From Aneurinibacillus terranovensis DSM 18919 (GTDB lineage Bacteria > Bacillota > Bacilli > Aneurinibacillales > Aneurinibacillaceae), in assembly GCF_000430625.1 (NCBI RefSeq), contig NZ_KE387171.1:100240-164239 (forward strand): a DNA stretch of 64,000 nt. The letters are read 5' to 3'. Both the position numbers and the translations under genes were made by a program. The first letter of the stretch is position 1. Each line of letters starts with the position of its first letter. The notes under the pieces were generated by a model that did not search any database, was not told the DNA's origin, and saw nothing but the letters and a program-made list of their open reading frames with translations. Shown piece after piece: positions 1 through 64,000 of this stretch.

Positions 1-29
1 ACTGTAAAGCAACATATACTTTCTTTAAC
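1..29. repeat. 3' tail of the two-hairpin repeat element
   Basis: These bases match the last arm of the element found complete at 21080-21334 and 35703-35959 (arm TAAAGCAACATATACTTTC followed by TTTAA). The rest of this copy lies outside the window. Confidence 0.8.
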
Positions 30-32
30 GAT

Positions 33-91
33 AAAAAAGGCTCCAGGTTCATCCGTATACCTGAAAGGTATACAAACAAACGTGGAGCCTT
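33..91 (-). terminator. Nested-hairpin terminator after the DUF2292 gene
   Basis: The outer arms AAGGCTCCA (37-45) and TGGAGCCTT (83-91) pair. An inner perfect stem, GTATACC (55-61) with GGTATAC (67-73), sits in the loop. On the minus strand the outer stem runs into six T residues, so it reads as an intrinsic terminator for the small gene and the Rrf2 gene. Confidence 0.75.
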
Positions 92-113
92 CGGCTGTCC
101 GATCGGCTTCTTC

Positions 114-311
114 TTATTTTTTCTTTTGGGACGGGAACGATGAAATCCGGGATGAAGGAGTTTTGGCTTCCAATGGGAACCGGCTTTTTACCGTTTTTTC
201 CATCTGGGTAATTTTCGAATCGTGAATGGTTATAACCAGCGATCCATATTGGATGTCCTCCAATGCTTCCAGAATCATTTGAACTTCCGGATCATCCCGA
301 TGTTTACACAT
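114..311 (-). CDS. YezD-like DUF2292 small protein
   Basis: This 65-residue protein matches the DUF2292/YezD pattern: an acidic amphipathic start, then a segment of the form YGSLVITIHDSKITQMEKT, then a basic tail. Such proteins are common beside sulfur-assimilation genes in Bacillales and their biochemical role is unknown. An in-frame ATG five codons upstream exists, but that ATG is itself part of the GGAGGAG ribosome site; the site is correctly spaced for the ATG at 311, which is the start used here. The gene overlaps the end of the Rrf2 gene by 8 bases, so the two are translationally coupled. Family call is fairly sure; function is not inferred. Confidence 0.8.
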   Translation of the reverse strand: MCKHRDDPEVQMILEALEDIQYGSLVITIHDSKITQMEKTVKSRFPLEAKTPSSRISSFPSQKKK

Positions 312-750
312 ACGTAACTCCTCCAATCCTTTGCATTTCCAGATTTCCCGTTAATAAATCCCCCAGTGTGGTATTATCCAGCACTTGTGCGATGGTATCG
401 CGTATTAAACCCCACAGAGGTTTGAGTAAACAGTTCTGTTCCAGGGGACAAGATTCATAAGAGGTTAAACTAACACATCCCATCGGTGCAAGCGGACCTT
501 CCAGCTTACGGACTACTTCCCCAATGCAAATTTCCTCGGGCTGCTTACGCAAGGTGTATCCGCCTTGTGCACCACGCTTACTTTTGACAAAGCCGTGCAT
601 CTTTAACTGGAGAAGGATTTGTTCAAGATAATGAACAGGAACTAAAGTCTGTGCTGCAATCTCACTAATGGGAATGACCTGGTCATTATGCCGGCCCAAT
701 ACGATGAGAGCACGCAGCGAATACTCCCCTCTGCTTGAAATCTTCATCAT
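304..750 (-). CDS. Rrf2-family transcriptional regulator, possible Fe-S sensor
   Basis: The 148-residue protein has the Rrf2 layout: an N-terminal winged helix (MKISSRGEYSLRALIVL at the start, SEIAAQTLVPVHYLEQIL as the recognition region, KSKRGAQGGYTL wing) and a dimerisation helix. Residues about 90-110 carry three cysteines spaced C-x8-C-x5-C, as in cluster-binding family members (IscR, NsrR); B. subtilis CymR lacks them. That suggests an iron-sulfur or thiol sensor, not a plain CymR. It overlaps the DUF2292 gene and lies downstream of metH-metF, so sulfur metabolism is a reasonable inference. A GGGGGGAG ribosome site precedes two adjacent ATG codons; either could be the start. A palindrome in its own leader suggests autoregulation. 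Confidence 0.85.
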   Translation of the reverse strand: MMKISSRGEYSLRALIVLGRHNDQVIPISEIAAQTLVPVHYLEQILLQLKMHGFVKSKRGAQGGYTLRKQPEEICIGEVVRKLEGPLAPMGCVSLTSYESCPLEQNCLLKPLWGLIRDTIAQVLDNTTLGDLLTGNLEMQRIGGVTYV

Positions 751-771
751 TCTCCCCCCTTCTCGACAATC

Positions 772-788
772 TTGAGTGGTTTACTCAA
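772..788. promoter_or_regulatory. Palindromic operator candidate in the Rrf2 leader
   Basis: TTGAGT-GGTTT-ACTCAA is a perfect 6-bp inverted repeat 22 bases upstream of the Rrf2 start. The 10-mer TAAACCACTC contained in it recurs in the opposite orientation at the promoter (875-884). Confidence 0.5.
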
Positions 789-866
789 CAACACTCGACT
801 ATGCTTTAGCCTATGCCATAAGCATTGATTCTGTTCCTCGGTTTTTTCAAAATTAAGTTTAATAAA

Positions 867-895
867 ATCCTAACTAAACCACTCGGGAATGTCAA
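867..895 (-). promoter_or_regulatory. Sigma-A promoter of the Rrf2-DUF2292 operon
   Basis: On the minus strand, TTGACA (890-895) and TAGGAT (867-872) are separated by exactly 17 bases. A TAAACCACTC half of the putative operator lies in the spacer, where bound regulator would block polymerase. The predicted leader is about 110 bases. Confidence 0.7.
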
Positions 896-1011
896 CAAAA
901 AATTCAAAAAATAAAACACTATAAAAACCATCAACCAGGCAGTTTGAATGTCTCTCCAAATTTATATAAATTGAAAACAGCAGTTGAACGAAAACCGATC
1001 GTCCCATCATG

Positions 1012-1054
1012 AAAAGCAGCATCCTGAATAGTCCCACACAGGAATGCTGCTTTT
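1012..1054 (-). terminator. Terminator of the metH-metF operon
   Basis: The arms AAAAGCAGCAT-CCTG and CAGG-AATGCTGCTTTT form a stem with one bulge, ending in a short T run on the minus strand about 30 bases after the metF-like stop codon. Confidence 0.75.
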
Positions 1055-1082
1055 TACTCGTGCTTTCTCTTCTCCCTCTTCT

Positions 1083-2957
1083 CTACCGCGCGATGGACGC
1101 ATGTAAAGACACGGCTGATCTCTCGTGTACATAGCGGGTTAATTCAGCCGTCATCTCATAATATGAGAATGGGGTAATTAAATAGATGCCTTTAAAATAT
1201 TCCATGGCTGCGTCAAGAAGCTCCCGGGCAATGGCTACCCCTTCCGCGCGGGCCGCGGGGCCGCTTCCTACTTCACGCATGCGGGCACGCGCCATATCGG
1301 ACAGTTTGATGCCAGGAACTTCATTATGGAGAAACTCCGCATTTCGCAAACCTGTTAATGGCATGATTCCGATAAAAATCGGAATAGAAAGATGCCGTGT
1401 CCCCTGATAAATCTGCTCAATCGTTTCCTCATCGTAGACAGGCTGGGTCATAATAAAATCTGCGCCGGCCTCCACTTTCTTCTCCAGACGCCGAATCGCC
1501 GCGTCGAATTGGCGGACATGCGGGTTAAATGCTGCGCCGACGATAAAATTCGCCCGCTGTTTGAGAGGTTTTCCCGAGAAGGTAAATCCCTCATTCAATT
1601 GCTTGATCATCCGGATTAAATCAAAGGAAGACACATCAAACACCGAACTGGCCCCGGGCAAATCACCGAACCGTGCCGGGTCTCCCGTAACGACCAGCAC
1701 CTGATGCATACCGAGCGCGTGAAGCCCCATCAGGTGGGATTGCTGCCCGATTAAATTGCGGTCGCGGCAGGCGATATGGAGCAGCGGTTCCACACCCAAT
1801 CGATTTTTGATGATGGAGCCGAGGGCCATGTTGCTCATCCGCGTGGTGGCTAGTGAATTGTCAGCCATTGTCACGGCATCCGCACCTGCCTCCTGCAGAG
1901 CGGCCGAACCCCTGACAAAATTCTCAATATCCAGCTCTTTCGGCGGATCAAATTCGACAATCACCGTATGGCGTTGGGCAACGGTATCGAGAATCCCCCG
2001 GTTCTCCATTTCCCGTTCAGAAACGGCAAGCGGAACGGAAATCGTCTCCTGTATTTCGCCTTCTTCCGGGTTGATCCGTGGCAGCGGATCCAGCCCTTCA
2101 AGCGCATCCGCCATGGCCCGAATATGGGCGGGTGTCGTCCCGCAGCAGCCGCCAATCAGGCGTGCTCCTTGTTCGCGAAAATGGAGAGCGGAGTCCGCAA
2201 AATATTGCGGAATGGATTTATACGCATATTCCCCATCCGACAGCCCGAGGCGGCCCGCGTTGGGGAAGACGGACAGCGGAATGTCTTCCGGAACGACAAC
2301 GTTCTCAATTGAGCGCAAAATCTCCGTCGGTCCCATCCGACAATTCATGCCAACAACATCTGCACCGGCTTCCTGTAATGCCTTAAACGCCTGGCTTAAC
2401 GTATAGCCGTCACGTGTACGCCCGACATCAATCGCGGCAATCTGGGCTACGATTGGAATATCAGAAAGCGGGCGGATCACCTGAAGCGCCAGCAGCAGTT
2501 CATCGAGGTCCAGAAAAGTCTCCAGGAGAATCGCATCAGGGTTCGCACTAAGCAAACCGAGCGCCTGTTCTTCAAATTGTTCACGATAGCCGTTCATTTT
2601 ACTATCGCGGACTCTTCCTGCGTTAATCGAGCCGATGCCTCCAACGATATAAGCATCTTCTCCTACTGCGCGCCGCGCGATTTGTACGGCTGCCCGGTTG
2701 ATGCGTGCGGTTTTATCTTCAAGCCCGTGCTTGGCAAGCGCCTGGCGGTGAGCGCCAAACGTATTCGTCTGGATGAAGCGGGCGCCGGCTTTGTAATAGC
2801 TTCGATGGACGGAGGCGATTAAATCCGGATTCGATAGATTTAATTCTTCATAACAGATTCCAATCGGTACTCCTTGCTGATACAGCCAGGTTGCCATCGC
2901 GCCATCGCCGATCACCAGGTGGTCGGCAAGGTATGCTTTTAAATTTTCCTTTTTCAT
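1083..2957 (-). CDS. yitJ: Bifunctional homocysteine S-methyltransferase / methylenetetrahydrofolate reductase
   Basis: The protein is 624 residues, close to B. subtilis YitJ. Residues about 5-290 form the zinc-dependent homocysteine methyltransferase barrel, with the paired-cysteine motif GGCCGT near residue 280. Residues about 320-615 form the MetF-type FAD barrel (TVIVEFDPPKELD at its start, ADFIMTQPVYD in the core). The second domain makes 5-methyl-THF and the first methylates homocysteine. A TTG-initiated extension of eight codons overlaps the metH stop, but the GGGGGAG site 6 bases before the ATG at 2957 decides the start. It lies 20 bases after metH under the same SAM riboswitch. Confidence 0.93.
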   Translation of the reverse strand: MKKENLKAYLADHLVIGDGAMATWLYQQGVPIGICYEELNLSNPDLIASVHRSYYKAGARFIQTNTFGAHRQALAKHGLEDKTARINRAAVQIARRAVGEDAYIVGGIGSINAGRVRDSKMNGYREQFEEQALGLLSANPDAILLETFLDLDELLLALQVIRPLSDIPIVAQIAAIDVGRTRDGYTLSQAFKALQEAGADVVGMNCRMGPTEILRSIENVVVPEDIPLSVFPNAGRLGLSDGEYAYKSIPQYFADSALHFREQGARLIGGCCGTTPAHIRAMADALEGLDPLPRINPEEGEIQETISVPLAVSEREMENRGILDTVAQRHTVIVEFDPPKELDIENFVRGSAALQEAGADAVTMADNSLATTRMSNMALGSIIKNRLGVEPLLHIACRDRNLIGQQSHLMGLHALGMHQVLVVTGDPARFGDLPGASSVFDVSSFDLIRMIKQLNEGFTFSGKPLKQRANFIVGAAFNPHVRQFDAAIRRLEKKVEAGADFIMTQPVYDEETIEQIYQGTRHLSIPIFIGIMPLTGLRNAEFLHNEVPGIKLSDMARARMREVGSGPAARAEGVAIARELLDAAMEYFKGIYLITPFSYYEMTAELTRYVHERSAVSLHASIAR

Positions 2958-2977
2958 TTTCACTCCCCCTGACTCTA

Positions 2978-5900
2978 TCAATCCGCGTTAAAATATCTTG
3001 CTTCCGGATGAGAGAATACCATAGCGGATACAGAGGCTTCCGGTTCCATCATGCAGCCCTCTGTCAGTACGACTCCGATATCTTCCGGATTCATCAGGCT
3101 AAACAGCAGCTCCTGATCCTCCAGGTTCGGGCATGCCGGGTAGCCAAACGATACCCGTATTCCCTGATAGCGCGCGCCAAATCGTTCGAGCATGGTCATG
3201 TCAGCCGGATCCGGGAATCCCCATCCATCCCGAATCATATGGTGGATGCGTTCCGCATAAGCTTCCGCCAGTTCAAGCGCCAGAGCCTGCAGCACGTGGG
3301 ACCGGAGATAATCCCCTTTGTTCTTCCATTCTTCCGCTTTCTCACGGATTCCCTGCCCTGCAGTGACAACGAGAAAAGCAATATAGTCCATAACGCCGCT
3401 GTCAATCGGCTTGACAAAGTCGGCGAGGCAGAGATAAGGTTCCTCTTTCTGACGCGGGAATGTAAAAGTTTTAATAATTTTGCTGTGGTCGTTCGGATCA
3501 TAAATATATACATCGTTATCTTTGGACTGGGCCGGGAAGAAGCGGTACATGCCGTGGGCTTTAATTAAACCGGTCGTTTTCGCTTCCTCAATCAATCCAT
3601 CAATAACTTCTTTAAGTTCAACTGTTTTCGGATCTCCTTCTGCGAGAAGTTTATCGACATTTCCGCGTACACCAAGGTGTTTGCCAATCAGCATCCGCAG
3701 ATTTAAATACGGCTGCAGATACGAAAGCGGGTAATCGGTAAAAATATGGCGTTCCAAATCGGGCGCTATATATAACGGTGTATCAACGCTTATCGCAGAG
3801 CGCTTCGATTTGGATGAAGCGGTTTCCTTTTCATCCTCCGCCTTTGTCTTTGCCTCCAGCTGTGCCTGACGGATTTCCTGCAGCTTCTGTACGAGCCGTT
3901 CATTTTCCTCCGGATTCGTAATCTTATTTGCCAGATCCAGGCCGTCCATCGCATCTTTCGCATAGAGCACCAGCCCCTCATATTCAGGCGTAATGCGGGT
4001 TTCAGTAAATTTACGAGTGAGGGCCGCACCTCCGACCATAATCGGAGCCTCAATTCCTGCCGCGCGTAAGTCCTGCGCCGTTGTCACCATCTGCTGGGCT
4101 GATTTAACGAGAAGCCCTGACAATCCGATCATATCCGGCTTTTCTTCGCGGTAAGCCTGAATAAGCTGTTCCGGCGGCACTTTAATGCCGAGGTTAATAA
4201 TTTTATAGCCGTTGTTCGAGAGAATGATTTCAACCAGATTTTTTCCGATATCGTGCACGTCGCCTTTTACCGTGGCCAGAAGAACCTTTCCTTTTGTGGC
4301 GGTTTCCGTCTTTTCCATAAACGTTTCCAGGTAAGCGACAGATGCTTTCATGACTTCCGCACTTTGCAGCACTTCGGCCACGATCAGCTGGTTATCGTTG
4401 AAAAGGCGCCCAACCTCGGCCATGCCGTCCATCAGCGGACCGTTGATGATTTCAAGTGGGGAATATTTCTCGAGCGCCAACTGCAGGTCGGGAATCAACC
4501 CCTCCTTCGTGCCTTCCACAACATAATAACCAAGGCGTTCCTCCAGCGTGAGGTTAAGCACTTCTTCCGATTTCTTTTCTACTTTTTTCTCGCGGTAAAA
4601 GGCTGTAAAGGAAGCGAGATTTTCATCATTCGTATGAAACAGGAGATCCTCGGCCATCTTCTTCTCTTCGTCAGGGATCGATGCGTAACGCTCTAATTTC
4701 TCCGTGTTTACAATCGCGTAGTCGAGGCCGGCCTTTGTACAATGGTACAAGTAGACGGCATTGAGCACTTCACGGCCCGTCGCAGGCAACCCGAATGAAA
4801 CGTTGCTGACACCGAGAATCGTCTGGCACTGCGGGAACTCTTCCTTAATCAGTCGGATGCCTTCCACCGTTTCCTTGGCTGAACCGATATAAGCTTCATC
4901 CCCTGTTCCTACCGGGAACACAAGCGGGTCAAAAATAATATCATGCGGGTCAAGCTTGTGTTTGTTGACGAGTAAATCATAGGAACGTTTGGCTATCTCA
5001 AGCTTGCGTTCCGCGGTTACACCCATTCCTGCTTCATCGATTGTTCCGACGACAACGGCGCTGCCGAACCGCTTAATCAACGGCAGCACTTCTTCAAACC
5101 GCTTTTCCCCGTCTTCGAGATTAATTGAATTGATAATGGCTTTGCCCTGGGAATACGTAAGAGCAAGTTCGATGACCGATGCGTCGGTCGAATCAATCAT
5201 GAGCGGCACTTTTACCTTTTTCGCAACAAACTTTAAAAACTCTTCCATATCCTTTTTTTCGTCGCGATCCGGGTCGGCAAGGCATATATCAATCACGTGG
5301 GCCCCCCGTTTAACCTGGGCGCGCGCAATTTCAGATGCTTCTTCATACTGACCGTCCGCAATCAACGTCCGGAATTTTTTGGAACCGATAACGTTCGTCC
5401 TCTCTCCAACAAATAACGGGCGGTTATCCTTTTCCAAATAAACCGGTTCAATCCCCGATACTGCATGGCCATGCTGTTCGGCTGACTGGCGGGGTGGGAT
5501 ATCTTTTAACGCCTCGCTTATCGCCCGGATATGGTCAGGCGTCGTACCGCAGCATCCGCCGGCAATATTAATCCAGCCTTTTTCTGCGAATGCTGCTAAT
5601 TTCACGGCAAGCCCCTGCGGCGATTCATGGTAATGCCCGTCTTCGTCCGGCAGACCTGCATTCGGATAGCAGCTAACGGCACAGGAGGCCAACCCGGAAA
5701 GAGTGCGTATATGGTCGCGCATAAATTCCGGCCCGGTCGCGCAATTGAGCCCGATCGAAATCGGTTTCAGATGTTCCAGAGAAAGGTAGAAAGCTTCTAT
5801 GTTTTGCCCGGCAAGGGTCGTTCCCATCGGTTCAATCGTGCCTGAAATCATCACCGGAACCTTGCGGCCAAGCTTCTCAAACGCTTTGTTGATACCGATT

Positions 5901-6439
5901 CCCCCCGCTTTTACATTCAGCGTATCCTGCGAGGTTTCAAGGAGAAGCACGTCGACTCCCCCCTCAATAAGCCCTACTGCCTGTTCATAGTAGGACTCAA
6001 CCAGTTCTGTGAACGTTGTCCCACCGGTGACAGACAATGTTTTCGTTGTAGGTCCCATTGATCCGGCAACATAGCGGGGCCATTCTTCCGTAGAATACTT
6101 GTCGGCCGCTTCCCGTGCCAGGCGGGCCGCCTCTCTGTTGATTTCCAGTGCTTTATCCTGCAGGTCATATTCAGCGAGAACAATCGATGTGGCACCAAAG
6201 GTGTTTGTTTCAATAATGTCGGAGCCTGCCTCCAGGTAGGTTTCATGAATGCTTCGGATTACATCGGGGCGTGTAAGGTTTAACATTTCATTGCACCCTT
6301 CATACTGCTCGCCGCCAAAATCTTCAGCCGTTAAATTGGCCTGCTGGAGCATCGTCCCCATCGCGCCGTCCAATACGAGGATTTTTTTCTGTAATTGTGT
6401 CTCCATGGGAGTTTTTATAAAGGTTGCGGTTTCGCTCAT
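2978..6439 (-). CDS. metH: Cobalamin-dependent methionine synthase
   Basis: The 1153-residue protein has the full MetH order: homocysteine barrel (residues about 20-320, GGCCGTTPDH zinc motif), pterin-binding methyl-THF domain (about 350-620), helical cap (about 650-740), B12 domain with the base-off histidine motif GDVHDIGKN (about 750-900), and the SAM-binding reactivation domain to the end (GYPACPNLEDQ). A longer in-frame reading would begin inside the riboswitch terminator, so the ATG at 6439, behind AGGAAGGG, is used. It heads the metH-metF operon, so the methyl donor and acceptor enzymes are made together and repressed by SAM. Confidence 0.96.
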   Translation of the reverse strand: MSETATFIKTPMETQLQKKILVLDGAMGTMLQQANLTAEDFGGEQYEGCNEMLNLTRPDVIRSIHETYLEAGSDIIETNTFGATSIVLAEYDLQDKALEINREAARLAREAADKYSTEEWPRYVAGSMGPTTKTLSVTGGTTFTELVESYYEQAVGLIEGGVDVLLLETSQDTLNVKAGGIGINKAFEKLGRKVPVMISGTIEPMGTTLAGQNIEAFYLSLEHLKPISIGLNCATGPEFMRDHIRTLSGLASCAVSCYPNAGLPDEDGHYHESPQGLAVKLAAFAEKGWINIAGGCCGTTPDHIRAISEALKDIPPRQSAEQHGHAVSGIEPVYLEKDNRPLFVGERTNVIGSKKFRTLIADGQYEEASEIARAQVKRGAHVIDICLADPDRDEKKDMEEFLKFVAKKVKVPLMIDSTDASVIELALTYSQGKAIINSINLEDGEKRFEEVLPLIKRFGSAVVVGTIDEAGMGVTAERKLEIAKRSYDLLVNKHKLDPHDIIFDPLVFPVGTGDEAYIGSAKETVEGIRLIKEEFPQCQTILGVSNVSFGLPATGREVLNAVYLYHCTKAGLDYAIVNTEKLERYASIPDEEKKMAEDLLFHTNDENLASFTAFYREKKVEKKSEEVLNLTLEERLGYYVVEGTKEGLIPDLQLALEKYSPLEIINGPLMDGMAEVGRLFNDNQLIVAEVLQSAEVMKASVAYLETFMEKTETATKGKVLLATVKGDVHDIGKNLVEIILSNNGYKIINLGIKVPPEQLIQAYREEKPDMIGLSGLLVKSAQQMVTTAQDLRAAGIEAPIMVGGAALTRKFTETRITPEYEGLVLYAKDAMDGLDLANKITNPEENERLVQKLQEIRQAQLEAKTKAEDEKETASSKSKRSAISVDTPLYIAPDLERHIFTDYPLSYLQPYLNLRMLIGKHLGVRGNVDKLLAEGDPKTVELKEVIDGLIEEAKTTGLIKAHGMYRFFPAQSKDNDVYIYDPNDHSKIIKTFTFPRQKEEPYLCLADFVKPIDSGVMDYIAFLVVTAGQGIREKAEEWKNKGDYLRSHVLQALALELAEAYAERIHHMIRDGWGFPDPADMTMLERFGARYQGIRVSFGYPACPNLEDQELLFSLMNPEDIGVVLTEGCMMEPEASVSAMVFSHPEARYFNAD

Positions 6440-6506
6440 CTGTTTCGTTCCCTTCCTGGCTGTTACGCCCTTTTCTTTCACATATAAATTTCTTGCGTAT
6501 AAGTAT

Positions 6507-6668
6507 AAAAGGCCTTCCCTTATCAGGAAGGCCTTATCATCGAGGTAAGACTGTAGCACACGATCTTATCTCTCAGGAAAACCTTCTCCTGCTGGAATTG
6601 GCACCGTTGCATGTGTATGCCGGTTGCCGGGCGTCATCGGGCCAGTCCCTCAGCCTGCTCTTGATAAG
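6507..6668 (-). ncRNA. SAM-I (S-box) riboswitch with terminator
   Basis: On the minus strand the aptamer opens with CTTATCAAGAG, followed by GAGGGACTGGCCC, GATGACGCCCGGCAACC, GGTGCCAATTCC and closes with GAGAGATAAG, all diagnostic S-box segments. It spans about 6564-6668. The expression platform is a GC-rich hairpin, AAGGCCTTCC with GGAAGGCCTT, and a T-rich tail at 6507-6535. High SAM should terminate transcription before metH. Confidence 0.97.
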
Positions 6669-6693
6669 AAAAATAATTCTTTTATTTTTTATA

Positions 6694-6722
6694 ATTATTA
6701 ATCATCCGACCTGCATAGTCAA
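6694..6722 (-). promoter_or_regulatory. Putative promoter of the metH operon
   Basis: TTGACT (6717-6722) and AATAAT (6694-6699) on the minus strand are 17 bases apart and lie just upstream of the S-box aptamer. The -10 is a poor match but sits in a very AT-rich run. Confidence 0.5.
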
Positions 6723-6825
6723 TAGGAAGTTCTCCATAAAAGTGTCCGAAAATTTTTTACCGTATATCTGAGCAAGCAGCTTCCGGCTGCACAGGAAAGC
6801 CTCTCATTTGAATTGAACGAGAAAG

Positions 6826-7140
6826 TCACTGCTCGGCAAATTCATCAAATTTTACATGGTAGATAAAATTCATCCCACTTGCGGAATGTTTGATTTCCAC
6901 CTCGGATACATCTTCGACTGCCGGTTTTAAATCGATCAAAACTTCACTTTTTTCCTGTATTTTTTTCTCTTCGTACAAGTGAATCAGCCATGCGAGTGCT
7001 TCTTCCGTCAAAGGCAGCCCGACAACCTGGTTGCCATCAGCCGGAACATGTACGAGCTTTTGATTATCCACAAAGGAACGTACGGTGTCTTGAAGCACAT
7101 CCAGCTGTGCCGGAGATAAATAAATTTTGTATTCAGCCAT
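6826..7140 (-). CDS. Hypothetical protein, 104 residues
   Basis: I do not recognise this protein. It is acidic and soluble, with a predicted helix at residues 8-30, a segment around 45-60 of the form TEEALAWLIHLYEEKK, and a C-terminal strand-like region. There is no signal peptide or cysteine. GAGAGG lies 10 bases before the ATG. It begins 56 bases after the iclR stop codon on the same strand, so the two may be co-transcribed, but nothing in it suggests an enzyme or a DNA-binding role. Confidence 0.7.
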   Translation of the reverse strand: MAEYKIYLSPAQLDVLQDTVRSFVDNQKLVHVPADGNQVVGLPLTEEALAWLIHLYEEKKIQEKSEVLIDLKPAVEDVSEVEIKHSASGMNFIYHVKFDEFAEQ

Positions 7141-7196
7141 GCCTATCGATCCTCTCTGCTCTCAAGTGTTCTTCCTTATTGCGGTTCCCGCTTGCA

Positions 7197-7949
7197 TCAC
7201 TTAATCATTTTGCCCATTCTTTTTGCAGCTTCCATTACCTCGGGAGCAATTTCCTTCATTTTATCCTGGGTTAAACGATTGTAAGGTCCGGATACGGAAA
7301 GAGCTGCCACTAACTCCCCTCTCCTGTTAAAAAGCGGAACGGAAACAGCGGCGGCTCCTTCTTCCCGTTCTCCTATACTGGTTGCATAGCCATTACTCCT
7401 AATTTCCTCCAGCTGGTCGATATACGTCTGCCGGTCAATATAAGGAGGCCATTCCGGGTCGTCCAACACCTTTTCCCTCACTTGCGCATCCGCATAAGCA
7501 ACAAGTACTTTACTGGACGCCCCTACGTATAACGGAAGCCTGGCTCCGATGGGCGCCACCCTCCGAATGGTCTGGGTACTCTCAGCCGCCTGAATGCGTA
7601 CACGTTCATTTCCATTACGGATATACAGACTAATTGTTTCACCCAATAGGTCACGCAGGCGAATCATCTCCGGCAGCAGCAGTGTAGCCGGGTCATCTTC
7701 CTGCGTTAAATTCGCCGATAACTCCCATACTCGAAAACCAAGGCGGTATTTTTCTGTTTCCGGATGGCGGGTTAAGAAGCCTCGTCCTTCCAGGGAAGCG
7801 AGCAGGCGGTATACCGTGCTTTTATTCAATCCTACTTTTTGTGAAATGGCTGTCAGCGTCAACTCTTTCGCATCTGTAAAGCAGAGCAGAATATCCAGGG
7901 CCCTGTCAACTGCCCGCACTGTATTTTTATTTTCTGAGTTATCTGTCAT
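7197..7949 (-). CDS. IclR-family transcriptional regulator
   Basis: The 250-residue protein has the IclR two-domain form: an N-terminal winged helix (residues about 12-70, AISQKVGLNKSTVYRLLASLEGRGFL) and a GAF-like effector domain (about 85-250, including the conserved stretch GYATSIGEREEGAAAVSVPLFNRRGELVAAL split around residue 185). Three start codons lie close together (GTG, ATG, ATG); GAGGG is 8 bases before the third, at 7949, which is preferred. It is divergent from acnA, and matching palindromes lie between each predicted promoter and its gene, so it probably controls itself and aconitase. The effector is unknown. Confidence 0.9.
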   Translation of the reverse strand: MTDNSENKNTVRAVDRALDILLCFTDAKELTLTAISQKVGLNKSTVYRLLASLEGRGFLTRHPETEKYRLGFRVWELSANLTQEDDPATLLLPEMIRLRDLLGETISLYIRNGNERVRIQAAESTQTIRRVAPIGARLPLYVGASSKVLVAYADAQVREKVLDDPEWPPYIDRQTYIDQLEEIRSNGYATSIGEREEGAAAVSVPLFNRRGELVAALSVSGPYNRLTQDKMKEIAPEVMEAAKRMGKMIK

Positions 7950-7982
7950 TACCATCACCCTCTGTGGAAAACTTGGCTAGTA

Positions 7983-7997
7983 TTTCATTGTGTGAAA
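7983..7997. promoter_or_regulatory. IclR-type operator, iclR side
   Basis: TTTCA-TTGTG-TGAAA is a perfect 5-bp inverted repeat lying downstream of the predicted iclR -10. It matches the acnA-side palindrome in arms and spacer (TTTCATTGNGTGAAA when read in the same direction). Confidence 0.6.
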
Positions 7998-8016
7998 CCA
8001 AGTTGCAGTATTTCAC

Positions 8017-8045
8017 ATTATACCTCCTTTAAAGCTATCAGTAAA
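8017..8045 (-). promoter_or_regulatory. Putative iclR promoter
   Basis: The minus strand shows TATAAT (8017-8022) with TTTACT (8040-8045) 17 bases upstream. The -35 overlaps one arm of the CAGTAAAC / GTTTACTG inverted repeat. Confidence 0.55.
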
Positions 8046-8080
8046 CATGGACCCGACTTTTAAAAAAAACAAAAAATCTA

Positions 8081-8110
8081 TTGAACGTTTACTGCTAAAG
8101 GAAGTATAAT
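8081..8110 (+). promoter_or_regulatory. acnA promoter
   Basis: TTGAAC (8081-8086) and a consensus TATAAT (8105-8110) are 18 bases apart, giving a leader of about 55 bases. GTTTACTG (8087-8094), the second arm of the long-spaced inverted repeat, begins directly after the -35. Confidence 0.75.
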
Positions 8111-8131
8111 AGTATCGAGAAGAGAAACTGA

Positions 8132-8148
8132 GTTTCACTCAATGAAAC
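8132..8148. promoter_or_regulatory. IclR-type operator in the acnA leader
   Basis: GTTTCA-CTCAA-TGAAAC is a perfect 6-bp inverted repeat between the acnA -10 and its start codon. An overlapping GAAAC-TGA-GTTTC adds a second small palindrome at 8124-8136. The position would block early elongation or initiation. Confidence 0.6.
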
Positions 8149-8172
8149 AATAACTGTACGGGAGGGTACCAT

Positions 8173-10896
<2,724 letters not shown>

Positions 10897-10932
10897 TATA
10901 ACTCGGTATAACATGTGACATAATTTTAAGAT

Positions 10933-10973
10933 GGGGCTGTCTCAAAGTAGTTTTTTTACTGGGGGACAGCCCC
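10933..10973 (+). terminator. Hairpin after acnA
   Basis: GGGGCTGTC (10933-10941) pairs with GACAGCCCC (10965-10973). There is no T run after it, so it may be a weak terminator or an RNA-stabilising hairpin. Confidence 0.5.
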
Positions 10974-10979
10974 TTGCAC

Positions 10980-11162
10980 TTATTTTAGCAGGACTATCGA
11001 ATAATATACAGGTATGACGCCGACCAGGACACGGTAAGAGTTGATAGTATCGGACCGCGGATAAAAGAGAGACCTCGGCCCGACCATGACCCGTATAGCA
11101 AGGCGGAAAAGCGAATAATTCAGCGTCAATAAGAAAAGAAGGAATCTGTCCCAATCCCCCAT
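10980..11162 (-). CDS. Possible 60-residue hydrophobic protein (weak)
   Basis: The gap of about 380 bases between acnA and the next gene holds one open frame that could be real: 60 codons, rich in Leu, Tyr and Arg, with two hydrophobic stretches and no stop. There is no convincing ribosome site and an in-frame stop lies nine codons upstream. It could equally be a chance frame or a decayed gene. Nothing else is visible in the gap. Confidence 0.2.
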   Translation of the reverse strand: MGDWDRFLLFLLTLNYSLFRLAIRVMVGPRSLFYPRSDTINSYRVLVGVIPVYYSIVLLK

Positions 11163-11274
11163 GATTAGAAAATGGCTTTTGGCACCGCCTCATCTTTTTT
11201 TCAATTAATGCTCTATTTACGAAGAACAACTATCAAACGACTGTCTTTACAGGCTTAATATTGGAGAATTGAAT

Positions 11275-11754
11275 TTATCTTCGTTCCTCCCACACCTCAT
11301 CGATTTTCTTCAACAAATTACGGATGGTCTCATCATCAAACTTCTGCTCTTTTTTAAAGTTGCTTACCAGGGAAAGGAAAGCTTGCCGTTTTTCGTCGTC
11401 TTCCTCTTCCTCCTCCACAGCAGCCGGATCAAACCAGACATACGGGTCCATATTACTCCCGCGCAAATACGTATGCTTCCAGTTGTCAGGATATGCGTAT
11501 TCCTTTTCACCCAGAATGATGGCCAATACATCATCATTATCAACCGGCAGGAAATGGTCAAACACTTCTTCCACCCCGCCTTCCATTAGATGAATATGCC
11601 GCTGTGTATAGCGAACAAAATGCTCTCCCGTTGTCGCATCCTTTACCACCGCATACATTTCGTTTTCATCTTCCTGTAACGGTTTAACCTGTTCGATCCT
11701 TTTCTCAATTTCTTCATGTGGGACTATCTTCAGTTCAGTAATTGAAGTATTCAT
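11275..11754 (-). CDS. Hypothetical acidic protein, about 159 residues
   Basis: I do not recognise this protein. It is strongly acidic, with a run of eight Glu/Asp after the segment DPYVWFDPAAV near residue 118, and a helical C-terminus (KKEQKFDDETIRNLLKKID). It lacks membrane segments and cysteines. The ATG at 11754 has AAAGGA at a good distance; a longer start at 11775 with GGAG only four bases away is possible. It is divergent from the quinone oxidoreductase gene, with about 100 bases between them. Confidence 0.75.
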   Translation of the reverse strand: MNTSITELKIVPHEEIEKRIEQVKPLQEDENEMYAVVKDATTGEHFVRYTQRHIHLMEGGVEEVFDHFLPVDNDDVLAIILGEKEYAYPDNWKHTYLRGSNMDPYVWFDPAAVEEEEEDDEKRQAFLSLVSNFKKEQKFDDETIRNLLKKIDEVWEERR

Positions 11755-11856
11755 GTTTGTCGTCCTTTCTTTCATCCTTCTCCTTAATACGATATCATAA
11801 TAAAGAAGAATCATCGAATTTTAAAGCGTGCCACACGTGACAGGAGGTAAAAAAAC

Positions 11857-12837
11857 TTGAAAGCTGTACTTGTCGAGGAAGCAACAAAAACGCTTTATAT
11901 TGGGGAAGCGGAAATCCCTGCGCCGGGAGAAGATGAACTGCTGGTCGATGTCAGGGCCACCGCATTAAACCGGGCTGACTTATTACAAAAACGAGGCCTG
12001 TATCCTCCTCCGGCAGGCGCGTCATCCATTATCGGCCTCGAAATGGCTGGGATGGTAGCCGCCGTGGGAAACAAGGTTCAAGGGTGGAAAAAAGGCGATC
12101 GGATTTGCGCGCTGCTCCCCGGCGGCGGCTATGCCGAGCGTGTAACGATTCCTGCCCAGATGGCCATTCCCATCCCTGAAAATTTATCATTTGAAGAAGC
12201 GGCTGCGATTCCAGAAGTATTTCTCACCGCCTATCTAAACCTGTTTGTTCTCGGGGGGTTAAAACCGGAACACACGGTTCTCATTCACGCGGGAGCAAGC
12301 GGGGTTGGCACAGCGGCTATTCAACTTGTCCGGGAAGCAGGGGCGCGTTCCATCGTCACGGCTGGTTCAGAAGAAAAAAGAAAGAAGTGTCTCGAATTAG
12401 GCGCTGACATCACGATCGACTACAAGGAAGGGCCTTTTGCGCCAAAAGTAAAGGAAGCAACAAATGGAACGGGTGTCAATATTATTCTGGATTTTATCGG
12501 GGCGAGCTACTGGGAGCAGAATATTTCTTCGCTCGCTACTGATGGAAGGTTAATTATTATCGGAACGATGGGAGGGGCCAAAGCGGAGTCGATAAATCTT
12601 GGGCTTCTGCTCTCCCGACGCCTGCAGGTTATCGGGACGGCGCTTCGCACCAGGTCGGTGGAGGATAAAATTAAGCTAACGAAAGAATTTAGCGAATTTG
12701 CTCTTCCGCGTTTTGCCGACGGGCGGTTGAAGCCTGTGATCGATTCTGTGTTTGACTGGGAACATGTAAACGATGCGCATGCCTATATGGAGCAAAACAA
12801 GAATATAGGAAAAATTGTTCTCCGTGTACACAACTAG
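11857..12837 (+). CDS. Zinc-less NAD(P)H:quinone oxidoreductase (MDR family, PIG3-like)
   Basis: The 326-residue protein is a medium-chain dehydrogenase/reductase of the quinone-reductase branch. It has a GroES-like N-terminal domain (residues 1-120), a Rossmann fold with VLIHAGASGVGTAAIQL near 145, and ELGADITIDY after the second strand. The catalytic zinc ligands of alcohol dehydrogenases are absent, as usual for this branch. It starts with TTG, preceded by an ideal AGGAGG. The physiological acceptor cannot be read from sequence; quinones or enones are typical. Confidence 0.88.
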   Translation: MKAVLVEEATKTLYIGEAEIPAPGEDELLVDVRATALNRADLLQKRGLYPPPAGASSIIGLEMAGMVAAVGNKVQGWKKGDRICALLPGGGYAERVTIPAQMAIPIPENLSFEEAAAIPEVFLTAYLNLFVLGGLKPEHTVLIHAGASGVGTAAIQLVREAGARSIVTAGSEEKRKKCLELGADITIDYKEGPFAPKVKEATNGTGVNIILDFIGASYWEQNISSLATDGRLIIIGTMGGAKAESINLGLLLSRRLQVIGTALRTRSVEDKIKLTKEFSEFALPRFADGRLKPVIDSVFDWEHVNDAHAYMEQNKNIGKIVLRVHN

Positions 12838-12931
12838 GCAAAACGACGGAAAGGGGGCACAGCCCCCTCCCCCTGATTACGGTCCACTCTTGCATATCCT
12901 GCTCAGTTTGCATATTAGATGATTGATGGTT

Positions 12932-13135
12932 TTACATGACTTTAATCTCTTGACGAATAGCCGTTTGGGGTGTAGCGATAACGAGAGAATCGAGAACACG
13001 AATCCAGCCTTGTTCCGCACAAACATTGGCTTCTGTCATAATAATTTCTGCAGGTGCATTCATTAAAACAGCAAGTTCCTCCATGTCGACTCTTCCTTTT
13101 TCCCAGATAACGCTCAAGAATTGTGTTCTAAACAT
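12932..13135 (-). CDS. Hypothetical 67-residue protein
   Basis: This is a small unrecognised protein. Residues 4-45 could form a three-helix, winged-helix-like unit (TQFLSVIWEKGRVDMEELAVL, then EIIMTEANVCAEQGWI), but this is a weak structural guess. AGGGGGAG lies 7 bases before the ATG at 13135; an upstream in-frame ATG at 13171 has no such site. It lies alone between quinone oxidoreductase and the malic enzyme terminator. Confidence 0.65.
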   Translation of the reverse strand: MFRTQFLSVIWEKGRVDMEELAVLMNAPAEIIMTEANVCAEQGWIRVLDSLVIATPQTAIRQEIKVM

Positions 13136-13264
13136 GTCGCTCCCCCTTCGCTTATTACGAGATAAAATCATTATACACCGATTTGAAAGAATATTTTGTC
13201 TATTTAAGTCGACAATCTAATAAAATTATTGTAGATTCGCCGTACATTCTTTCTTTTTTAGAAC

Positions 13265-13302
13265 AAAGACAGCCGTTCCACAATTTCGAAACGACTGTCT
13301 TA
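13265..13302 (-). terminator. Malic enzyme terminator
   Basis: AAAGACAGCCGTT and AACGACTGTCTTA pair with one G-T, T-rich on the minus strand, 10 bases beyond the stop codon. Confidence 0.65.
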
Positions 13303-13312
13303 TCATTATCCT

Positions 13313-14752
13313 TTACAACCACTCGTTGTCGTCCGCCTCTTTTCGGTTGCGGGGAACTTTACGTGCAACGCCCGATTTGACGGCAGCCTTAATAACGGCT
13401 TCCTTCACCCGTTTCACTACCTGGTTGTTAAATACGCTCGGGATTATGTACTGCTCATTCAATTGGCTATCTGTAATAATCGAAGCGATCGCATGCGCAG
13501 CCGCTACTTTCATTTCTTCATTAATATCGGTTGCCCGGCAATCAAAAGCTCCGCGGAAGATCCCCGGAAAACAGAGCACATTGTTAATCTGATTCGGGTA
13601 ATCCGACCTTCCTGTGGCAAGCACACGTACAACACCTATCGCCTCTTCCGGATCAATTTCCGGTTGAGGATTCGCCATGGCAAAAACAATCGGGTCTTTT
13701 GCCATGGTACGGATACTGTCCCTTGTTAAAATGTTCCCCCTGGAAACGCCGATAAACACATCCGCATCCACCAAGGCATCCTCAAGAGGGCCTTCGATAT
13801 TATCCGGATTTGTAATCGAAGCAATTTCCTGCCAAACGGGATTTGTATAGGTCTGGGAACGTGAAAGAATTCCGTCTTTATCTGTCCCAATCACATGCCG
13901 CGCTCCGGCACTTAACAGAATTTTTGTGCATGCCACCCCGGCCGCACCCATTCCGGTTACGACAATTTTACATTCTTCAATTTTTTTGCCGACAATTTTC
14001 AACGCATTGAGCAGACCCGCCAGAATGACGACTGCTGTGCCGTGCTGGTCATCATGGAAAACGGGGATGTCGAGCCGCTCACGCAGCGCTCTTTCAATCT
14101 CAAAACAGCGCGGCGCCGAAATATCTTCAAGGTTAATTCCGCCAAAACCGGGAGCCAAACGAACAATCGTATCGATAATTTCCTGCGTATCTTTCGTATC
14201 CAGGCAGATCGGGAAGGCATCCACATTCGCTAACTGCTTAAATAGCATGGCTTTCCCCTCCATAACCGGCATGGCAGCATAAGGACCAATATCACCCAAT
14301 CCCAACACGGCTGTCCCATCGCTGATAATGGCTACCGTATTTCGCTTAATCGTTAATTTATAAGCGTTCTCTCGTTCCTCAGCAATGGCCTCACATATCC
14401 GTGCAACACCCGGCGTGTATACGCGTGAAAGGTCATCGCGGTTCTGAATCGGCCGTTTGGATTTAATTTCAACTTTTCCACCAATATGTACCAAGAACGT
14501 TCGGTCAGATACCGTAAGTACTTTTACGCCTGGTATCCTGCCGATATTTTTTATAATTTCGTCAGTCTGGCTCTGATTTCTCGCATTAATCGTAATGTCC
14601 CGGACTGAGATTTCATTGGATGATTCAATGACGTCGATGGCTACGATATCGCCTTCCGCCTCACTTACCGCCGCAGCAATATCAACAAAGTTCGCCTGCT
14701 GCGTTTCCATTTCCAATCGCAGAATCACACTAATACCCGAAGATGTTTTCAT
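13313..14752 (-). CDS. NAD(P)-dependent malic enzyme with N-terminal ACT domain
   Basis: The 479-residue enzyme decarboxylates malate to pyruvate. Residues about 1-85 look like an ACT domain (ISVILRLEMETQQANF, then GVKVLTVSDRTFLVHIGGK at the linker). Residues 95-290 form the malic N domain (VYTPGVARICEAI, DDQHGTA) and 290-470 the NAD-binding domain (VVTGMGAAGVACTKILL). The ACT domain suggests allosteric control by an amino acid or other small ligand. It is longer than the 410-residue YtsJ form because of that domain. GAGAGG precedes the ATG by 7 bases. Confidence 0.92.
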   Translation of the reverse strand: MKTSSGISVILRLEMETQQANFVDIAAAVSEAEGDIVAIDVIESSNEISVRDITINARNQSQTDEIIKNIGRIPGVKVLTVSDRTFLVHIGGKVEIKSKRPIQNRDDLSRVYTPGVARICEAIAEERENAYKLTIKRNTVAIISDGTAVLGLGDIGPYAAMPVMEGKAMLFKQLANVDAFPICLDTKDTQEIIDTIVRLAPGFGGINLEDISAPRCFEIERALRERLDIPVFHDDQHGTAVVILAGLLNALKIVGKKIEECKIVVTGMGAAGVACTKILLSAGARHVIGTDKDGILSRSQTYTNPVWQEIASITNPDNIEGPLEDALVDADVFIGVSRGNILTRDSIRTMAKDPIVFAMANPQPEIDPEEAIGVVRVLATGRSDYPNQINNVLCFPGIFRGAFDCRATDINEEMKVAAAHAIASIITDSQLNEQYIIPSVFNNQVVKRVKEAVIKAAVKSGVARKVPRNRKEADDNEWL

Positions 14753-14928
14753 AACAGTACCTCTCTTTATTAAAAAATAATATAATTATGCTGACTATAT
14801 AAATATTTATAATTATACCTTATCACTTTTGATTACAAAAAGGCAGATACACACATAAAAAGAATATACATGATTTTAACCGGTAACGCTAACTTTGAGC
14901 TTTCATGATTCAACTGCGGGGCAACGAA

Positions 14929-14937
14929 TGATATAAT
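14929..14937 (+). promoter_or_regulatory. Extended -10 promoter of the dap operon
   Basis: TGATATAAT is an extended -10 (TGN before TATAAT) 45 bases before dapH. The best -35 at 17 bases is TTCAAC, which is weak. The 230-base gap between malic enzyme and dapH shows no riboswitch. Confidence 0.55.
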
Positions 14938-14982
14938 GCAATCATGAGCACTTTAGTGTAGTAATGAAGGGAGAAAACATCA

Positions 14983-15693
14983 ATGAATCAAATGAATGCC
15001 AATCAAATTATTGAATTTATTCAAAAAAGCGAAAAGAAAACCCCGGTGAAAGTACATATTAAAGGGAACATTGAGGGAATAGAATTTGGCGCGAATACAA
15101 AATCCTTTGTTACCGGCAATGTCGGCATACTGTTCGGTGACTGGAAAGAAATCCAGCCCGTTCTTGAAGCAAACCGGGATAAAATTGAAGATTTTGTCTT
15201 AGAAAATGACCGTAGAAATTCCGCCATTCCCCTTTTAGATATGACAAATATTCAAGCCCGCATCGAGCCAGGCGCGATTATTCGTGATCAGGTAACGATT
15301 GGAAACAATGCCGTCATTATGATGGGGGCCATGATTAATATCGGAGCCGTGATTGGTGAAGGCACAATGATTGATATGAACGCAGTAGTAGGCGGACGCG
15401 GCACAATCGGCAAGAATTGCCACATCGGCGCCGGCGCAGTCGTAGCAGGTGTCATTGAACCGCCATCAGCCACCCCGGTCATCATCGAAGACGATGTGGT
15501 CGTTGGAGCTAATGCCGTCATCCTCGAAGGTATTCGTGTAGGCAAAGGTTCAGTTGTCGCTGCCGGTGCTGTCGTCATTGAAGACGTTCCGGAAAATGTC
15601 GTCGTTGCCGGTACACCTGCCCGCATTATTAAAAGAATTGATGAGAAGACAAAGTCGAAAACGGAAATTAAACAAGAGCTCCGTCAATTATAA
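14983..15693 (+). CDS. dapH: 2,3,4,5-tetrahydropyridine-2,6-dicarboxylate N-acetyltransferase
   Basis: The 236-residue enzyme acetylates tetrahydrodipicolinate in the acetylase branch of diaminopimelate and lysine synthesis. Residues about 85-205 are a left-handed beta-helix made of hexapeptide repeats ([20 protein letters not shown], then [16 protein letters not shown]), the trimeric acyltransferase fold. Length equals the B. subtilis protein. GAAGGGAG lies 8 bases before the ATG. It is followed after 8 bases by the deacetylase gene, forming a two-gene operon. Confidence 0.95.
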
Positions 15694-15701
15694 GGTGTCT
15701 T

Positions 15702-16838
15702 ATGACAGAAACCGTGAACCATTCTTTTGTTGAAATTCGCCGAAGTCTGCACCAGATTCCTGAGCCTGGCTTTGCCGAGTTTAAAACCCAGCAGTTCCTT
15801 CTGGATTATCTCGCTTCCCTGCCACAGGAACGAATGGAGATTAAAACATGGCGCACAGGAATTCTTGTAAAAATCAAGGGAACTGACCCACGCAAACGTA
15901 TCGGATATCGGGCGGATATGGACGGGCTTCCCATCAATGAAGAAACCACGTACGATTTCAGGTCCGCCCATCCGGGCTATATGCACGCTTGCGGACATGA
16001 CATGCACATGGCCATCGGTCTTGGCGTGCTCACTTATTTTGTGGAAAACAAGGTGAAAGATGACCTTATTTTCATTTTCCAACCCGCTGAGGAAGGCCCG
16101 GGCGGTGCCCTTCCGATGATGCAGAGCGAGGAATTTGCTTCCTGGAAACCGGACTGTATCTTTGCCCTTCATGTGGCACCGGAATATCCGGTAGGTACGA
16201 TTGCAACAAGGCCAGGCATCTTATTTGCTAATACATCCGAGCTGTTTATCGATTTAACCGGCAAAGGAGGCCATGCAGCCTTTCCGCACACAGCAAACGA
16301 TATGATTGTGGCCGCCGCGCATCTGGCTACCCAGCTTCAAAGTATTGTTTCACGCAATATCGACCCGCTGGATTCAGGCGTAGTAACCATTGGAAAAATT
16401 GAAGCCGGGACGAAACAAAATATCATTGCTGAAAAGGCTCGTTTGGAAGGCACAATCCGTACCCTTTCAGCCGAGTCTATGCAAAAAATTAAATCCCGGA
16501 TCGAAGCGCTTGTCCACGGCATTGAAACGGGTTTTGAATGCAGTGCGGTGATTGATTACGGCTCGAATTACTGCCAAGTTTATAATGAAGAGACCTTAAC
16601 GGGCGAATTTATGAATTGGGTGCGGGAAAACAATGTTGTGAATCTAATCGAGTGCAAAGAAGCGATGACCGGGGAAGACTTCGGATATTTCCTTGCTGAC
16701 ATTCCCGGCTTTATGTTCTGGTTAGGCGTAGACACTCCGTACGGGCTGCACCACGCAAAGATTGAGCCGAGCGAGCAGGCCATTCCCGTGGCCATTGATT
16801 TACTAACCCGTTATCTGTCGTGGAAGGCTAATTCGTAA
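15702..16838 (+). CDS. dapL: N-acetyldiaminopimelate deacetylase
   Basis: The 378-residue M20 metallopeptidase-family enzyme removes the acetyl group to give LL-diaminopimelate. Visible metal and catalytic motifs are [10 protein letters not shown] (residue about 100), [10 protein letters not shown] (about 130) and the C-terminal H of GLHHAK (about 350). Its place 8 bases after dapH identifies it among the many M20 amidohydrolases. The short spacing, with AAGGTG as ribosome site, indicates coupling. Confidence 0.93.
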
Positions 16839-16841
16839 CTT

Positions 16842-16935
16842 GTAAAAAAGTAAACACAAAACAAAAGGGCGCGAGATGCATCGAATCGGTTTATATTTGC
16901 AAAGTTTCCCTTGCAGGAAGCAGAGGTGTCCGTGC
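16842..16935. repeat. Dispersed repeat, copy after dapL
   Basis: The segment resembles 20996-21075 after patA; shared blocks include GAGATGCATCG, AGTTT(T)CCCTTG and TGTCCGTG. Both copies begin within a few bases of a stop codon in the same orientation. Confidence 0.5.
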
Positions 16936-16995
16936 TCCTCTTTTTTGTTAAGCTGGATCGGTGCCCTGCTCGCCTCGTTTATTATTAGTATTGTA

Positions 16996-17095
16996 AAGAA
17001 AACTTGGCTAGCACCAAGCCAAAGGCGCAGACGATAGCCTTAGTTGCCCTTATGCGTGTAAGAAAGTTATGCTTTCTTATACGTTAAAAAATGCA
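16996..17095. repeat. TTGGCTAGC repeat family, copy 1
   Basis: It contains GAAAACTTGGCTAGCACC, AAGCCAAAGGCGCAG and ATAGCCTTAGTTGCCCTTAT, then a hairpin GTAAGAAAG / CTTTCTTATAC. It closely matches 35965-36030 and partly 55228-55280. The remainder of this gap (17096-17207) shows nothing recognisable. Confidence 0.65.
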
Positions 17096-17207
17096 GGTAA
17101 ACTTCTGTAAAAACTTTGACTTCGTGGTATCCCTCAAAAAAATTAACGAACGAGAGGCTGCCCTCCAGTATGAAAAATTAATTTTTCGAAATTCTTTTTC
17201 GGATTTC

Positions 17208-19610
17208 CTACTGAGAAACTTTTTGAAATCGATTTTGACCGGACGGATATAGCGGACTGTGCGCTTTGACGTAATCGATGAACGCATCGAGGTCAAGTAC
17301 GCCGCTGTCTACTTTTTTCAATCCTTTAAGCGAGGCAAATCCGTCTCCGCCTCCCCGGCAGAAATCGTTCACCGCAATCGTGTACGCTTCATCATCGTGA
17401 ATGGGCGTTCCATTCTGTTTTTTCATGTCTATTACCTTTTGGCCGATTGGCTTACTGTCATCATACGCGTACGTAAAGCCCGCAATCTGGCCGATGCGTG
17501 TCATTCCGTTTGCCTGCCACTGCTGATTGAGAAGTGCGCGCAGGTCTTTCCCGGTTAATGACAATTTTACAAGAATGTTGCCAAAAGGCTGAACACTAAA
17601 GAGCTTTCCATACGTTATATCTCCCGCTTTGATATCGTCGCGAATTCCACCGCTGTTCATAAAAGCGAAATCCGCATTCATTCCTTCTTTCATCGCGTCA
17701 GCAATCACATCGCCTAATGCGGATTCACCATTCTCGTTTACCGTTCTGGTGATATCGGCAGCCGCCGTTCCGATTTTTGCATTGCTGATCGGCGCGATTT
17801 TCTCCACGTATCCATTTACCATTCTCGCCACTTCTGCATCCGGTGTCATTCCCTCATGCTTCACATCTACGATAGTAGCCGTCACGCTGACGGCATCGTC
17901 TGTTTTTTTGTTGATTTTTACGTCCACATCATCAAACGCAGTTCCATATGAGTATGCCTCCACCACTTTAATCTTCTTTTTAGGGTTCTGATTATTTTGT
18001 ACGTCAACGTTTAAAAGACCGTGGTTGTGACCGCCAAAAATGACATCCACCTCGGGATCAACGGCCTTTGCAAGGTCGATCACTTCCCCGCTTGCGGTAT
18101 CACCTGAACCATAACCCGGATCGTGGGCCAGTACAACAATCGTGTAAACCCCCTGTTTTTTAAGCTCGTCTACGGCTTTGTTAACGGCTGGAGCCTGGTC
18201 AACAAATTTTAGTCCTTTAATGCCTTCCTGCTTGACAATGTTCGGCGTTTCATTCGTCATCACACCGATAAAGCCGATTTTCGTGCCATGGATTTCTTTT
18301 ACTACATAAGGAGGAAGAAATGGCTTGCCTGTCGCTTCGTCAATTACGTTCGCACATACATAAGGGAAAGGGGCGCCGCCAAACTTTTCACCTGTTTTCG
18401 GGTTGACACCTCCTTGAATAAGTCGAAGGGCTTCATCTTTGCCATGGTCAAACTCATGGTTTCCTAACGTACCAACGGCAAAGCCCATCTTGTTTAAAAA
18501 TTCAATGGTAGGTTCATCCTGCAGTAGGGAGGATTCCAGATTGCTTGCCCCTACGGCATCACCCGCGTGAACGAGCAGCGTATTCGGATTTTGTTGGGCG
18601 AGCTGTTTTAAATAGGCCGCAAGGTAGCTTGCACCGCCAACGACGGAACCGTCTTTATTTGTTTTGCTGTAATCCAGATGACCGTGAAAATCGTTAATGC
18701 CAAGCAATTGAACGTCAACGGTGTCTTCCTTTATATCCTTCTTTGCTTCCGTTTTCCCTTCATATTTCGTACCCTTGATTTGCTGTTCGGCATACCATTT
18801 CTGTGCGTTCGTCACAATTTGAATCGAAGGGTCATCCTGTACAAGGGCGAAAAAGCTATTGATCGGTGCTGTTGTCTTGCCAACCGGACCTCGAATATAT
18901 TGCAACGTAGCTTCATGTTCGGCTTTTACCGCGTTCAGCACATCCGCGTCAGGCGTTACCAGAGCTTTTTTGGAAGTGCTATCATACACCGGAAGCACGT
19001 TTGACCGGGAAGCCGCAACCTTCCAATTTCCGTTTTCCTTTTTCAACGTTAAATCAATGACACCGAGCGCTTTTCCGAAAGAAGCGGCTTCAACAGCAGC
19101 TACTCCATTAACGGTTCCCTTGGCAGAATCCACACCAGGCGCCTGAAAAGTCGGGTCGGCAGACGGAAACGTTAAATGAGCATGCCCAAAAAGAATGGCG
19201 TCAATCCCGGGAACCTGGCTTAAATAATAAGCGGTATTCTCATCCATACCTTTTCGGTCCGTCTTATCAAACCCTGAATGGTCAAGAGCAATGATAAGAT
19301 CTGCGCCTTTCGCCTTCATTTCAGGTATATATTTCTTTGCTGTCTCAACAATATCTTTTGCCGTGACTTTCCCTTCCAGATTAGCTTTGTCCCACTGCAT
19401 AATTTGCGGAGGTACGAATCCGATGACACCAATTTTAAGAGTTTGTTCCTGTCCATTTTCATCTTTAAAAGTCTTCGTAATCATCTTGTAAGGTTCCCAT
19501 CGATTCTGGTCCGCATAGACGAAAGAAATAGCAGCCGGAGAAAAAAACAGACCGAAAGCAAGGGAAGAAGCAAGCAATTGATTTAACGTCTTACGAAAGG
19601 AATCATTCAT
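17208..19610 (-). CDS. Secreted 5'-nucleotidase / cyclic phosphodiesterase, first domain truncated
   Basis: The 800-residue protein has a signal peptide (residues 1-33, cleavage after VYA). The mature part begins in the middle of a YfkN/CpdB-type metallophosphoesterase: it keeps LKIGVIGFVPPQIMQWD, the HSGFD segment and GHAHLTFPS, but lacks the leading D-x-H and GNHE metal motifs. A complete second phosphoesterase follows from about residue 300 (INDFHGHLDYS, LGNHEFDHG, FGGHNHG), then the nucleotidase C-terminal domain (about 600-780, MNSGGIRDDI). There is no sorting signal, so it is probably released. Only the second catalytic site can be active. The direct joining of signal peptide to half domain points to an in-frame deletion. 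Confidence 0.88.
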   Translation of the reverse strand: MNDSFRKTLNQLLASSLAFGLFFSPAAISFVYADQNRWEPYKMITKTFKDENGQEQTLKIGVIGFVPPQIMQWDKANLEGKVTAKDIVETAKKYIPEMKAKGADLIIALDHSGFDKTDRKGMDENTAYYLSQVPGIDAILFGHAHLTFPSADPTFQAPGVDSAKGTVNGVAAVEAASFGKALGVIDLTLKKENGNWKVAASRSNVLPVYDSTSKKALVTPDADVLNAVKAEHEATLQYIRGPVGKTTAPINSFFALVQDDPSIQIVTNAQKWYAEQQIKGTKYEGKTEAKKDIKEDTVDVQLLGINDFHGHLDYSKTNKDGSVVGGASYLAAYLKQLAQQNPNTLLVHAGDAVGASNLESSLLQDEPTIEFLNKMGFAVGTLGNHEFDHGKDEALRLIQGGVNPKTGEKFGGAPFPYVCANVIDEATGKPFLPPYVVKEIHGTKIGFIGVMTNETPNIVKQEGIKGLKFVDQAPAVNKAVDELKKQGVYTIVVLAHDPGYGSGDTASGEVIDLAKAVDPEVDVIFGGHNHGLLNVDVQNNQNPKKKIKVVEAYSYGTAFDDVDVKINKKTDDAVSVTATIVDVKHEGMTPDAEVARMVNGYVEKIAPISNAKIGTAAADITRTVNENGESALGDVIADAMKEGMNADFAFMNSGGIRDDIKAGDITYGKLFSVQPFGNILVKLSLTGKDLRALLNQQWQANGMTRIGQIAGFTYAYDDSKPIGQKVIDMKKQNGTPIHDDEAYTIAVNDFCRGGGDGFASLKGLKKVDSGVLDLDAFIDYVKAHSPLYPSGQNRFQKVSQ

Positions 19611-19681
19611 GACAACACCGACCCTTCTTACTAAGATTCATATCCACTATTTACTACTTTAGGTAAGATTTATTGATTTCA

Positions 19682-19709
19682 TGTTAATAAATGTTTATGT
19701 ACATGTAAA
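19682..19709 (-). promoter_or_regulatory. Possible Pho box of the nucleotidase gene
   Basis: The minus strand carries TTTACA, TAAACA and TTAACA in one direction at steps of about 12 and 10 bases, resembling PhoP direct repeats (TT-A-A-C-A every 11 bases). It lies 72-99 bases before the start codon. The match is imperfect. Confidence 0.3.
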
Positions 19710-19837
19710 GATTACTTTTGGACATTTACAGTAAAATCTACGTGACGATGTTTTAGCTCGTATTTTTAAAATTTAATAGTAAAATAGGTGAGAAAGAATA
19801 GCTGTTGACTAGATAGCAGGAAAGGATGAGAGGCAGA

Positions 19838-20995
19838 ATGGAGCATCTGATCAACCCTAATGTTCGCACGATACAAGTTTCTGGGATCCGAAAGTTTTTT
19901 AATATGGTATCCCATTATCCGGATGCGATTTCCTTAACGATTGGCCAGCCGGATTTCCCAACGCCGGAACATATTAAACAATACGCAAAAGAAGCGATTG
20001 ACAGCAACAGGACGACCTATACGCCAAACGCAGGCCTGATGGAATTGCGGCAGGCTGCTGCAAATTTTGTCTCACAAAAATATTGCCTGTCCTATCGTCC
20101 TGAAGACGAAATCATCACGACAAACGGTGCGAGTGAAGCCATTGATATTGCCCTGCGAACAATCCTGACGGAAGGGTGCGAGGTTCTGCTGCCGGGACCG
20201 GTCTATCCTGGATATGAACCCATTATTAAACTATGCGGCGCTGTGCCGGTCTACGTGGACACGAGAGAAACCAATTTCAAAATTAGCGCTGAATTGCTTG
20301 CAAAGTACATAACGGAGAAAACACGCTGTATTATTCTCCCTTATCCGTCCAATCCTACCGGCTGTACGCTTGACCGCCAGGACATCACGGCTATCGCAGC
20401 CTTGTTGAAAGGCAAAGAAATCTTCGTGATCTCGGACGAAATTTACAGTGAACTCATATATGACGGAGAGCATGTTTCCATTGCTTCGATTCCGGATATG
20501 AGAGAAAAGACGATCGTGATTAACGGCCTGTCTAAGTCACACTCGATGACCGGCTGGCGTATCGGCTTTACATTTGCCCCTGCGTATATTACAAACCAGA
20601 TGGTCAAGGTTCACCAGTATAACGCCACCTGCGCGAGTTCCATCAGCCAGTATGCGGCCATTGAGGCTTTGACAGCAGGCATCAATGACGCGGAAAAAAT
20701 GCGGGAAGAGTACAGAAAAAGAAGAGATTATGTGTATAACCGGCTGCTCGCCATAGGCATGGATGTGGTAAAGCCAAGCGGAGCCTTCTACCTGTTTCCA
20801 TCGATTAAAAAATGGAACCGGAAATCTTTTGAATTTGCTTTGCAGCTTCTCGAAACAGAACGGGTGGCTGTCGTTCCCGGCGATGCCTTCTCGGAGTATG
20901 GGGAAGGATATCTTCGCATTTCGTATGCGTATTCGATGGAAGTTTTGGAGGAAGGGCTCAATCGGATAGAACGCTTCCTGAAAGCAGGGGTGTAA
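19838..20995 (+). CDS. patA: N-acetyl-LL-diaminopimelate aminotransferase (aminotransferase A)
   Basis: The 385-residue fold-type I aminotransferase matches B. subtilis PatA along its length (MEHLINPNVRTIQVSGIRKF at the start, INGLSKSHSMTGWRIGF around the PLP lysine). It supplies the transaminase step between DapH and the deacetylase encoded 3 kb upstream. The PLP contacts YTPNAG, NPTG and SDEIYSEL are present. An ATG 12 bases upstream lies too close to AGGAAAGG; GAGAGG favours the ATG at 19838, which also matches the family start. It is monocistronic. Confidence 0.93.
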   Translation: MEHLINPNVRTIQVSGIRKFFNMVSHYPDAISLTIGQPDFPTPEHIKQYAKEAIDSNRTTYTPNAGLMELRQAAANFVSQKYCLSYRPEDEIITTNGASEAIDIALRTILTEGCEVLLPGPVYPGYEPIIKLCGAVPVYVDTRETNFKISAELLAKYITEKTRCIILPYPSNPTGCTLDRQDITAIAALLKGKEIFVISDEIYSELIYDGEHVSIASIPDMREKTIVINGLSKSHSMTGWRIGFTFAPAYITNQMVKVHQYNATCASSISQYAAIEALTAGINDAEKMREEYRKRRDYVYNRLLAIGMDVVKPSGAFYLFPSIKKWNRKSFEFALQLLETERVAVVPGDAFSEYGEGYLRISYAYSMEVLEEGLNRIERFLKAGV

Positions 20996-21075
20996 AAAAG
21001 AGCGTGTGAGATGCATCGGGTCGTTCTTTTTTGCAGAGTTTTCCCTTGTGTGGAAGCGTCAACTGTCCGTGTTAT
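20996..21075. repeat. Dispersed repeat, copy after patA
   Basis: This is the counterpart of 16842-16935, beginning just after the patA stop codon and ending against the two-hairpin element at 21080. Confidence 0.5.
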
Positions 21076-21079
21076 GTAA

Positions 21080-21334
21080 GAAAAACTCGCGGGCGTTGCC
21101 GCTCGTCCTTTTTCTGCAGGGAAGCGAACGGCCGCTTAGTGACCGGAAGTCGGACCGACAAAACATCCGGGTACCTCAATGATGGAGACAATTGTCGGTC
21201 TGATCGACCTTCCGGCCACACGCTCCACATCGAAAAAGCAACGTTCGGCACACTCCCGCGAGTTTTTCTCAGGTGACCCATGGAGGAAAGTATATGTTGC
21301 TTTAACACTGTAAAGCAACATATACTTTCTTTAA
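21080..21334. repeat. Two-hairpin repeat element, complete copy A
   Basis: The first unit (21080-21268) is bounded by inverted ends GAAAAACTCGCGGG and CCCGCGAGTTTTTC, with nested inner arms (ACCGGAAGTCGGACCGACAA against TTGTCGGTCTGATCGACC). The second unit (21286-21329) is a 19-bp perfect hairpin, GAAAGTATATGTTGCTTTA with its complement and a 6-base loop. It is nearly identical to 35703-35959. No coding frame of interest is present, so it is probably a MITE or REP-like element. Confidence 0.85.
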
Positions 21335-21458
21335 TGCCAAAAAAAGGGGTACCTGTACGAAACATCCAGGCAGCTCGAAAAGGGAGACAATCGGACAGGA
21401 AAGACGTCCCCCTTTTCGTCTTAACATTAGGTCGGAAAGAAAACGAAAACTATGTCGG

Positions 21459-21488
21459 AGCAGCAAGTTCAAAACACCACAGCTTATT
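21459..21488 (+). pseudogene. Fragment of the His-rich small gene
   Basis: Thirty bases match 29655-29684, inside the His-rich gene, with a single difference. Nothing else of that gene is recognisable here, so this looks like a relic of a second copy or of a recombination event. It overlaps the 3' end of the phosphatase-like gene. Confidence 0.4.
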
Positions 21489-22953
21489 TCTTCCCTGTTT
21501 CAAAAAGCTTAATAATGTACTCTTTCAAATCAACTAAACGCGGAGGTTCGTTTACAGGATATTCTGTTCCGGCCACAATCAGAGGAATCAGTGAATCATA
21601 TTTGTGTAAAGAGCCATGGCTCCCGCCGTTCAAATGAACGGGATAGTGTCGGCTTTTAAATTCATATCTTGGACGGGCAGTAACGACAATTACGGGAATG
21701 TCTTGAGAATACAGTGCTCCGTATAATCTGGAAAGTACGTCGGGATAATCCCCGTAATGTATAATTCCTTCATCAACCTTTACATCCAGTGTAGCCCATT
21801 CTCCAGTAATGTTCCATGCTGTCCCATAGATATCAATATTTGATCCACCCGGCTCAAAATAAACCTTTCTCCCCGATCCCCCTTCTCTTACTGATACTCC
21901 TCTATCTTCCTTCCAGGCGATAAGATCAATTCGCGAATCTAACAGTAGCTGTTGCATAATTTGCTGTTGCTTATCCGGTTTTAATGGATATATATAAGCC
22001 ATCCGTTCATTATTACAGACTACAAGATCATGAACGCTCACATCCTCTCCCAATTGAAGAACACGAAATGGTTCCAGCAGCTTATCAAGATCGATATTGA
22101 ACTCTTTTTCTTTTCCAATATGTGTCTGCCCATGATCACTAGTGACAATAAACACACATTGATTCAATGCATCATCCCAGGAACCGAAAACGTTTAAAAT
22201 TTCCTGTATGCGCTGGTCTACTTTAATCAAAGATTCCCCCGCATAAGTGGGACCCTTTTTATGTATCTCATGGTCGTTATCCGGAAGATATACCAGCATA
22301 AAATCCGGTTGAAAATTGGACTCTATAAGCTGTTTTGCTACATTTACAGCGTATTTGTCGTTAATTCCAAACCGACGTCTATATCCTTGTATATTTAAGG
22401 GAATTTTTTGTTTTAAATTCGTTTGAACCATAGCCCCTAGTGTTAATACATCTGGGCCAGAGATATCTCCACGAAAGCGAAACCCGGTTGCCAGCTTTAT
22501 TAAAAAGGGAAGCTGAACGCAATGCTTTTTGCTTCCCCGATGGACAATCGCATTGATGGAGGCTGATGTTTTCCCCCTGCATTCCAATTCTTCAAACAGC
22601 GTCGTAACTTTTTTACTTAGTTGTTTTTCATTAAGGTTATAAAGAACATTCTGTGCACAAGCAGAGAGCCCCAGCTTTATGACACACTTCCATCCGTTAA
22701 GGTAATTTATGATTGCTTTTTCCTCAGGGTTATACCAGATAAGCCCGGGAATCCGATGAACATTAGGATAAACACCCGTTACTAATGAACTATCAACAGA
22801 AGCCGTCATGGTTGGAAAAACGGTAACACAATTGGGCCAATATCTTCCCCGATCCTTTAAAAACTGAAGTGCCGGAACAGTTTTTTCCCGCATACAATCT
22901 TCCAATATATTTGGCATTAATGAATCAACAAGAAGTAAAATTACCTTTTTCAT
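21484..22953 (-). CDS. Alkaline phosphatase superfamily protein (type I phosphodiesterase / nucleotide pyrophosphatase)
   Basis: The 489-residue protein starts with the metal motif VILLLVDSLMPN, followed by FPTMTASVDSSLVTGVYP carrying the presumed nucleophile threonine near residue 50, then PDNDHEIHKKGP and TSDHGQTHIG, which complete the two-metal site of PF01663 enzymes. No signal peptide is seen, so it probably acts in the cytosol. The substrate is not evident; phosphodiesters, phosphonates or phospholipid head groups are all possible. The gene is AT-rich relative to its neighbours and ends at a repeat cluster. Confidence 0.85.
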   Translation of the reverse strand: MKKVILLLVDSLMPNILEDCMREKTVPALQFLKDRGRYWPNCVTVFPTMTASVDSSLVTGVYPNVHRIPGLIWYNPEEKAIINYLNGWKCVIKLGLSACAQNVLYNLNEKQLSKKVTTLFEELECRGKTSASINAIVHRGSKKHCVQLPFLIKLATGFRFRGDISGPDVLTLGAMVQTNLKQKIPLNIQGYRRRFGINDKYAVNVAKQLIESNFQPDFMLVYLPDNDHEIHKKGPTYAGESLIKVDQRIQEILNVFGSWDDALNQCVFIVTSDHGQTHIGKEKEFNIDLDKLLEPFRVLQLGEDVSVHDLVVCNNERMAYIYPLKPDKQQQIMQQLLLDSRIDLIAWKEDRGVSVREGGSGRKVYFEPGGSNIDIYGTAWNITGEWATLDVKVDEGIIHYGDYPDVLSRLYGALYSQDIPVIVVTARPRYEFKSRHYPVHLNGGSHGSLHKYDSLIPLIVAGTEYPVNEPPRLVDLKEYIIKLFETGKK

Positions 22954-23110
22954 CTCACTTATCCTTCACTTTATTTAACACAACCCTATAATTGAAAGAC
23001 ATTTATAGACCGTTGAGCGTTCGCCTTTTATTTCTTACCATTTCTTCTGCATGTTATGCAGGAAACATCTAGACAGCGAGAACATGCAATTAATGGTCCA
23101 CCTCAACGAA

Positions 23111-23141
23111 GAAGGCTGTTGAAATTTTCTCAACAGCCTTC
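23111..23141 (-). terminator. Terminator of the HgdB/BadF-like operon
   Basis: GAAGGCTGTTGA and TCAACAGCCTTC form a perfect 12-bp stem with a 7-base loop, 55 bases after the stop codon. The minus-strand tail is only moderately T-rich. Confidence 0.7.
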
Positions 23142-23196
23142 GTATAGTCATAAGGATGGGGTCTTGCCGCAGATTTGCCTTCCAACTTTTTTTGCT

Positions 23197-24873
23197 TTAG
23201 CCCTCCCTAACTTCTGCTCTTTTTCGTGGAAAAGAAAACCAATTGGAAAATCGCCGAATATTATACACTACATTTGCTGACGTACAAGCAACAACATGAC
23301 GACTTGTTCGCAATGGATGATTTATTTTCGTACATGCCTTATATTTCTCTAAGCCTTCTGCAGTAATCCTTTTTTCAACTAAGGCTTCCTCGAATTCCTT
23401 CTGAGCAGCCTGTTTTGCCTTAAACAGCATCATTTGCACCCGGCTGTATACATTAATTGCTCCATCTCCTGTCGTTTCAATCGGAAGAAAGATGGCATCA
23501 GGATATTTCTCGGTGATCAATGATTGAACTCCGTCGGATACACCGGAAGACGGCATGCACCCGAACGGCTTGACAGAAATGGTCATATTTACTTTCCGCT
23601 TTGCCACGTTAAGAATCAGTTTCCCCACTTCCATATGTCCTTCTCCGCCGCGCAAATGGTTATTGTAATGATCATGGGCAACCCGGGCAATCTCATCCAT
23701 ATCGGGCAAATGATAATCATGTAGGCCAAGTGTCTTGGCATACGTTTGGAAAATGACCCGAACGGCACGCTCAGCCAATCCAAACATGCGCAGGAGCACG
23801 ACAGGATTTTTTCCTTCTAATCCGTGACCTCCCGAGTCGGCTTTCCTTAAATTCATTCTTCTAAGGGTATCGTAGCGACCTTCCCAAATGAGGTACAGGA
23901 TCCAAGCCGTCACCGATTGTACTTCGACCTCCGCTCCTTCATTTTCTAGAAAGCGCTGTAATTGATAGTTGCCATCTCCCTCCGTTGTCATAGCCCAAAA
24001 CTCACCTATGATACTTGCTTTTGGTTTCACCCGGGTCCGGTCAACCCGAACTGCTTGCAACTCCTTACGGCATGTAAGCAACGTCGGGATCAGCCATTTT
24101 CTGTGGTGTAAGGCATTATACAAATACTGTTTACAGCGGGTTAAGGCAGCATCCGTTGAACCTGCTTCCACTTCATAGGGGCGAATACGATAACCTAACG
24201 CATTCAAAATATCCCCCAACAGAATAGCTTTTAGAAAACTAATAAAAAACGAAGTATCTAATTTAAGGGCCGATTCCCCTCCAGTTACCTGTTTTAGACC
24301 ACTTTGCTGTTGGAACAAGAGAACTCGAAAACCATCAAACCCTGCATCGCGCAGAGCCTTACGGTACTCCGTGACATACGTTCCGAAGCGACAAGGACCA
24401 CAAGAACCGGCGGTAATGAAAAGATAATTACGGATAATTTCATCCTTTGACTTTCCTTCCACATCGCGAAGGTAATGCAGATGTTTGATTAAATTTCCTA
24501 CCGTGAAATATGTCGGGTTGCACTGCCCACGGTTGCCAAATTCCTTGCCATATCGAAGCGACTCGGTATCCGGACAGTCCAAATGCTTCACCTGATATCC
24601 CAGCCCTTTCAGTGCTCCCTCTACCAGATAATCGTGCGCCATGGTTAGCCCCGCAAAAAGAATGGTCGTGGTCGCTCGATCTTTAGCTAAAAACTGACGG
24701 GGGACGGGATCAAACCACTGATCCTTTTTCTCCTGATTTAAACCCAGGGCTTTTTCCTGATCCGCCTGAAATAAGATCAACTCGTCCTCAAGGGAATGAT
24801 CACGGGGTGGTTCTTCGTTTTTGATGATAGACATGATGTGTTTGCACTCCTTGTTTTGATGAAAGATAGACAT
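23197..24873 (-). CDS. 2-hydroxyacyl-CoA dehydratase-like (HgdB superfamily, COG3581-type) protein
   Basis: This 558-residue protein resembles the HGD-D/COG3581 component usually found fused or adjacent to BadF-type activators. Cysteine motifs RGQCNPTYF near residue 118 and GSCGPCRFGTY near 156 could bind an iron-sulfur cluster. Other conserved segments are KPKASIIGEFWAMTTEGDGNY and SVKPFGCMPSSGVSDGVQ. It starts 3 bases after the activator's stop, so the two act together. Two starts are possible: ATG 24873 with AGGAA 9 bases upstream (used), or ATG 24834. True dehydratases have two such subunits with known substrates; here only one is present and the reaction is unknown. Confidence 0.8.
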   Translation of the reverse strand: MSIFHQNKECKHIMSIIKNEEPPRDHSLEDELILFQADQEKALGLNQEKKDQWFDPVPRQFLAKDRATTTILFAGLTMAHDYLVEGALKGLGYQVKHLDCPDTESLRYGKEFGNRGQCNPTYFTVGNLIKHLHYLRDVEGKSKDEIIRNYLFITAGSCGPCRFGTYVTEYRKALRDAGFDGFRVLLFQQQSGLKQVTGGESALKLDTSFFISFLKAILLGDILNALGYRIRPYEVEAGSTDAALTRCKQYLYNALHHRKWLIPTLLTCRKELQAVRVDRTRVKPKASIIGEFWAMTTEGDGNYQLQRFLENEGAEVEVQSVTAWILYLIWEGRYDTLRRMNLRKADSGGHGLEGKNPVVLLRMFGLAERAVRVIFQTYAKTLGLHDYHLPDMDEIARVAHDHYNNHLRGGEGHMEVGKLILNVAKRKVNMTISVKPFGCMPSSGVSDGVQSLITEKYPDAIFLPIETTGDGAINVYSRVQMMLFKAKQAAQKEFEEALVEKRITAEGLEKYKACTKINHPLRTSRHVVACTSANVVYNIRRFSNWFSFPRKRAEVREG

Positions 24874-24876
24874 TTG

Positions 24877-27800
24877 TTAATTTCCTGTCTGAGAAATGCT
24901 AATGTTGTCATACAATCCAACTTGTTCGTTTTGTTGACGGCGTAGCAGGTCGGCGCGTTTTTGCTCAAGACGCTGCTGCAATTCCGCTTTTTTTTGAGCC
25001 AAGTCCTGTAAACGTTCTTCATGAAGACCCAGGCTATGAGCATACGTTTTTACACGTATTTTTATAGAACCGCTTGGTTTGTTGGCATCAATATCATGCA
25101 ATGCCGAATAAGGAGTACCTGCGGTTGAAATAATCGAATCAATCAGTCCATAGGTGGGAGCGTCATGTCCGCATTTGAAACTGGACAGATCCAATATAGC
25201 CACATGGGGATGACGCGCAGCAAATTTAGCTGCCCAGACCTTTTGTACACTGTTGGAACTGAAGTTTTCCGGCCACACATCGCTTACTTCTAATGCATAC
25301 TCCACACGTCCACTTTTCAAATCGTCGCTGAAAAAGCGACTCAACCACGTCTCATCTTTAGGAATGGAGCGCATGGACAAAATGGGATAACCCAAGACCT
25401 GAAACTCTTCTAATACACCGTGATTAAGACCTGGATCAGAGTGATAGGGACGTCCAATCATTAGAATGGCGATGCGATTTTCCTTTTCCACCTGCTCAAG
25501 GATCAGTCGACCCCTCTCCTGCATTTCAGCGTCAAAAAGGTGCATCGCTTTCCAACCCTGATCGACCGCAAAGTCACTTTCATCCTCGGTGATCTCAAGC
25601 TTTTCCTTAAATTCCTCAAACAACTGCTTCTTCATCAGGTTGAGTTCTGTAAAGGTGACCGCCGGATCAAGGTAGGTAACGCCTTTTGTCTCAAAAAAGT
25701 TGATTTCTTTTGTAAAGGCGGCCCTGATCACATTCGGAGCACCAGCCACAATGGGACAGCTGGCCGAATCCATCACGTTATGCAGATGGGTCGGAATATG
25801 CGTGATACAAGGAAAAAAAATATAATCAAGAGGCTTTTTCTCATGGTGTTTAAACAACAAGTTGTGAACATGAGCTTGGGCGACTTTGGAAGGGTAACAA
25901 GGATCAATTGATCCGTATTTCCCTCCTTCCTGCCACATTTCTTCACTAGTGTGATCGCTAAAAACAATATTCCGTTGATCGATACCAAGCGTCTCAAAAT
26001 ACGTGCGCCAAAAGGGGGCCGTAGACCAAATGTTAAGCACCCTGGGAATCCCGATACGAATCTTTTTACGCCGTTCCATTGTTTCGATAGGTGAACGTTC
26101 AAAATAACGCTGATAAGGAGTTTTTCTCAACCCGAACCAACTACGCTGTATCCGAACATCATCCACTAGCACATCAGGCTCAGGCAAGCCTTGAGGGTCA
26201 TAGAAGTGCTGGAACATGCGGCGTGCCTCATATTCCACCAAGTTAGGATAATGTTTTTTAAGTTCCTGTCGCTCTCTGGTCAGTTTGATCACGGCTTCCT
26301 TATCTTCAACCGTTCCCTTTTCGCAGCTAAAACCAGAGATATAACGGGCCATTTGTCCGTCCGGTGTCTGAGAATCAATAAAAGTTCGGCTGCAGTGGTT
26401 CGGACAGAATGTGCAGCGGGTGGATTCATCGTTACGGGTGATATAGTACAGATTAATGGCTGCATCCAGACCCAAGAACGTTGAATATCCTCGACGCTTT
26501 ACAACACGCAAGGTTTCCATAGCGGCCCCGATCGCTCCTGCTTCTCCAGGATGGGGATGAACGTAAACTTCCGCATCAGGAACCCGCTGTTTAATGTAAT
26601 CCACCTGAGCCTTCACAGCAGCCAAGTTATATTGCGTTCCTCCCTGTAAGATGAACTTGCGACCGAGTTCCGCCATACGTGGAATCTGCACCACATACTG
26701 CCATACATTCTTTGGCAAGACCAGAGCCAAACCAGCCAACAATTCCTCTTTAGAATAACCCTCTTTCTGAAAATTAACCCGATCTGCATCGAGAAATACG
26801 GCGCAACCATAGGAAAATTTAGGAGAAAGAGCTGCCCTGAGGGCCGTATCCGCATATTCCTGGATTGGAATACCAAACTGGTCCGCCATCGCTTGCAGTA
26901 ACATTCCGTTCCCAGCGGAACATTGATTAGACAGCCTGAAGTTACGGATATCCCCGTTTTTAAGAAAGAGTACTTTGATGTCCTGGCCGCCGATATCACA
27001 AATTACATCGATATCGCCAAATTGGTGAACCGCACTCATCATATGGGCAACGGTCTCCACAATATTTACGTCCGCCTTTAAAGTTTTTTCTAAAACATCC
27101 GCCGCATATCCCGTGGCACCAAAACCGATGATCTCTAAATCGGCTCCCTCACCATTCACCTTATCCCGGATCCGCTTCAACATTTCTTTCGTATCTTCGA
27201 TCGGATTTCCCTTGGAAAGCTGGTATTCCTTAAGTAAAATATTTCCGTTTTCATCCACCAAAACGGCTTTGGACGACGTAGAACCGCCGTCAAGGCCGAT
27301 CACGGCCCTCACCTTCTGACCCGGCACGAAAGTAGTCGGTGTAAATCGAGGAATACGATAACTCTCGCTAAATTCTTGAAGTTCTTTTTCGCTGCTTACC
27401 AGTGGTGGGCCTGCATTTTCTCCCAATTTTGCTTTCCGACCATGATCAATAAATTCCTTTAGTCCTTCCAGTCCTGTGTAGGTACCTACACCCATGGGTT
27501 CATGCATACCGTACAAGACGGCACCGTAAGCTGCATAGTACTGCGAATTTCCGGGCACAAAAATCAATTCATGAACGGGGATATCTTTGGGATAATCGTA
27601 CCCTCGTTCTTGCCAAGTTTCAGGAATACGCTTTCGCCAACATTCTTGCAGGAAAGGCAAGTATGTATTAGGACCACCCAGTAAAAGAACACGATGCCGC
27701 AGTGTGTTTCCACGGGTTAGAACGGAAAGGTTCTGCATGACAATGGCATCTGCTAAAGAACACATGATTTCAGTGGAGGGAATTCCGCTTTTCACCAGAT

Positions 27801-28371
27801 TGACAATATCGGTTTCCGCAAACACCCCACACTTGGCGGCCACATGGTGCAATTTACTGTCATCAAAGTGCAATTGGCCGACTTCTTCCATAGGCATTCC
27901 TACTTTAATCATGCACTTGTCAATGGTGGCACCGGTGCCGGATGCACACTTGTCATTCATGGAAGTCAGAGCTTGCTTATTCCCTGTTTCCTCGTTTACC
28001 TTAAAAATGATAATTTTGGCATCCTGTCCTCCCAGTTCAATCACACTCCCCACATCGGGGTGAAGATGTTCCACCGCCATCGTGACGGCATTTACTTCTT
28101 GAACAAATTTCCCTCCAATGTGCTCAGCAATGGGGCCGCTGCCGGAGCCCGTCAAAAATACGCGAATGTTTTCTTGTTTAATATGGGGAAATTCATTTCC
28201 AATAATAATTAAGAATTCTAAGACCTTTTCCGCCTGCTTCGTATTGTGGCGTTGATAGTCTGACCAAAGAATTTCTTTACTTATTGGATTCACCACTGTT
28301 GCTTTCACGGTCGTTGAACCGACGTCAATCCCTATTATTAAAGAGTCTAACTTTTGGTTTTTGTGTCCCAT
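24877..28371 (-). CDS. Double BadF/HgdC-type activator with DUF2229 domain
   Basis: The 1164-residue protein contains two ASKHA ATPase domains. The first (residues about 10-290) has GIDVGSTTVKAT, IELGGQDAK and the cluster cysteine motif NDKCASGTG. The second (about 350-620) has IGLDGGSTSSKAV, CDIGGQDIKV and NQCSAGNG. A cysteine-rich stretch (CTFCPNHCSRTF) leads into DUF2229 (about 750-900), with a further C-terminal domain (IAILMIGRPYHSDPGLNHG). Such proteins use ATP to drive electrons into a partner, here the downstream HgdB-like protein. AAGGAG seven bases before the ATG at 28371 sets the start, discarding a 25-residue extension. The pair is usual in Clostridia and unexpected beside aerobic catabolism. 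Confidence 0.87.
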   Translation of the reverse strand: MGHKNQKLDSLIIGIDVGSTTVKATVVNPISKEILWSDYQRHNTKQAEKVLEFLIIIGNEFPHIKQENIRVFLTGSGSGPIAEHIGGKFVQEVNAVTMAVEHLHPDVGSVIELGGQDAKIIIFKVNEETGNKQALTSMNDKCASGTGATIDKCMIKVGMPMEEVGQLHFDDSKLHHVAAKCGVFAETDIVNLVKSGIPSTEIMCSLADAIVMQNLSVLTRGNTLRHRVLLLGGPNTYLPFLQECWRKRIPETWQERGYDYPKDIPVHELIFVPGNSQYYAAYGAVLYGMHEPMGVGTYTGLEGLKEFIDHGRKAKLGENAGPPLVSSEKELQEFSESYRIPRFTPTTFVPGQKVRAVIGLDGGSTSSKAVLVDENGNILLKEYQLSKGNPIEDTKEMLKRIRDKVNGEGADLEIIGFGATGYAADVLEKTLKADVNIVETVAHMMSAVHQFGDIDVICDIGGQDIKVLFLKNGDIRNFRLSNQCSAGNGMLLQAMADQFGIPIQEYADTALRAALSPKFSYGCAVFLDADRVNFQKEGYSKEELLAGLALVLPKNVWQYVVQIPRMAELGRKFILQGGTQYNLAAVKAQVDYIKQRVPDAEVYVHPHPGEAGAIGAAMETLRVVKRRGYSTFLGLDAAINLYYITRNDESTRCTFCPNHCSRTFIDSQTPDGQMARYISGFSCEKGTVEDKEAVIKLTRERQELKKHYPNLVEYEARRMFQHFYDPQGLPEPDVLVDDVRIQRSWFGLRKTPYQRYFERSPIETMERRKKIRIGIPRVLNIWSTAPFWRTYFETLGIDQRNIVFSDHTSEEMWQEGGKYGSIDPCYPSKVAQAHVHNLLFKHHEKKPLDYIFFPCITHIPTHLHNVMDSASCPIVAGAPNVIRAAFTKEINFFETKGVTYLDPAVTFTELNLMKKQLFEEFKEKLEITEDESDFAVDQGWKAMHLFDAEMQERGRLILEQVEKENRIAILMIGRPYHSDPGLNHGVLEEFQVLGYPILSMRSIPKDETWLSRFFSDDLKSGRVEYALEVSDVWPENFSSNSVQKVWAAKFAARHPHVAILDLSSFKCGHDAPTYGLIDSIISTAGTPYSALHDIDANKPSGSIKIRVKTYAHSLGLHEERLQDLAQKKAELQQRLEQKRADLLRRQQNEQVGLYDNISISQTGN

Positions 28372-28466
28372 GAAATTACTCCTTGTTAAATGAAATACAA
28401 TGTTATTATTTGAATAAATTAAACAACATATACATAGTGAAAACACCGCCCTTTGAATGGACCTTC

Positions 28467-29175
28467 TTAGACTGGAATGTAATTTAGTGAAAAAAGCGCT
28501 TCTTTCTGCGATAGTTTGCTGAAAGAACCCGCATATTGGAGGATCTTTTTTGGGGACCCGCTAAAAAAGCACAGGGACATACAGCTTTTACTGGTACAAA
28601 AGAAAAACAGCACCTTTACGATGCTGCTTACAATTCTTAGTGTTACTTTTGCATTGGCTCTCATAACTGAAGAGCAATTTTTTTCTAAGCTTGATATTGC
28701 GGATGTACTGCCGAAATTTCTCCACATCGGAGAGGTCCGACGGGAGCTGCCTACGCCGTCGTCCTCAATGACGAACCGGATATATCTGTCTCTGTCGGTG
28801 ACAGACAACGAAACAGTTCCCGCTCCCTCTTTCTCAAACAAACCGTGGCGGATCGCATTCTCCACGAACGGCTGAATGTATAACGATGGAATCTCCAGCT
28901 CTTCCAGTCCTTCGTCAACATAGAGCCGGAATCCGAAGCGATCCCCGAAGCGGACTTTCTCGATTTCTTCATACGCCCAGATCAGCTCCAATTCCTGCTG
29001 AAGCGGTACAAACAAAGAAGTGCGATCCCGATCGAACACAAAGCGTAAATACTTACTCAACATGGATAATAAATAAGCCGCTTTGTCGCCGTCTGTATAA
29101 CAGAAGGAAATAATGCTGCTGATCGCATTGTAGAGAAAGTGAGGCTTAATCTGGGCATGAAGAAATAATAATCAG
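28467..29175 (-). pseudogene. Broken LytS/YesM-type sensor histidine kinase
   Basis: Reading from 29159 leftwards, the frame encodes the kinase H-box (HAQIKPHFLYNAISSI), then YLRFVFDRD, the N-box (IQPFVENAIRHGLF) and the first G-box (EDDGVG) near 28755. An in-frame TGA immediately precedes the H-box and there is no start signal. After the G-box the sequence turns into unrelated text. In another frame it reads VEKFRQYIRNIKLRKKLLFSY, which looks like the N-terminus of a different kinase. Upstream, 29175-29335 reads as a membrane-segment fragment. This is the debris of one or two kinase genes. Confidence 0.75.
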
Positions 29176-29353
29176 AAAGAATACTTTGCGCCCAATGTCT
29201 GATTCTGTCCAATTAAGGTAGTAAAAAACGGAACGTAAACGGAATAGGGAAGGAAAACAACCCCGATCAAATAAAGGATCACAGGTGACAAAAGTCCCCA
29301 CCAGCCTCTTATGAATATTACTTTATTAAAAACTATACCATTCCGCGCTCACA

Positions 29354-29388
29354 AAAAACTCACAAATCTGTATGGTTTTTTGTGAATT
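29354..29388. promoter_or_regulatory. AT-rich inverted repeat upstream of the His-rich gene
   Basis: CACAAAAAAC and GTTTTTTGTG are perfect 10-base arms separated by 15 bases, about 90 bases before the start codon. It may be an operator or an old terminator of the broken kinase. Confidence 0.4.
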
Positions 29389-29476
29389 CTCATCTCTTCT
29401 TAATCTTTTTGACCTAAAGCGGACATAATTGTCACGTATAATAGTCCTGACTAAATTAAGAAGGGAGTCCTTGCCA

Positions 29477-29758
29477 ATGAATATTTCAAGCACATCATTT
29501 ACCCAGCCGAAATTTACAAACTATTCAAATCTCCAAAACAACACAACAGGACAAGCTCAGCCGCAAACAGATGCTGCACAAGCCAATGAAAGCAGCGGAG
29601 TAAAAAAAGGTCATCACGGGCATCATGCGCATCATGCACAGGGGACAGAGTCAAAGCAGCAAGTTCAAAACACCTCAGCTTATTCAGCTACACCAGGCCA
29701 ACAGCCACAAAGCACCTCTCCTGTTGTTCAAAGCAGCACGATTGATTTTACTGCGTAA
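29477..29758 (+). CDS. Small His-rich low-complexity protein
   Basis: This 93-residue protein is rich in Gln, Ser, Thr and Asn, with a cluster of His in the centre (KKGHHGHHAHHAQ). It has no signal peptide or membrane segment and no recognised family. The histidine cluster suggests metal binding, which is inference only. GGGAG lies 9 bases before the ATG at 29477; an upstream frame is also open but lacks a site. TATAAT at about 29437 could be its -10. A 30-base relic of the same gene is present at 21459-21488. Confidence 0.7.
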   Translation: MNISSTSFTQPKFTNYSNLQNNTTGQAQPQTDAAQANESSGVKKGHHGHHAHHAQGTESKQQVQNTSAYSATPGQQPQSTSPVVQSSTIDFTA

Positions 29759-29767
29759 ATTAACAGA

Positions 29768-29815
29768 AAGAGCCTGCGAATCTTCAGACAACTGAAAATT
29801 CACAGGCTTTTTCTA
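29768..29815 (+). terminator. Terminator shared by the His-rich gene and ALDH 1
   Basis: AGCCTGCGAATCTTCAG pairs with CTGAAAATTCACAGGCT (three mismatches) and is followed by TTTTTCT on the plus strand. It lies between convergent genes. Confidence 0.8.
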
Positions 29816-29838
29816 CGTTATGCCTCTTTAAATCGATA

Positions 29839-31281
29839 CTAAATTTGGAAGGATACAAACTTTGTCTCTAAGAATTCTTCCATGGCGTAGCGGCCGCCTT
29901 CACGTCCAATTCCACTCTCTTTAAAGCCTCCGAAAGGCGCCTGTGTCTGGGTAGGTGCCCCGTCATTAATTCCGACAATTCCATATTCCAATGCTTCAGA
30001 CATGCGGAAGCAGCGGGAATTGTCTTTCGTATACACATACGCAGCGAGGCCATAATCCGTATCGTTTGCCAGTTCAATGACTTCGGCCTCCTCCCTAAAT
30101 GCAACGACCGGTACAACGGGACCGAATGTTTCTTCATTATAGATCTTCATTTCTTTTGTAACATCCAGTACAACCGTAGGTTCACAGAAGAAACCTTTTC
30201 CGTATTCCCCGTCTGTTAGGCGGTTTCCACCAAAGACGATCTTTCCGCCCTTTTTCTTCGCATCATCAATGTGGTCTAACACCTTTTGCAGGCCGCGCTC
30301 GTTAACAAGCGGACCGATTTCCGTTGCTTTATCGCGGCCGTCGCCAACCTTTGCGTTCTTTAAGCGCTCAACTAGTTTCTCGGTAAACGCGCTGACAATT
30401 GACTCCTGCACATACAAGCGGTTCGTACAAATGCACTGCTGGCCGGTATTGCGAAACTTGCTTTCAAACAAGCCGGCTACTGCGGCATCCAAATCCGCAT
30501 CCTCAAATACGATGAAAGGTGCGTGCCCGCCCAGTTCAAGGCTCACACGCTTCACAGTTTTGGCTGCGGCTTCCATTAACAATTTGCCTACGCGGGTCGA
30601 ACCGGTAAAACCGACCTTGCGCACTTTCTTGTTTCCTGTAAATTCTTGACCAACCGATTCAGGTTCCCCAATGACGAGATTGACGACGCCTTTCGGGAAG
30701 CCGGCCTGTTCGATTAGTTCGAAGAGACGAATCGCGCTTAAAGGCGTACTTTCAGCCGGCTTGAGTACAACAGTACAGCCGGCTGCGAGAGCCGGAGCAA
30801 TTTTACGTGCTACCATATTTACCGGGAAATTCCACGGAGTAATCGCTGCAACGACGCCAACCGGCTGCTTATTTACCATAATCCGCTTGTTTGGAACAGA
30901 AGAAGGCACGGTTTCCCCGTATACGCGCTTCGCTTCTTCAGCATACCACATAAAATTATCAGCAGTACCGAGTACTTCCCCTTTTGCTTCACGCAGAGGC
31001 TTACCCATTTCTGCGGAGACGATGCCTGCCAGCTGATCGCGATCGTTGCGGACGAGTTCGTACAGGTTATATAAGTATTTCGAGCGTTCACGTGCCGTTA
31101 GTTTGGACCAGCTTTTAAAAGCGACATCTGCCGCGTCAATTGCTTTTTGGGCATCCCGGCTGTCGCCAAAGGTAACGATGCCTACTGTTTCACCGGTAGA
31201 AGGGTTGATGACCTCAAGCTTGTCTCCGCCTTCTGCTTCTACCCATTCCCCGTTAATATACATCTTCTTTAGTTCTGCCAT
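29839..31281 (-). CDS. NAD(P)-dependent aldehyde dehydrogenase, paa-linked copy 1
   Basis: The 480-residue enzyme belongs to the succinate-semialdehyde dehydrogenase-like branch of the ALDH superfamily. The catalytic cysteine is residue 283 (TGQQCICTNR) and the general base lies in ELGGHAPF. It ends a paaABCD operon, so the likely substrate is the open-chain aldehyde made from oxepin-CoA, the step done by the ALDH half of PaaZ in Escherichia coli; no hydratase domain is attached. GGAG 9 bases upstream favours the ATG at 31281 over a GTG three codons earlier. A close paralogue is at 45804-47246. Confidence 0.88.
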   Translation of the reverse strand: MAELKKMYINGEWVEAEGGDKLEVINPSTGETVGIVTFGDSRDAQKAIDAADVAFKSWSKLTARERSKYLYNLYELVRNDRDQLAGIVSAEMGKPLREAKGEVLGTADNFMWYAEEAKRVYGETVPSSVPNKRIMVNKQPVGVVAAITPWNFPVNMVARKIAPALAAGCTVVLKPAESTPLSAIRLFELIEQAGFPKGVVNLVIGEPESVGQEFTGNKKVRKVGFTGSTRVGKLLMEAAAKTVKRVSLELGGHAPFIVFEDADLDAAVAGLFESKFRNTGQQCICTNRLYVQESIVSAFTEKLVERLKNAKVGDGRDKATEIGPLVNERGLQKVLDHIDDAKKKGGKIVFGGNRLTDGEYGKGFFCEPTVVLDVTKEMKIYNEETFGPVVPVVAFREEAEVIELANDTDYGLAAYVYTKDNSRCFRMSEALEYGIVGINDGAPTQTQAPFGGFKESGIGREGGRYAMEEFLETKFVSFQI

Positions 31282-31317
31282 GGAGAACACTCCTCTGCTT
31301 AAATTTTTCTCTCTTTA

Positions 31318-31818
31318 CTAAACCGGCTTAAGCGCCTCAAACGGATTTTTGCAGTGTTTACAATACAGAATGCTTCGGCATGCTGTTGGGCCAAATAAAT
31401 TATCCAGCGTGGTATAAGGAGACCCGCAGTATGGACAATCTACCACCCACGGATCACCCGGCTGATGGTTACGAGGAGGGGGAGCAATGCCGAACGACTT
31501 TAACTTTTCCCGTCCCTCTTCTGAAATCCGATCTGATGTCCAATGTGGGTTAAAAACGAAGTGAACCTGAATTGCCGGGACCTCCTCAAGTGTTTGCAGC
31601 TGCTGGATGATCGCTTTTCTCATCATCTCGATCGCGGGACAGCCGACGAAAGTTGGCAGTACATCAACCCGAATGCTTTCAGCCGTCACCAGTACCCGAT
31701 GGATCATTCCCATTTCCACCATGCTGATTGACGGAATTTCCGGGTCCTTTACCTCGCGCAGTAATTCCCAGACCACTTCTTCTGTAATGGCTTTTTCAGG
31801 TTGAACCAAAATCCTCAC
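31318..31818 (-). CDS. paaD: Phenylacetyl-CoA epoxidase assembly protein PaaD, copy 1
   Basis: The 166-residue protein has an N-terminal MIP18/DUF59 domain (LREVKDPEIPSISMVEMGMI, then FVGCPAIEMM) and a C-terminal zinc-ribbon-like region (CPYCGSP ... TACRSILYCKHCKNPF). PaaD proteins mature the PaaABC(E) oxygenase rather than catalyse. The start is uncertain: GTG at 31818 has GAGAG very close, and TTG nine bases later is better spaced. It follows paaC by 7 bases. Confidence 0.9.
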   Translation of the reverse strand: MRILVQPEKAITEEVVWELLREVKDPEIPSISMVEMGMIHRVLVTAESIRVDVLPTFVGCPAIEMMRKAIIQQLQTLEEVPAIQVHFVFNPHWTSDRISEEGREKLKSFGIAPPPRNHQPGDPWVVDCPYCGSPYTTLDNLFGPTACRSILYCKHCKNPFEALKPV

Positions 31819-31825
31819 CTCTCGA

Positions 31826-32653
31826 TTACCAGTTTGCAGCAGGATTCAGACGGTACACCTCAGATAGAGTCGCAACAGCTTCAACCAGGTCCGCTGTGTG
31901 CTCTCCGGCCCGGCCGTTTACCTCGCTTTTTTGTGGTTTGCCTAACGAAATGACTTTGGTTTCGAAGGCCTGGCGCGCTTTTTCCAACCAGCGCTGCAGC
32001 AGAACCTCTTCGTCCTCAATCAGTCCGAGCTCAACGATTTCTTTCGCTTTTGGTCCAAGATCGAATAAGCCGGCCGCATCCTGCCATACTTTTTCCATCG
32101 CTTTCGTCATCCTCATGCTGGCTTCTTCCGTACTATTCACCAATTGATTGAACCAAACTTGCCAGTGATAGAGATGATAGCGAAGTTCGGCAAGCATCTT
32201 TTTCGAAGCAAAGGCCAACGGTTGGTAGGATGAGCGCGCAAGGGATTCCAATCGCACAAGCTTAAATAATTCGTAAGCATAAAACCTCGCGATCGCATAT
32301 GCCCAATCATAGTGCGGGTCTTCCTTATAATTTCCACTGCCGTTCGGGCGTTCGACAAAAACCGCGTTCTTAAATTCTTCCGGTTTTCTCAGCTGAGCCA
32401 AGTCGTCTGCTCGGCCCGCTCCCAGCTCCTCCAACATTTCATAAAACATAACCGCATGGCCCATCGTATCCTGGGAAATGGACGAGAAAGCTACATCCTC
32501 TTCAATATGCGGGGCTAAACCTAACCATTCTGAACCACGATAAGCCAGGATAAAATCATCGTCCGCCATCTGGAAAAGCAATTCAGTCAATGCAGCAAGA
32601 TATTCCTGCTTTTCGCCCGCTTCTTTCGCTGTCGCAACTGTTAAATCTTGCAC
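31826..32653 (-). CDS. paaC: Phenylacetyl-CoA epoxidase structural subunit PaaC, copy 1
   Basis: The protein is 275 residues when started at GTG 32653, which has GGAGG seven bases upstream. A much longer frame runs back through paaB and is rejected. It is a ferritin-like helical protein (LLFQMADDDFILAYRGSEWLGLAPHIEEDVAFSSISQDTMGHA, divided across residues 18-60; LRYHLYHWQVWF near 150) that scaffolds the catalytic PaaA subunit. It sits in the order paaA-B-C-D-ALDH with gaps under 20 bases. Confidence 0.92.
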   Translation of the reverse strand: MQDLTVATAKEAGEKQEYLAALTELLFQMADDDFILAYRGSEWLGLAPHIEEDVAFSSISQDTMGHAVMFYEMLEELGAGRADDLAQLRKPEEFKNAVFVERPNGSGNYKEDPHYDWAYAIARFYAYELFKLVRLESLARSSYQPLAFASKKMLAELRYHLYHWQVWFNQLVNSTEEASMRMTKAMEKVWQDAAGLFDLGPKAKEIVELGLIEDEEVLLQRWLEKARQAFETKVISLGKPQKSEVNGRAGEHTADLVEAVATLSEVYRLNPAANW

Positions 32654-32669
32654 TGTATTTCCCTCCGTT

Positions 32670-33002
32670 CTACTTCGCCGATAAATTTTTCTCGTACTGC
32701 TCTTTATGATGGCGCCACTTGGATGGAACGTCGCCGTACCCTTTCGTCTCTCTGTACGATTTATTATCCAAACGTTCCAGGTAAGGCCGTTCTTCAGGCG
32801 GAAGGACGTATATGTCATCCCGCTTTACCACCCAGATGTTGACACAGGCTTCCCGGCGCAGAAAGTTTTCTCTGGCCATCGTCATCGCAATCTCATGATT
32901 TGGCGCTAATAAGCTGAATTGATGAGTAAAGCTCGATGTAGGCGTCTTCTGGCTGAATACTTCAAATACAGCAAACGTTTGATTATCATTTTGCTGGTCC
33001 AT
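32670..33002 (-). CDS. paaB: Phenylacetyl-CoA epoxidase subunit PaaB, copy 1
   Basis: The 110-residue protein matches the PaaB family (FAVFEVFSQKTPTSSFTHQFSLLAP split over residues 9-33, then MARENFLRRE). PaaB bridges PaaAC heterodimers and is needed for activity. The ATG at 33002 has AAGGGG at good distance; a GTG three codons earlier lies within that site. Confidence 0.93.
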   Translation of the reverse strand: MDQQNDNQTFAVFEVFSQKTPTSSFTHQFSLLAPNHEIAMTMARENFLRREACVNIWVVKRDDIYVLPPEERPYLERLDNKSYRETKGYGDVPSKWRHHKEQYEKNLSAK

Positions 33003-33014
33003 GTTTATCACCCC

Positions 33015-33986
33015 TTATACAATCTCACGCGTTTTTCCCAGCAGCGCTTCCCGGACCCACTTCGCCTCTTCATAGGATACTTTTCTCAGCTGCAATCTTT
33101 CTTTCGAACACGGGCCGTTTCCTTTTACGATTTGCTTGAAGGATTCCCAATCGGGCTGCTGGTAGTACCATTTGCCTTCCTGCTCGTTGTAGTGGATCGT
33201 CTCGTCCGGAAGGGTCAAACCTAAATGGAAGATGCGCGGTACGTATTTATTGAAAAATTCCTGGCGCAGTTCTTCATTCGTTTGCGAACGGATTTGATAG
33301 CGTATATTCAGCCGCTGGTTGCTCGAAATGTTTTCGTCTTCAGGCGGACCGAAGAACATCAGCAGAGCCGGCCACCAGCGGTTAACCGCATCCTGCAGCA
33401 TTTGACGCTGCTCGGCTGTTCCTTCCGCAAGGGCCAAAACGATGCTTTCTCCATGCTGGGCATGAAATTTCTCCTCCGCACAAATACGGTGAAGAGCACG
33501 GGAATAAGGAGCATAAGATGTGTCAAGCGACATCGTCTGCGTAATGATCGCGGCACCATCTACCAGCCAGCCAATCACTCCCGCGTCCGCCCATGTAGGC
33601 GCTTCCATATGAAATACGTTGTGAAACTTTAATTTCCCAGTAAACAGGTCGTTTAAAATATCCTCACGCGTCTTCCCAAGGGGTGCGAGCAAATCCTCGG
33701 CTACACGCAGAAGAAGCTGGCCATGCCCCATCTCGTCCTGCACTTTTGCCATGATTGCCAGCTTTCTGCGAAGAGAAGGCGCTTTTGGTACCCATTCCTT
33801 TTCTGGAAGCGCTCCCATAATTTCGCTAATTCCATGCATAGAAATAAGCTTAATTAATTGGCTTCGATAGTCATCCGGCATCCAGTCGTCCGCTTCAATT
33901 TTCTCACCACGGTCAATTCGCGCCAAGAACTCCTGCAGCTTTTCATTCTCCATATCGTTAATAGTAACAACTTGTTGACCTACCAC
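33015..33986 (-). CDS. paaA: Phenylacetyl-CoA 1,2-epoxidase catalytic subunit PaaA, copy 1
   Basis: The 323-residue diiron subunit inserts oxygen into the ring of phenylacetyl-CoA. Diiron ligand motifs are visible: VQDEMGHGQ near residue 84 and AEEKFHAQHG near residue 170. The protein starts with GTG behind an ideal AAGGAGG. It heads the operon and its promoter carries the proposed PaaX palindrome. A clearly diverged second copy lies at 48996-49979; both keep the diiron motifs. Confidence 0.95.
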   Translation of the reverse strand: MVGQQVVTINDMENEKLQEFLARIDRGEKIEADDWMPDDYRSQLIKLISMHGISEIMGALPEKEWVPKAPSLRRKLAIMAKVQDEMGHGQLLLRVAEDLLAPLGKTREDILNDLFTGKLKFHNVFHMEAPTWADAGVIGWLVDGAAIITQTMSLDTSYAPYSRALHRICAEEKFHAQHGESIVLALAEGTAEQRQMLQDAVNRWWPALLMFFGPPEDENISSNQRLNIRYQIRSQTNEELRQEFFNKYVPRIFHLGLTLPDETIHYNEQEGKWYYQQPDWESFKQIVKGNGPCSKERLQLRKVSYEEAKWVREALLGKTREIV

Positions 33987-34053
33987 TTCAGGTCCTCCTT
34001 TCAGAATCGTTACTCATGTTTCCACTATAAAAATTTTATAAAACGTTTTTATA

Positions 34054-34089
34054 ACGTTATAATAACATATCGTCATATAAATGTGTCAA
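34054..34089 (-). promoter_or_regulatory. Promoter and PaaX-box candidate of paa oxygenase operon 1
   Basis: On the minus strand TTGACA (34084-34089) is followed by TATTAT at 19 bases. The imperfect palindrome ACGTTAT-A-ATAACAT (34054-34068) covers the -10. The surrounding text ATAACGTTATAATAACATAT is nearly repeated before paaA copy 2. Confidence 0.65.
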
Positions 34090-34236
34090 TAGGGTGATTC
34101 AGGATTATCGGCCAAATTGAATTTTATTAGAGCTATTTATACTAATGAACAGCATAAGGATGGAATAAATGGGGGCGTAAGCATTACTGGAACAGGCCTT
34201 TCATTTTTGTGTGAGAAATTTGGGAGAACGTCTTGC

Positions 34237-34322
34237 TATAATAGAACGCGAATGTTAAACGGGAACATTAGTAGTATACAAAAAGTCGATTTTCACCACA
34301 TTAAGGTGTTATCGACTTTTTG
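34237..34322 (+). ncRNA. Candidate short transcript between paaA1 and paaX
   Basis: An extended -10 (TGCTATAAT, ending 34242) points rightward. It is followed by a palindrome AATGTT-AAACGGG-AACATT (34251-34269) and then the hairpin at 34279-34322, with no coding frame of note. The predicted RNA would be about 75 bases. No good -35 is present. It could also be a relic promoter. Confidence 0.3.
34279..34322 (-). terminator. Bidirectional terminator after paaX
   Basis: AAAAGTCGAT and ATCGACTTTT pair, enclosing CACC/GGTG inner arms, with T runs on both strands. On the minus strand it follows the paaX stop by about 50 bases. Confidence 0.75.
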
Positions 34323-34372
34323 TGTATCCATCCTCATTTACTTCCTATTGCATCATTACGCAAGTTTGCCGA

Positions 34373-35200
34373 TTATGCATTTGCTTCAACCGGAGGCGGC
34401 TCATATGCTTCTTCAAAGAAACGAACGGCGCCTGGATGAAGAAGATTATAATAATTCCGGAAAAGAACATCGGCTTCTTTTCCAAGCCATACATCAGGGA
34501 GCAGTTCCTCTGGCAGATCCGGGTCGATGAACAGGAACTTGCGATAATGGTGAACCAGCTTTGTCTTTTCAACAAAGCATTCACTGTCCTGCACATTCTG
34601 TTCATTTGCCAGAAAGGATTCATGCTGCGGCCGGTACAGATCAATAAATTCCTGATACGCCCGATTGATGGTGTAAAGGTCCCAGCATTTTTCTACGAGA
34701 CGTTTCGAATCGCTCCAGCCCAAGTGCTCGGCTGTAAAAATCTCTACATGATTTTGCAGTTGATAGGTCTCCGTTAGTTCTTTTACTCGATCTGCCAGGT
34801 CATTGGGGCTGATCCAGGTGCTCGTCGTGAGCATGCCGAATCCTAAGAAGCTAAGCTCTTTACGGAGCTGGTCACGAAGATTGCGGTTCTCCTCGGGAAT
34901 GTTGTAGCTGGCCATGCACCATTTGCCGTTCCAGTCGGATGCCTCTACCTTATAAATTCTCTCGGCCGCCTCATCCAGGCGTTTTTTGCCCCGTTCGGAC
35001 ATTGAATAATAGCTTCTGTTTCCGACTTTGCGCGACTCCAGCCACCCTTGTTTGAGCATGCGTGAGATCGCGGCACGGACCGCCTGTTCTGACAGCCCAA
35101 ATTGACCCATTAGCTTGGTCAGGCTTCCTACCCAGATTTCATTTCCATAATGTCGGACGTATTCGCCGTAAATCGTAAACAGCATGGATTGGGGTTTCAA
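34373..35200 (-). CDS. paaX: PaaX-family transcriptional repressor
   Basis: The 275-residue protein has the PaaX layout: an N-terminal winged helix (residues about 8-75, LTKLMGQFGLSEQAVRAAISRML and LESRKVGNRSYYSMSERG) and a long C-terminal effector domain (WNGKWCMASYNIPEENRNLR). PaaX proteins repress phenylacetate genes and are released by phenylacetyl-CoA. The start is TTG at 35200, with AGGAGG seven bases upstream. It is monocistronic between the first oxygenase operon and the central paa operon. Confidence 0.92.
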   Translation of the reverse strand: MKPQSMLFTIYGEYVRHYGNEIWVGSLTKLMGQFGLSEQAVRAAISRMLKQGWLESRKVGNRSYYSMSERGKKRLDEAAERIYKVEASDWNGKWCMASYNIPEENRNLRDQLRKELSFLGFGMLTTSTWISPNDLADRVKELTETYQLQNHVEIFTAEHLGWSDSKRLVEKCWDLYTINRAYQEFIDLYRPQHESFLANEQNVQDSECFVEKTKLVHHYRKFLFIDPDLPEELLPDVWLGKEADVLFRNYYNLLHPGAVRFFEEAYEPPPVEANA

Positions 35201-35299
35201 TAGTGTACCTCCTACTCTCCATCTTGATTTCTCTACTTTCCATCCATTTGTGAATTTTTTCGCACAAACATGACGGGTTCTTCATATTCCGAATTAAAA

Positions 35300-35314
35300 A
35301 CGTTATTATATTAT
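35300..35314 (-). promoter_or_regulatory. Weak PaaX-box candidate before paaX
   Basis: ACGTTAT-T-ATATTAT keeps the left arm exactly and four of seven bases of the right arm. A TATAAT on the minus strand overlaps it, so it may serve autoregulation. Confidence 0.4.
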
Positions 35315-35399
35315 AGAGAAAAAGAGAATAGCGGTCAATTTTTTTGTTTACATGTTTTAGATTGTTAGATAATTTTAACGAAATGAAAGGTGATTAACG

Positions 35400-35702
35400 A
35401 TGACAGTCGTCTCTGAACGCGTTCCACAGGTCCTTGAATCCTATTTTGTACCAAAAATAAACGTCGCTTATCCCGAGTTCATTCAGGATCGAGAATGGGA
35501 TCCTGCCGGGGGCAGCGAATCGATTAGCTGGCAGTTTGAAAATCAAGCAAAAGTTACACTGCGGTTTTATTCCGAAGATACAGCCAAAATTCAATCGATG
35601 CCTGCAAGCCTCGTCCTTCCGGAAGAAGGCGAAGACGGATGGTTTTATACCGCGCAAGAAATTCACCTGTTCTTAACCAAAATTAAACGTTCTTTCTGCT
35701 GA
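35400..35702 (+). CDS. Hypothetical 100-residue protein, 3' end at a repeat
   Basis: I do not recognise this protein. It is soluble and acidic, with segments YPEFIQDREWDPAGGSESISW and FENQAKVTLRFYSEDTAKIQ that look like a real fold, and AAAGGTG is placed before the ATG. It is divergent from paaX. The stop codon TGA uses the first two bases of the inverted end of the repeat at 35703, so the native C-terminus may have been lost to that insertion. Confidence 0.6.
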   Translation: MTVVSERVPQVLESYFVPKINVAYPEFIQDREWDPAGGSESISWQFENQAKVTLRFYSEDTAKIQSMPASLVLPEEGEDGWFYTAQEIHLFLTKIKRSFC

Positions 35703-35959
35703 GAAAAACTCGCGGGCGTTGCCGCTCGTCCTTTTTCTGCAGGGAAGCAAAACGGCCGCTTAGTGACCGGAAGGTCGGACCGACAAAACATCCGGGTACC
35801 TCAATGATGGAGACAATTGTCGGTCTGATCGACCTTCCGGCCACACGCTCCACATCGAAAAAGCAACGTCCGGCACACTCCCGCGAGTTTTTCTCAGCTG
35901 ACCCATGGAGGAAAGTATATGTTGCTTTAACACTGTAAAGCAACATATACTTTCTTTAA
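35703..35959. repeat. Two-hairpin repeat element, complete copy B
   Basis: The ends GAGAAAAACTCGCGGG (35701-35716) and CCCGCGAGTTTTTCTC (35880-35895) are perfect 16-bp inverted repeats. The second hairpin (arms 35911-35929 and 35936-35954) is identical to that of copy A. It separates the 100-residue gene from the end of the central paa operon. Confidence 0.87.
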
Positions 35960-35964
35960 CGTTA

Positions 35965-36030
35965 AAGAAAACTTGGCTAACGCCAAGCCGAAGGCGCAGG
36001 CAATAGCCTTAGTTGCACTTATGTGTATAG
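35965..36030. repeat. TTGGCTAGC repeat family, copy 2
   Basis: GAAAACTTGGCTAACGCC, AAGCCGAAGGCGCAGG and ATAGCCTTAGTTGCACTTAT match copy 1 at 16996-17095. As there, a terminator-like hairpin follows directly. Confidence 0.65.
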
Positions 36031-36061
36031 GAAAGCCACGACGGCGAATGTCGTGGCTTTC
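36031..36061 (-). terminator. Hairpin at the end of the central paa operon
   Basis: GAAAGCCACGAC and GTCGTGGCTTTC form a perfect 12-bp stem with a 7-base loop. It reaches into the stop codon of the last gene. The minus-strand tail is not T-rich, so strength is uncertain. Confidence 0.6.
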
Positions 36062-36473
36062 AGGATCCGATTCGGATTTGCTCCTGGATTCGCTCAATCC
36101 GTTTGGCCATATCCGTTTTTTTAAAGAACGCCTGGATAAAGGAACCTTGCCCCACTATGTTTAGATTGGTATGCGCGGTCACTTCGCAGACGACCCTTTT
36201 CTCATTGACTTCCGTACATACGGCTTTAAAACGGACGACCTGCCCAACGACAGCCGGTCCGATATGCTTGATATCGATAGAAAAGCCCGCCCCTTCCTCA
36301 TCGTCCTCAAGATACGGCAGGATAACATAGCGGCCGGCTTTCTCCATGTAATAAATCATCGAAACCGTTGAAAGAACGGGATGGACAACTTCCCCATCGA
36401 ATGCCGGCATCATCGATTCTTCAACGATGATTGAAAAATCCGCTGTTATCCCTGGTACGAGCCCTTCTTTCAT
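36060..36473 (-). CDS. FlK-like hot-dog thioesterase
   Basis: The 137-residue protein resembles fluoroacetyl-CoA thioesterase-type hot-dog proteins (IVEESMMPAFDGEVVHPVLSTVSMIYYMEKAG split over residues 17-48; GFSIDIKHIGPAVVGQVV). It is the last gene of the 12-gene central operon, 4 bases after the thiolase. It may release free CoA from dead-end acyl-CoA intermediates. Since no PaaZ hydratase is present and that domain also has a hot-dog fold, a role in ring opening can be imagined, but no motif supports it. Confidence 0.75.
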   Translation of the reverse strand: MKEGLVPGITADFSIIVEESMMPAFDGEVVHPVLSTVSMIYYMEKAGRYVILPYLEDDEEGAGFSIDIKHIGPAVVGQVVRFKAVCTEVNEKRVVCEVTAHTNLNIVGQGSFIQAFFKKTDMAKRIERIQEQIRIGS

Positions 36474-36477
36474 CCTA

Positions 36478-37677
36478 TCACACTCTTTCTATAATCGTTG
36501 CAATCCCCTGTCCTACACCGATACACATCGTCGCCAAACCATAGCGAACCTCTCTGCGCTCCATCTCATATAATAATGTGGTCAAAATCCGGGCTCCGCT
36601 GCAGCCGAGTGGATGGCCGAGCGCAATAGCACCACCGTTCACATTAACCTTATTCGCATCCATGTTTAACTGTTGAATGCAGGCAAGCGATTGAGCGGCA
36701 AACGCTTCGTTAAGTTCAATTAAGTCGATGTCTTCGATGGATAATCCTGCTTGTTTTAACGCCTTCCGGGTAGCCGGAACAGGGCCCATTCCCATTATCG
36801 ACGGATCTACGCCAGCCACCGCCGATGCGATGATTTTTGCTTTCGGCTTTAAGCCTAATTCGTTAGCTGTCTCCATTTCAGTCAAGAGAAGCGCCGCTGC
36901 GCCGTCGTTAATACCGGATGAATTGCCGGCCGTAACGGTACCTCCTTCTTTAAAGGCGGGCTTCAGACGGGATAGCTGTTCCAATGTCGTGTTCGGGCGG
37001 GGGTGTTCATCCATATCGACAACCGTCACATCTCCTTTGCGCCCTTTTATTTCTACCGGGACGATTTCCACAGAGAATTTTCCTTCCGCGTTTGCCCTTG
37101 CATACTTCTGCTGGCTGTTGTAGGCAAACTCGTCCTGCGCTGCCCGCGAGATTCCATACTGCTCAGCCACGTTTTCCGCCGTTTCTCCTAAAGAGATCGG
37201 TGGATACATTGCTGCCAAACCAGGATTTACAAGTCTCCAGCCAAGCGTTGTATCAAAAAGCTGCTGGTTTCCTCTTTGATAAGTGGTCGTAGGTTTCATC
37301 ATAACAAGCGGAGCACGAGTCATGCTCTCTGTACCGCCTGCAAGATAAATTTCGCCCCTGCCTGCAAGGATCGCATTGGCAGACTGATTCACCGCTTCAA
37401 GTCCCGAACCGCACAGCCGATTCACCGTCACACCTGGAATTTGCACAGGCAAGCCGGCCAATAATAGCGACATGCGGGCCACGTTACGATTATCTTCTCC
37501 AGCTTGATTCGCACAGCCAAAGATAACGTCCTCAATCCGCTCCGGATCCAACGAATTTCGTTCCAGCAATTTACGTATAACAAGGGCCCCCAGATCATCC
37601 GGGCGCACATCCTTCAGTGCCCCGCCATGACGGCCAATCGGCGTTCTTACCGCATCAATAATTACCGGTGTTTTCAT
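36478..37677 (-). CDS. Acetyl-CoA acyltransferase (thiolase), likely beta-ketoadipyl-CoA thiolase
   Basis: The 399-residue thiolase has the nucleophile in [13 protein letters not shown] (near residue 90), and the His and second Cys in [16 protein letters not shown] and [10 protein letters not shown]. In the paa pathway PaaJ works twice, on 3-oxo-5,6-dehydrosuberyl-CoA and on 3-oxoadipyl-CoA; two thiolases here may share the steps. Of the two, this one is closer in feel to PcaF/PaaJ ([20 protein letters not shown]). Confidence 0.9.
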
Positions 37678-37698
37678 CGTATGTTTTCCTTTCTCCTA

Positions 37699-38898
37699 TT
37701 ATAGCGCTTCGACGAGCGTGGCAAGCCCCTGTCCGCCGCCAATGCAAAGAGACACAACGCCATAACGAAGCTGGCGGCGGCGCAGTTCATAGAGAATGGT
37801 GCCAAGCAGGCGGGCTCCGCTGCACCCGAGAGGATGACCAAGAGCAATAGCGCCTCCGTTTACATTCGTTTTTTCCATGGGAAGGCCAAGTTCCCGCATA
37901 CATGCCAGCGATTGGGAAGCAAACGCCTCATTCAGTTCAAAAAGATCAATATCCTCAACGGTCATGCCCACATCCGCGAGCAGCTTGCGAATCGCCACAA
38001 CCGGCCCGATTCCCATCAACCGCGGATCGACGCCGCCGACGGCAAAATGAACGATTCTTCCCAGCGGTGCCGCCTGCGCTTGCTTCATTCTTTCCTCAGA
38101 CAAGAGAAGCACAGCAGCCGCACCATCGTTGATCCCGGATGAGTTCCCCGCTGTAACGGTCCCATTCTTGCGGAAGGCGGGCTTTAGTTTTCCTAATGTG
38201 TCAAGCGTTGCGTCACGGCGCGGGTGTTCATCCTGATCAAATACCTTTGTCTCGCCTTTTTTGCCGGGAATAAGCACCGGAATAATTTCTTCCCGGAAAA
38301 GGCCGCCATCGATGGCTTGAATAGCCCGCCGTTGGCTCTCTAAAGCAAAGCGATCCTGATCGTCCCGGCTAATCCCGAATTTCTCCGCGACGTTTTCCGC
38401 CGTATCTCCCATCGTCAAATCCCCATACAGGGACACAGGGGCCGAGCGCGGTCCTCCGAAAGATTCCATTAAGGTTTGCGAACCCCGCTGGTACGGCTGT
38501 GCAAACTTCTCCATGATATACGGAGAACGGGTGAGATTTTCCACGCCTCCTGCTACCACGGATTCCGCGTGGCCTGCTTGAATGCTCTGGGCGCCGAGAT
38601 TAATCGCTTCCAATCCTGAGGCACATACCCGGTTAACGGTGAGCCCGGGCACAGATTCCGGGAAACCCGCCTTCAGCAGCCCTACTCGGGCAATATTTAT
38701 GAAAGGACCTGCTGAAATAACGTTGCCCATGATGACGCTATCAATCTGGTCCTTGGACACTTCCGCCCGATCCGCTACACCCTGCATCACGGCTGCAGAC
38801 AGATCATCAATCGGTACATCCTTTAAGCTGCCGCCCAGCTTACCGATGGCCGTCCGGACACTTGCTACAACATAAACTTCTCTCTTTTGCTCCATCAT
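37699..38898 (-). CDS. Acetyl-CoA acyltransferase (thiolase), second copy
   Basis: This is a 399-residue thiolase with [31 protein letters not shown] and SLCIGGGQG catalytic motifs. Its ATG overlaps the upstream stop codon (ATGA), so it is coupled to the preceding dehydrogenase-like gene. It shares the length of the next thiolase but differs clearly in sequence, which argues for distinct substrates and not a recent duplication. Confidence 0.9.
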
Positions 38899-39650
38899 TT
38901 TACTCCCGCCTCTTGTGCGGTATACGTGTAAAACCCCTGCCCTGTACGTTCTCCCAGCCGCTTCGCCAGCACCATCTTGCGAAGCAGCGGGGCAGGGCGG
39001 TAGCGTTCTTCGCCAAGATTTTGATACATCCCTCTTATAATGGAAAATACTTCATCCAATCCGATGCGATCCGCCCATTCCAGCGGGCCGTACGGATAGT
39101 TCGTTCCCTTCTTCATCGCAACATCAATATCTTCAGGGGTTGCCGTTCCTTCCATCACGGCGAATACCGCTTCGTTGATAATTAATGAAAGGATACGCGG
39201 AAAGACCAATCCCACTTCATCCTCTACAAGGGCCATTTCCTTCCCAAGCGTTTGAAACAGTGCAGCCACTGTCTCCATTGCCGCCGGCCCGGTTTGCAAC
39301 GCTGGAGCCATTTCAATTAATTGACGTTCGCACAGCGGGACGAGCGTGCCAAAGCCGCATACCCGTTCGGGGAAATCTGCCCACGAGGCGATTTCCGTTG
39401 CCGTTATTGCCAAAGAGGTAGAGGTAATCGGCACTTGCGGGGGCAGCAGTTGATCCAGCTTTTGAATAATTGATTTCTTTTCATCGAGGTCGAGATTGCT
39501 TACTTCAATTGCCAGGTCCACCGGATGATGACCCTCTTCAAGTTCATCGACCGTGATAACAGAATAACCGTGTTGAACCAGCAGTTGCTTCAACTCACCG
39601 AACAGAGGGCTTTGACCGGCCAGCACAACGGCTTTACTCGCTGTATTCAT
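38895..39650 (-). CDS. 3-hydroxyacyl-CoA dehydrogenase-like protein without a canonical NAD motif
   Basis: The 251-residue protein keeps the C-terminal 3HCDH domain (PRILSLIINEAVFAVMEGTATPEDIDVAMKKGTNYPYGPLEWAD, residues about 145-190; GQGFYTYTAQE at the end). The N-terminal strand, however, reads KAVVLAGQSPLFGELKQLL where GxGxxG should be. It may bind NAD weakly or be a non-catalytic partner of the dehydrogenase encoded immediately upstream. ATG 39650 has GGGGAGGG and overlaps the upstream gene by 17 bases; an upstream extension is rejected. Confidence 0.8.
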   Translation of the reverse strand: MNTASKAVVLAGQSPLFGELKQLLVQHGYSVITVDELEEGHHPVDLAIEVSNLDLDEKKSIIQKLDQLLPPQVPITSTSLAITATEIASWADFPERVCGFGTLVPLCERQLIEMAPALQTGPAAMETVAALFQTLGKEMALVEDEVGLVFPRILSLIINEAVFAVMEGTATPEDIDVAMKKGTNYPYGPLEWADRIGLDEVFSIIRGMYQNLGEERYRPAPLLRKMVLAKRLGERTGQGFYTYTAQEAGVK

Positions 39651-40491
39651 AAAAACCCTCCCCTGTTTTCCGGCCGAGCGATCCTGCCTGCACCATTCGC
39701 TGTTGGATTCGGCTTGGTTTAAACCGGCCCTCGTGGAAGAAATTCGTATAGACCGATTCTGTTGTTGCGTAATTAATGTCGATGCCAATCATGTCCTGCA
39801 GTTCGAACGGTCCCATTTTAAAACCGCCGGCTTTCTTCATAATGTCATCGATTTGTTCTACGGTACTAATGCGGTCACCGAGTATACGTAAAGCTTCATT
39901 ATAATAAGGGCGTGCGACACGATTGACGATAAATCCGGGCGAGTCACTGACCAGAACAGGCGTTTTGCCTAAATCCTTAGCGAATTGATAAGCCCTTTCC
40001 ACGTTTTCTACACTTGATTTTTTTCCCTTAATGATCTCAATGAGCGGCATAACGGGAGCCGGATTAAAGAAATGAAAGCCGAGAATTCGCTCCTGATGCT
40101 TTAATCCTCCGGCAATTTCTGTAATAGAGATAGACGATGTGTTGGATAAAAGCAGTGCATCCTCACGAAGCGTATCCGCAAGGGTAGAAAAAATCGTTTT
40201 TTTTAAGTCGAGCCGTTCCGGAACCGCCTCGATCGCGATGTCGCAATCACGAAGAGACTTAAGTTTGGTTTCCGCTGTGACTCGTCCCGTGATTTCTTCC
40301 TTCTGCTGTTCAGTGATTCTGCCTTTTTGTATATCTCTATTTAATATCGACGCAATGTAACTTTGTGCCCGTTCCAATGCATCGGGGTTAGCATCCACTA
40401 AAGAGACGCGGTGTCCGGATCGAGCGCAGACAAGCGTAATGCCTGCTCCCATCGTACCTGCGCCAATGACTCCTACCTGATAAGGCGTCAT
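39634..40491 (-). CDS. paaH: 3-hydroxyadipyl-CoA / 3-hydroxyacyl-CoA dehydrogenase
   Basis: The 285-residue enzyme has the NAD-binding GAGTMGAGI at its start and the catalytic histidine context GFHFFNPAPVMPLIE near residue 140. The helical dimerisation domain ends in GRKTGEGFYEYSE. In this operon it should oxidise 3-hydroxyadipyl-CoA before the thiolase step, as PaaH does. AAAGGAGG precedes the ATG. Confidence 0.9.
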   Translation of the reverse strand: MTPYQVGVIGAGTMGAGITLVCARSGHRVSLVDANPDALERAQSYIASILNRDIQKGRITEQQKEEITGRVTAETKLKSLRDCDIAIEAVPERLDLKKTIFSTLADTLREDALLLSNTSSISITEIAGGLKHQERILGFHFFNPAPVMPLIEIIKGKKSSVENVERAYQFAKDLGKTPVLVSDSPGFIVNRVARPYYNEALRILGDRISTVEQIDDIMKKAGGFKMGPFELQDMIGIDINYATTESVYTNFFHEGRFKPSRIQQRMVQAGSLGRKTGEGFYEYSE

Positions 40492-40506
40492 ATGATGGAC
40501 CCTCCT

Positions 40507-41289
40507 TTATTTACCTGTGAAAACAGGCTTTCTTTTTTCAAAGAATGCTTGCACGCCTTCTTTATGGTCCGCCGTAGCTCCGGCGATTTCCTGGGCAAAC
40601 GCTTCATATTCCAGCGTTTCTTCCAGGCTCATATCAAATCCTTTGTACACGACCCGCTTGATGAGCCCGATTCCTTTTGTCGGCAAACTGGCTAATCTAG
40701 CCGCATAGTCTTGTACTTCCTGCTCGAAATTTTCTGCGGAACAAATCTTGTTCACCAATCCAATTCGATAGGCTTCTTCGACTGATACCTTATCGCCTGT
40801 AAAGGCCAGTTCAAGAGCCCTTCCGATTCCTACAATCCTCGGCAGATAATAACAGCCACCGGAATCAGGCACCAGCCCGATGTTTATAAATACGTTGGCA
40901 AAGGAAGCCTTTTCTGATGCAAGGCGAATGTCACAGGCTAAAGCCAGGCTCATTCCTGCTCCCGCTGCTACACCGTTTACAGCTGCGATGATCGGTTTTT
41001 CTATTTTCTGCAGCTGCATAATCAGGGGATTGTAGCGTTCCCTAAGAAAAGATCCGAAATCAACATCTTTTCCCTGCACTTCAGCCAGGTCCTGACCCGC
41101 GTTAAACGCTTTACCCGCACCAGTAATGACAAGGCAGCGAACCTCCGCATCTTTTTCCGCTTTCTTCAGCGCATCCAAAAATTCGCGATGCATTTGCTCA
41201 GTAAAAGCGTTGAATTTGTCCGGACGATTCATCGTCACTTTGGCTACGCCGTCTTCCTTCTCAACAAGAATGGTTTCATATCCGTACAT
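40507..41289 (-). CDS. paaG: 1,2-epoxyphenylacetyl-CoA isomerase
   Basis: The 260-residue crotonase-fold protein carries AGQDLAEVQGKD and the isomerase-type catalytic stretch GLVPDSGGCYYLPR, where the Asp replaces the hydratase Glu, as in PaaG. It converts the ring epoxide made by PaaABC into oxepin-CoA. GGGGGAGAGG precedes the ATG. It lies between the PaaF-like hydratase and PaaH. Confidence 0.88.
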   Translation of the reverse strand: MYGYETILVEKEDGVAKVTMNRPDKFNAFTEQMHREFLDALKKAEKDAEVRCLVITGAGKAFNAGQDLAEVQGKDVDFGSFLRERYNPLIMQLQKIEKPIIAAVNGVAAGAGMSLALACDIRLASEKASFANVFINIGLVPDSGGCYYLPRIVGIGRALELAFTGDKVSVEEAYRIGLVNKICSAENFEQEVQDYAARLASLPTKGIGLIKRVVYKGFDMSLEETLEYEAFAQEIAGATADHKEGVQAFFEKRKPVFTGK

Positions 41290-41300
41290 TGCCTCTCCCC

Positions 41301-42074
41301 CTAGCGACCCGTAAATTTGGCCTTACGCTTTTCGATAAAAGCCTTCATCCCTTCGGACTTATCTTCGCTCGCAAATAGCAAATAAAAGGCGTTTCGTTCA
41401 TAGTCCATTCCTTCATCCAGCGGAACATCCAGCGCCTTGCCCACCGTTTTTTTAATCAGACGTACCGCAATAGGCGGCTGCTCCGCAATTTTCTTCGCAA
41501 GTTTTAAAGCCTCTTCGAAGTATAATTCAACCGGAACAACCCGGTTGATTAAACCGAAGTCAAGCGCTTCTTGCGCAGTAATTGACTCACCGGTCAAAAG
41601 CATTTCCATCGCCTTTACTTTCCCAACCACCTTCGTTAAGCGCTGCGTTCCACCGGCACCCGGCATTACGCCAAGCTTAATTTCAGGCTGGCCAATCCGG
41701 GTTGTCTCGGAAGCGACGATGATGTCGCAATTCATCATCAGCTCACATCCGCCGCCAAGCACGAATCCGCTTACCGCTGCAACGATTGGCTTGTTAATCT
41801 TTGCGATTCGATCCCAGACAGAGAATTGATCTTTCAGCAGCATCGAAACCGTTGCTTCGTCGGCCATTTCCGCAATATCTGCACCGGCGGCAAATGCTTT
41901 ATCATTTCCCGTCAAAAGAATGGCCCGGATGGAGTCGTCCCCGTCCATCCGCTCCAGCTCTGCCACAAGTTCGTCGATGATCTTAAGATTTAAGGCATTC
42001 AAGACGTGGGGCCGGTTGAGCTGAATGATGCCCACGTCGCCGTCCTTTGAAGCCAGAATGTGTTCGTACGTCAT
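41301..42074 (-). CDS. paaF: Enoyl-CoA hydratase, PaaF-like
   Basis: The 257-residue crotonase-family protein has the oxyanion motif AAGADIAEM and the hydratase glutamates in VLGGGCELMMNCD and LGVMPGAGGTQR. Length and order fit 2,3-dehydroadipyl-CoA hydratase. The ATG at 42074 follows GGGGGGA; an ATG six codons earlier encodes part of that site. A second hydratase at 43468 could exchange roles with it. Confidence 0.83.
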   Translation of the reverse strand: MTYEHILASKDGDVGIIQLNRPHVLNALNLKIIDELVAELERMDGDDSIRAILLTGNDKAFAAGADIAEMADEATVSMLLKDQFSVWDRIAKINKPIVAAVSGFVLGGGCELMMNCDIIVASETTRIGQPEIKLGVMPGAGGTQRLTKVVGKVKAMEMLLTGESITAQEALDFGLINRVVPVELYFEEALKLAKKIAEQPPIAVRLIKKTVGKALDVPLDEGMDYERNAFYLLFASEDKSEGMKAFIEKRKAKFTGR

Positions 42075-42097
42075 CGTTATCCCCCCAGCCATGCTTT

Positions 42098-43423
42098 CTA
42101 TATGAGAACGTTATTGCGCTTATCTACGATACGAATCGCTTTCCCTTCACTGCGTCCAATCATATTCGGCTTACCCACGCGCAGTATGACGGATACCCCC
42201 AGCGCATTCTTCATTTCATGGCTGATCGCTTTTACCAGCTTCGCCACTTCGCTGCTGCTTTCCAGTTCACCCACCTGCGCCAGGAAGTCCTGCTTCACTT
42301 CACAATGCACTTCAAAACGATCCAGCGCCCCGTCCCGTTCAATGACGACCTGGTAATGAGGGGCGAGCTCTTTAAATCCAAGCAGAACGGATTCAATCTC
42401 TGTAGGGAAGACATTGACTCCCCGAATAATGAGCATATCATCGACCCGGCCTTTGATGCGGGACATTCGCATGGTTGTGCGGCCGCACTTACACTTCTCA
42501 GGATTGAGGGAAGCGATATCACCTGTACGATAGCGGATGACAGGGAAGGCCTCCTTTGTTAGAGAGGTAAAGACCAACTCCCCCTCCTGCCCGTATGGGA
42601 GCACTTCCCCAGTCTTCGGATCGATGATTTCCGGATAGAAGTGATCTTCTGCAATATGGAGGCCATCCTGCACTTCGTGACATTCAATGGAAACCCCGGG
42701 TCCCATAACCTCACTCAGGCCGTAAATATCTACTGCTTTAATATTGAGTGATTCCTCCAACTGAACCCGCATCTCTTCCGACCATGGTTCAGCGCCAAAA
42801 ATTCCGTACTGCAGACTTGTTTTTCGCGGATCAAGCCCCATCCGCTCCATCTCTTCCGAAATATTCAGAATATAAGACGGCGTACCGGCAATTCCGCGTG
42901 GCTGGAAATCCTCAATCAGCGTAATCTGGCGCGGCGTATTCCCACCTGAGATGGGAACGGCAACCGCCCCTAAATATTCAATTCCGTAATGCAAACCAAG
43001 TCCGCCGGTAAACAGTCCGTATCCATAGGCGTTATGAAAAATATCGCCGGGCAGGCCGCCCGCACAACAAATAGCCCTGGCTACGATTTCGGACCAATTT
43101 TCAATGTCTTTTTTCGTATACCCTACAACTGTTGGCTTCCCCTTCGTTCCGGACGAACCGTGGATCCGTACAATTTCATGCTGTGTAGCTGCAAAGAGGC
43201 CAAAAGGATAATTTTCCCGTAAATCGGTCTTTTTCATAAAAGGCAGTTTCTCAATATCTTCTAGCGACTGAATATCTTCAGGCTTAATCCCTGCGTGATC
43301 AAAAGCTTCCTTATGAAAAGGAACTTTCTCATATACTCGTTTCACCGTCTCTTGAAGCCGCGCAAGCTGAAGTTTACCCATCTGTTCCCGTGACAACGTT
43401 TCCATTTCAGAATTGAATATCAT
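42098..43423 (-). CDS. paaK: Phenylacetate-CoA ligase
   Basis: The 441-residue AMP-forming ligase activates phenylacetate, the entry reaction of the pathway. The adenylate loop HGSSGTKGKPTVVGYT lies near residue 95, YGLSEVMGPG near 235, then YRTGD and the hinge RIKGRVDDMLIIRGVNVFPTEIE. The GTG-initiated upstream reading is rejected because GGAGG sits six bases before the ATG at 43423. Confidence 0.96.
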   Translation of the reverse strand: MIFNSEMETLSREQMGKLQLARLQETVKRVYEKVPFHKEAFDHAGIKPEDIQSLEDIEKLPFMKKTDLRENYPFGLFAATQHEIVRIHGSSGTKGKPTVVGYTKKDIENWSEIVARAICCAGGLPGDIFHNAYGYGLFTGGLGLHYGIEYLGAVAVPISGGNTPRQITLIEDFQPRGIAGTPSYILNISEEMERMGLDPRKTSLQYGIFGAEPWSEEMRVQLEESLNIKAVDIYGLSEVMGPGVSIECHEVQDGLHIAEDHFYPEIIDPKTGEVLPYGQEGELVFTSLTKEAFPVIRYRTGDIASLNPEKCKCGRTTMRMSRIKGRVDDMLIIRGVNVFPTEIESVLLGFKELAPHYQVVIERDGALDRFEVHCEVKQDFLAQVGELESSSEVAKLVKAISHEMKNALGVSVILRVGKPNMIGRSEGKAIRIVDKRNNVLI

Positions 43424-43467
43424 AGCTATCCTCCTACACACAGACTCTTATTATATTACGTGTTTGG

Positions 43468-44253
43468 CTACTCACCGCGGAAAACCGGTTTTCTTTTTTC
43501 TCTAAACGCTTCGAGGGCTTCTACACGATCCTTTGTCGGAATAATGACTTCGTAAGCTTTGGCTTCAATATCCAGCCCTGTTTGCAGATCGACCCCGATT
43601 CCTTTATCAATCGCATATTTCGCCTGGTTGACAGCCAGAGGAGCATTCTGCAAAATTTCCTCAGCTAAGGAATAAGCCCGCCGGTGAAGTTCCTGTAAAT
43701 TATCAGTCACGCCATTTAAAATCCCTTTTTCCCACGCTTCCTCAGCTGAAATTTTCCGCGCCGTAAGAATAAGCTCTTTCGCCTGTGAAGGGCCGATTAA
43801 GCGGGTTAACCGCTGGGTTCCACCGGCTCCTGGAATGATACCCAGGCTCACCTCCGTGAGGCCCATTTTGGCGTCACGGACAGCAAAGCGAAAATCACAT
43901 GCTAGCGCTAGTTCAAATCCGCCGCCAAATGCATAGCCGTTAATTGCGGCAATCGTAGGCTGTGGAATTCTTTCTAATGCCGTGAACACATCCCTGATTT
44001 TTCTCACATTGCGCCGCACCTGCTGCTCTGTAAGCGTGCGTCTTTCTTTCAGGTCTGCCCCTGCACTGAATGCACGTCCTTCAGCTGTGACGATAACAGC
44101 CCGAATGTTTTTTGGGTCCTGCCGGATTTCTTCAATAATCTCCTGCAAACGGACAAGCGTCTCATAATTAAACGCATTCAGTTCGTTTGGCCGATTCAGG
44201 GTAATCGTCGCCATATGATTTTCACATGTAAACAAAACCGTTTCCCGGTCCAT
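43468..44253 (-). CDS. Enoyl-CoA hydratase/isomerase family protein
   Basis: This 261-residue crotonase-fold protein has FSAGADLKERR, YAFGGGFELALACD and LGIIPGAGGTQR with both hydratase Glu positions. It is the first crotonase of the operon and resembles methylglutaconyl-CoA hydratase-like proteins. Which paa step it serves is not decidable by eye; a spare PaaF or a ring-opening function are options. GGAAAGGA precedes the ATG. Confidence 0.85.
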   Translation of the reverse strand: MDRETVLFTCENHMATITLNRPNELNAFNYETLVRLQEIIEEIRQDPKNIRAVIVTAEGRAFSAGADLKERRTLTEQQVRRNVRKIRDVFTALERIPQPTIAAINGYAFGGGFELALACDFRFAVRDAKMGLTEVSLGIIPGAGGTQRLTRLIGPSQAKELILTARKISAEEAWEKGILNGVTDNLQELHRRAYSLAEEILQNAPLAVNQAKYAIDKGIGVDLQTGLDIEAKAYEVIIPTKDRVEALEAFREKRKPVFRGE

Positions 44254-44279
44254 ACCTAACGTCCTTTCCTCATCATACT

Positions 44280-44672
44280 TTATCGATCCGTGCTGATCCG
44301 CGCATACGTTCCTGTCGCTACGGCTACCAGCGTACCGTCTACCGTCCTTACTTTTGCTTCCATGATAATCATCCGTTTGCCTCTTTTGATTACACTCGAT
44401 TCAGCAATCAGCCGCTCTCCTCTTGCCGGTGCCAGATAGTTAATCTTGCTCTCCACGGTTACACACTGCTGCACCCCGTTAACATGGGGTGCGGCTGCAT
44501 AGCCCATGACCACGTCGGCTAACGTACTCGTAACCCCGCCATGTACGACTCCTTCGATGCTGTTGTATAACTCTGGCCTGATTTTGAGACTGGCTTTGCA
44601 TCCGTTTTCATTTAACTCATCAATTTCTATACCTAAGTAATGATTAAATCTATTTTTCGATCCATCGATCAT
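44280..44672 (-). CDS. PaaI-like hot-dog thioesterase 2
   Basis: The 130-residue protein shows the hot-dog signature SIEGVVHGGVTSTLADVVMG around residue 50 and a C-terminal strand VRTVDGTLVAVATGTYARI. The ATG at 44672 behind GGAG is chosen over an extension beginning in the gap. It follows another thioesterase of the same family by about 80 bases. Confidence 0.82.
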   Translation of the reverse strand: MIDGSKNRFNHYLGIEIDELNENGCKASLKIRPELYNSIEGVVHGGVTSTLADVVMGYAAAPHVNGVQQCVTVESKINYLAPARGERLIAESSVIKRGKRMIIMEAKVRTVDGTLVAVATGTYARISTDR

Positions 44673-44755
44673 GATCGCTCCACTCCAAACAAAAGAAAAT
44701 GGCAGAAGGCCTACTTTCCAAAGCATCCAGCACGGTAAGCTTAACGCGTAAAACT

Positions 44756-45205
44756 TTACTCTTTCGGCACTGGAATAAAATATTCGTTTTTTCGATAGGC
44801 TAATGCATCCAGAATCGCCACAGTCTCCTTTTCACTCTCCACACGTATGCGGTACCATGCCGTACGGTGGTTCCTTTTTTCCTCGACAGCCGTTGCTCTG
44901 AGAAGAGAACCTCCAAAGCTTGCAGCAAGAAACCCAATATTCATAGAAAGTGCGACCGACGTTTTTCCATAGGAATTGGAGGCAACAGCAAAAACCGTAT
45001 CGGCAAGTGCAAAAATAACGGCTCCATGGGTAGTAGAGTGGGCATTGAGCATCGTTGGCTTCACTTCTAACTCCGCGGCGGCCGTGCCTGCCCCGACTTC
45101 GGTTATCCGAATACCTAAGAATTGGGCAAACGGGTCGCGTTCTAATTTTTCAACAATTTCTTTATAATAAGTAGCATGGAGTTCTTGATCCGTTTGTGTT
45201 CGCAT
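44756..45205 (-). CDS. paaI: Hydroxyphenylacetyl-CoA thioesterase PaaI
   Basis: The 149-residue hot-dog protein has the PaaI signature LNAHSTTHGAVIFALADTVFAVASN, divided around residue 62, with the Asp/His active-site area. PaaI prevents CoA trapping by hydrolysing dead-end ring-hydroxylated phenylacetyl-CoA products. AGGTGG lies five bases before the ATG at 45205; the GTG three codons upstream lies inside that site. Confidence 0.87.
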   Translation of the reverse strand: MRTQTDQELHATYYKEIVEKLERDPFAQFLGIRITEVGAGTAAAELEVKPTMLNAHSTTHGAVIFALADTVFAVASNSYGKTSVALSMNIGFLAASFGGSLLRATAVEEKRNHRTAWYRIRVESEKETVAILDALAYRKNEYFIPVPKE

Positions 45206-45214
45206 GAGGACCAC

Positions 45215-45514
45215 CTACAATACTTCCGCAAAATGCATGGATACGAGCTTGCCGGCAAAGCCCATTAAGTCTTTTCCAGCCGCTTTTCCTTCCGGAGATG
45301 ACAACGCTTGCAAAATAGCTTCTTTGCTTTCAAAGAACATTTCAGCAATCAGGTGCAGATCGCTTTCTCCCATCGGAGTGCCTACTACTTTATTGACTTC
45401 TAATTTAATAAGGCCAGGCATTTTTTCAGCAAGAGGCCCATGCACATTAAAATAGTGCTGGTCGAATTCCTCAATATTTTCCGGTTTACGGTAGATCGCG
45501 ATTAATTTATGCAT
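45215..45514 (-). CDS. EthD-domain protein, first gene of the central paa operon
   Basis: The 99-residue protein is a ferredoxin-like dimeric alpha-beta barrel of the EthD family (KLIAIYRKPENIEEFDQHYF, HGPLAEKMPGLIK). Family members are often needed for aromatic or ether oxidation without a known reaction. GGAGG is well placed for the ATG at 45514, and abuts a first ATG two codons earlier, which is rejected. Heading the operon, it is the gene nearest the PaaX-type palindrome. Confidence 0.83.
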   Translation of the reverse strand: MHKLIAIYRKPENIEEFDQHYFNVHGPLAEKMPGLIKLEVNKVVGTPMGESDLHLIAEMFFESKEAILQALSSPEGKAAGKDLMGFAGKLVSMHFAEVL

Positions 45515-45562
45515 TTTCATCCTCCTCTTTATAACTTTCCTATATGACGGTTTACTTATATG

Positions 45563-45577
45563 ACGTTATTATAACGT
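45563..45577 (-). promoter_or_regulatory. PaaX-box candidate and -10 of the central paa operon
   Basis: ACGTTAT-T-ATAACGT is a perfect palindrome and the best copy of the motif. The minus-strand TATAAT (45568-45573) lies within it; the -35 is weak. Two TATATGACG half-motifs lie at 45541-45566. Confidence 0.65.
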
Positions 45578-45662
45578 ATTTAATATTTTAAGTATATTAA
45601 TAATGATAAATCTTCGTCAAGATTTATTTTTTAGAATTAATTAGCCGCTGAACAAAAAAAAT

Positions 45663-45789
45663 AAGAAACACTCGCGGGGCATTGCCTCTTGTTATTCCCC
45701 CACACAGGAATCAAACAGCCGCTTTGTGGCACGGTGGACGCTCCACAGGGAAAAAGCAACGTTTGACTCATACTTCGCGAGTATTTCTT
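45663..45789. repeat. Degenerate, shorter relative of the hairpin element
   Basis: Imperfect inverted ends AAGAAACACTCGCG and CGCGAGTATTTCTT bound 127 bases that keep GCAACGTT and CAGCCGCTT blocks of the first hairpin unit; the second hairpin is missing. It lies between ALDH copy 2 and the central operon promoter. Confidence 0.6.
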
Positions 45790-45803
45790 CGCTTACAAAT
45801 AGA

Positions 45804-47246
45804 TTAAAGGCCAAACGATACAAATTTTATTTCTAAAAATTCTTCTAGCGCGTAGCGACCGCCTTCCCGTCCGATTCCGCTTTCTTTGAATCCCCCAAAT
45901 GGCGCCTGGGTTTGTGTCGGCGAGCCGTCGTTTATACCTACAATGCCGTATTCAAGTGCTTCTGACATCCTGAAGCAACGGCTGTTGTTTTGTGTGTAGA
46001 CATATGCTGCCAGTCCATAATCTGTATCATTCGCCAACTCTACAACTTCGGCCTCTTCTTTAAATGTAAGAATCGGAACAACAGGCCCGAAAGTTTCTTC
46101 CGTATAAATCTTCATATCAGGCGTTACATCCGTAATTACAGTTGGCTCACAGTAGAAGCCTTTGCTATATTCGCCATCTGTCAGACGGTTTCCGCCGTAT
46201 ACAATATTCCCGCCTCTTTCCCGCGCATCGTCGATATGATCCAACACTTTGTTTAAACCGTTTTCATTCACCAATGGCCCGATTTCTGTATCCATGTTTC
46301 TTCCGTCGCCGACCTTCGCTTTTGTCAACCTCTCAACCAGCTTGTTTGTAAATTCCTCTACGACAGACTCATGAACGTACAATCTATTTGTGCAAATACA
46401 CATCTGTCCGGAATTAAAGAATTTACTTTCAAATAAACCCGTCACTGCAGCATCAAGATCCGCATCGTCAAAAACAATGAATGGCGCATGGCCGCCTAAT
46501 TCAAGGCTCACTCGTTTTACTGTTTTCGCTGCGCCCTCCATTAATAGCTTCCCTACACGTGTAGAACCGGTGAAAGCAATCTTGCGCACTTTTTTATTGT
46601 CTGTAAACTCTTTGCCAATGGATTCCGGATTTCCAATGACAAGATTGACAACGCCTTTCGGGAATCCTGCCTGTTCAATTAATTCAAACAAACGAATGGC
46701 GCTAAGCGGAGTTCCTTCCGCCGGTTTTAACACAACCGTACATCCGGCTGCCAATGCAGGAGCAATTTTACGCGCTACCATATTCACAGGAAAATTCCAT
46801 GGAGTAATCGCGGCAACAACTCCTACAGGGTGTTTCGTTACCATAATACGTTTATTCGGAATAGTGGAAGGCACAGTCTCTCCATAAACTCGTTTCGCCT
46901 CTTCTGCATACCACATAAAGTTATCCGCAGCCCCAAGTACTTCACCTTTCGCCTCACGGAGGGGTTTTCCCATTTCGGCACAGATAATGCCAGCCAATTC
47001 ATCGCGATGAGTACGAACCAGTTCATAGAGATTATTTAAGTATTTGGATCTTTCTCTTGCCGTTGCCTGAGCCCAGCTTTTAAACGCTGCATCTGCTGCA
47101 GCGATCGCTTTTGCCGCATCACGGCTATCACCAAAACTAACGCTTCCTACCGATTCACCTGTTGCCGGATTGATGACTTCTTGTGTTTCTCCGCTTTCTG
47201 CCTCTATCCATTCACCATTGATATACATTTTTTTGCTATCTGTCAT
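45804..47246 (-). CDS. NAD(P)-dependent aldehyde dehydrogenase, paa-linked copy 2
   Basis: The 480-residue paralogue of the enzyme at 29839 has the catalytic cysteine again at residue 283 (SGQMCICTNR). Most of the core is identical by eye, with changes spread evenly, so the duplication is old or the copies came separately. The ATG at 47246 fits the family start better than one 14 codons upstream. It closes the second paaABCD operon. Confidence 0.88.
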   Translation of the reverse strand: MTDSKKMYINGEWIEAESGETQEVINPATGESVGSVSFGDSRDAAKAIAAADAAFKSWAQATARERSKYLNNLYELVRTHRDELAGIICAEMGKPLREAKGEVLGAADNFMWYAEEAKRVYGETVPSTIPNKRIMVTKHPVGVVAAITPWNFPVNMVARKIAPALAAGCTVVLKPAEGTPLSAIRLFELIEQAGFPKGVVNLVIGNPESIGKEFTDNKKVRKIAFTGSTRVGKLLMEGAAKTVKRVSLELGGHAPFIVFDDADLDAAVTGLFESKFFNSGQMCICTNRLYVHESVVEEFTNKLVERLTKAKVGDGRNMDTEIGPLVNENGLNKVLDHIDDARERGGNIVYGGNRLTDGEYSKGFYCEPTVITDVTPDMKIYTEETFGPVVPILTFKEEAEVVELANDTDYGLAAYVYTQNNSRCFRMSEALEYGIVGINDGSPTQTQAPFGGFKESGIGREGGRYALEEFLEIKFVSFGL

Positions 47247-47313
47247 ATCGTATAATTCTCCTCCAGTTGTAAAGGAAATTTTACTCATTCGTCTGTTAAT
47301 GTCCTGCTGTCTC

Positions 47314-47802
47314 CTACACCGGTTTAATCGCTTCGAATGGATTTTTGCATTTGTTGCAGTAGAAAATACTGCGGCATGCTGTTGGCCCGAATAGGTTATC
47401 TAGCACCACGCGGGGTGAACTGCAATACGGACATTCAACCTCCCAGACGCCTTCCTGCTTTGATTCAAGCGGCGGGGGGGCGATGCCGAACTCTTTTAAC
47501 TTTTCTCTTCCTTCCGCCGTAATCCGATCAGAAGTCCAGATAGGATTTTTTACAAGAATGACGTTCACTTCATCAATCTCTTCGATGGTGGATACCGACG
47601 TAATCACATCATTTTCCATCATGTGGAGCGCAGGACAGCCGACATATGTCGGAAGCAGCTTTACGGTCACTTTGCCACCATCTACTTCCACACCGTCAAT
47701 CATTCCCATCTCAACCAAGCTAACAGAAGTGATTTCCGGATCAGTCACCTCTTGTAATTTATCCCATACCTTTTGTTCAAGAAAAATGCAAGCTTCTTGC
47801 AT
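47314..47802 (-). CDS. paaD: PaaD, copy 2
   Basis: The 162-residue MIP18/DUF59 protein has TDPEITSVSLVEMGMI, YVGCPALHMM and the terminal cysteine cluster CPYCSSP ... CRSIFYCNKCKNPF. GGGAGGGG precedes the ATG. Relative to copy 1 the cysteine pattern is conserved. Confidence 0.9.
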   Translation of the reverse strand: MQEACIFLEQKVWDKLQEVTDPEITSVSLVEMGMIDGVEVDGGKVTVKLLPTYVGCPALHMMENDVITSVSTIEEIDEVNVILVKNPIWTSDRITAEGREKLKEFGIAPPPLESKQEGVWEVECPYCSSPRVVLDNLFGPTACRSIFYCNKCKNPFEAIKPV

Positions 47803-47817
47803 CGCCGTCCCCTCCCT

Positions 47818-48645
47818 TTACCAATTAGCCTGCGGAGCGAGTTTATACACTTCGCTTAAGTGGTTGATAGCATCCACAAATTCCGTAGAATGCAGTCCGT
47901 CCCTTCCGGTTGCCTCCAATGATGCAGGCTCACCCGGCCAGAGTAAACTATAGTTTTCGAGTTTTTCTTTCATTACGCTCATAAATGTTTCCCGCAATGT
48001 TTCTCCAGGTGGCGTAAGGCCAAATCGGACAAATTCTTCAGCCTTCGGTCCCAAATCAAACAAGGAGTTTACATCTTCCCACGTTTTCTTAATCGCTGCA
48101 TTTAAACGTCTTTGCGCTTCATCCGTACTGTGGGCCAATTGATCAATCCAGATTTCCCAGTGATAGAGGTGGTAGAACTGCTCTCTTTTGATCTTTTTCG
48201 CTGTATCTGCAAGCGGGATATAGGAACACTGCTCCAGAGCGTCAAGTCGGACTTTTTTGAACACTTCATACGTATAATTACGGATAATTGCGTATCCCCA
48301 GTCGTAGTCCGGATTCTCCATATAATGCCCCTCACCGTTTACACGTTCAGTAAGCGTTGCATTCTTATATTCCTCTGGCTCCCTTAAATGGGCAAGGTTA
48401 TCTGCTTTTCCTACCCCAAGTTCTTCCAGCATTTGATAATATATTGCGGAGTGGCCCATAGTATCCTGTGTAATTGAAGAAAAGGCAACGTCTTCTTCAA
48501 TATGGGGGCATAAACCGAGCCATTCAGAACCACGGTGGCTCATTAACAAATCGTCATCGGCCAGTTGGCAGATAAGCTCAACAAGTGCTTCATGGAACTG
48601 CTGATCCTGCTTCGCTTCTTCCGGTGTGTTGTATTTTTTCGTCAT
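47818..48645 (-). CDS. paaC: PaaC, copy 2
   Basis: The 275-residue structural subunit keeps DDDLLMSHRGSEWLGLCPH and QFYHLYHWEIWIDQL. It has the same length as copy 1. GAGGG seven bases before the ATG at 48645 decides against a TTG two codons earlier. Confidence 0.92.
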   Translation of the reverse strand: MTKKYNTPEEAKQDQQFHEALVELICQLADDDLLMSHRGSEWLGLCPHIEEDVAFSSITQDTMGHSAIYYQMLEELGVGKADNLAHLREPEEYKNATLTERVNGEGHYMENPDYDWGYAIIRNYTYEVFKKVRLDALEQCSYIPLADTAKKIKREQFYHLYHWEIWIDQLAHSTDEAQRRLNAAIKKTWEDVNSLFDLGPKAEEFVRFGLTPPGETLRETFMSVMKEKLENYSLLWPGEPASLEATGRDGLHSTEFVDAINHLSEVYKLAPQANW

Positions 48646-48671
48646 TGTCAATCCCTCCTCCGCTATATAGG

Positions 48672-48992
48672 TTAGTTAGATGAATTTTTTGCTGCGAGTT
48701 CTCTCCATCTCGCAGGAATGTATCCATAATAAGACGGTTGGCGATAATCCTTGTTATCAACCCGTAGAAGTGTCTGCCGTTTTTCTGGTGATAGAAAATG
48801 AATATTCTCTCTTTTAACGACAAAGATATTAGATGGAATGTCTTCTCTGCGCATAAAGTTTTCCTGTGCCATACTTAAAGCGATTTCAGGAGTTGGAGCC
48901 AGAAGACTAAATTGGCTCTCGAATTTCGATGTAAGGTCCTTTTGGCTGAACACTTCATACACATCGTAGTCTTGCACGTTGTTGTTATTCAT
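48672..48992 (-). CDS. paaB: PaaB, copy 2
   Basis: The 106-residue bridging subunit has YDVYEVFSQKDLTSKFESQF and MAQENFMRRE. It lies 3 bases after the paaA2 stop codon, behind GCGGGG. Confidence 0.93.
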   Translation of the reverse strand: MNNNNVQDYDVYEVFSQKDLTSKFESQFSLLAPTPEIALSMAQENFMRREDIPSNIFVVKRENIHFLSPEKRQTLLRVDNKDYRQPSYYGYIPARWRELAAKNSSN

Positions 48993-48995
48993 CGT

Positions 48996-49979
48996 TTACA
49001 CCCCGCTTTCGTTAACTGCTTTTTGCTTGTGAAGCAAAGCTTCTCTAACCCAGGCGTTATTTTCAAACCCTATTCTCCGTAATTTCAGGCGGTTCTGTGA
49101 ACGCGGTCCCTGGTTCTTTCCAATCACATTTTTCAAATAATTGTAGTCCGGGTGGGTATATACCCATTGCTCTTTCTCCTTATCGTAATAAATGTTATCA
49201 TCCGGAACTTTAAGTCCAAGCGCCCTAATTTGCGGGACGTATTTGTCAATGAATTCCTGTCTTAATTCTTCGTTTGTTTTGCTTCTAATTCTATAGCGCA
49301 TATTTACTGTTTGATTGCTCTGAATTTCCCCGTTTTCCGGTGGCCCAAAGAACATCATCAACGCAGGCCACCAGCGATTAAGCGCGTCCTGCATCATTTC
49401 ACGCTGGAGTTCTGTACCATCCCCAAGAGCAATGACCATATCTTCGCCGTGATAGGCATGAAAGCGTTCTTCAAGAATGATTCTCTTAAGTGCGCGCGCA
49501 TACGGAGCGTAGGAAGTATGCGCCAGCATTTTTTGTGTAACGATAGCGGCTCCATCGACGAGCCATCCAATGAGTGCGGCATCGGCCCAACTTGGCGTTG
49601 GCATATGGAATACATTATGAAATTTCAAGCGTCCGGCATAAAGATCCTGCAGTATGTCTTCCCTCGTTTTTCCTAGAGGCTTCATCAAGTCTTCGGCAAC
49701 ACGGAGCAGCAACTGCCCATGTCCGACTTCATCTTGTACCTTGGCCATTAACGAAAGCTTTCTTTTTAGTGTCGGTGTTCTCGGAACCCACTCTTTCTCC
49801 GGGAACGCCCCCATGATCTCACTTATACCGTGCATAGCAATAAGCTTAATTAATTGCTTCCGGTAGTCCTCAGGCATCCAATCATCCGCTTCAATCTTTT
49901 CCCCCCGTTCGATACGATTCACGAATTCTTCTAATTTCTTAGTCTCACCTTTTTCATAAAGAGCGGATTGGTTTATCAT
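48996..49979 (-). CDS. paaA: PaaA, copy 2
   Basis: The 327-residue diiron subunit keeps VQDEVGHGQ and LEERFHAYHG, so it should be catalytically competent. Differences from copy 1 occur in the loop HMPTPSWADAALIG and the Q/L-rich middle, which could alter ring-substituent preference. AGGGGG precedes the ATG at 49979; a TTG two codons upstream is too close to it. Confidence 0.95.
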   Translation of the reverse strand: MINQSALYEKGETKKLEEFVNRIERGEKIEADDWMPEDYRKQLIKLIAMHGISEIMGAFPEKEWVPRTPTLKRKLSLMAKVQDEVGHGQLLLRVAEDLMKPLGKTREDILQDLYAGRLKFHNVFHMPTPSWADAALIGWLVDGAAIVTQKMLAHTSYAPYARALKRIILEERFHAYHGEDMVIALGDGTELQREMMQDALNRWWPALMMFFGPPENGEIQSNQTVNMRYRIRSKTNEELRQEFIDKYVPQIRALGLKVPDDNIYYDKEKEQWVYTHPDYNYLKNVIGKNQGPRSQNRLKLRRIGFENNAWVREALLHKQKAVNESGV

Positions 49980-50016
49980 GCGCAAACCCCCTATAAATTT
50001 ATATTACGTTTTTATA

Positions 50017-50040
50017 ACGTTATACTAACATATCGTTATA
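50017..50040 (-). promoter_or_regulatory. Promoter and PaaX-box candidate of paa oxygenase operon 2
   Basis: ACGTTAT-A-CTAACAT (50017-50031) is a two-mismatch palindrome over the minus-strand -10 TAGTAT. TTGTTA lies 17 bases further upstream. The flanking TTATAACGTTATA matches that of operon 1. Confidence 0.6.
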
Positions 50041-50050
50041 TATATAACAA

Positions 50051-50677
50051 TCATAAAAAAGTAAATTTTCTGTTATCATTTGCACCAAGATTCGTAACCC
50101 AATCTTGCACTAAGCGAACAGCTTCATCCATGAAGAGTTTCTGTCCGATGCTCACATTCATTCCCCGGCGTCTCGCTTCCTCTGCGGTGATCCCTACACC
50201 TGCGATCTGCGGATCGGAGAAAATGACATACGGAACAAACGTTGAATCTACCGCACTTGGCAACCCCTCTATCACCTCAGCGGCTACCGCACCCTGCTTG
50301 GCGGCGCGATGGGCTAAAGCCGGGCCAGACGTGATATCCCCGTCCGGCATTCAGCATCAATAGAGATGTATCCCTGCTCATCCACATTCACGCCAATCTC
50401 TTCAAGACCGATTCCACGGGCGTTGGGTAAGCGGCACGATGCTCTGCTTCCATTCCTGCCACACAGGAAGGTCGAACGCAGCCTCTCCCTTAGGAAGGCG
50501 GACCCCCATCCTGTTGATATCGGCGACATTGTAATACTGGTTAGCCGCATGAATGAGAGCTTCCGAAGGAATACACCCGCGGTTCAGGCATACGCCGCCA
50601 AGCCGGCCCTTTTCAACCAGGACAACGGATTTCCCCAGGTGCTTGAAAAGCTGGAACATTTGTCGAATCAATTCCAA
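50051..50677 (-). pseudogene. Decayed dihydrolipoamide dehydrogenase-like flavoprotein
   Basis: The redox-active motif GGVCLNRGCIPSEAL is intact near 50590, but the first dinucleotide-binding glycine motif is missing. The middle is deleted and frameshifted (GIGLEEIGVNVDEQGYI in a second frame). The C-terminal half continues in a third frame (DGDITSGPALAHRAAKQG, FSDPQIAGVGIT). At least two frame changes and one large deletion make it non-functional. It lies just upstream of paaA copy 2. Confidence 0.85.
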
Positions 50678-51219
50678 CGGCTTAGTTTAACCTCTGCCGG
50701 TGTAAACCAGATTCTTAAGCTGCTTTCTTCAAGCATCCACACACAGGTCTTTTATTAACGGATGGATAAGCAGCAATTAATGGATGGCTCCGAAGTAAAA
50801 CATAAGCACCCGAAAAAAGTAAAAGAGTTTATTCACCAGAGAGTAAAAGAGATAGGGGAAAAAGAGCCGAATGGTGAGGCCTATTTCTACGAATGGGAGG
50901 AAAAAAACTGATTTTAAAAACGGTGGGTACGAGTGCGGCCTATTTAGCCTGCGTTGCGCTACTTAACAGGGATCCTGTTAATCAGTTTCAACTGTTGGCG
51001 CTTGACTCTGCTGTTCTTTCCATTTCGCAGCTCCTCCTACGGGAACGTTATCAAAAGGAAAGAAAATTTCATTTCGAAAACTTATGGCTCCTGGGAGCCC
51101 TGATTAAATACGACAAAAATAAAGGCAGCCAGCTGCTGCAAACCCTGCGTGTCTATTTAGAATGTGAGGTTTCCCGTCTTGTTGATAAACTCACGCTGAC
51201 TGCAAAGATGCGAGCTTAA
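50650..51219 (+). pseudogene. Decayed PucR-type regulator
   Basis: Fragments read in sequence on the plus strand: LEHLSNQFQRLSLTSAGVNQILKLLS (N-terminal PucR-like domain), a short frame with KVKEFIHQRVKEIGEKEP, then KTVGTSAAYLACVALLN through LLQTLRVYLECEVSRLVDKL. The last corresponds to the start of the C-terminal helix-turn-helix found in PucR/CdaR proteins, but the expected IHRNTLRYR part is lost. Stops separate the pieces. Family assignment is by pattern and moderate. Confidence 0.55.
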
Positions 51220-52375
51220 TGGATAATGGGAAAGCTAATGCAAGTAAAATTACAATCAGACCAACGACTCCGGACCAGCCAAACTGAGTCCAGAATACGC
51301 CTCCTACTGTTCCGGCGACGCTCGACCCAAGGTAATAAAAAAACAAATAAAGAGAAGAAGCCTGAGCTTTTTCTGTTTTTGCCCGTCTGCCCACCCAGCT
51401 GCTGGCGATGGAATGGGAGCCGAAAAATCCAAAGGTGAAGACCGCAATACCGGCTATTTTTATCACCAGGTTATCGCCAAGTGTCAAAACAGCTCCCGCC
51501 AGCATAATGCTGAGTCCGATCCACAGCCCTTTGCGCCTCCCAATTCGATCGGCCAGCCGTCCCATCCAGGTGGAACTAAACGTTCCGGTTACATACACAA
51601 TAAAAATCCAGCCGACAATCGTTTGACTGAGTCCATACGGCGGCTCGATCAATTGATAGCCGATGTAGTTATACAGTGTGACGAAACTCCCCATAACAAT
51701 AAAAGAAATGCCATATAAACATAAAAGCCCCGGGTCTTTTAAGTGGTGCAGCATAGAGAATACTAAATTTTTTAGCCTCAGCGGACGCGGGGTAAAATGG
51801 GTCGAGGGAGGAAGGTTTCTCCAGAACCATGCACTCAGCAAAAGGCTGATTATTCCTATACTTCCCATGGCGACCCGCCAAGAGAAAAAATCCGTGATCG
51901 AGCCGGTCAGAATCCGCCCGGCCATGCCTCCAATTGAATTACCGCTAATATAAAGCCCCATCGCAATTCCCAGGCTGGTGGGGTCTACTTCCTCACCCAA
52001 ATAAGCCATGGCAATGGCAGGCAATCCTGCAAGAACGATCCCCTGAGCTACCCGGAAACCAAGCAAGGACATAAAAGTAGGACTGAATGCTGTCAGAATA
52101 ACAAACAGTGAAGAAATCAGTAATGAAACCGCCATAATCGGTTTCCGCCCCCATGCCTCAGAGAGCGACCCGATAATAAGCATGGAAATAGCCAGGGCCG
52201 CAGTTGTCACCGAAAGCGACAAACTCCCTACGGTCGGCGATACGTGGAACTCTTTGGAAAACACCGGCATTAATGGCTGAACATCATAAAGAATCGCAAA
52301 CGTGACAAATCCTCCGGCAAACAACGAAATATTTGCCTTCCGAAATGCAGGGGTCCCCTGCCGCAAATAACTCAC
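51191..52375 (-). CDS. MFS transporter, YnfM-like
   Basis: The 394-residue membrane protein has twelve predicted hydrophobic helices in two halves. The MFS loop signature is SEAWGRKPIMA after helix 2, with its repeat ADRIGRRKGLW in the second half. It resembles the YnfM/arabinose-efflux group; the substrate is unknown. The start is GTG at 52375 in a short direct repeat (two copies of ACTCACACCT on the plus strand). Its 3' end overlaps the decayed regulator. Confidence 0.85.
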   Translation of the reverse strand: MSYLRQGTPAFRKANISLFAGGFVTFAILYDVQPLMPVFSKEFHVSPTVGSLSLSVTTAALAISMLIIGSLSEAWGRKPIMAVSLLISSLFVILTAFSPTFMSLLGFRVAQGIVLAGLPAIAMAYLGEEVDPTSLGIAMGLYISGNSIGGMAGRILTGSITDFFSWRVAMGSIGIISLLLSAWFWRNLPPSTHFTPRPLRLKNLVFSMLHHLKDPGLLCLYGISFIVMGSFVTLYNYIGYQLIEPPYGLSQTIVGWIFIVYVTGTFSSTWMGRLADRIGRRKGLWIGLSIMLAGAVLTLGDNLVIKIAGIAVFTFGFFGSHSIASSWVGRRAKTEKAQASSLYLFFYYLGSSVAGTVGGVFWTQFGWSGVVGLIVILLALAFPLSIKLASLQSA

Positions 52376-52508
52376 ACCTACTCACACCTAACCCTTCTTT
52401 TTCTTTAGAGAGCACTCCCCCTTTTTTATGTTACCGTTCTCTACCGGGAAACTCAACCGAAATGCCCGGAAAATACAAGCCTGCCTTCGACTCTGATTTT
52501 CTTACTAG

Positions 52509-53984
52509 TTACCTTGCAGCAAACCAGCCAATCGACTCCGGCTTATCTTTGATGTTCGTGTGTTTAATTTCGAGATAGGCTTCCAACCCATGAATGCCCA
52601 GTTCGCGGCCAATCCCGCTTTGCTTATACCCTCCCCACGGGGCATCCACATAAGGAGTATGGTAGGAATTGATCCAAATCATTCCCGCACGGAGGCGGCG
52701 CGCGACTCTTTCTGCCCGTTCCCTATCCTCCGACAAAACACCGGCTGCCAGCCCGAATGCCGTTCCGTTGGCAAGCCTGATGGCTTCCGCTTCATCTTCA
52801 AACTTCTGGATGACAAGAATCGGACCGAAAATTTCCTCCTGCGCAATCCTCATGTCGAGAGTCACGTCGGTAAACGCAGTGGGAAGGAAATAATAACCTT
52901 CTTCATGCCCGGGCGCCCGTTTCCCACCACATAGAAGACGTGCTCCTTCCTTCAAACCGATGGCAACATATTGTTCTGTTCGCTCCAGCTGTTGTTTTGA
53001 AATCAGCGGGCCCATCTCAGTCTCTGCGACCAGCCCGTTTCCAATGGTGATTTGTTGCGCCCGTTCAGCGAACCTTCTCGTGAATTCATCATACAGGGGT
53101 GCATGCACAATAGCACGGGAACCTGCCACGCAAACTTGTCCTTGATTGAAATACATCGCATATAACGCGGTATCCACCGCTGTTTCCACATCAACATCCT
53201 CAAAAATAACAAGCGGTGATTTTCCGCCAAGCTCAAGCGAGATGTTTTTCATATTGCCGGCAGCGGCCCGCATGACGGATCGGCCCGTTTTGGTTCCGCC
53301 TGTAAAAGCGATTTTGTCGACGAGCGGACTTTCGGCTAACACGCTGCCCACATGGTTGCCGTCACCAAGCAAGAGATTAACGACCCCCGGCGGGAAACCA
53401 ACCTGATCGATCAGCGAGAACAGCTTAATCGCCGTCAGCGGTGTCAATTCTGACGGCTTAAACACACACGTATTACCTGCCGCCAAGGCCGGGGCCAGTT
53501 TCCATGCAGCCATCAGCAGGGGGAAATTCCATGGGACGATTTGCGCACAAACCCCTACAGGTTCACGGGTAATCACACTTGTTGTTCCGTCCTCCCGCGA
53601 AATCGTTTCTACGGTTATTTTTTTGCAGGCAAGGTCGGCGAAATACCGAAAAGCGGCCACCGCATCAGCGACGTCCAGTTCGCTTTCACGCAGGGGTTTT
53701 CCTGTATTTAGCGTCTCAAGCCGGGCGAATTCGTCCGCGGATGCTTCCAGCAAATCAGCAAGCTTTCGCAGATAATCCCTTCTTTTTTCAACCGGGGTTT
53801 CAGGCCATTCCCCGGAATCAAACGCCCGCCTGGCCGCCTTGATGGCCGCTTCGGCATCCTCTATGACTCCATCTCCCACCATACCCATGACTTCTTCAGT
53901 TGCCGGATTAAGAATGGAGCGTATTTTTGTGCTCGCCCCATTCGTCCATCGGCCATCGATATACATTTTATGAATTACAGTCAT
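52509..53984 (-). CDS. Aldehyde dehydrogenase, aminoaldehyde/betaine-aldehyde type
   Basis: The 491-residue ALDH has the catalytic cysteine at 285 (QGQVCVAGSR), ELGGKSPL, and the C-terminal IWINSYHTPYVDAPWGGYKQSG typical of betaine-aldehyde and gamma-aminobutyraldehyde dehydrogenases. It follows an agmatinase-family gene in the same operon, so an amino- or guanidino-aldehyde substrate is likely. It is distant from the two paa-linked dehydrogenases. GGGAG precedes the ATG. Confidence 0.88.
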   Translation of the reverse strand: MTVIHKMYIDGRWTNGASTKIRSILNPATEEVMGMVGDGVIEDAEAAIKAARRAFDSGEWPETPVEKRRDYLRKLADLLEASADEFARLETLNTGKPLRESELDVADAVAAFRYFADLACKKITVETISREDGTTSVITREPVGVCAQIVPWNFPLLMAAWKLAPALAAGNTCVFKPSELTPLTAIKLFSLIDQVGFPPGVVNLLLGDGNHVGSVLAESPLVDKIAFTGGTKTGRSVMRAAAGNMKNISLELGGKSPLVIFEDVDVETAVDTALYAMYFNQGQVCVAGSRAIVHAPLYDEFTRRFAERAQQITIGNGLVAETEMGPLISKQQLERTEQYVAIGLKEGARLLCGGKRAPGHEEGYYFLPTAFTDVTLDMRIAQEEIFGPILVIQKFEDEAEAIRLANGTAFGLAAGVLSEDRERAERVARRLRAGMIWINSYHTPYVDAPWGGYKQSGIGRELGIHGLEAYLEIKHTNIKDKPESIGWFAAR

Positions 53985-54141
53985 ATTTACTCGTTCTCCC
54001 TAATGAATTGAATAGCGACTGAACGTACCGATGCACCATCGTCGCTGCGGGTGTAAAAGACTGAACTGGATCCCCGCGATACACCTGTGTATGACTATCT
54101 ACGGTTTGCGACAAATCAATAATTTTCTGTATGGCTGGCAT
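53968..54141 (-). pseudogene. N-terminal fragment of a cyclase / kynurenine-formamidase family gene
   Basis: From ATG 54141 the frame encodes IQKIIDLSQTVDSHTQVYRGDPVQ and FTPAATM, which match the start of PF04199 proteins (normally about 200-220 residues), then ends after 57 residues in unrelated sequence. The conserved metal motif HxGTHxD is absent. It overlaps agmatinase at one end and the dehydrogenase at the other, so most of a formerly present gene has been deleted between them. Confidence 0.7.
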
Positions 54142-55105
54142 GGACGAGAGCCTCTTCTTTCTTTTTCTTCTGCATAGCCAGGAGTGTAATGAACTCAAAG
54201 ATGACATTGGACGCGATATTGGCCGTAACCTGTCCATGGTCAAACGATGGGAGAACTTCCACCAGGTCGAAAGCGACAAAATTCAGGCCTTCTAAGCCGC
54301 GCACAAGCTGGAGAGCCTCTGTGCTGGTTGCGCCCGCCACTTCAGGCGTACCGGTCCCCGGCGCAAAAGACGGGTCAAGAAAGTCGATATCAAACGACAA
54401 GAACAGCGGCCCATCTCCCGCACGCCTGCGAATTCGTTCAATCACCGTCGGGATTCCCATGGCCTGCACTTCGCTCATCGGAACAACATCAAACCCCATC
54501 TGCCGCGCATCGTCAAGATCTGCCGGTTCATACAATCCCCCCCTCATCCCTACCTGGATGCAGCGGTTCATGTCCAGCAGCCCTTCTTCGTACGCCCGGC
54601 GGAACGATGTGCCATGGTTATATTTTTGGTTAAAGTAGGAGTCCCACGTATCGCTGTGAGCGTCAAAGTGGACCAGCCCAACCGGGCCGTATTTTTTTGC
54701 AACCGCACGCAATTCCGCAAGCGTAATCGAATGGTCACCTCCGATCGTAATAGGGACAACGCCTTTCTCAAGAACCGGTGCCAGCCCCTCTTCGATTTTC
54801 TTATAGGATTCTTCGATAAAACCGGGAACTACCGGGAAATCCCCATAGTCTACACCAGAAAGATAATCATACACGTTGATTTTCTGTTCAGGATTATAGG
54901 GCCGCAGCAAAATAGAAAAATCACGAACAGCACCCGGGCCGAAGCGTGCCCCTACCCGAAAGGAAGCCCCCGTATCAAACGGAGCACCCGCGATTACGAA
55001 GTCCACGTTGTCCGTCGTCTGTACATAAGGCAATCGCATAAAAGTCCGAACCCCGCAAAAGCGTGGAGATTCGAATGAATTGGCCGGCTGGTATTTTTTC
55101 GTCAT
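54116..55105 (-). CDS. Agmatinase-family ureohydrolase
   Basis: The 329-residue binuclear manganese hydrolase has GGDHSIT, HFDAHSDTWD and SFDIDFLDPSFAPGTGTPE, the three family metal motifs. It cleaves urea from a guanidino compound. Family members act on agmatine, guanidinobutyrate, guanidinopropionate or guanidine, and the motifs do not separate these. Its partner aldehyde dehydrogenase and sigma-54 promoter suggest a nitrogen-scavenging pathway. Confidence 0.88.
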   Translation of the reverse strand: MTKKYQPANSFESPRFCGVRTFMRLPYVQTTDNVDFVIAGAPFDTGASFRVGARFGPGAVRDFSILLRPYNPEQKINVYDYLSGVDYGDFPVVPGFIEESYKKIEEGLAPVLEKGVVPITIGGDHSITLAELRAVAKKYGPVGLVHFDAHSDTWDSYFNQKYNHGTSFRRAYEEGLLDMNRCIQVGMRGGLYEPADLDDARQMGFDVVPMSEVQAMGIPTVIERIRRRAGDGPLFLSFDIDFLDPSFAPGTGTPEVAGATSTEALQLVRGLEGLNFVAFDLVEVLPSFDHGQVTANIASNVIFEFITLLAMQKKKKEEALVHASHTENY

Positions 55106-55155
55106 GAGTAATCCTCCATTCTGTTTTTCTATAGCTCTTGAATACCCTTTTACTA

Positions 55156-55171
55156 AGCAATTTTTATGCCA
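55156..55171 (-). promoter_or_regulatory. Sigma-54 promoter of the agmatinase operon
   Basis: The minus strand reads TGGCATAAAAATTGCT, matching the -24/-12 consensus TGGCAY-N5-TTGCW with GG and GC in correct spacing, 51 bases before the start codon. Confidence 0.85.
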
Positions 55172-55227
55172 TATAGAAAATAAGTGTTCAAGCGTCCTGG
55201 ATCACTTGACAAACGTAGTAAACCCTG

Positions 55228-55280
55228 TAAGCTAGCGCCAAACCGCTGGCGATGACCTTAGTTGCACTTATGCAGATGAG
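55228..55280. repeat. TTGGCTAGC repeat family, partial copy 3
   Basis: GCTAGCGCCAAACCGCTGGCGATGACCTTAGTTGCACTTATGC matches the second half of copies 1 and 2 (shared block CCTTAGTTGCACTTATG), and a terminator hairpin again follows directly. Confidence 0.55.
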
Positions 55281-55285
55281 AAAAA

Positions 55286-55317
55286 GGCTGTTTTATTCAA
55301 AACTGAATAAAACAGCC
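55286..55317 (-). terminator. Terminator of the sigma-54 activator gene
   Basis: GGCTGTTTTATTCA and TGAATAAAACAGCC form a perfect 14-bp stem with loop AAAC, followed on the minus strand by TTTTTCTC. It may double as an upstream activator site for the agmatinase promoter 130 bases away. Confidence 0.85.
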
Positions 55318-55319
55318 GC

Positions 55320-56741
55320 TTACTCATTCAAACTTGAATTGCCTTTGTATTTTTGCAGGCGCCGCACGACAGAAGGCTGGCTAATACCGAGTAAGTCCGC
55401 CATTTGTTGGGTGGTCCGGCATTGTTCGTACGCTTTCAGTATAACTTTTGCTTCCACCTCTTCCAGGATATCCTTTAACTTTCTCTGCGGGTGAATTTCC
55501 ACATCCAAATCTGTTTCATCCCGATCATGTAGCTGCAGGATATCAGGCAGTTGAAATTTTGTAATAACACTCCCGTCCGTTGTCACGACGAGCCGTTCTA
55601 TCAAATTTTCCAGTTCCCGCACATTCCCCGGCCAGGAGTATTCCAGTAAAGAACGGGTCGCCGATTCATCTATCCGCTTCTCCATATCGTATTTCTCCGT
55701 AAACTTCTGGAGAAACACCTGAATCAGAGGCAAAACATCTTCTTTTCGCTGTCGCAAGGGAGGGATCAGGATAGGGACCACGTTTAATCGAAAATATAAA
55801 TCCTCGCGAAACTTCCCCTGTCTTACCATTTCCTCCAGATTCTTATTCGTCGCGGCAATTAACCTAAAATTTACCTTTTTCATTTTTGTCGCACCCACGG
55901 GTGTAAATTCCTTTTCCTGAATTACTTTTAACAGTTTCGCTTGAAGGGACAAAGGCATCTCGCCAATCTCATCAAGAAATAGCGTCCCTTCATCGGATAA
56001 CTCGATAATGCCAGGCTTGCCCGATTTATTTGCACCTGTGAAGGAACCCGCTTCATACCCGAATAATTCAGACTCCAGCAGCCCCTCAGGAATCGCGCCG
56101 CAGTTCACCTCAATAAAAGGACCGTTCTTTCGTTCACTTTTCCGATGAATGGCGTGGGCAATGACATTCTTCCCTACGCCGGATTCCCCTAATAAAAGCA
56201 CCGTCGCATCCACTTTGGATACACGCTGCACGAGTTCCATCACCCGCTTCATGCCGGGGCTCGCCGAAATTACACCATCGATGCGCGTCTCTTTATCCCG
56301 CAATTCTTCCAGTTCCGTTTCGTATCGCCTGATCTGTTCCGTCAGCCGTTCGTAATTCTCTTTGAGCGACATAATTTCCGTCATATCATGGGAATAACTG
56401 ATAACACGGACGATTTTTCCTGACCCGTCATATACCGGATAAGCGGTAGCCATCACAAACTTGCCTGTCTTTGTATGTTGAATAATCTGCTGCTTCTTTT
56501 TTTCCTTTAAAACCTTCTTCGTAACAGACGGAGAGAAAATCGCCCTTTTTTCAAGGTCAAACACATTACTCCCGATTAAATCTTCAGGTGGAATGCCATA
56601 TATTTCATGGCAGTTGGCACTCACACGCAGAACTTTTCCTTCACCGTCCGTGACTACAATATTATCTTTCGACGTATGAATAATTGCATTTAGTTCCATC
56701 ATCACTTCGTCCAATTGCTTTTGTTCATCAGTCTTACCCAT
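55320..56741 (-). CDS. PAS-domain sigma-54-dependent transcriptional activator
   Basis: The 473-residue enhancer-binding protein has a PAS domain (residues about 12-125, VVTDGEGKVLRVSANCHEIYG), a linker coiled coil, and a AAA+ domain (about 150-380) with Walker A GESGVGKN and Walker B LFLDEIGEM. The sigma-54 contact loop is GSFTGA, where GAFTGA is usual. A Fis-type helix-turn-helix ends the protein (TTQQMADLLGISQPSVVRRL). Both flanking operons have sigma-54 promoters, so it very likely controls them in response to a small molecule sensed by PAS. Confidence 0.93.
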   Translation of the reverse strand: MGKTDEQKQLDEVMMELNAIIHTSKDNIVVTDGEGKVLRVSANCHEIYGIPPEDLIGSNVFDLEKRAIFSPSVTKKVLKEKKKQQIIQHTKTGKFVMATAYPVYDGSGKIVRVISYSHDMTEIMSLKENYERLTEQIRRYETELEELRDKETRIDGVISASPGMKRVMELVQRVSKVDATVLLLGESGVGKNVIAHAIHRKSERKNGPFIEVNCGAIPEGLLESELFGYEAGSFTGANKSGKPGIIELSDEGTLFLDEIGEMPLSLQAKLLKVIQEKEFTPVGATKMKKVNFRLIAATNKNLEEMVRQGKFREDLYFRLNVVPILIPPLRQRKEDVLPLIQVFLQKFTEKYDMEKRIDESATRSLLEYSWPGNVRELENLIERLVVTTDGSVITKFQLPDILQLHDRDETDLDVEIHPQRKLKDILEEVEAKVILKAYEQCRTTQQMADLLGISQPSVVRRLQKYKGNSSLNE

Positions 56742-56807
56742 ACCGTCAGCCCCTTAGCCCACTCTTGTTTCTATTATACATGAGAAACCTTCGCCTGCAT
56801 AAATTCA

Positions 56808-56846
56808 TGCAACGCCAGAAGCTATGCTTTCCTATACGCCAAAAAA
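56808..56846. repeat. Tail fragment of the TTGGCTAGC repeat family
   Basis: AACGCCAGAAGCTATGCTTTCCTATACGCC resembles the hairpin tail of copy 1 (GTTATGCTTTCTTATACG). It lies between the activator and the nitrilase terminator. Confidence 0.35.
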
Positions 56847-56871
56847 GGAACACACCTGCTATACAGGTGTG
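56841..56871 (-). terminator. Nitrilase operon terminator overlapping the stop codon
   Basis: CACACCTG (56851-56858) and CAGGTGTG (56864-56871) pair, and the minus strand continues CCTTTTTT. The nitrilase stop codon TAG is at 56859-56861, inside the hairpin loop. Confidence 0.8.
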
Positions 56872-57683
56872 TTGATGTGGCCGGTTGACGATACATAAAG
56901 ATCCGGCCGGCGTTCGTTAAGCATCGTGTAAAAGAATTGGCGGTGCTGTTTTGTCAGATTCGGGTCAATTTCCGCATAAATATACCCTTCATCTTCGCCT
57001 ATCGCTTCCAGTTCGCTGCCTGTTGCATCATATATCCGGCTGTGCCCGAAAAATTCCACATTCTCATTCTTTCCGGTATGATTGCACGTTATAAGCGGCA
57101 CCGTGTTGTCGAGCGCCCTCGCCATGCTAAACTGGAGATACGGCCTTTCGTAAGGCTTTTCCCATGCAGCCGGACATATAAGCAAATCCACTCCCTGGAG
57201 AGCGCACGTACGTGCAGCTTCGGGAAAGGCCATATCCCAGCAAATTAATACCCCGACCGTCCCAAGGTCTGTCTTGACTACAGAAAAGCGGTCCCCCGGC
57301 TGATAACAGGGAGTTTCAAATTCTGTTAGATGAACTTTGCGATAGGTGTGAACGAGGGAACCATCCGGTCCAATCATCCAGACTGTATTATACGGTTTAT
57401 CACCGGATGGATTACGTTCAAGCCCACCATACACCAAATAGATTCCATGTTTCTTTGCTTCGGCGGCAAGAATGTGAAACGTTTCCCCTTCAACCGGCTC
57501 CGCCAGGGGATGCATATGCAATCCACAATCGTAACCGGTGACCGACAGTTCAGGAAAGACAACAAGATTGCAATCCGGGTGTTTGATAACAATGGTTTCA
57601 ATCCAATCTGTGATCCTTCTGCGATTCGCCTGCTTATCGCCCACTATGCTAGAGAGCTGAACGGCTGCTGCGTTGATTTTCAT
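56859..57683 (-). CDS. Carbon-nitrogen hydrolase (nitrilase superfamily)
   Basis: The 274-residue amidohydrolase has the catalytic triad E45 (VVFPELSVTGY), K116 (YRKVHL) and C148 (LICWDMAFPE). Length and motifs fit the amidase branches (N-carbamoyl or omega-amidase type), not true nitrilases. It overlaps the permease stop, and GGAG upstream can serve several clustered starts; ATG 57683 gives the usual family N-terminus MKINAAAVQ. Paired with an NCS1 permease, it may hydrolyse an imported ureide, carbamoyl compound or amide. Confidence 0.85.
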   Translation of the reverse strand: MKINAAAVQLSSIVGDKQANRRRITDWIETIVIKHPDCNLVVFPELSVTGYDCGLHMHPLAEPVEGETFHILAAEAKKHGIYLVYGGLERNPSGDKPYNTVWMIGPDGSLVHTYRKVHLTEFETPCYQPGDRFSVVKTDLGTVGVLICWDMAFPEAARTCALQGVDLLICPAAWEKPYERPYLQFSMARALDNTVPLITCNHTGKNENVEFFGHSRIYDATGSELEAIGEDEGYIYAEIDPNLTKQHRQFFYTMLNERRPDLYVSSTGHINTPV

Positions 57684-57691
57684 TCCAGTCA

Positions 57692-59053
57692 TCACTCCTG
57701 TTCGGCCACAGCATCTGCTTTATCCACATAAATGGAAACTCCTGAAATTTTCATCAGCACAATATAGAGAACACTTGTAAGCAAGAACGTAAGAATCGTA
57801 GCTCCTGTTACGAGCGGGTGAACATACGTAAAGTAATAAGCGAAAACCGCTCCTATAATATAGGCAACGTACGCCATATAATTGATGCCGCCCGAATACC
57901 AGTATACCTTCTTTTCACCCGAGATGATTTCTTCCGCATCATACGTCGATTTCTTTAACAGATAATAATCAACAAGCAGAACGGCAACAACGGGGATAAA
58001 TAAGGTTCCTACCATCAACAGAAAATTCTGGAAATGATTGAGGAGCCAATCCTTCAGCAAAGCCCCTGCTGTACAGAGTATCCCCATAATCAAGGTTGGC
58101 AAAAAATACTTACTTTTCGGAAAAATAGCTAGATACGACATACTCGCACTGTATAGAGCCATAACATTGGTTGATAAAACTGAAAGGAAGATGACAATCC
58201 CGGCTACAAAACCGAGCATCGGATTAATGGAACCAATTAACTCTGTCGGGTCATACGTTTGTGTCATATGACCGAGCAGAGAAAAACCTGACACCGTTGC
58301 ACCGAGTCCCATAGCCACAACGGTGGCCACCGTATAACCGACCAAAGTTCCCCACATTCCCGTCCGCTCGGAAGCACAATTGCGGTTGTAATCTGCTGAC
58401 GAGGACATCCAGGAGAAGGCCGTTGCAATGACAATATCAAACGCAACCATCGTGGTTACCGCCGGATGGGCGCTAGTCTGCATCGTTAACAATTTTGATA
58501 CATGAAAGTGAGTAAACATATAACCGAATACAACAACAGAAAGGATTAACATCAAGGATGCGACAATATTTTCCGCCTTTTCGATCGCCCTGTGCCCATA
58601 GATGGTGATAAGTACGACAAATACTTCCGTCACAATGACAAACAGATCGATATTGCTGTATCCTGTAACGAATTGTACAGCATGATCCAGACTTAACCCT
58701 GCCATATACGCCTGTACCCAACTCCAGCCAATCAGCACAATCGTATTCACCGCGGAAGGAAGCGCAGCTCCCCGATGCCCGAAAGCTCCCCTTGTTAATA
58801 TCATCGTGGGCAATCCGGTTCGTGTCCCGATGTTTCCCGACAGCAGGAGCGGAATTCCACCTATCAGCGAGCCGATTAAAACAATCCACATAGCCGTCGT
58901 AAACTTCAGGTCGGGAACGAGCATCATTCCCGTAAAGACGGTCGTAACAACCACGTTGGCACCGACCCACAGTGAAAAAGTAGAAAAGAACTTCATGGAA
59001 CGCTCAGACTTCGGCACCGGACGAACACTATCGTGCCCAAATTCATTAGCCAT
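57692..59053 (-). CDS. NCS1-family permease (nucleobase, allantoin or hydantoin type)
   Basis: The 453-residue transporter has about twelve hydrophobic helices. NCS1 features are WVGANVVVTTVF in helix 1, FGHRGAALPSAVN with the helix 3 region and SSADYNRNC in the middle. The family imports cytosine, uracil, purines, allantoin, hydantoins or thiamine with sodium or protons. AAGGGGG precedes the ATG. It heads the second sigma-54 operon and shares it with the nitrilase. Confidence 0.9.
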   Translation of the reverse strand: MANEFGHDSVRPVPKSERSMKFFSTFSLWVGANVVVTTVFTGMMLVPDLKFTTAMWIVLIGSLIGGIPLLLSGNIGTRTGLPTMILTRGAFGHRGAALPSAVNTIVLIGWSWVQAYMAGLSLDHAVQFVTGYSNIDLFVIVTEVFVVLITIYGHRAIEKAENIVASLMLILSVVVFGYMFTHFHVSKLLTMQTSAHPAVTTMVAFDIVIATAFSWMSSSADYNRNCASERTGMWGTLVGYTVATVVAMGLGATVSGFSLLGHMTQTYDPTELIGSINPMLGFVAGIVIFLSVLSTNVMALYSASMSYLAIFPKSKYFLPTLIMGILCTAGALLKDWLLNHFQNFLLMVGTLFIPVVAVLLVDYYLLKKSTYDAEEIISGEKKVYWYSGGINYMAYVAYIIGAVFAYYFTYVHPLVTGATILTFLLTSVLYIVLMKISGVSIYVDKADAVAEQE

Positions 59054-59097
59054 TTTATATCCCCCTTATCCATTTGTTTCGTAATGCCTGATTATTT

Positions 59098-59113
59098 TGC
59101 AATTTTCATGCCA
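59098..59113 (-). promoter_or_regulatory. Sigma-54 promoter of the permease-nitrilase operon
   Basis: The minus strand reads TGGCATGAAAATTGCA, an excellent -24/-12 element and nearly identical to the agmatinase promoter, 45 bases before the start codon. Confidence 0.88.
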
Positions 59114-59163
59114 TTTTAATTTATCAGGATAATGAAAAGGATTATAGAAAAGGCGCATAAAAA

Positions 59164-59203
59164 TACTTCAAAAATGAATACGATTATTCATTTTTGAAGT
59201 ATA
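59164..59203 (-). terminator. Strong terminator, possible activator site
   Basis: Eighteen-base perfect arms beginning ATACTTCAAAAATGAATA, with a 4-base loop, run into TTTTT on the minus strand after the propeller gene. It is also 50-100 bases upstream of the permease sigma-54 promoter, where an activator would bind. Confidence 0.8.
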
Positions 59204-59218
59204 AAAAAGGACGCTCGA

Positions 59219-60232
59219 TTATATATTTATGAGTGTGGTCTTGCTGGGGCTGTTAACCAATAGTGAATTGTTCAGGATAAAAGGTTCACCGTCGGAAGGA
59301 AGGGGGGTAGATTGATTCGTACTCAGATTCGTATACGAACTTCCCGAGATGGTAATAACCGTTCCATCATCTTTCACCAAAAGTTTTTCCGGTTTAACAG
59401 GCGTATTCAGGTCGGTTACTTTGGTCGACGTACCTGTCGTACCTTCCTGATACTTGTAAACCGCTGAAACCATTCCGGAATCGTCTAGTGTTCCGTAATA
59501 TAGCACGTCATTAACAGTCCGCAGCAGTACGGCGTTCTTCTTGATGCGGCGGGTCCCCTGATCGTCACGGATGTGCAGATAAGGAATCCCGTTTTTCACA
59601 TCCTGGAAGAATAGCTCATTTTTAGTTGTAGACATTTCAATATTGTCAATATAGTAACTGCTTATATCTTCGGATCTAAAGTCGCCGCTTGTCCCAACAT
59701 GGTATAACTGGGTACCCCATTTGTTTCCCACTAAAATATAGATATCATTTGTGTAGGGGCTGAATACAATCTTTTTAAAGGTATAGCTGGAGCGATCCGG
59801 TTCGAATTCTTTAATAGTCCGGACATTTTGTGAAGAGAGCATGACTGTTTTTAACGTCAGCTTTTTCCCGGATCCATTATCTACCGTACTTCCAATAAGC
59901 AACCCGTTATTCTCAATCCATGTCACATACGAAATCGGCCCTTCTCCCGGCAAATTCAACACTTCATTATTTGCCTGAAGGTCCTTCACATGCAAGGTGT
60001 TTGCTTCATCGACATAGGCCACCATCTGCCGGTTCGCGGAAAGCGCAATACAGTTCGCTGTTCCTTCAAATAAGGTGACGTTCTTCTCCTTCGTTCCGGA
60101 AAAAATCTTCCCTCCCAATGCAGGGGAAACGGGAACGACACCATTCGTCTGGCCGATAAGGCGGTTATAGTAGGTGAAAACAGATATTTGAAAAATCGTT
60201 ACAATCAATATAAACCAAAAGACTTTTTTCAA
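59219..60232 (-). CDS. Exported or membrane-anchored propeller-like protein
   Basis: The 337-residue protein has an N-terminal hydrophobic segment (residues 2-22), either uncleaved anchor or signal, followed by a beta-rich body with repeated blocks of about 40 residues (ANCIALSANRQMVAYVDE, PISYVTWIENNGLLIGS, KKIVFSPYTNDIYILVG), as in WD40/YncE-type propellers. No enzyme motif is seen. It starts with TTG behind AAGGAGG and follows the glycosidase gene by 12 bases, so the pair is an operon. Confidence 0.75.
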   Translation of the reverse strand: MKKVFWFILIVTIFQISVFTYYNRLIGQTNGVVPVSPALGGKIFSGTKEKNVTLFEGTANCIALSANRQMVAYVDEANTLHVKDLQANNEVLNLPGEGPISYVTWIENNGLLIGSTVDNGSGKKLTLKTVMLSSQNVRTIKEFEPDRSSYTFKKIVFSPYTNDIYILVGNKWGTQLYHVGTSGDFRSEDISSYYIDNIEMSTTKNELFFQDVKNGIPYLHIRDDQGTRRIKKNAVLLRTVNDVLYYGTLDDSGMVSAVYKYQEGTTGTSTKVTDLNTPVKPEKLLVKDDGTVITISGSSYTNLSTNQSTPLPSDGEPFILNNSLLVNSPSKTTLINI

Positions 60233-60244
60233 TGGAAAGCCTCC

Positions 60245-61279
60245 TTATTCCGGCATAACAATAAATGCAGTCGCTACTTTTCTTTCCCCTAATACATCGG
60301 TTGGCTCGTTCACCAATTTTCCGTTATAAACCATAGTCGAAGACGAGCCACCGTCCAAATTAATAGCGGTAATCGCTCCATACTGCAGCATCAAATCCTG
60401 GACATCGCGCAGAGATGCTCCAAGATTTTGCGGACCGTGGATCATTCGGCCATCAGTGACAATAAATATAATGGTTCCATCTTCCTTCTGGCCAATGGCT
60501 GTTCGAGGGGCATATCCCCGGCCACCGCTGCTTTGAAGCATACCGACCCCGTCTTTAACGAGAATCGGATCAAAAGACAGCGCTTCGTCTACACCAAATT
60601 CCTGCAGTTTTTTAATCGAATAATTACCCGAAATCAAATCACCGTTGCGGGTGATTCCAATGACGTTACCGTCTCCACCTTGAACAATAACCTGTCCATT
60701 ATGGATGGTAGTACCCTGCGGGTTGCCGCCCGTTCCGTGCCAGCCTACGTCTTGAAAAGACCCTCCGTTAATGCCGGCTACCGCATGGTTTTCCCGGACC
60801 ATTTCACTTACGGTTTCTCCTACTTTCCCCATTTGGCTTGTTACAGCCACCTTCACCCTCTTCGGATCACGGATTAACATGATTTTTGCCGAAAAGGTTT
60901 TTCCCTGGTAATCTTCCACTTGAATCGTATTATCCGTAATATTTTTATAGTCTTTCAGTTTAGTCGGATCCAGGGGAGTGGTCGGCACGGGTGTAGTTCC
61001 GTAAGCTGTGTTCGTATATTGCTGAATCTCTTTGTTAGATACCGTATTCAGCGAAAAAAGCCCTAACCATAATTGGGGATGGTGAGAACTAACAATTGAC
61101 TCTATTGCATAATCTTTCAGGCTCTGAAAAGGCCCTTTAAAAATTAATAGTGAGCTTGAAATATATATATATCCAAGAGCAAGAAAGGCACTAAACAGTC
61201 TTCTTTTAAATGTCTTTTTCGGTTTTTTAACCGTTCTTTTGGGGACCGAGTTATTGGTAATATTCGTTGCTCGAGCCAA
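60245..61279 (-). CDS. Phosphodiester glycosidase (NAGPA/DUF2233) family protein
   Basis: The 344-residue protein has a basic N-terminus, one membrane segment (about residues 30-48) and an extracellular NAGPA domain (about 130-344) with VAGINGGSFQD, GYAPRTAIGQKEDGTIIFIVTDGR split across residues 254-277 and NLDGGSSSTMVYNG. Related enzymes remove sugar-1-phosphodiester groups, for example from wall polymers. The start is TTG at 61279 with AAGGAGG eight bases upstream; a longer reading exists but lacks a site. Confidence 0.85.
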   Translation of the reverse strand: MARATNITNNSVPKRTVKKPKKTFKRRLFSAFLALGYIYISSSLLIFKGPFQSLKDYAIESIVSSHHPQLWLGLFSLNTVSNKEIQQYTNTAYGTTPVPTTPLDPTKLKDYKNITDNTIQVEDYQGKTFSAKIMLIRDPKRVKVAVTSQMGKVGETVSEMVRENHAVAGINGGSFQDVGWHGTGGNPQGTTIHNGQVIVQGGDGNVIGITRNGDLISGNYSIKKLQEFGVDEALSFDPILVKDGVGMLQSSGGRGYAPRTAIGQKEDGTIIFIVTDGRMIHGPQNLGASLRDVQDLMLQYGAITAINLDGGSSSTMVYNGKLVNEPTDVLGERKVATAFIVMPE

Positions 61280-61375
61280 ATAAAATTCCTCCTTGGTATC
61301 CGCTTTCCTCTTCCTGATAGGAGCGTACAAATACTCCGCTATACATTTTAACAGAATTCGAGTATATTTGACATC

Positions 61376-61405
61376 AAAAAACCCCTTTTCATTGTGGAAA
61401 GGGGT
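61376..61405 (-). terminator. lepB terminator
   Basis: ACCCCTTTTC and GAAAGGGGT-type arms (61381-61405) form a stem and the minus strand continues TTTTTTG. It separates lepB from the glycosidase operon. Confidence 0.85.
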
Positions 61406-61421
61406 GATATTTTTTCCTGAT

Positions 61422-61934
61422 TTAAAATTTTTTCATATCGGAAAAAGGGAAAAACGTGTATTCTGCTTTGCCGCAAATTTTATCTTTATCGACAAACGGT
61501 GTAGGCCACAGGTGAGAATCATCGCTGTTATTCCTGTTATCACCAAGGAAGAAGAACTTTCCTTGCGGCACGGTTACCGGCCCATACTCATAGTCCATTG
61601 GTTCACTTATATACGGTTCGTCCACTTTTTTGCCGTTTCGATAGAGGGCGTGATTTTTAATTTCAATGGTATCTCCGCCTTTACCGATTAAACGTTTGAT
61701 AAACCGCTCGTTTTCATGCCCTTTTAACGGCGGATAAAAAACAACAACATCCCCGTCTTTTAATTGATCGGGTTTAATCATTTTATTCACAGCCAAATAG
61801 TCGTTCAGTTGTATGGTCGGCAGCATCGATCCCGTAGGAACCGTTACAGCTTCCGCAATGTACGTCCTAAATACAAAATTTAAGACAACAGCAAGCACTA
61901 TAATAAACGCCCATTCTTTTATAACCTTACCCAT
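61422..61934 (-). CDS. lepB: Signal peptidase I
   Basis: The 170-residue type I signal peptidase has a single N-terminal membrane anchor (residues 8-25), catalytic Ser36 (VPTGSMLPT) and Lys80 (RFIKRLIG), and the conserved FFLGDNRNNSDDSH box. It is of the small SipS/SipT size. It cleaves exported preproteins such as the nucleotidase in this window. The gene has its own terminator and is monocistronic. Confidence 0.95.
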   Translation of the reverse strand: MGKVIKEWAFIIVLAVVLNFVFRTYIAEAVTVPTGSMLPTIQLNDYLAVNKMIKPDQLKDGDVVVFYPPLKGHENERFIKRLIGKGGDTIEIKNHALYRNGKKVDEPYISEPMDYEYGPVTVPQGKFFFLGDNRNNSDDSHLWPTPFVDKDKICGKAEYTFFPFSDMKKF

Positions 61935-62169
61935 TCTTTCATTCCTTTCTATATGTGAACACTTATACAGACAGAAAGCGATTCACAGATCGGATAAGTC
62001 CATACACTCATGCTACAGTAAAATTAATTATTAAACAACCCGCCTTTTTTCCTGAACTTTTAGAAGAAAGTACATTGTGTTCCTTCACCCCAATATGGTA
62101 ATTTAATGGGAGATAGTTTATTTATAAACTTTTATATAGTTGAGTAGAGTAAAGAGAGACCAGTTATGA

Positions 62170-62331
62170 GTGAGAAATCATGTCAGGGCACTTCCGGCTA
62201 CGTCTTTGTTTGCCCTTATCTGTTTTATTCTTATCTTTATCGGTGTTGTCATAACTTCTCCGATCTATGGAACCATTATAAGCCTTGCTACAATGCTGCT
62301 GATTGCAGTTAGCTACAAAATCACCCAGTAA
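62170..62331 (+). CDS. Possible 53-residue small membrane protein
   Basis: In the 560-base gap between lepB and the response regulator, an open frame starting at GTG encodes two hydrophobic helices (LFALICFILIFIGVVIT and GTIISLATMLLIAVSY) with a basic N-terminus. Composition is typical of a true small membrane protein. The ribosome site (AGAGAG, 11 bases upstream) is weak and an in-frame stop adjoins the start. Function unknown. Confidence 0.45.
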   Translation: MRNHVRALPATSLFALICFILIFIGVVITSPIYGTIISLATMLLIAVSYKITQ

Positions 62332-62497
62332 CGTTAAGTGAATTTTCAGTCGCCATTTAGAATATTCTCAGGTCGATCATTTATAATAAAATAGATTGTC
62401 ATCACTCCTACAGTGTGAGGGGTAACAATAGCGGCAGTTGCCTGCGTTTTTTACAAACACAAATCTATTCGTGTTACATGAAGCAGAGGTGATCGAA

Positions 62498-63181
62498 ATG
62501 CGGCAGACCAAGGAAATTAAAATACTAATCGTAGACGATGAACCAAATATCGTTCAGTTTTTGGAATTTGGGCTGCAAAATGAGGGATTTCAAGTACTTA
62601 CCGCCCATGACGGTGTAACCGCAGTGAATTTGGCCAAGCAGTTTCATCCGCATGTCGTGGTACTTGATGTAATGATGCCAGGCATGGACGGGTTTGAAGT
62701 ATGCCGCATGTTGAAAAAAGTGGAGAATACCTCTGTTATTATGTTAACGGCTAGAGACGAAGTGGAAGACCGGGTCAAAGGGTTAGAACTCGGCGCCGAC
62801 GATTATATGATAAAACCGTTTAGCTTTGAGGAACTGTTGGCCCGCATACACGCCAGGTTGCGAAACCAGTTTCCCCAATTATTAAGTGAAGTGGCAATCG
62901 GGCCTTTTCGCATTGATGATGGACGCATGGAAATTCGCTACAATAACAGTGTACTTGAACTTTCTCCAACCGAATATGAGTTGCTCAAATTCCTCGTCAT
63001 CAATCACGGGCTTGTGCTCAGCAAGTCAACCATTTTGGATCGGGTATGGGGATACGATTTTGGTGGGGAAAAAAATATTGTAGAAGTGTATATCCGATCG
63101 TTAAGGGATAAACTCAATGACTCGGAACATCAATTAATTCGCACCATCCGCGGTGCAGGTTATCGGGTCGACTTTTTATGA
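62498..63181 (+). CDS. OmpR/PhoB-family response regulator
   Basis: The 227-residue regulator has a receiver domain (residues 1-120) with acidic pocket D13-D14, phosphoacceptor D57 (VVVLDVMMPG), and the conserved Thr and Lys in MLTARD and MIKPFS. A winged-helix DNA-binding domain follows (about 130-225, LSPTEYELLKFLV, GAGYRV). The ATG at 62498 has AGAGGTGA; a 20-codon extension is rejected. It overlaps the kinase start by ATGA. Confidence 0.93.
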   Translation: MRQTKEIKILIVDDEPNIVQFLEFGLQNEGFQVLTAHDGVTAVNLAKQFHPHVVVLDVMMPGMDGFEVCRMLKKVENTSVIMLTARDEVEDRVKGLELGADDYMIKPFSFEELLARIHARLRNQFPQLLSEVAIGPFRIDDGRMEIRYNNSVLELSPTEYELLKFLVINHGLVLSKSTILDRVWGYDFGGEKNIVEVYIRSLRDKLNDSEHQLIRTIRGAGYRVDFL

Positions 63182-64000
63182 AAAATGTTATACGAGATCG
63201 CCTGCGGCGTTTCTTTATGCCCCATTCTCTACGCTTACAGCTGTTATTTCGTTCTTTCTTCATTCTGTCCGTCCTCCTGCTGCTTGTCGGCATTTTTCAG
63301 TATGTCCTGATGCGTCACTTTTTGTACGTGAATAAAGCGGACAGCATGAGGAATCAAATGCGCTCTATTCCATATCCGGTATGGGAACAGATCGGGGAAA
63401 ATTGGAAGATCGTAAGCCTGCCTTCGCTCTTTCCTTTATACAATCCCGCTTCAACAGCCGCATTTGTCGATACGGACGGCAATGTGTATGATCTGTTCGA
63501 AAACCTGGACCATCCGCCAGTCCCGCGGCTGCCTGCGCAAACGTATGAGGACGTGTTAAACCAGGACGGGAAAAGCCTGAACTACAACATCGTAAAAGAT
63601 GCCAGCGGAGAAAGCCAGTTAGTCGTGCTGCAGCCCATAGGAATACACGGAGCGCCATTGGGTATTGTGCAGCTAAGCACACTTGTCAGACCGTTGCAGG
63701 ATGTACTTGTCCGGGAGCTGGTAACCTACGTATCTCTTTCGCTGGCTGCGCTGATAGTTGGCCTCTTCGCATTTTTGCCCACTTTGCAGCGAACGCTGAT
63801 CCCGTTATCACATATCGTGGATACCGTAGAACAAATTAATGCCGGGAATTTAGATGAGCGGCTGCCAACCGATCAAGGGCAAATCGAAATCGACCGCCTG
63901 TCCACTTCCTTTAATGGCATGTTGGAAAGACTTGAATCCTCTTTTACAGCCGAAAAAGAGGCGAAGGAACGAATGCGCCAGTTTATTGCCGATGCTTCAC
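63178..64000 (+). CDS. Sensor histidine kinase, 3' end beyond the window
   Basis: The frame starts at ATG 63178, overlapping the response regulator stop, and is open to the last base (274 codons). It encodes a basic N-terminus, a first membrane helix (residues about 24-45), an extracytoplasmic sensor of about 130 residues, a second membrane helix (about 180-203), and a HAMP linker (LIPLSHIVDTVEQINAGNLDERL). The text ends at FIADAS, where the H-box of HisKA kinases begins. With its partner it forms a classic two-component pair; the signal is unknown. Confidence 0.92.
   Translation, partial: MKNVIRDRLRRFFMPHSLRLQLLFRSFFILSVLLLLVGIFQYVLMRHFLYVNKADSMRNQMRSIPYPVWEQIGENWKIVSLPSLFPLYNPASTAAFVDTDGNVYDLFENLDHPPVPRLPAQTYEDVLNQDGKSLNYNIVKDASGESQLVVLQPIGIHGAPLGIVQLSTLVRPLQDVLVRELVTYVSLSLAALIVGLFAFLPTLQRTLIPLSHIVDTVEQINAGNLDERLPTDQGQIEIDRLSTSFNGMLERLESSFTAEKEAKERMRQFIADAS

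Follow-up and report, generated by a model that had tools for sequence, protein, structure and literature searches.

A 263-bp repeat dispersed through the draft genome of Aneurinibacillus terranovensis DSM 18919 is inserted, judging from the sequence of its junctions, in fixed orientation directly behind intrinsic terminators, a point that is central here and that the first-pass annotation had missed. We consider it probable that this is a non-autonomous mobile element, inserting in one orientation at the 3' edge of intrinsic terminators and moved in trans. The window, i.e. the whole 64,000-nucleotide stretch analysed, had been described as holding two near-identical complete copies of a 257-bp unit, the tail of a third (1-29) and a degenerate shorter one (45663-45789). 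Both complete copies were confirmed and are 98% identical; the unit is indeed a repeat, but flank comparison carried it a few bases past both edges, to about 263 bp. The tail belongs to a real copy (L142) broken by an assembly gap immediately before the window, and the shorter one is a divergent member lacking the inner hairpin. The features concerned are as follows.

1..32, minus strand: third copy, its start in R orientation; the remainder is beyond the assembly gap, upstream of position 1
33..95, minus strand: intrinsic terminator preceding the third copy and separating it from the Rrf2-type gene 304-750(-)
21077..21337, minus strand (R orientation, following the target terminator): complete 263-bp element, delimited by flank comparison
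~21338-21425: target of the first complete copy, a long hairpin that is part of an older divergent hairpin element
35700..35962, minus strand: complete 263-bp element, delimited by flank comparison, immediately following the 3' end (TTTTCTTTA) of a copy of a second repeat, D5
35788..35816, plus strand (also 21163-21191): motif AACATCYGGGTANCTCAATGATGGAGACAA, conserved in the apical loop of the hairpin core
45660..45795, minus strand: degenerate member without inner hairpin or start palindrome and with no terminator to be seen at its edge

The older divergent hairpin element (21338-21425 and ~21020-21076) surrounds the first complete copy, an arrangement that recurs at loci L006 and L029.

A genome-wide count, which the first-pass annotation had proposed as a check, gave about 70 copies. 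The terminal 15-mer, allowing at most 2 mismatches, matched 149 times across the whole genome (74 + 75) compared with 10 matches (5 + 5) for a reversed-pattern control, and as each copy has two ends this corresponds to the number given. Among 121 candidates in the 4.25-Mb draft genome, 40 were scored as near-full copies with 95-100% identity; variants included inner-hairpin deletions, truncations, one tandem pair and one copy whose hairpin is apparently inverted. The draft assembly breaks inside many copies, and the sequence taken from this genome consists of the stretches around them, from which 56 distinct sites, 44 with both flanks, entered the junction analysis.

A long hairpin and a 22-bp palindrome make up the fold of each complete copy, with a stability (z = −11.3 on the plus and −11.5 on the minus strand) reached by none of 200 shuffled sequences. 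In R orientation, a single base N precedes CGTTAAAGAAAGTATATGTTGC, which forms the palindrome, followed by a short spacer, a 195-nt hairpin closing with CCCGCGAGTTTTTC and a final TCA or TTA. The true outer ends are thus NCGTTAAAG and TCTYA (or, described more broadly, CGTTAAAGAAAGTATA and hairpin-GTTTTTCTYA), and they are not inverted repeats of each other; the "perfect inverted ends" reported earlier, GAGAAAAACTCGCGGG and CCCGCGAGTTTTTCTC, are the foot of one internal hairpin. An integron cassette was considered and set aside on inspection, as the ends do not fit the GTTRRRY/RYYYAAC layout. The small GGAGG...ATG signal was likewise dropped, being unconserved among the copies (GGAAG in L020 and L027), and a bidirectional promoter in the 22-bp palindrome (TTGCTT-18-TATACT) was rejected since it is not retained in relatives. 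The view of the repeat as encoding no protein was supported; it is a non-coding, dispersed mobile element.

Alignment of the 56 sites in R orientation revealed a hairpin, a T-run, an optional A and one base N, then the element from CGTTAAAG through to its closing hairpin-GTTTTTCTYA, followed by variable sequence. The T-run of the upstream terminator stands at a fixed distance from the element, followed by N-CG, with few exceptions. In a scan for a stable hairpin followed by a T-run, 51 of the 56 flanks upstream in R orientation scored positive, compared with 3 of 44 downstream flanks and 17 of 112 dinucleotide shuffles. Two of the five sites missed (L029 and the copy at 21080) have, by inspection, hairpins that exceed the length limit of the scan, and a few sites (L002, L012) are without a clear terminator. 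The same asymmetry was found for four related genomes, with terminators upstream at 27 of 38 sites in G001, which is of the same genus (6 downstream), 20 of 23 in G002 (5 downstream), 5 of 5 in G009 (0 downstream) and 6 of 8 in G010 (1 downstream). The preference for an A after the T-run was weak when set against background terminators (30/67). The gene next to the element usually points toward it, and 37 of the 46 core copies in G001 are co-directional with replication in R orientation, a figure that assumes the origin at base 1 and that leading-strand gene terminators would produce as well.

Not all of the terminators in question stand at gene ends. At two sites with an Rfam match for the leader and an identified protein, the element separates a T-box from tyrS and a glycine riboswitch from gcvT. 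By sequence inspection, it also lies between pheS and a T-box-like leader without an Rfam match above threshold, as well as in the glpK-glpD leader. The presence of leader terminators or attenuators (tyrS, pheS, gcvT, glpD) among the sites indicates that the target is the terminator itself. As tyrS and pheS need to be expressed, presumably either the hairpin lets some transcription in that direction through or the element brings a promoter.

The second repeat, D5, shares the layout of the 263-bp element. It begins like GCGTATAAGAAAG, within a palindrome, and closes with a hairpin bearing TTTTCTTTA; several of its copies sit behind terminators. Three copies lie in the window.

16994..17085, minus strand: D5 repeat with start palindrome (CGTATAAGAAAG...CTTTCTTACACG), unfilled, i.e. 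with no 263-bp element behind it
35963..36030, minus strand: D5 repeat behind the terminator (~36031-36061) of gene 36060-36473(-)
55220..55287, minus strand: D5-like repeat that immediately follows the terminator of gene 55320-56741(-)

The 263-bp element follows the TTTTCTTTA end of D5 directly at six loci, and D5 follows the TTTTTCTCA end of the element directly at two; comparison of filled and unfilled D5 copies fixed the junction. In G001, some core elements (L084, L099, L109, L116) contain relatives of D5 within their hairpin loop.

Apart from these repeats, the window holds a SAM riboswitch (6563-6670, minus strand), which precedes the long gene 2978-6559(-), and two copies of an AT-rich palindromic motif (34032-34082 and 49995-50045, 88% alike) which adjoin a PaaX-type regulator gene and the end of a thiolase/aldehyde-dehydrogenase cluster and are possibly operator sites. 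Two paralogous genes (29839-31290 and 45804-47288) are 76% alike over 300 bases, the second encoding an aldehyde dehydrogenase.

Comparison with relatives for empty sites, another of the checks proposed earlier, revealed orthologous sites without the element. At tuf, glnA, a peptidase gene and the glpD leader, the orthologous terminators are filled in the window genome and empty in G001; the three that were found in G002 (tuf, glnA and the peptidase gene) are empty of the 263-bp element there as well. The G002 glnA site carries GTACGCCCGGCATGGG at the same place, which by its sequence looks like a relic of that genome's group IIC intron start. No target-site duplication was recognisable at the 44 two-flank sites, a result that covers duplications longer than 1 base. 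The earlier suggestion of mobilisation in trans is supported: we judge the element, dispersed and with empty sites in relatives, to be mobile and probably dependent on functions supplied in trans. A search for an autonomous element, or for a transposase or REP-associated tyrosine transposase with matching ends, found none in the draft assembly, which is broken inside many copies.

These observations bear on the proposal that the repeat is a MITE. The element resembles MITEs in being short, palindromic, non-coding and present in many copies, presumably moved in trans, and a classical MITE would owe its movement to a DDE transposase encoded by an IS element that shares its terminal inverted repeats. 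However, its true ends are no inverted repeats, the 44 two-flank sites display no target duplication, a transposase with these ends was not found, and the element is orientated in a fixed manner to a structural target, namely a terminator. Thus, the classical MITE reading is largely refuted and we regard it as very improbable. The proposed likeness to REP elements did not hold either. REP elements associated with RAYT genes are described as palindromes of 20-40 bp with a conserved GTAG or CGTC tag (PMC3733652). Our element is 263 bp long, no conserved tetranucleotide tag of the GTAG/CGTC type was seen in it, and the Y1 transposase loci examined in this genome are not flanked by element sequence and have nothing in common with it. 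With bcr1 and other stem-loop repeats of Bacillus (Bcr1, Bhal-1), which are dispersed, structured, intergenic repeats of Firmicutes measuring 70-170 bp or more, the element shares these described traits, but no terminator target is described for them in that work (PMC2267715).

The hairpin core also occurs in other families of Bacilli. A model of its central 145 nt matched 18 of 151 sampled Bacilli genomes, including several families outside that of Aneurinibacillus, some with at least 16 scored copies; genomes with the core motif, where named, belong with few exceptions to Aneurinibacillus species, among them Aneurinibacillus sp. Ricciae_BoGa-3. Loci L255-L265 from other Bacilli families comprise many copies of the 145-nt core with different outer stems. 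Rfam searches at gathering and relaxed thresholds gave no match to the 263-bp element, nor did a search of plasmid and phage records, and a literature search, with subscription journals outside its coverage, found nothing on it. Two divergent-type hairpin-core elements, the second in opposite orientation, are carried by the viral contig IMGVR_UViG_3300045599_000080 (L273, 12700-13130).

The consensus fold of the core was computed on a filtered set from which unrelated sequences were left out. The apical stem covaries strongly: its score of 0.359 compares with 0.119 ± 0.017 for shuffled data and also exceeds slid controls by a wide margin. Template switching can also correct palindromes, so that covariation alone is no proof of selection. 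Mismatches in the stems comprised 213 G-U and 242 A-C pairs, without strand bias; this balance indicates that neither strand behaves as a wobble-tolerant RNA and speaks against a purely RNA-level structure. The idea of a structured RNA module, also raised by the first-pass annotation, therefore holds in part: the core is conserved and covaries strongly, but no G-U over A-C bias marks an RNA strand. A related explanation takes the copies as a selected functional module, i.e. RNA structures of 3' ends and leaders that serve mRNA stability, processing or regulation and owe their placement to selection instead of targeting. The conserved core and its covariation across Bacilli families would agree with it, as would some divergent copies at orthologous places in G005 and G007 (L049, L057). 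However, near-identical copies occur at unrelated loci, orthologous sites are empty, the element lies downstream of the termination point, the stems carry no strand bias, and no common function would be expected behind the attenuators of tyrS, pheS, gcvT and glpD, which together make this explanation improbable.

A Y1 (HUH) or other hairpin-recognising transposase acting by IS200/IS605-like single-stranded DNA transposition, with the terminator standing in for the element's own hairpin-TTTTTCTYA end, would share the descriptive part of our preferred explanation and differ from it in the enzyme. Like non-autonomous IS200/IS605-type elements, the repeat has hairpins near both ends, a target conserved on one side and no target duplication; its stems are conserved at the DNA level, i.e. 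strand-symmetrically, and Y1 transposase genes are present in the window genome and most relatives. It differs from them in targeting a hairpin plus T-run and in lacking a match to the resident Y1 loci, whose ends have no sequence in common with it, and the numbers of Y1 genes do not track those of the element (1-2 in G001 and G006). Known targets of IS200/IS605 elements are short sequences and not terminators. We consider this enzyme assignment doubtful.

A terminator target is also known from group IIC introns, as bacterial-C introns insert just behind intrinsic terminators (PMC8919778). Four group IIC introns of G001 start at hairpin-T-run-A/GTGCGCCCGG (slash, junction), i.e. directly behind intrinsic terminators, in fixed orientation and at the same type of site as the element in these genomes. 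The protein they encode is recognised by the group II reverse transcriptase/maturase model, but, its reading frame being short, it scores under the cut-off for full-length matches. In contrast to these introns, the 263-bp element has neither ribozyme domains nor a reverse transcriptase gene. No group II intron (domain V) Rfam match was obtained in the window, the element starts with NCGTTAAAG and not GTGCG, and no sequence is common to the element and the group IIC intron ends. A direct sequence relation was also discarded, as BLAST matches at intron loci turned out to be D5 or element copies nearby. First-look counts amounted to 63-141 element candidates in six family genomes with a GIIM-domain match compared with 6-53 in five without, a correlation that is no more than suggestive of a link with group IIC introns, since the counts are unconfirmed matches, the genomes are related, so that kinship confounds the comparison, and G009 has only a weak GIIM match. 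Degenerate element copies were also found in G006, which has no GIIM match.

In our preferred explanation, a trans-supplied enzyme would recognise a hairpin plus T-run, probably in single-stranded DNA, and join the CG-TTAAAG end of the element behind the target terminator, which the element's own terminal hairpin and T-run would resemble. The junction reads 5'-terminator hairpin-T-run-(A)N/CG-TTAAAG...GTTTTTCTYA/-3', with a variable far side, and insertion behind terminators would spare coding genes. As to the supplier, the reverse transcriptase/maturase of a resident group IIC intron is tentatively the leading single candidate, attractive because the target is shared. A hairpin-recognising transposase or recombinase comes next as a somewhat unlikely one; a hairpin-recognising DNA transposase would fit better with the absence of strand bias. 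A SINE-like relationship, in which the 263-bp element and D5, having only end features in common, are copied in trans at the same target by the group IIC reverse transcriptase, appears unlikely. Copies truncated at the 5' side, a sign of target-primed reverse transcription, were not seen among the copies, the truncated ones resembling deletions.

Rfam has no model for the widespread structured repeat family of Bacilli that the hairpin core identifies. While descriptions of small dispersed bacterial repeats usually name no target, the target here is sharply defined, common to group IIC introns and recurrent in several species, so that the mover of such repeats becomes directly testable. Moreover, elements placed between an attenuator and its gene, as at tyrS and pheS, may affect the regulation of such genes.
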